Shown piece by piece: positions 1 to 18,067 of a DNA stretch of 18,067 nucleotides (the first letter of the stretch is position 1; each line of letters opens with the position of its first letter). This stretch comes from an uncultured Chloroflexaceae bacterium (GTDB lineage: Bacteria; Chloroflexota; Chloroflexia; Chloroflexales; Chloroflexaceae). The DNA is taken from contig CAKZQX010000568.1 in the NCBI GenBank assembly GCA_937141995.1, positions 1 to 18,067 on the forward strand, in the 5' to 3' direction. The notes under the pieces were generated by a model. That model saw only the letters and a program-made list of their open reading frames with translations. It was not told the origin of the DNA and ran no database searches. The position numbers were made by a program, and so were the translations under genes.

Positions 1-999
1 TCGCGCAGTCGTGTCTTTATGCTTGAAGCACTCACCAACGAGCAGATTGGGCAACTGGTTGATCGCGCCCTGGCTGATACGGAGCGCGGACTGGGCAAGC
101 TAAATGTGATGCTGGCAACTGATGCACGCGGCTACCTGGTCAATATGGCCAATGGTGACGCCCGCACCGCCCTCAACGCCCTGGAAACTGCTGTCCAGAC
201 CAAACCGCCCTCCCTGGGTGACAAGCGGTTAATTACTGTTGAGGATATCCGCGATGCGCTCCAGAGCCGCGCCACCCGCTACGACAAGCATGGTGAACTG
301 CACTTCGATGCCGTCTCGGCGTTGCACAAGAGCGTGCGCGATAGTGATCCCGATGCAGCACTCTACTGGCTGGGACGCATGCTGGACGGCGGCGAAGATC
401 CGTTCTACATCGCGCGGCGCATTGTACGTATGGCAGTCGAAGACATTGGCATGGCCGACCCGCAGGCGCTGCCGCAGACGATGGCCGCTCAGCAGGCTGT
501 TCACTTCCTGGGGCAACCTGAGGGCGATCTGGCGCTGGCCCAGGCCGTGGTCTATCTCAGCCAGGCCCCCAAGAGCAACGCCGTCTACCGGGGTTATGGC
601 GCGGCGCTCAAAGATGTTCAGCAGACGCGTAACGAGCCGGTACCACTGCATCTGCGCAATGCTCCCACCGATCTGATGAAGCGGGCCGGATATGGGCGCG
701 GCTACGAGTATGCGCACGACCTGCCCGAGGGCCGCTCAGATCAGGCCCACCTGCCACCGAATCTGGAGGGCCGGATCTACTATGAACCGACCCGGCGGGG
801 GTTTGAGGCAGAAGTCGCTGAACGCCTGGCCTGGCGCGCGGAACGGCATGTTCCAGAACCAGACGAACGTAAGACCGGCGATAAACGCCGGAAAACCGGC
901 GGGAAACGCACTGCCGGCACACCTCCCGCCGGCGAGGCCGAAGCAGTTGACCCACAGGCGCTGGCCGGGGAAGAGTCGCAGGAGATTGGCGAGGAGTGA
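1..999 (+). CDS. rarA: Replication-associated recombination protein A (RarA/MgsA, AAA+ ATPase), 5' end cut by window
   Basis: This is the C-terminal 332 residues of RarA, an ATPase of the clamp-loader/RuvB-like AAA+ group that acts at stalled replication forks in the cytoplasm. The frame is open from base 1 (SRSRVF, matching the family's arginine-finger/sensor region LLSRxRVF), so the first in-window ATG at 19 is internal and the Walker motifs lie outside the window. Visible family landmarks include NGDARTALNALE, RYDKHGELHFD, the conserved block around SDPDAALYWLGRMLDGGEDP, VRMAVEDIGMADPQAL, LAQAVVYLSQAPKSNAVY, PVPLHLRNAPTDLMK and YYEPTRRGFE. The last 50 or so residues (after AERLAWRAERHV) form a Lys/Arg/Gly then Glu-rich tail that the family core does not need and that is probably disordered. 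It is followed by the small gene at 1140 with about 140 nt between them. Identification is very firm; only the start is missing. Confidence 0.96.
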   Translation, partial: SRSRVFMLEALTNEQIGQLVDRALADTERGLGKLNVMLATDARGYLVNMANGDARTALNALETAVQTKPPSLGDKRLITVEDIRDALQSRATRYDKHGELHFDAVSALHKSVRDSDPDAALYWLGRMLDGGEDPFYIARRIVRMAVEDIGMADPQALPQTMAAQQAVHFLGQPEGDLALAQAVVYLSQAPKSNAVYRGYGAALKDVQQTRNEPVPLHLRNAPTDLMKRAGYGRGYEYAHDLPEGRSDQAHLPPNLEGRIYYEPTRRGFEAEVAERLAWRAERHVPEPDERKTGDKRRKTGGKRTAGTPPAGEAEAVDPQALAGEESQEIGEE

Positions 1000-1066
1000 C
1001 GGACAGCGGCTATCCGGCACAAGGTCATCATTTGTAGACGCAGTCTGATTTTGGACCAAAAATCGT

Positions 1067-1095
1067 TTGCCGGAATCGACACTAACAGGTATAGT
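1067..1095 (+). promoter_or_regulatory. Candidate sigma70-type promoter for the small gene at 1140
   Basis: TTGCCG (1067-1072) and TATAGT (1090-1095) are separated by exactly 17 bp, and the downstream ATG lies 45 bp after the -10. This would give a leader of roughly 35-40 nt. The gap after rarA shows no clear terminator, so read-through from rarA is also possible. The call is based on consensus matching only. Confidence 0.4.
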
Positions 1096-1139
1096 TGGGG
1101 TCAGTGCAATCAACCGTAGCAATAGTGGGAGAAGCGCTC

Positions 1140-1391
1140 ATGACACTTGATGAAGCAATCGCCGATCTCAAGAATCGCATCACCGCCGTCAGTCCTAATG
1201 CCGTTATTCGGGTTATGCACGGCTCGGATGAGGAAGCCAGCATCCGGGCCTATGCACCCGCCGAGCATGAGACGGCGATCAAGGAAGCCACCCGCGAGCC
1301 AACATTCCAACTGCTGACGAATGAAGGGCTCGATGTGCAGGTGATTTTTTACGATATTGCCACCTCCCTCCCGCCCGAAGAAGAAGGGTAA
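1140..1391 (+). CDS. Small hypothetical protein, 83 aa
   Basis: I do not recognise this protein. It is short, acidic and probably a soluble alpha/beta protein: an N-terminal amphipathic helix (TLDEAIADLKNRI), a strand (NAVIRVMHG), a middle helix (HETAIKEATREPTF), then strands (LDVQVIFYDI) and an acidic tail (PPEEEG). There is no signal peptide, no membrane segment and no cysteine motif. The ATG at 1140 is preferred over an in-frame TTG at 1095 because a purine-rich GGGAGAAG lies 5 nt before it and because the TTG overlaps the best -10 candidate. It lies between rarA and the convergent aroQ. The coding-like composition and good ribosome site argue that it is real; the function is unknown. Confidence 0.72.
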   Translation: MTLDEAIADLKNRITAVSPNAVIRVMHGSDEEASIRAYAPAEHETAIKEATREPTFQLLTNEGLDVQVIFYDIATSLPPEEEG

Positions 1392-1552
1392 GGCACAGGG
1401 GATACGCATCAAGCGTTGAAGGGTTAGGGATATTAATTCAGGCAAAACCCTGACCCGTGGCTTGTTGTCCCCTGAAATCGGCGCAACCGACTGCGTGCCG
1501 GACGCCGACAACTGCTCTCCACCATATCCGCCCTGCGGAAAACATAACAAAA

Positions 1553-1620
1553 CCCTGGCACACAATCCGGCAAGATGTTCCGTATGATTACTGAACATCG
1601 GCACGGAAAGCATACCAGGG
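1553..1620. other. Nested inverted repeats in the convergent intergenic gap
   Basis: The 242-bp gap between the two convergent genes holds GATGTTC (1574-1580) and GAACATC (1593-1599) around a 12-nt loop, enclosed by CCCTGG (1553-1558) and CCAGGG (1615-1620). A mutually exclusive pairing of TTCCGT with ACGGAA overlaps the inner stem. There is no T-tract on either side, so a classical rho-independent terminator is not supported. It may be a weak bidirectional termination or mRNA-end structure. I see nothing else in 1392-1633. Confidence 0.3.
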
Positions 1621-1633
1621 AACCGGGCAAAGA

Positions 1634-2071
1634 TCAGCCGGATTTAGCGTTATTCAGCAGCCACTCCAGCGCTAACAGATAGCCGCGCCAACCCAACCCG
1701 GCAATCTGCCCCGTGGCGACCGGCGCAACCACCGATGTATGCCGAAACTGCTCACGCCGGTAAACATTCGAGAGATGCACTTCAATAATTGGCGCGCTCA
1801 GGCTTGCCAGCGCATCACGCAGCGACAGACCGTAGTGGGTTAATGCACCCGGGTTAATAATGATCCCGTCGGCAGCCCAACCTTCGGCCTGCAAAAAATC
1901 GATCAGGGCTCCCTCGTGATTTGACTGGAAGGCCAGCAGCGTTACTCCTGCCGCCACTGCCCGCTCGTGCAACATATCATCGATCTGGGGCAGGGTAGTA
2001 GCGCCGTAAATCTCCGGTTCGCGTTGCCCTAACATATTCAGGTTGGGCCCGTGGAGCAGCAGAATTTTCAT
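1634..2071 (-). CDS. aroQ: Type II 3-dehydroquinate dehydratase
   Basis: This 145-aa cytoplasmic enzyme converts 3-dehydroquinate to 3-dehydroshikimate, the third step of the shikimate pathway to aromatic amino acids. The length is typical of the dodecameric type II family. The signature [17 protein letters not shown] places the catalytic Arg17 and Tyr22, followed by [21 protein letters not shown] (substrate-binding Asn) and [17 protein letters not shown] (catalytic His, then the Arg/His of the closing lid). The start ATG at 2071 is preceded by GGTAGGGCAG, a weak ribosome site that overlaps the stop codon of the upstream 1560-aa secreted-protein gene. The 11-nt gap suggests co-transcription and probably translational coupling, which is odd company for a biosynthetic enzyme. 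No other aro gene is in the window. Confidence 0.97.
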
Positions 2072-2082
2072 GGTACACTGCC

Positions 2083-5000
2083 CTACCGCGCAACAACTGG
2101 TAAATAGATCCTGCTAACAACCGGCTCACCACGCACAAAAGCCTGACTGATCGTATCAGTGACCTCGTCATAAACATTGGGATTAAACTCCGACGTAACC
2201 CGAACCGTGATCCGGTTAATGTCGGATATATCCGCATCTGCCGGTATTTGCACCCGCACATCGATTGGGAAGGGGCCGCCGCGCCGCAGCGTCGGTATTC
2301 TGGTCGGTTCGACCGTAATCTCCCAGTCGAGATCCTGGGTGGTTGTCACCGTAAAGCTGTCAAACCCATTTCCAATATTCACCAGTGTATGCTGGAACAG
2401 AATTTCTTCTCCCGGTATCAGCACGGCCCGATCATTCGGTGAGAAATCCACTCCAGCTACCTGAAGCACCGTTGTTCGATCAAACACCTCGGCTTTAATT
2501 TCCGGCTCCGTCACCGAGCGGGCAGTTACGGTGGTCGTGTCGCGCACGGTTGCGCCCGTCGGGGACTGCGCCGGCGCAGCCGACGGCACCAAAATTGTCA
2601 CCGAGATTGTCGTGCCGGCCGCCGGTTCGAGGAAAACACTTGCCGGCGACACAAAGGTCTCCCATCCCAGCGACGATAGCGCCGAGATGTCAAACGTTTC
2701 ACTCACAAACCCGGTATTGGTAATCTGATGCGTATAGTTCACCAGTTTACCCGGCAGTTGGGAACTGGCCCGATCCGGGACTAACTCCAGATCAATCGGT
2801 GGCCCGATCCGCAATCGGGCGGTCGCCAGCGCGTCCACCGGATCACCACCGTCGAGCGTCTCAGAGGAGCGCGCGCGTAGCGTAAACTCGCCAACTTCGC
2901 CATCCGGGGTTTCCGCAGGCGCTTGCAGCACCAGGGTCACGGTGGTGGTCTGACCGGGCGTAAAGTCGATCAACTCGGTTGGTGACAGCAAGACGATCCA
3001 GTCAGTTGGCCCGGTGGTTGTCGTCACAGAATAGGACTGGGTAATACTCCCACTGTTCATCAAGGTAAAGGTAAACGTGACGGGTTCGGTTGCAGGACCG
3101 GCGCGGGTCAGCGACGGTGGCGTCAGCATCACTCCCGGCACTGGGGCGATGGTGGTCTCAACCGACGCACTCTGCTGCTCACCCGGTTCAGAAGAGGTAG
3201 CCGTCAGGGTAGTTGTGTCAACTGTGCCGGCAACAATGCCAGGCGGTATATCGAGTTCAACCTGGATCTGCCGCTGTTGTTGCGGCGGTATTTCGATCTC
3301 CTCAGCGGGAAGAGAACGCACCGGCCACACCTGGGATGAGTTGAGCGTCAGACCAATAGTATCAGTAAAATTACCATTATTTTCTAACGTAACCGTATAA
3401 GTGTAGACAATGTTGGGTGGCTGCTCAGTTGCCGCAAGCCCGTCAACGGTCAGCGCGAGCGCGGCCACCTTGTTGACATTGAACGTATCTACTACCTCAG
3501 CCACCGCCGCATTGCTGTCGGTAGCGGTTGCACGTAACGTGATGGTATAACTCCCGGCCAGTGCATTTGCCGGCGGTGTCACCTGCACATCAACCGTTGT
3601 ACCGGCACCTGGGGCCAGATCACCCGTTGATACCGCTGACGGAGTAATCGTCCATCCTGCCGGCGGATTAACGATCTCCAGATTGAAGCTACCGGTTGTA
3701 TTGCCGACATTGGTGATAGTATGGGTAAATGTTACCATATTACCGGGATCGTTACTCTGTGCCTGCGCCGGGCTGATCCGTGGTACGGCCGCGTTAACCA
3801 CGGTCGTATTATTAATGACAGTGGCATTAACACTGCTATCAATCTGCGAACTGGCGGTGACACTGGTTGCGTAGACTGGTGGACTGGCACTTATCCCTTC
3901 CGGCGCGGTCAGGAGCAGCGTAACCACCCGACTCTCACCCTGCGCCAGCGTAATGGTCGCGCCGGGCTGGAGACTGCTGCTCCACGCCGACGACGGAGGA
4001 GTAACGGTAATGTCGAAGGTATCGGTGCCATTACCTTCATTGGTAAGCAGGTACTGGTAGCGTAGCTCCTGCCCCGGACCCGCCGATTGATTTTGCGGGT
4101 AGGTGGTAGTATCCGCCGTAAATGTGAGTTTTGGATCGGGCAGAACAGTGGTCGTATCGCGCGCAGTAGCGGTACCGCCGGTAGCGGATACCGTGAGGGT
4201 CGCCGGCACCTGTACCCCGGCAGCCGCGCCGGCCGGTACATTTACGGTGACAACCACCGCCTGTGAGCTACCGGGAGCCAGACTGCTAACAGACGGCGGT
4301 GAGACACTGCCACTCCACCCGGACGGCAACCCGCTCACAGACAGGGTAAAGTTGCCGGCTTCGTTCCCCACATTCTTCAGCGTATGTTTGTATGTTACCT
4401 GCGTGCCGGGTTTCCCGGAGCCACTTGCCGTTGTGGGTGTCAACTCGGGCACCGGCTCATTCTGGACAATCGGCGTGGTCTGCTGAACCTCGGCACGTTT
4501 CGCAGTATCACCCTGTGATGTCGCCGTCACACGCGTCACCAGCGGTGACTGGGTGATATTAGCAGGGATGGTTACGGTGACATTTACCGTGATTTCTTCA
4601 CCAGCAGGCAGTGTTACTGATTGAGCCGGTGAGAAACTAAAGTCAACGTCAGTTACCCCAGATGTTAAAACCGAACCTTCCAGTCTAAAGGTATCGATAC
4701 CATTGCCGGTATTCTTGAGGGTATGCTGGTAGGTGATCGAACCGGGTGAAGAAGTCTGTGTACCAGTCTGATCAGGTGTAAATGTCACCCCGAATACTGG
4801 CGAACAGGCATTGGTATACGGCCCAAAGCGATTACTGAAATTCGAAGTATTCCCGGAACTATCGGTAACGGTGAAGAGCAGATAGGGCTTACAGCCGGTT
4901 ATATCAATATTGCTAAAACTGCCGGTTGTTTCAAATGAAGTGACATAGAAGCGGCCTTCGTCACGTTCCCCATCCAGATTCCCAAACACCTCAACGGTAC

Positions 5001-6765
5001 ACCCGGAACTACAACCGGAGACACTACCACTCAGACGCGGCGGTGATCCGGCCGTAACGGAGATGTTGCTCATATTGGCCGTTTTTTCCTGATTGCCACC
5101 AGTGACTAACTGGATACCAAAAACATTGGCGTCATCACCACCATTGCCGGTCGTGGTTGTTTTTGTGACACGGTTACGAATGGCATCATTCCGAATCCGC
5201 ACACCATCACTCGTATTGTTGGCAACATGGTTATTTTCAACAAGATTATTATCCGTTCCCGTTTCAGCAATATAAATACCCGCGCCACCATTATAGCTAA
5301 CAGTGTTGCCATCGCCGGCTCCCGTGCCACCAACGGTATTGCTCGCCGCCCCATTACGGATAGAGATCCCATGGTGCACATTCCCGGCATCCTTTATTCC
5401 AATGCGATTGCCAACAATTTTGTTACCAGTGACCTGTTTGCCCCCACTAATGTTCGTACAATCATTGTTAAGCTGTACACCCTCAACATCATTCCCACCA
5501 ATGAGGTTGCCCGGACCGACCGTTACATTCGTTGCACCACACTCCAGTAAGACACCGATATGGTTCGGTAGTACGGTTGTCTTATTCGGAGCCAAGCCGA
5601 TAACATTATTTTTGATGGTAATCGGCCCGACACCCGCCAGACCCTCACGATTATCAACGATAATACCATTACCGGTAACAGTAAAGATATCGCCTTGATC
5701 GAGGTTGCCGGAGATCGTATTATTCTCGATAGTGACAGCCCGTGCGCGATACACCGAAACACCACCATCGGCATTCCGAATGCTGGCTGTTCCTGCCTTA
5801 TTAGTACCAATCAGATTCCCGGTGACAACATTCTCCGTGATCCATGTACCCGGATTGGCGATTAACTCACCACTGATTGTAACACCATAGTCAGCCGGTC
5901 CAATTGATGAACCTTTACCATTGCCACTGATAACATTACCGGGGCCAATTGTATTATTATTCGCATTATCAGTAATCCGTACACCATCTTCAGTATTTTC
6001 CAGCGCGGCTGTACCTGTCCGATTAAGGCCGATAATGTTATCTCTAATAATATTGCCATGAACCTCGGCTGTATCGCCCGACATCCCCGGTGTTCTCCCA
6101 AGGTATACACCATACCCAACATTCCCGGAAATGACACTATGCCGCACGATGTTGTTATCCGCGCCGGCTATAATCGCAATACCGCCACTTTCATTTGGTA
6201 GACTTGCGGTTCCATTATAGTTGGTACCCACATAACAGTATTCAACTCTGTTACCGGCAGGTGGTATGCTTACATTATTACCACTAATAACAATTCCCAC
6301 ACCAGTCGGGTCATCCACAAATCCCCCAAAATCAATGTTATTAATAATCAAGCCTCGTATCAGATTATTGGAAGACTTGATAAACAGGCCACGAGCACTC
6401 TGCGTCGGAAGCCTGGTACCATTCAGTTCGATCTTGGGTGTCACCCCATCAGCAGCCGTACCATCAATCGTAATATTATCGCTGGTCAGCGCCGGTAATG
6501 CCGAATTAAGCTCAATACTCCAGTAGGCCCCTGTAGCCTGATATCCCGGATCTGATGTGGGTATGCTGAACGTGATTATCTTATTACCCGTGGCAGCATT
6601 CGCCTGGGTAATGGCCCAGCGTAGAGTGTTCTCCGTCACATCATCGGCGGTTTTTTTGACTTCAAACGTGGATGTCTGGGCCTGAGCAGGACGCACCGGC
6701 ATGGCACTTACCACCAGCAATGCCAGGATGGTAAGAAGAATGATTTTGTGGATAGACGACTGCAT
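2083..6765 (-). CDS. Giant exported beta-helix protein with eight NEW3/CARDB-like repeats, 1560 aa
   Basis: This is a predicted secreted, surface or matrix protein with no recognised enzyme motif. Layout by residue: Sec signal peptide 1-29 (hydrophobic [12 protein letters not shown], cleavage after AQA); an N-cap 32-75 resembling a CSLREA domain but with TLRWAI in place of the Cys-containing motif; right-handed parallel beta-helix about 95-560 with many copies of N-x-I-x-G-N-x-I and GNVISGN-x-x-x-GV-x-I coils; a small beta domain 565-655 with the pair C585/C589 ([12 protein letters not shown]); then eight beta-sandwich repeats of about 105 aa starting near 657, 773, 878, 995, 1101, 1210, 1325 and 1437. 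Each repeat opens with a [YF]-x-H-T-[LI]-x-N-x-G-N-like strand. The protein ends [10 protein letters not shown], with no LPXTG and no C-terminal membrane helix. GGGAGG lies 4 nt before the ATG. The gene follows its paralogue by 12 nt. The helix half is clearly AT-richer than the repeat half. Function is unknown; adhesion or sheath/matrix is an inference. Confidence 0.95.
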
Positions 6766-6777
6766 ACTGCCTCCCTG

Positions 6778-9700
6778 CTAACGCCGGATGATCGGCAACC
6801 ACAGGCGCGTGCCGGCGGTACTCAAAACGATATCGGTTCGGTCCTGGGCTGAGGCAATAATATTGCCGGTCCTGGCATCAAGCACCTGGATAGTAAAGGT
6901 ATCACTCTGCCCCGGTTCGGCCCGCTCAGGGATGGTGACTTCGACAGCGATGTTTATCACATTCTGCGGTGAGTCCTGCGCAAGTGTCACGCCATTCTGG
7001 CTATCCAGCGAAAGCCCTGGCGTGGTTGACACGAACCGGAACTCCGAACCAAGGCTGCTCGACCCGACCAGTTGAATATTCACCGGGCCACGGCTGATAT
7101 TCTCGATAACATGTTCAAATGTCACCGTCCGCCCCGCCGCGCCATCGGCAATCTGCCGCGCCGGGTAGAGCTGAACCGCCGCGGTTGTGGTGACAAGCGT
7201 CGTATCGGTGATCGTCTTGTTCTGGGTTGCGTCCTCTAAGACGTTGATATTAATATTCACTACAGCGGTTGCCCCGGCATTGGCAATCTCCGGCGGAGTG
7301 ACGGTCAGAACCGGCTGAACCGTCTCACCCGGTCCAACTTCATAGCCGGTTTCCGACAGAGTTGCCTGCCAATCCGGCGGGGGCGCAGTGGAGTTCAGTT
7401 CAAGCGTCGCGGTAATATTGCCATTGTTGGTGATAGCATGCGCGTAATCAATCGGTTTTCCTTCCTCAGTCTGCCCCGTGGAAGCCAGGGGCGTCACCGA
7501 CAGAACAATCTTACCGTCAGCGGAGAGAGTAGTTGTATCTACCACGCTATCACTCACATCCGGCTCCGAACGGCTGGAAACCGTGACGGTCAGCAGGTCG
7601 GTCAGGCCGGCGAGTACCCGCTCGTCCGGTCCGGCGGGCAGCGTCAGCGTTACCGTCACCGGCTGCTTCTCTCCGGGAGCGAGCGCAAACGGCGTGGCGG
7701 GATCAAGCACAACCTCGCCCGCGTTCGCGCCCCAACCCAGGCTGGACGCATAAGAGAGCACCAGATCGTTATAGCTTACCGTACCATTGTTGGTCACAGT
7801 ATGGGTATAGGTAATCACCTGAGTCGGGAAGGCTCCCGTAGTAACACGGGGCGGCTCGATCTGCACCGAACGAGTAACGGTAAACGCGGCAAACTCGGAC
7901 GTGTTACGCTCACCCGGTTGCGTCCAGTTGTCGGTTGCGGTCAGCGCAAACTTGGTGGTATTGGTGGGAATTTCCGTCAACTGGAAGGTGAAAGAGCCGT
8001 CGCTCGCGGGTGTCACCGCACCGAGCAACTCCTGGCCCTGAATATCCTTGACACTCGTGCCGGAACTTGCGCTGAAGATCTGCACGGTACAATCAATACA
8101 GGCGGCCGCATCGGGGACACCCGGAGAGATGGTACCGGTATAGACATAGCCGAATAACTGCCCATCCTGATTCAGGCCGAGGTTGAACGGCGGGTCAATA
8201 TCATGGTTGGGTATGCCGGGCACTCCTGCAATGGGCTGCCCCGTGGGGCCACGATCATCGCCGACAAGCTCGATCCCGGCGCGCACCGTATCGCTAACAA
8301 GTTCACCATTGTCCAGCATGCGGTTGTCCAGAATAGCAACACGCTTGGCTGTTCCATCCAGGATAACGGCGCTCAGGGTATTGGTATAGATGGTATTCCC
8401 GGCAACCAATGCCGGCACTGAATTGCCGGTAAAGATGATGCCGTTACCACCTGCATTTGCATCATTAATACCATTTTCGTTAATGATGTTGCCCTGAATG
8501 GTAGTACTGATCGCCCGGTCGGCGCGGATACCGTCGTAGGCATTCTCCACGATTGTATTGGAGATAATATCGGTACTGCTACCATTATCGAATAGTATCC
8601 CATTCACTGCATTACCGGCTATACTGCTGTAGCGAACAGTCGTTGTGACGGTACCGGTGAACTCAATACCATTACCGCCATTGTCGCTAACCACGAGTGG
8701 AGTTTCCACATCCTGCCCGTTGATTATTGTCTCCTGCGCATTGGCAATCGACACACCATTGCCGGCATTTTCCGTAATAGTGTTCTTGAGCAGCGTGGTA
8801 GAGATTACATCGCTGGTATTAGTTTGAATAGTGATCCCGTCACCGCCGTTGTAGGCAATGACATTACGTTCCTCATCGGTTGGGCCGCCAATCTGGGTTC
8901 CTGAGACATTGGTATTCAGAACGATACCATTGCCTGTGTTCGGAATCGGGTCTGCCCCAAACCTATCTGTTCCAATATAGTTACCACTGATAATGTTGCC
9001 ATTAGTATTAAAATCAATAAAAGGAGGGTCATTCGCGCCAATGATACGGATACCATCCCCGGCAATGCCTGATATGACGTTGCGTTCAGATGTGTTCCCT
9101 CCGACTCTATTATTGCTGGCCCCCTTGTCAATGAGTACACCAACCGTCTGATTAGTTCCTCCACTGGGCACTTGTCCATTCTGCCCTAGACCAATATAGT
9201 TGTTAACGACGATATTACCAGAAGCTTCCTCCGGGCCACTGATTTGAATTCCTGGTCCCACATTGCCAGCAATATAATTACGAGTGTAGATACTACTACC
9301 ACCAACGACATTGCCCCTAGTAGGCAATATATTCGCTCCGATGAGAATACCTCCACCACCATCAGTACCCGTACCATTTGGAATGACTTTCGTTGACGAA
9401 TTGTTCATTCCAATGCGGTTTCCATAAATTTCATTATTAGAGCTATCTGCAACAAATATCCCCCATCCCCCATTACCTGAGATAAGGTTACGTTCTGAAG
9501 GAACTGAACCAGCAGCATCAGTACCGATCACATTCTCATTGGCATTGGTAAACACATAGATGCCGTATCGCAGATTCGGCACGGCCTTGCTCCCAAAACG
9601 ATCAGTACCAATAGAGTTGCCCTTTATCAAATTACCAGAACCTTGAACGAGGATACCATCAAGGTTATTTCCAGAGATAATATTGGCTTCATCAGCCGCG

Positions 9701-10368
9701 CTACTATCTCCACCAATAATATTCCCTGTTGCGGAAGTTGTTATCCAGACACCAGGGCCCGTATTCGGAAAACTGGTATCACCCTTTTTGCCAATACCTA
9801 TATAGTTGCCCTGTACTGTATTATTGTTACCATTTATCTGAATACCAGCTATGCCCCCACGAAACCCCACAATACCTAATCCCTTGATTGTACAGTTATC
9901 ACCAATAATGGTAATACCCCCAGCAGTATTGACAGTCGAGCCATCAATAATTATCTCAGGACCAACCTGATTCGGCTGGCCGCCAATATATTGAGCCTGA
10001 GTATTTCCATCAATGGTAATATTGTTTGACAGAATTGCCGGAAAAGCGAGTGCGGCTATCGGGGTGATTGTCCAGGTCTCTGCGGAGGAATCGCTTCCAT
10101 CATAGCCAGGATCGGTCTCAGCGGGGATGTTGAATGCGATAGTAACCGGGTTTTCATCTGACGCTTTGGTATTTGCCGCTTTGATTGCCTGGCGTAGCGA
10201 ACAAGGAGCTTCACAGTTGGGGTTGCTTACCGTCAAATCTTCGGTAGTTGTGACAATAAGGGTCTCGGCAGCATGTACCGGAGTCGGCTGCCACCCGACG
10301 CCCAGCGACGTAACGATAAGCATGGTGATCAGAAGTATATGCGACCAGCGCTGGTATGTCGGGGACAT
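6778..10368 (-). CDS. Giant exported CSLREA/beta-helix protein with three NEW3-like repeats, 1196 aa
   Basis: This is a paralogue of the next gene downstream and the first gene of the operon. By residue: Sec signal peptide 1-34 (HILLITMLIVTSLGVGW, cleavage near VHA-AET); CSLREA-type N-cap at 36-90 with NCEAPCSLRQAIKAANT (C52, C56); right-handed parallel beta-helix about 112-690 with the repeat theme IGTDRFG...N..GI.I....N.IGG.....RNVISGN; a small two-cysteine beta domain 725-830 (C757/C760, CIDCTVQIF); three beta-sandwich repeats near 834-950, 953-1063 and 1064-1182; and the tail TRLWLPIIRR. The ATG at 10368 is chosen over a longer frame opening at 10527 because it has AAGGAGT 5 nt upstream and begins a clean signal peptide, whereas the 53 extra codons are Tyr/Arg/Cys-rich and cover the promoter region. 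It probably acts outside the cell; no catalytic residues can be assigned. Helix coils at 9000-9900 are AT-rich relative to flanking genes. Confidence 0.94.
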   Translation of the reverse strand: MSPTYQRWSHILLITMLIVTSLGVGWQPTPVHAAETLIVTTTEDLTVSNPNCEAPCSLRQAIKAANTKASDENPVTIAFNIPAETDPGYDGSDSSAETWTITPIAALAFPAILSNNITIDGNTQAQYIGGQPNQVGPEIIIDGSTVNTAGGITIIGDNCTIKGLGIVGFRGGIAGIQINGNNNTVQGNYIGIGKKGDTSFPNTGPGVWITTSATGNIIGGDSSAADEANIISGNNLDGILVQGSGNLIKGNSIGTDRFGSKAVPNLRYGIYVFTNANENVIGTDAAGSVPSERNLISGNGGWGIFVADSSNNEIYGNRIGMNNSSTKVIPNGTGTDGGGGILIGANILPTRGNVVGGSSIYTRNYIAGNVGPGIQISGPEEASGNIVVNNYIGLGQNGQVPSGGTNQTVGVLIDKGASNNRVGGNTSERNVISGIAGDGIRIIGANDPPFIDFNTNGNIISGNYIGTDRFGADPIPNTGNGIVLNTNVSGTQIGGPTDEERNVIAYNGGDGITIQTNTSDVISTTLLKNTITENAGNGVSIANAQETIINGQDVETPLVVSDNGGNGIEFTGTVTTTVRYSSIAGNAVNGILFDNGSSTDIISNTIVENAYDGIRADRAISTTIQGNIINENGINDANAGGNGIIFTGNSVPALVAGNTIYTNTLSAVILDGTAKRVAILDNRMLDNGELVSDTVRAGIELVGDDRGPTGQPIAGVPGIPNHDIDPPFNLGLNQDGQLFGYVYTGTISPGVPDAAACIDCTVQIFSASSGTSVKDIQGQELLGAVTPASDGSFTFQLTEIPTNTTKFALTATDNWTQPGERNTSEFAAFTVTRSVQIEPPRVTTGAFPTQVITYTHTVTNNGTVSYNDLVLSYASSLGWGANAGEVVLDPATPFALAPGEKQPVTVTLTLPAGPDERVLAGLTDLLTVTVSSRSEPDVSDSVVDTTTLSADGKIVLSVTPLASTGQTEEGKPIDYAHAITNNGNITATLELNSTAPPPDWQATLSETGYEVGPGETVQPVLTVTPPEIANAGATAVVNININVLEDATQNKTITDTTLVTTTAAVQLYPARQIADGAAGRTVTFEHVIENISRGPVNIQLVGSSSLGSEFRFVSTTPGLSLDSQNGVTLAQDSPQNVINIAVEVTIPERAEPGQSDTFTIQVLDARTGNIIASAQDRTDIVLSTAGTRLWLPIIRR

Positions 10369-10373
10369 GGTGT

Positions 10374-10380
10374 ACTCCTT
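10374..10380 (-). promoter_or_regulatory. Ribosome binding site that sets the start of the 1196-aa secreted protein
   Basis: On the minus strand AAGGAGT lies 5 nt before the ATG at 10368. This strong Shine-Dalgarno site supports the shorter start and removes a spurious 53-residue N-terminal extension that would hide the signal peptide. Confidence 0.8.
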
Positions 10381-10461
10381 GTACTCTATCGCGCAACGTG
10401 CGGGACGGTAGAACACAATCCGGTAAAAGGTTGCAAAAGCGTAAACCCTATTTCCCGCCCT

Positions 10462-10488
10462 ATTGTAGCACGGAACGGCTTGCAGCAA
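10462..10488 (-). promoter_or_regulatory. Candidate promoter for the secreted-protein/aroQ operon
   Basis: Read on the minus strand, TACAAT (10462-10467) is a good -10. The best -35 is TTGCTG (15-bp spacing) or TTTGCT (16-bp spacing), both somewhat short. It lies about 95 bp before the start codon, in the 287-bp divergent gap shared with dnaK. No other strong -10 was seen on that strand in the gap. Confidence 0.33.
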
Positions 10489-10588
10489 ACTAGGAAAGAG
10501 GTACTGAAATCGGCCTGAGTCTAACATAAATCTAACGCGAATCTTGCGCGCTATTAGTGAAAGGACGGTAAACTGGTTGCAGTGACCG

Positions 10589-10617
10589 TAACACCGGGGC
10601 GTCTTGTGCGCCCGTTA
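10589..10617 (+). other. Bulged hairpin in the dnaK leader
   Basis: TAAC (10589-10592) can pair with GTTA (10614-10617), and GGGCG (10597-10601) with CGCCC (10609-10613), leaving a one-sided ACCG bulge and a 7-nt loop. It ends 22 nt before the Shine-Dalgarno site of dnaK. No CIRCE element (TTAGCACTC-N9-GAGTGCTAA) for HrcA is visible between 10369 and 10655. TTGCGC (10544-10549) with TAAACT (10569-10574) is only a poor promoter match because its spacing is 19 bp. Confidence 0.28.
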
Positions 10618-10655
10618 AGATAGATGAACGTTTTGTCATAGGAGGCTGATACGTA

Positions 10656-12611
10656 ATGGCTAAGATTGTAGGAATTGACTTAGGAACAACAAACTCGGTT
10701 GTCGCCGTGATGGAAGCGGGCGACCCGGCCGTTATTCCCAATGCTGAAGGTAATCGTACCACCCCTTCGGTGGTTGCGTTCGCCAAGAATGGCGAGCGAC
10801 TGGTGGGGCAGACGGCCAAGCGCCAGGCGACGATTAACCCGGATAATACGATTTTCTCAGTGAAGCGCTTTATTGGGCGCGACTATGATGATACCGATGT
10901 TGAGCGCGATATGGTACCGTTTGAGGTTTCTGCGGGACCGCGCGGCGATGTTCGGATCAAGGTTCCCCAGACCAGCAAGGACTACGCGCCGCAGGAAATT
11001 AGCGCGATGACCCTGCAGAAGCTCAAGGCCGATGCCGAGGCGTACCTGGGTGAGCCGGTGACGCAGGCTGTAATTACGGTTCCGGCCTATTTTAACGACA
11101 GCCAGCGCCAGGCCACCAAGGACGCCGGCAAGATCGCCGGGTTGGAAGTGCTGCGGATTATCAACGAGCCGACGGCGGCGGCGCTCTCCTACGGTATGGA
11201 CAAGAAGAAGGATGAGACGATCCTGGTCTTTGACCTGGGTGGTGGTACCTTTGACGTGAGTATCCTGGAAGTCGGCGATGGCGTGGTCGAGGTGCGGTCC
11301 ACCAGTGGTGACACGCACCTGGGTGGTGACGACTATGATGCGCGCATTGTTGACTGGATCGTCGAGGAGTTCCGCAAGGATCAGGGGATTGACCTGAGCA
11401 AGGATCGCCAGGCGCTCCAGCGGCTGAAGGAGGCGGCCGAGAAGGCCAAGATGGAGCTGTCGAGCATGATGGAGACAGAGATCAACCTGCCCTTCATCAC
11501 CGCCGACGCTACCGGCCCGAAGCATCTGACGATGCGCTTGAGCCGGTCCAAGTTTGAGCAGTTGACCAGCGCGCTGACCGAGCGGCTGCGGGGTCCGGTG
11601 AACCAGGCGCTCAAGGACTCCGGCATGAAACCCAACGAGATCCACGAAGTTGTGCTGGTCGGCGGGAGCACCCGTATGCCGGTGGTCCAGGAATTGGTGC
11701 GCAAGATGATCGGCAAGGAGCCGAACAAGAGCGTCAACCCGGATGAGGTGGTCGCGGTTGGCGCGGCAATTCAGGCCGGCGTGCTCGGTGGCGATGTCAA
11801 GGGCGTTGTGCTGCTGGATGTGACGCCGCTGTCGCTGGGTGTGGAGACCCTGGGTAGCGTGATGACCAAGCTGATCGAGCGCAACACGACCATCCCGACG
11901 CAGAAGAGCGAGATCTTCTCCACCGCAGCCGATGGGCAGACCGCGGTAGACATCCATGTGCTCCAGGGTGAGCGCGAGATGGCCGGGGATAACATGACGC
12001 TGGGCCGGTTCCGCCTGGAAGGTATTCCGCCCGCACCGCGCGGTATCCCGCAGATCGAGGTGGCATTCGACATTGACGCCAACGGCATCCTGAATGTCTC
12101 GGCGAAGGATAAGGCGACCGGCAAGGAGCAGCGCATTACCATTACGGCCAGCACCAACCTGAACCAGAACGAGGTTGAGCGCATGGTCAACGAAGCGCAG
12201 GCCCACGCCGAGGAAGATAAGCGCCGCCGCGCTATGGTCGAGATGAAGAACCAGGCCGACAGCCTGACCTACCAGAGCGAACGCACGCTGAACGAACTGG
12301 GCGACAAGGTAGACGCCATTGAGCGTGAGCGCATTGAAGGTCTGATTAAGGATCTGCGTGATGCAATTACCCAGGAGGACGAGGAGCGCATCCAGCGGTT
12401 GACGACAGAACTGCAGCAGGAGATGTACCAGGTTTCGCAGAAGGCGTATGGTGAAGGCCAGCCCCAAGGGCAGCCGGGCCAGCCGGGGCAGTCCGGTGGC
12501 GGTGATGAAGGCGTCGTCGAAGGCGAGTATACTGTCGAGCAACGGGTTTCACAACGGCATAATCCGCGACAACGACCAGCAATTGTTTGCTGGTCGTTGT
12601 CTTTGTACTGA
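10656..12611 (+). CDS. dnaK: Chaperone protein DnaK (Hsp70), apparently extended at the C-terminus
   Basis: DnaK is the ATP-driven Hsp70 chaperone that binds exposed hydrophobic peptides in the cytoplasm together with DnaJ and GrpE, neither of which is in this window. It starts [14 protein letters not shown]. The nucleotide-binding domain is about 1-380 (phosphate loop [27 protein letters not shown] near 193-202, LVGGSTRMP). The linker VVLLDVTPL is near 384-392, followed by the beta substrate-binding domain to about 505 and a helical lid to about 600. It has the longer loop ([21 protein letters not shown]) typical of Gram-negative and cyanobacterial rather than Firmicutes DnaK. AGGAGG lies 10 nt before the ATG. 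The odd part is the end: a Gly/Gln-rich linker and VVEGEYTVE look like the natural terminus (628 aa), but codon 629 is CAA (12540-12542). The frame then continues 23 codons through a strong terminator hairpin to TGA. Confidence 0.98.
12568..12606 (+). terminator. Rho-independent-type terminator of dnaK, lying inside the annotated reading frame
   Basis: GACAACGACCAGCAA (12568-12582) and TTGCTGGTCGTTGTC (12587-12601) form a perfect 15-bp stem with a TTGT tetraloop, followed by a short, interrupted T-rich stretch (TTTGT). The hairpin lies before the TGA at 12609-12611, within the last 23 codons of dnaK. The stem is long and perfect, but the U-tract is weak. Confidence 0.78.
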
Positions 12612-12712
12612 CAGCTTAAGTTGATATGAGTTACGGGGTGCGTATTCAAACCAGACGTTTGAGCCGAGGAACGCTCACTTCGCCTGCGGCAGCGTGGAAG
12701 GAACCATCGTTG

Positions 12713-12874
12713 TGTAATGGACATTGAAAAAATCCGGATATAGAGGGGACCGGATGGCATTCACCACCGTACGGCCCGGACGTTGGAGTCCCGGCTTCAG
12801 CCGGTGAACGGCCGTCAACCGGCTGAAGCCGGGACTCCTGGAGCAATGTCCGGATTACTGTTCAAACTTCATCA
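12713..12874. repeat. Foldback (MITE-like) element, copy A
   Basis: The core is a perfect 21-bp inverted repeat: GGAGTCCCGGCTTCAGCCGG plus T (12785-12805) against its complement (12818-12838), with a 12-nt loop holding the palindrome ACGGCCGT. The outer ends are also inverted: the left end reads TGTAATGGACATTGAAAAAA then TCCGGATAT, and the right end, read on the minus strand, reads TGATGAAGTTTGAACAGTAA then TCCGGACAT. The whole element is about 162 bp and has no reading frame of its own. It matches copies at 14788 and 16184. I could not define a target-site duplication. Confidence 0.72.
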
Positions 12875-13055
12875 AAAATGAGTATCACGCTGCCGCAGGC
12901 GGTTTATGTTTCATCTGGTGAAACGCTCAGTTTTATCGTCCACCGCATAACGCATGCCATCTCGTAGCTTTCATGGTCTAAACCATCACCACGCCAGTCG
13001 CGTTATTTGACAATTCGCTCTACCGGGCGTAAAGTAGGCGCGTGTTGTTTGTGTG

Positions 13056-13084
13056 CAGAATAATCCCTTAGACAAGGTTATAAT
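13056..13084 (+). promoter_or_regulatory. Candidate promoter of the AlkP/sulfatase-like gene (perfect -10, poor -35)
   Basis: TATAAT lies at 13079-13084, but the bases 16-18 bp upstream (around CAGAAT) do not resemble TTGACA, so the promoter may be weak or activator-dependent. Transcription from about 13091 would give an approximately 87-nt leader containing the AGCCGGC/GCCGGCT hairpin. Confidence 0.35.
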
Positions 13085-13177
13085 TTACAGGGTGAACGCA
13101 GCAGCCGGCGGCGTACCTACTCAACATGGCCGGCTACCCGGTTGGTGTGAACCTTGTGCTACAAAGAAACGTTATTT

Positions 13178-14719
13178 ATGTCCAGGCACCCCGATATTGT
13201 GTTGCTGGTGCTCGATACTCAACGCGCCGACCGGCTCTCCTGTTACGGACATACGTCCGCCACATCGCCATACCTGGATGCTCTCGCAGCCGAGGCGACC
13301 TTTTTCCGCCACGCAATCGCTCCGGCGCAGTGGACTATTCCTGCGCACGCCTCGATGTTTACCGGGGTCTACCCCTCCCGTCACCATACGCACCAGTCCG
13401 ACGCGGTGCTACCCGCAACGCTGACCACCCTCGCTGAACGCTTGCGCACCGGGGGCTTTTTTACGGCCGGTTTTTGTAATAACCCGCTGGTCGGCGTGGT
13501 CAACAACGGGCTGCGGCGCGGCTTCTACAGCTTTTTGAACTATAGCGGACTAATGACCTCCCGTCCCAACCAGGCCGGGACACATTCCAATCTGTTCGAC
13601 AAGTATCGCCAGTTGTTCAAGCGCTGCCTGGCGGCGCTGCTCAACCGCGCGCAAGATGCCTTTGCCCGCTCGGATCTGCTGCTGGCGCTCTCCTTTACCC
13701 CCATGGTGGTACCGCTCTGGCAGACGGCACTCAGCTTTAAGGGCAATACCAGCCGGTCGCTCCACGATGCGGCGCGGCTGCTGGTCGAACGCCGGGGGGT
13801 AGAGCGGGACCAGTCGGTCTTCTGCTTTATCAACCTGATGGGCGCACATATGCCCTACCGCCCGCCCCGACGCTTTGTGGCGCAGTTTGCGCCGCATGTG
13901 TTGCGCGATAAGACGGCCCGTACCTACTTGCGTCGGTTCAACAGTGATATCTATGGCTGGCTGGCGCCCCTGCACAGCGCGATTAACGCCGAGCAGAAGG
14001 CGACGCTCGACGGCATGTATGATGCCGAGGTTGCCAACCAGGATGTGCATGTGGGAGCCTTTATCGACAAGTTGCGCAGCAGTGGCCGCCTGGAGCATAC
14101 CCTGCTGATCATCTGCGCCGACCATGGCGATCATCTGGGCGAGAAGCAGATGATGGGGCATGGCTTCTCACTTTACAATGAACTGGTGCATGTGCCATTG
14201 ATCATTCGTGATCCGGATGACGATTTCCCGCGTGGCACGGTTGTGGAGCGGTTTGTCTCGACGCGCCGCCTGTTCAACACGGTGCTGACGGCAGCGGGCA
14301 TGGCCGACGCACCGGAACAGACGCTGACCCTGGCGCACAGCGCCGGCAATGATCCGGACGCCGGGGGGGTATTTGCCGAGGCGCTGCCGCCCCAGAATGC
14401 GCTCCGGATGATTCGGCGGCGGCAGCCGGATCTGATTCAGGCGCGTGACTGTGACCAGGTTCGCCGCGCCGTCTGTAATGACCGGCACAAACTTATCCAG
14501 ACTGGGGAGCATCGCCTGGAACTCTACAGTATGGAGGAAGATCCGGGCGAGACGCTTAATCTGGAGGCGATTCTGCCGGAGCGGGTGGAGGCATTGCAGC
14601 AGCAGTTGCAGATGTTCGTCGCGCAGACACCGACCACGCCGCCGCCGACCACCCGGACAGTCGCCCATGATGACCCGGAAGTTCAACGCCGCCTGCGCGA
14701 TCTGGGCTATCTGGAGTAG
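13178..14719 (+). CDS. Alkaline-phosphatase-superfamily hydrolase of the sulfatase fold, threonine nucleophile, 513 aa
   Basis: It has the sulfatase-type fold. It opens HPDIVLLVLDTQRADRLSCYG (metal-binding D13), then WTIPAHASMFTGVYPSRH, and later MGAHMPY (H224), MYDAEVANQD and ADHGDHLGEKQMMGHGFSLYNELVHVPLII (D315, H316, H328). It ends LELYSMEEDPGETLNL...LRDLGYLE, a typical sulfatase-family C-terminus. At the position where type I sulfatases carry the formylglycine Cys/Ser of C/S-x-P-x-R, this protein has T53 in T-I-P-A-H. A phosphodiesterase or phosphotransferase using Thr is therefore more likely than a sulfatase. There is no signal peptide or membrane helix, so it is probably cytoplasmic or peripheral. 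The ATG at 13178 is preferred over a TTG at 13154 because the protein then begins at the conserved first strand; neither has a strong ribosome site. The substrate is unknown. Confidence 0.9.
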   Translation: MSRHPDIVLLVLDTQRADRLSCYGHTSATSPYLDALAAEATFFRHAIAPAQWTIPAHASMFTGVYPSRHHTHQSDAVLPATLTTLAERLRTGGFFTAGFCNNPLVGVVNNGLRRGFYSFLNYSGLMTSRPNQAGTHSNLFDKYRQLFKRCLAALLNRAQDAFARSDLLLALSFTPMVVPLWQTALSFKGNTSRSLHDAARLLVERRGVERDQSVFCFINLMGAHMPYRPPRRFVAQFAPHVLRDKTARTYLRRFNSDIYGWLAPLHSAINAEQKATLDGMYDAEVANQDVHVGAFIDKLRSSGRLEHTLLIICADHGDHLGEKQMMGHGFSLYNELVHVPLIIRDPDDDFPRGTVVERFVSTRRLFNTVLTAAGMADAPEQTLTLAHSAGNDPDAGGVFAEALPPQNALRMIRRRQPDLIQARDCDQVRRAVCNDRHKLIQTGEHRLELYSMEEDPGETLNLEAILPERVEALQQQLQMFVAQTPTTPPPTTRTVAHDDPEVQRRLRDLGYLE

Positions 14720-14787
14720 CTTGTGCCGGTTGAGGCACCGTTCAACATTGACGATGCGTACATGACACTTACTTCGTAGCGCCGCCG
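14720..14787 (+). other. Short 3' flank of the AlkP/sulfatase-like gene with a weak hairpin
   Basis: GTGCC (14723-14727) and GGCAC (14734-14738) can form a 5-bp stem with a 6-nt loop directly after the stop codon. There is no T-tract, so termination here is doubtful. The rest of the 366-bp gap up to lgt is taken by foldback copy B and a possible promoter. Confidence 0.25.
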
Positions 14788-14950
14788 TATGACGGTTGAA
14801 TGTTACATCCGGACACTGTGCCGGGAGTCCCGGCTTCAGCCGGTGTGCGGCCGGCAGTCGGCTGAAGCCGGGACTCCTGGAAGAGGCTGCAATGGGTCAT
14901 AACCGCGCGGCCGCATACCATATCCGGGTAATTTTTCCCAAACTTCATCA
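14788..14950. repeat. Foldback (MITE-like) element, copy B
   Basis: A 19-bp perfect stem (14824-14842 with 14859-14877) uses the same arm as copy A, followed by two G-T wobble pairs and a GC-rich loop containing GCGGCCGGC. The left end is TATGACGGTTGAATGTTACA then TCCGGACA. The right end is CATATCCGGGTAATTTTTCC then CAAACTTCATCA, the last 11 bases being identical to the end of copy A. Length is about 163 bp, close to copy A. It lies in the gap between the sulfatase-like gene and lgt. Confidence 0.72.
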
Positions 14951-15020
14951 GGCGGTGGTGTCGGCCTGGCACCGCCTGAACTGAAGGCGGCACAAACCGC
15001 ACGCAAACAGTTATGTGCGA

Positions 15021-15049
15021 TTAAACCCGGTCTGAATGACCGATAGATT
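15021..15049 (+). promoter_or_regulatory. Weak candidate promoter of lgt with a palindrome in the spacer
   Basis: TTAAAC (15021-15026) and TAGATT (15044-15049) are 17 bp apart. The spacer contains the 5-bp inverted repeat CGGTC-TGAAT-GACCG (15028-15042), which could be an operator or be coincidental. Each hexamer matches consensus only partly. Confidence 0.24.
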
Positions 15050-15085
15050 TCCATATCGCCACTGAAAAGCATAACACGAAAAGAC

Positions 15086-16054
15086 ATGTATCCACCAGTT
15101 GATCCAATCATTGTCGAGTTTGGCCCGCTGGCGTTGCGCTGGTACGGCCTGATCATTATGACCGCCATCCTGGCGGGGACATGGATTGCCGGCCGCTATG
15201 TTGCCCGGCATGGCGAAGATCCGAATAATGTCTGGGATATGCTGTTCTGGGTATTGATTGCGGGGCTGATTGGCGCGCGGCTCTACTATGTCTTTATCCA
15301 GTCGCCGCGCGGCCCGGAAGGCTTTGGGCGCTATCTCGAGAATCCGATCAGCATTATTGACCTGCGGCAGGGCGGACTGCATATCTTTGGCGGCTTTCTC
15401 CTGGGGGGGCTGGCAATGTGGTTATTTGCCCGCGCCCGCAACCTGCGCCTGCCGATCTATCTTGATGGAATTGCGCTGGCATTACCGCTGGGGCAGGCGA
15501 TTGGACGCTGGGCCAATTTTATCAACCAGGAACTCTATGGCCCGCCAACCACGCTGCCCTGGGGATTGCGAATCGATCCACAACATCGTATTCCGCCCTA
15601 CAACAACCTGGCCGAATACCCGGAGAGTACCCGGTTTCATCCGCTCTTCCTGTATGAGATGATCTGGAACTTGATCGGCTTCGGGCTGCTCTTCTGGATT
15701 GCGCGGCGCTTTCAGTCGCGGTTGCGCGCCGGCGATATTGCGCTGCTCTATCTGATCTGGTATCCGTTCGGACGCTTCTTTATCGAGTTTCTCCGGACGG
15801 ACTCCTGGTTTTTTCCCGGCACGAACTTCAACATGGTCCACATCCTGTCGGCGATTGCCGTGATCGGCTCGGCCATTCTGCTCTACCGGCGGCATCGGGA
15901 ACCGGAAGCGCAGGAAGTGCAGCGCGCAGAACCGGAAGCGCAGCGCGCAGCGCGCAGAACCGGAAACGCAGAACCGGGAACTGCGAGCACAGAACCGGAG
16001 CAAGGAGTCGAGGACGAGCAACCAGGAACCAGCGAGAAACCGGCTAATCCATAA
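15086..16054 (+). CDS. lgt: Phosphatidylglycerol--prolipoprotein diacylglyceryl transferase (Lgt)
   Basis: This integral membrane enzyme transfers diacylglycerol from phosphatidylglycerol to the lipobox cysteine of prolipoproteins, the first step of lipoprotein maturation. The 322-aa sequence shows about seven hydrophobic segments, the early block LRWYGLIIMTAILAG, GARLYYVF, GGLHIFGG (residues 96-103), the family signature GRWANFINQELYG (140-152, with R141, N144 and E149), HPLFLYE (185-191) and FLRTDS with R237 matching the second essential arginine of the family. The cytoplasmic C-terminus from residue 271 on is an unusual Glu/Pro/Ala/Gln/Arg-rich tail of about 50 residues, partly encoded by tandem repeats and not part of the enzyme core. 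The ribosome site before the ATG (ACGAAAAG) is weak. The gene lies between two AlkP-superfamily enzymes but is separated from both by more than 300 bp, so a tight operon is not indicated. Confidence 0.97.
   Translation: MYPPVDPIIVEFGPLALRWYGLIIMTAILAGTWIAGRYVARHGEDPNNVWDMLFWVLIAGLIGARLYYVFIQSPRGPEGFGRYLENPISIIDLRQGGLHIFGGFLLGGLAMWLFARARNLRLPIYLDGIALALPLGQAIGRWANFINQELYGPPTTLPWGLRIDPQHRIPPYNNLAEYPESTRFHPLFLYEMIWNLIGFGLLFWIARRFQSRLRAGDIALLYLIWYPFGRFFIEFLRTDSWFFPGTNFNMVHILSAIAVIGSAILLYRRHREPEAQEVQRAEPEAQRAARRTGNAEPGTASTEPEQGVEDEQPGTSEKPANP
15899..15985 (+). repeat. In-frame tandem repeat in the 3' end of lgt
   Basis: The block GAACCGGAAGCGCAG occurs at 15899-15913 and 15929-15943, then with one change (GAACCGGAAACGCAG) at 15957-15971, followed by degenerate GAACCGGGAA and further GAACCGG words. 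Spacing between copies is 30 then 28 bp, with GCGC-rich spacers. It encodes the EPEAQ / AEPEAQRAAR / NAEPG part of the cytoplasmic tail. It is not expected in Lgt and looks like replication-slippage growth at the gene end. Confidence 0.7.
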
Positions 16055-16183
16055 CGCATTTTTGCCACAGCGATCACCAAGAACATGGAGGGGTGCGGTC
16101 AGCGGCACATCACAGCAATGCGCCCCGGTAAGCGCTCTGCTGCATGCACTGCGGCTCTCATCGAATCCGTATCGAGGTCAGGG

Positions 16184-16334
16184 TGATAAACGTTGAACAT
16201 TAAATCCGGACATCGCTGAACCGGAGTCCCGGCTTCAGCCGGTCCCGGATGGCATATCCGGGTTGTTTTCTCAACGTTTATAAGCCGGGACGCCAGTAAA
16301 TTCCGTATCCGAACTATTGTCTCAACGTTCATAA
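16184..16334. repeat. Foldback (MITE-like) element, copy C, rearranged with a duplicated right end
   Basis: The left end TGATAAACGTTGAACATTAA (16184-16203) is followed by ATCCGGACAT, and the left arm GGAGTCCCGGCTTCAGCCGG (16223-16242) is intact. Instead of the matching right arm, the sequence goes to CATATCCGGG and a right end TCAACGTTTATAA (16271-16283). A degenerate right arm (AAGCCGGGACGCC, 16282-16294) then follows, and a second right end CTCAACGTTCATAA (16321-16334). The two right ends are 51 bp apart. The second runs directly into the 7-bp array. The stretch 16055-16183 just after lgt holds nothing I can name. Confidence 0.62.
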
Positions 16335-16391
16335 CCGTTAACCCATCATCGTTAACTCGTAACCCGTAACCGTTAACCCATAACCTTTAAT
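16329..16391 (+). repeat. Heptamer tandem array touching a start codon
   Basis: Nine consecutive 7-bp units fit a loose consensus CSKTAAC (typical units CGTTAAC, CCGTAAC and CCATAAC), the first overlapping the end of foldback copy C. One base separates the array from the ATG at 16393, so no Shine-Dalgarno sequence is present for the next gene. The array resembles in style the short tandemly repeated heptamers known from cyanobacteria, but no relationship is claimed. Confidence 0.75.
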
Positions 16392-16392
16392 T

Positions 16393-17790
16393 ATGTCACC
16401 TCGTCTACTCATTATTGGTCTGGACTGCGCCGAACCGTCGCTGCTGTTTGAGCAGTGGCGTGACGATCTTCCCAACCTGTCGCGGTTGATGCGGCAGGGT
16501 AGTTTTGGTCGGCTGGAAAGCTGCATACCGGCGATTACCGTGCCCGCCTGGAGTTGCATGTTCAGCGGGCGTGATCCCGGCGAGTTGGGCATCTATGGCT
16601 TTCGCAACCGCGCCGACCGGGGCTATCAGCAGATGGCTATCGCCGACAGCCGGGCCGTGCAAGTGCCGCGCCTCTGGAATATCCTGGGGGATGCCGGATG
16701 GCGCGTGGCCGTCATCGGTGTGCCGGGCAGCTTTCCACCGCAGCCGGTCAACGGGGTACTAATCTCCGGCTTCCTGGCTCCCAACACCCGCGCCGAATAC
16801 ACCTACCCACCCGAACTTGCTGCGGATATTGCCGGGTGGGTGGGGAATTATCTGCTGGATGTGCCCAACTTTCGCTCCGAGGACAAAGGGCGTATTCTCC
16901 GCGACATTTATACGCTGTGTGACCAGCGCTTCACCCTGGCCGAACGGTTGCTTGAGTGTGACGATCCCGATCTGCTGCTGCTGGTGGAGATGGGTGTGGA
17001 TCGCATTCATCATGCGCTCTGGAAGCATATGGACCCGCAGCATCCGCTCTTTGTGCGGGATTCACCCTTTGCAACCGCTATTCATGATTACTACCGTCAT
17101 GTTGACCGGCGCATCGGTACACTACTGGCCCGCTGCGCCGATCAGACCGCCGTGCTGGTCGTTTCGGACCATGGCGCGCGCCCGCTGCTGGGCGGCATCT
17201 GCCTGAATGAGTGGCTACTGGCGGAGGGCTACCTGACCCTGCACGAGCCGCTGACCATTGGGGACGGCCGGCCACAACTGCTTCAACCACACCATGTGGA
17301 CTGGAGCCGTACGCGGGCCTGGGGCGCGGGCGGCTACTACGGGCGGGTTTTTCTGAACGTCAAGGGGCGCGAGCCGGAGGGCGTGATTTCCCCCGCCGCG
17401 TATGCGCAGGAGCGGGAAACGCTGGCAGCGAAGCTTCAGGCGCTCCCCGGCCCGGATGGGCAACCGCTGGGGACGCGGGCTTTCACACCGCAGCAACTCT
17501 ATCGGCGGGTGCGCGGGGTTGCGCCCGACCTGCTGGTCTACTTTGGCGATCTGGCCTGGCGCGCGGTGGGAACGCTGGGGCACGGGACGATCTACACCCG
17601 CGAGAATGATACCGGCCCCGATGATGCCAACCATGCGCAGCATGGCCTGTTTATCTTTGCCGACCCACAGCGCCCCGGCAATGGAACATTGGTTGAGGGT
17701 GCGCAGATCTACGATATCCTGCCAACGCTGCTGGCACGCTTTGGTATCGCGGCCCCGAACGGGCTACGCGGGCGGGTGTTTTTACGTTAG
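16393..17790 (+). CDS. AlkP-superfamily phosphohydrolase/phosphomutase (type I phosphodiesterase/NPP-like, COG3379 type), 465 aa
   Basis: This protein belongs to the alkaline phosphatase superfamily. It begins RLLIIGLDCAEPSLL with metal ligand D11. The nucleophile is T49 in AITVPAWSCMFSGRDPGELGIYGF, the Thr arrangement of NPP-type enzymes. VEMGVDRIHHALW (D203, H207), VVSDHGARP (D259, H260) and a late HAQHGLF (H417) complete a two-metal site. WRVAVIGVPGSFPP and LISGFLAP are typical of this predicted phosphohydrolase/phosphomutase group. There is no signal peptide or transmembrane helix. Family members act on phosphomono- or diesters, but the substrate here is unknown. The ATG at 16393 puts the first conserved strand at the N-terminus, as in the family, but there is no ribosome site: a 7-bp tandem array fills the leader. 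The stop codon lies inside an 8-bp tandem array. It is the second Thr-type AlkP enzyme within 5 kb. Confidence 0.93.
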   Translation: MSPRLLIIGLDCAEPSLLFEQWRDDLPNLSRLMRQGSFGRLESCIPAITVPAWSCMFSGRDPGELGIYGFRNRADRGYQQMAIADSRAVQVPRLWNILGDAGWRVAVIGVPGSFPPQPVNGVLISGFLAPNTRAEYTYPPELAADIAGWVGNYLLDVPNFRSEDKGRILRDIYTLCDQRFTLAERLLECDDPDLLLLVEMGVDRIHHALWKHMDPQHPLFVRDSPFATAIHDYYRHVDRRIGTLLARCADQTAVLVVSDHGARPLLGGICLNEWLLAEGYLTLHEPLTIGDGRPQLLQPHHVDWSRTRAWGAGGYYGRVFLNVKGREPEGVISPAAYAQERETLAAKLQALPGPDGQPLGTRAFTPQQLYRRVRGVAPDLLVYFGDLAWRAVGTLGHGTIYTRENDTGPDDANHAQHGLFIFADPQRPGNGTLVEGAQIYDILPTLLARFGIAAPNGLRGRVFLR

Positions 17791-17847
17791 CACGTTGGAA
17801 CGTTGGGACGTTAGCACGTTGGGACGTTAGCACGTTGGGACGTTGGC
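17784..17847 (+). repeat. Octamer tandem array overlapping the stop codon
   Basis: Eight uninterrupted 8-bp units fit ACGTTRGN, every unit starting ACGTT. The first unit contains the TAG stop (17788-17790) of the preceding gene, so the array starts in the last sense codon. Units alternate between ACGTTGGG/A and ACGTTAGC. From 17848 on, the sequence leaves the pattern. No hairpin terminator is seen after this gene. Confidence 0.85.
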
Positions 17848-17993
17848 AAATTCCGTGGTACTCATTGGCATACTGATGCAGCAGGAATGAAACCGCCTGG
17901 TTCCGTTCAAGTTGAATGATTGCACCGGCGCGTTGGCGCGCAGCCAGTGCCGCTCCAACTTTTACCATAAGACAGCACGATGCATTTGTTCCC

Positions 17994-18014
17994 AGTTCTC
18001 GGTTCTCGGTTCTC
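17994..18014 (+). repeat. Three-unit 7-bp repeat (RGTTCTC)
   Basis: AGTTCTC followed by two GGTTCTC units in direct succession. It is short, but it is the fourth small tandem repeat within about 2.1 kb. The stretch 17848-17993 contains no supportable gene or signal. Confidence 0.5.
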
Positions 18015-18015
18015 A

Positions 18016-18033
18016 GAGACTGTCTGAAAAGGG
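18016..18033. mobile_element. Possible terminal inverted repeat of an insertion sequence running off the window
   Basis: GAGACTGTCTGAAAAGGG resembles, from memory, the GAGACTGT(C/T)(T/C)GAAAA-type ends of some DDE-transposase insertion sequences. Only 34 bp of the window follow, including GGGGC-TACG-GCCCC (18042-18055), so no transposase or second end can be seen. Confidence 0.2.
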
Positions 18034-18067
18034 TTGGTCATGGGGCTACGGCCCCGGAGCGGGAGTC

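Follow-up and report, generated by a model that had tools for sequence, protein, structure and literature searches.

Mini-elements that carry a REP palindrome and appear to insert in REP hairpin loops in an uncultured Chloroflexaceae bacterium

The window analyzed here, a stretch of 18,067 nucleotides from an uncultured Chloroflexaceae bacterium (GCA_937141995.1, contig CAKZQX010000568.1), raises the question of what kind of repeated palindrome occupies every gap between dnaK, a sulfatase gene, lgt and a phosphodiesterase-like gene, and how it came to be there. A first-pass annotation had described three copies of a foldback element, one in each gap after dnaK, and this placement was borne out. 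The central inverted arm that it recognized, GGAGTCCCGGCTTCAGCCG, was located in all three copies (hereafter A, B and C), with both arms present in A and B and one arm plus a fragment in C. Likewise, the imperfect terminal inverted repeats (TIRs) are real and correspond to the ends of a mini-element, here named F2. As for its suggestion of a non-autonomous MITE or a REP/BIME-like element, the answer is both at once, since F2 is bounded by TIRs and contains an inverted pair of the arm, which we refer to as REP-I. The three copies are thus a small, apparently mobile element carrying a REP. With a probability of about 0.7, we interpret F2 as a MITE-like element that carries REP-I and prefers the TTCA loops of REP hairpins, with REP-I also carried by another mini-element, F1, and the whole forming a nested pile-up.

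The copies are not confined to these gaps, as the first-pass annotation expected of a mobile element. Allowing up to 2 mismatches, the REP-I arm was detected at 394 sites of the host assembly and its reversed control at none; a 14-mer from the F2 end was present at 115 sites, versus a single one for its reversed control. Within the window there were 5 matches to the arm at up to 3 mismatches, versus 0.01 expected from shuffled sequences. REP-I is therefore a short, GC-rich palindrome of high copy number, that is, a REP. Its cores form inverted pairs, mostly spaced 33-34 or 64-65 nt from start to start, and are mostly extragenic (23 of 148 fall inside crude ORFs, which cover 80% of the 527 kb considered). 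On contigs chosen via the core alone, 88 of 108 REP-I copies had an F1 or F2 end no more than 150 bp away, compared to 343 of 5000 random positions. The host assembly is 86% complete and split into 1122 contigs, many of which end in these repeats. REP-I is common to relatives of the host, and a genome of the same genus (G001) has copies of it without F1 or F2 ends. The identical 20-mer was also retrieved from MAGs of Chloroflexales and of Planctomycetes/Verrucomicrobia, which makes the origin and transfer of REP-I testable.

F2 is about 160 bp long with the TIR ATGAACGTTGAA, and two overlapping sets of its conserved ends (54 left and 49 right) both show a sharp edge. At least one REP-I arm was present in 32 of 33 F2 TIR pairs. 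No target-site duplication emerged among 19 elements, of which one had identical flanks of 2 or 3 nt and none of 4-10 nt. The F2 end pattern was found at 40 sites in its own genome and at none in the 40 other genomes of the family, including that of the same genus. Since its ends were seen in just one of these family genomes while REP-I is shared with relatives, F2 looks like a late vehicle of an older REP. F1, which is about 173 bp long with the TIR GAGACTGTCTGAAA, is flanked by identical TNA in 19 of 27 cases versus 5.9 expected, and so combines TIRs with a target duplication as MITEs do. All 26 F1 shells held at least one REP-I arm, and two genomes of another genus (G013 and G024) have F1-like shells too, built around a related REP-like core. 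We take the F1 ends to be IS5/IS1031-like, a grouping made by the TNA duplication. F1 resembles MITEs of the IS5 family (IS1031-like) in its GAGACTGTCTGAAA-type TIR and 3-bp TNA duplications and differs from them by its interior of paired REP-I.

The three copies differ in their surroundings. In copy A, F2 spans positions 12717-12872, with the TIR ATGGACATTGAA ... TTCAAACTTCAT (12717-12728 and 12861-12872) and the short, F1-type core spacing between a forward (12785-12804, +) and an inverted (12819-12838, -) REP-I arm. A feature missed in the first description is that it sits in a perfect 16-bp inverted repeat made by CGCCTGCGGCAGCGTG (12681-12696, +) and CACGCTGCCGCAGGCG (12886-12901, -), two arms whose pairing gives an F3 222 bp long. 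Arms resembling these recur around the copies of F3, a family with varying central palindrome. Copy B is enclosed in a different REP pair (14775-14993). Its F2 (14789-14948, left end 14789-14800) lies inside the loop of a REP-II, with the 5' half (CGTAGCGCCGCC plus two loop bases) at 14775-14788 (+) and the 3' half, a spacer and an inverted second REP-II (approximately 14972-14993) at 14949-14993 (+); its REP-I arms are at 14824-14843 (+) and, with one mismatch, at 14858-14877 (-). Copy C is not a unit equivalent to A and B, as first assumed, but a broken nest composed of two F2 pieces: a short F2 at 16186-16281 (left end 16186-16197) with a single REP-I arm (16223-16242, +), and a remnant of a second F2 at 16284-16332, comprising the REP-I fragment GCCGGGACGCC (16284-16294) and an F2 end (16322-16332). 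Neither A nor C lies between two halves of any REP. A further core-bearing element, an F1 starting at 18016 (+), is cut by the contig end at 18067, so that REP-I is represented there by its first 6 bases, the last ones before the cut. The proposal that the copies explain the length of the gaps was partly right, as they do not account for it on their own: in G001 the gap between the sulfatase gene and lgt is about equally long and lacks the core. In that genome the gap between lgt and the phosphodiesterase-like gene, which holds copy C here, is nearly absent, and dnaK is not adjacent to the sulfatase gene, so the first gap has no counterpart for comparison there.

Next to F2 ends, REP arms are much more frequent than the background predicts. 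Specifically, 66 of 129 distinct ends abut a REP arm (up to 3 mismatches in 11), as if F2 had been inserted in TTCA hairpin loops, while 63 abut none. Of the 66, 33 adjoin a 5' arm, where a background of 0.43% predicts about 0.6, and 33 a 3' arm, where a background of 5.5% predicts about 7, figures to be read with the caveat that the arm rule was devised post hoc, after inspecting the same ends, and that nested copies are not independent. The two bases beside the TIR were TT in 17, TG in 12 and others in 4 cases after 5' arms, and TG in 25, TT in 2 and others in 6 cases after 3' arms. This association with arm side (Fisher on TT/TG, p 5e-5) has the direction predicted by insertion at TT^CA, although the twelve 5'-arm ends with TG depart from the predicted TT. 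Among 50 F2 TIR pairs, 12 had an arm on both sides (nine 5' plus 3', two 3' plus 3', one 5' plus 5') and 19, some of them chance pairs, had none on either side. In all nine 5' plus 3' cases both arms were of one REP type, and part of the F2 copies thus have one half of a single REP on either side. For copy B, joining the flanks restores a second REP pair, of type REP-II, which aligns with REP-II copies at four other loci (L230, L095, L222 and L079), an alignment that none of 500 shuffles equalled at any of the four. A broader taste of F2 for any palindrome was rejected. Flank complementarity exceeded that of shuffles in two tests (0 of 2000 with 14 elements; 15 of 5000 with 19 elements) and was weak in another, and because the excess did not reach past base five (341 of 5000 there), a general palindrome preference is not supported.

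On the basis of these patterns, F2, with an inverted REP-I pair as its interior, would preferentially enter the TTCA loop, between TT and CA, of both REP-II and REP-I hairpins. As REP-I is aboard both F2 and F1, each insertion would import new target hairpins, leading to palindromes within palindromes. The hairpin itself, as a cruciform or in single-stranded form, may be what is recognized; a transposase not seen in this assembly would presumably act in trans, and most copies would have been made by transposition instead of recombination. A bolder version, in which F2 is a self-targeting MITE carrying its own target hairpin, REPs are MITE cargo with no detectable RAYT and the centres of F3 are copied arm to arm, is put forward tentatively, at slightly worse than even odds.

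The host assembly (86% complete, 1122 contigs) yielded no transposase bounded by F1 or F2 ends. Its seven DDE_Tnp_1 and two DUF4096 matches, one of the latter falling in a gene that also has a DDE match, were rejected as partners, as none of the loci examined had F1 or F2 TIRs on both sides. Single weak F1-like matches were seen at three such loci (L318, L322 and L389). The RAYT whose search had been proposed did not turn up either, with no Y1_Tnp (PF01797) match in this 86% complete assembly. This result speaks against the view that REP-I and REP-II are REP/BIME (REPIN) families of the usual kind, mobilized by a RAYT, with the F1 and F2 ends merely travelling along with the REP pair. Such a view draws on the GTAG tag and inverted pairs of REP-II, on the REP-I copies of G001 that lack F1/F2 ends, and on the Y1 transposases present in 25 of 41 family genomes, one of which (L201, in G044) stands beside three other GTAG hairpins. 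At another Y1 locus of a relative (L191), looser patterns gave REP-II-like matches at up to 4 mismatches, and together these two loci suggest that RAYT-REP pairs may exist within the family. As movers of REP-I, however, RAYTs were rejected: none of 15 Y1 loci of relatives, taken to 1.5 kb where contigs permit, contained REP-I at up to 3 mismatches, and all four Y1 proteins scanned passed the IS200/IS605 cut-off and none the RAYT cut-off. Moreover, F1 has TNA duplications and the TIR edge of F2 lies outside the REP. We therefore consider a RAYT-driven origin quite unlikely.

Recombination or template switching between palindromes with short matches could also have built the composites without F2 transposition. 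The lack of target-site duplications at F2, the tandem and truncated chains (L080, L083 and copy C) and the F3 centres, which suggest palindrome rewriting in the host genome, all speak for it, yet it accounts poorly for the REP-II pair restored at copy B and for the 9 of 12 doubly flanked pairs in which a 5' arm faces a 3' arm of the same REP type, and we regard it as unlikely. Finally, the copies might be regulatory RNA hairpins selected at just these genes, as 3'-end stabilizers, terminators or attenuators. RNA copies would form strong hairpins, as the first-pass annotation anticipated, with folding z of -8.8 (A), -5.9 (B) and -3.1 (C), some flank being included in each; the cores lie mainly outside ORFs, and of the terminator-like sites of the scanned stretch (six found versus 3.2 expected), three belong to copies A and C, at 12838-12853, 12889-12903 and 16244-16262. 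Against this, the genome has hundreds of further sites, dnaK has its own terminator-like stem apart from copy A (12568-12601, +, consensus scan), Rfam gave no matches across the window, and the core is absent from both syntenic gaps of G001, the single relative compared, where no conserved element position was seen. Such a role is very improbable as an explanation of the copies.

Under the preferred reading, REP-carrying MITE-like elements that enter REP loops, the kinds of parts are known, while their nesting and self-targeting look unusual. GTAG repeats have been reported from Chloroflexi and the PVC superphylum (Di Nocera 2013, PMC3733652). As described there and by Nunvar 2010 (PMC2817692), REPs, BIMEs and REPINs are, like REP-I, GC-rich hairpins of about 20 bp with hundreds of copies, inverted pairs and extragenic positions. 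REP-II shares their GTAG tag (PMC3733652), whereas REP-I has GGAG, a string that does not occur in the main text of that article, figures not included. The host also differs from REP/RAYT systems in that sampled REP-I lies mostly in TIR-bounded elements and no RAYT was found in the assembly. REP palindromes are specific targets of the insertion sequences IS1397, ISKpn1, IS621, ISPpu9/10, ISPa11, ISRm22 and ISPsy8 (Tobes and Pareja 2006, PMC1525189), as they appear to be of F2, which is in contrast short, non-coding and itself REP-carrying, and would thus be able to enter its own kind. In P. putida and P. fluorescens, TIRs that are degenerate GTAG-1 units are joined to unrelated stem-loops, likewise a REP fused with another palindrome in hundreds of copies (PMC3733652); there they flank two tyrosine transposase genes, while in our host no such gene was found and the two parts meet at the REP loop. 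The openly licensed full texts searched described no MITE that both carries and enters REPs, and none contained the core letters. In this genome, where no RAYT was found, REPs seem to be at once the cargo of MITEs and their target. If true, this would be a second route of REP amplification, with a simple growth rule for composite palindromes: enter a loop and bring a new one.

REP-II itself, with its GTAG tag and inverted pairs, was found at just 7 sites across 753 kb when up to 3 mismatches were allowed. As to F3, a preference of the mini-elements for its shells was rejected, as 1 of 40 F2 and 0 of 26 F1 lay between matching F3 arms, and Rfam gave no matches in five F3-bearing stretches. The centre of this third family, 40-odd bp long, differs among copies yet is almost perfectly self-complementary in each, which suggests that the palindromes are copied arm to arm and would make F3 a natural many-copy system for studying the upkeep of near-perfect palindromes.

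The plus-strand genes dnaK (10656-12611), a sulfatase gene (13154-14719), lgt (15086-16054) and a phosphodiesterase-like gene (16393-17790) are separated by three gaps, and the description of one element per gap in the first-pass annotation was confirmed (3 features in 3 gaps, copies A, B and C). The inverted arm that these copies were said to share, GGAGTCCCGGCTTCAGCCG, matched at five places in the window against 0.01 expected. In the host assembly (G000; 5.42 Mb in 1122 contigs, of which the window is one complete contig, C568) it had 394 matches at up to two mismatches, far beyond three copies, and the reversed pattern had 0. At up to one mismatch the 20-mer was present in 9 of the 41 genomes searched, with 300 sites in G000, 153 in the same-genus genome G001, 158 in G013 (another genus) and 1 to 13 in six further genomes; it was absent from the 16 genomes belonging to other families within the order, and the reversed pattern gave one match, in G031. 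A degenerate form occurred in 11 of 41 family genomes (maximum 950 sites, in G013). Exact 20-mers were retrieved from at least 93 stretches of GTDB contigs; among the 93 matches listed, record titles indicated 88 Planctomycetes, Verrucomicrobia, Lentisphaerae or Kiritimatiellae, 3 Chloroflexales and 2 Proteobacteria, and 65 of the 106 exact copies in them were followed by the inverted arm within 110 nt. Because of its high copy number, its distribution across genomes and this inverted-arm pairing, the core of the three copies is a REP (REP-I). Its copies tend to lie outside crude ORFs, with 23 of 148 inside against an ORF coverage of 80%. Many metagenome-assembled genomes of the first four of these groups (L097-L189) carry the exact 20-mer, and the triplets most commonly preceding those 106 copies were TTC (25), GTT (21) and TTT (12). 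A dense one-way array in G001 (L304:1189-1722) packs 10 exact copies into about 530 bp and lacks F1 and F2 ends.

In the stretches sampled, REP-I is mostly contained in two MITE-like mini-elements bounded by terminal inverted repeats (TIRs), F1 and F2. We surveyed 753 kb of G000 (155 stretches, many chosen by core, F1 or F2 patterns) for ends within 150 bp, and the 239 REP-I copies were divided into F2 (138), F1 (66), one end of each (6) and neither (29). In 40 stretches selected by core alone, the 108 copies comprised 69 F2, 17 F1, 2 both and 20 neither, compared with an F1 or F2 end near 343 of 5000 random positions; 40 contigs sampled regardless of matches held eight copies (five F2, one F1 and two, at contig edges, neither). 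F1 copies are uniform, at about 173 bp with TIR GAGACTGTCTGAAA (108 sites for the 20-nt end pattern, control 0), and REP-I lay inside 26 of 26 shells. Identical 3-bp flanks, all TNA, were observed in 19 of 27 cases (5.9 expected); we take TNA duplications to be the mark of the IS1031 group of IS5. One F1 starts in the window at 18016 and is cut off by the contig end. F1-like shells around a related REP-like core were detected in G013 and G024, from another genus of the family; the mini-elements there (L307:19198-19297, L308 and L070) measure about 100 bp, carry F1-like TIRs and have GGAGTGCCGGCTTYAGCCGG as their core. F2 is diverse; it measures about 160 bp and its TIR edge is sharp. Of the TIR pairs, 32 of 33 TIR pairs enclosed at least one REP-I arm, and the end pattern had 40 sites in its own genome and 0 in 40 other genomes of the family. 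Core-adjacent sequences of F1 and F2 showed a slight likeness (1 of 300 shuffles as good).

The terminal inverted repeats reported for the three copies proved to be F2 ends in each case. Copy A (12717-12872) lies inside arms of the F3 type. Copy B (14789-14948) occupies the loop of the first member of a pair (14775-14993) of a second REP, REP-II. In both copies the core spacing is short (34 nt), as usual in F1. Copy C is a broken nest: after a short F2 (16186-16281) come a fragment of a REP-I arm and a second F2 end, to 16332.

No target duplication was seen for F2. REP-II, GTAGTGCCGCCTTCAGGCGG, was found as inverted pairs and is rare when whole (7 sites at up to three mismatches in 753 kb of G000). 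By a rule devised after inspection of the same ends, 33 of 129 distinct F2 ends adjoin a 5' REP arm (background at random positions 0.43%), 33 a 3' arm (5.5%) and 63 neither. The bases between arm and TIR were TT 17, TG 12 and other 4 at 5' arms, and TG 25, TT 2 and other 6 at 3' arms (Fisher p 5e-5 for the TT/TG split), which leans toward entry of F2 into the TTCA loop between TT and CA. Arms stood on both sides of 12 of 50 TIR pairs (nine 5'+3', two 3'+3', one 5'+5'), and all nine 5'+3' pairs had matching REP types (7 REP-II, 2 REP-I). Joining the flanks of copy B restores a REP-II pair, which serves as a within-genome empty site. The restored pair aligns with others at L230, L095 and L222, and with L079, in which the second REP is itself broken (scores 71-78 versus 25-29 for a control join; in each comparison none of 500 shuffles did as well). 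As for palindromes in general as F2 sites, flank complementarity exceeded shuffles, though not past the first five bases.

The arms flanking copy A, CGCCTGCGGCAGCGTG (12681-12696) and CACGCTGCCGCAGGCG (12886-12901), match those of F3, an abundant third family of about 104 bp (CGCCTCCGGCAGGGCGGAA ... GTACCATGCTGCCGCAGGCGA) with fixed arms and a central palindrome that differs among copies yet remains close to self-complementary. In the 753 kb of G000, left arms numbered 123 and right arms 89; they formed 70 pairs, 52 of them 101-106 bp long (e.g., L078:5887-5990, L324:625-730, L236:3785-3888). A covariance model gave 38 matches, representing both strands of about 20 places, nine of them sequences used in the model, in 160 kb of contigs sampled regardless of matches; in G001 stretches it matched strongly at five places, whose centres were quite different. 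We examined 43 copies of 103-106 bp, selected by arms rather than centres. Across the 21 centre pairs (897 cells), standard pairing reached 96.7% versus 74.8% when shuffled, and the covariation score of 0.516 fell to 0.139 on shuffling and to 0.082 or less when partners were slid. Cells changed on two sides numbered 156, on one side 11, and 30 were unpaired. From the scarcity of G-U intermediates we infer a DNA palindrome held close to perfection, for instance through arm-to-arm copying, in preference to selection on an RNA. The middle fell inside a crude ORF in 14 of 54 copies of intact length.

In G001 the sulfatase, lgt and phosphodiesterase genes are syntenic, their proteins being 75-77% identical to those here. 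There 54 nt separate the aligned ends of lgt and the phosphodiesterase gene, so copy C is absent; exact junctions are unreadable at such distance. The sulfatase-lgt gap of G001 is about as long as that of the window and has no REP-I core at up to three mismatches; it holds a different inverted repeat, one arm of which is F3-like at up to four mismatches, with no match to the F3 model at E 0.01. The hairpins expected of RNA copies would be strong by predicted folding (z -8.8, -5.9 and -3.1 for A, B and C); any use of them by these particular genes is putative.

On the most economical account, enzymes not seen here would mobilise these MITEs in trans, and F2, itself a carrier of REPs, would prefer REP loops. 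The transposase with matching ends that had been suggested was not found in the G000 assembly, which is 86% complete and in which numerous contigs end in these repeats. REP-seeking insertion sequences (PMC1525189) have the REP as target, as F2 would, and GTAG REPs of Chloroflexi and PVC bacteria (PMC3733652) parallel the REPs described here. No report of an element that both enters and carries REPs was found in the literature searched.

Among other genomes searched, the relative G044 may hold a RAYT-REP locus: at L201, three hairpins, GTAGCCCGGCCCTTCAGGGCCGGG, one with an altered loop, lie beside a Y1 transposase gene. In G043, a single open frame (L204:1633-2610, minus strand), read by eye, contains IS5-type transposase-like and then Y1-transposase-like sequence. 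Within the window, TTAACCC-like simple repeats precede the phosphodiesterase gene (16332-16390) and 8-bp tandem repeats (ACGTTGGG/ACGTTAGC) follow it (17784-17855). Two very long minus-strand ORFs (2083-6765 and 6778-10527; 1560 and 1249 aa) both contain numerous short degenerate repeats.
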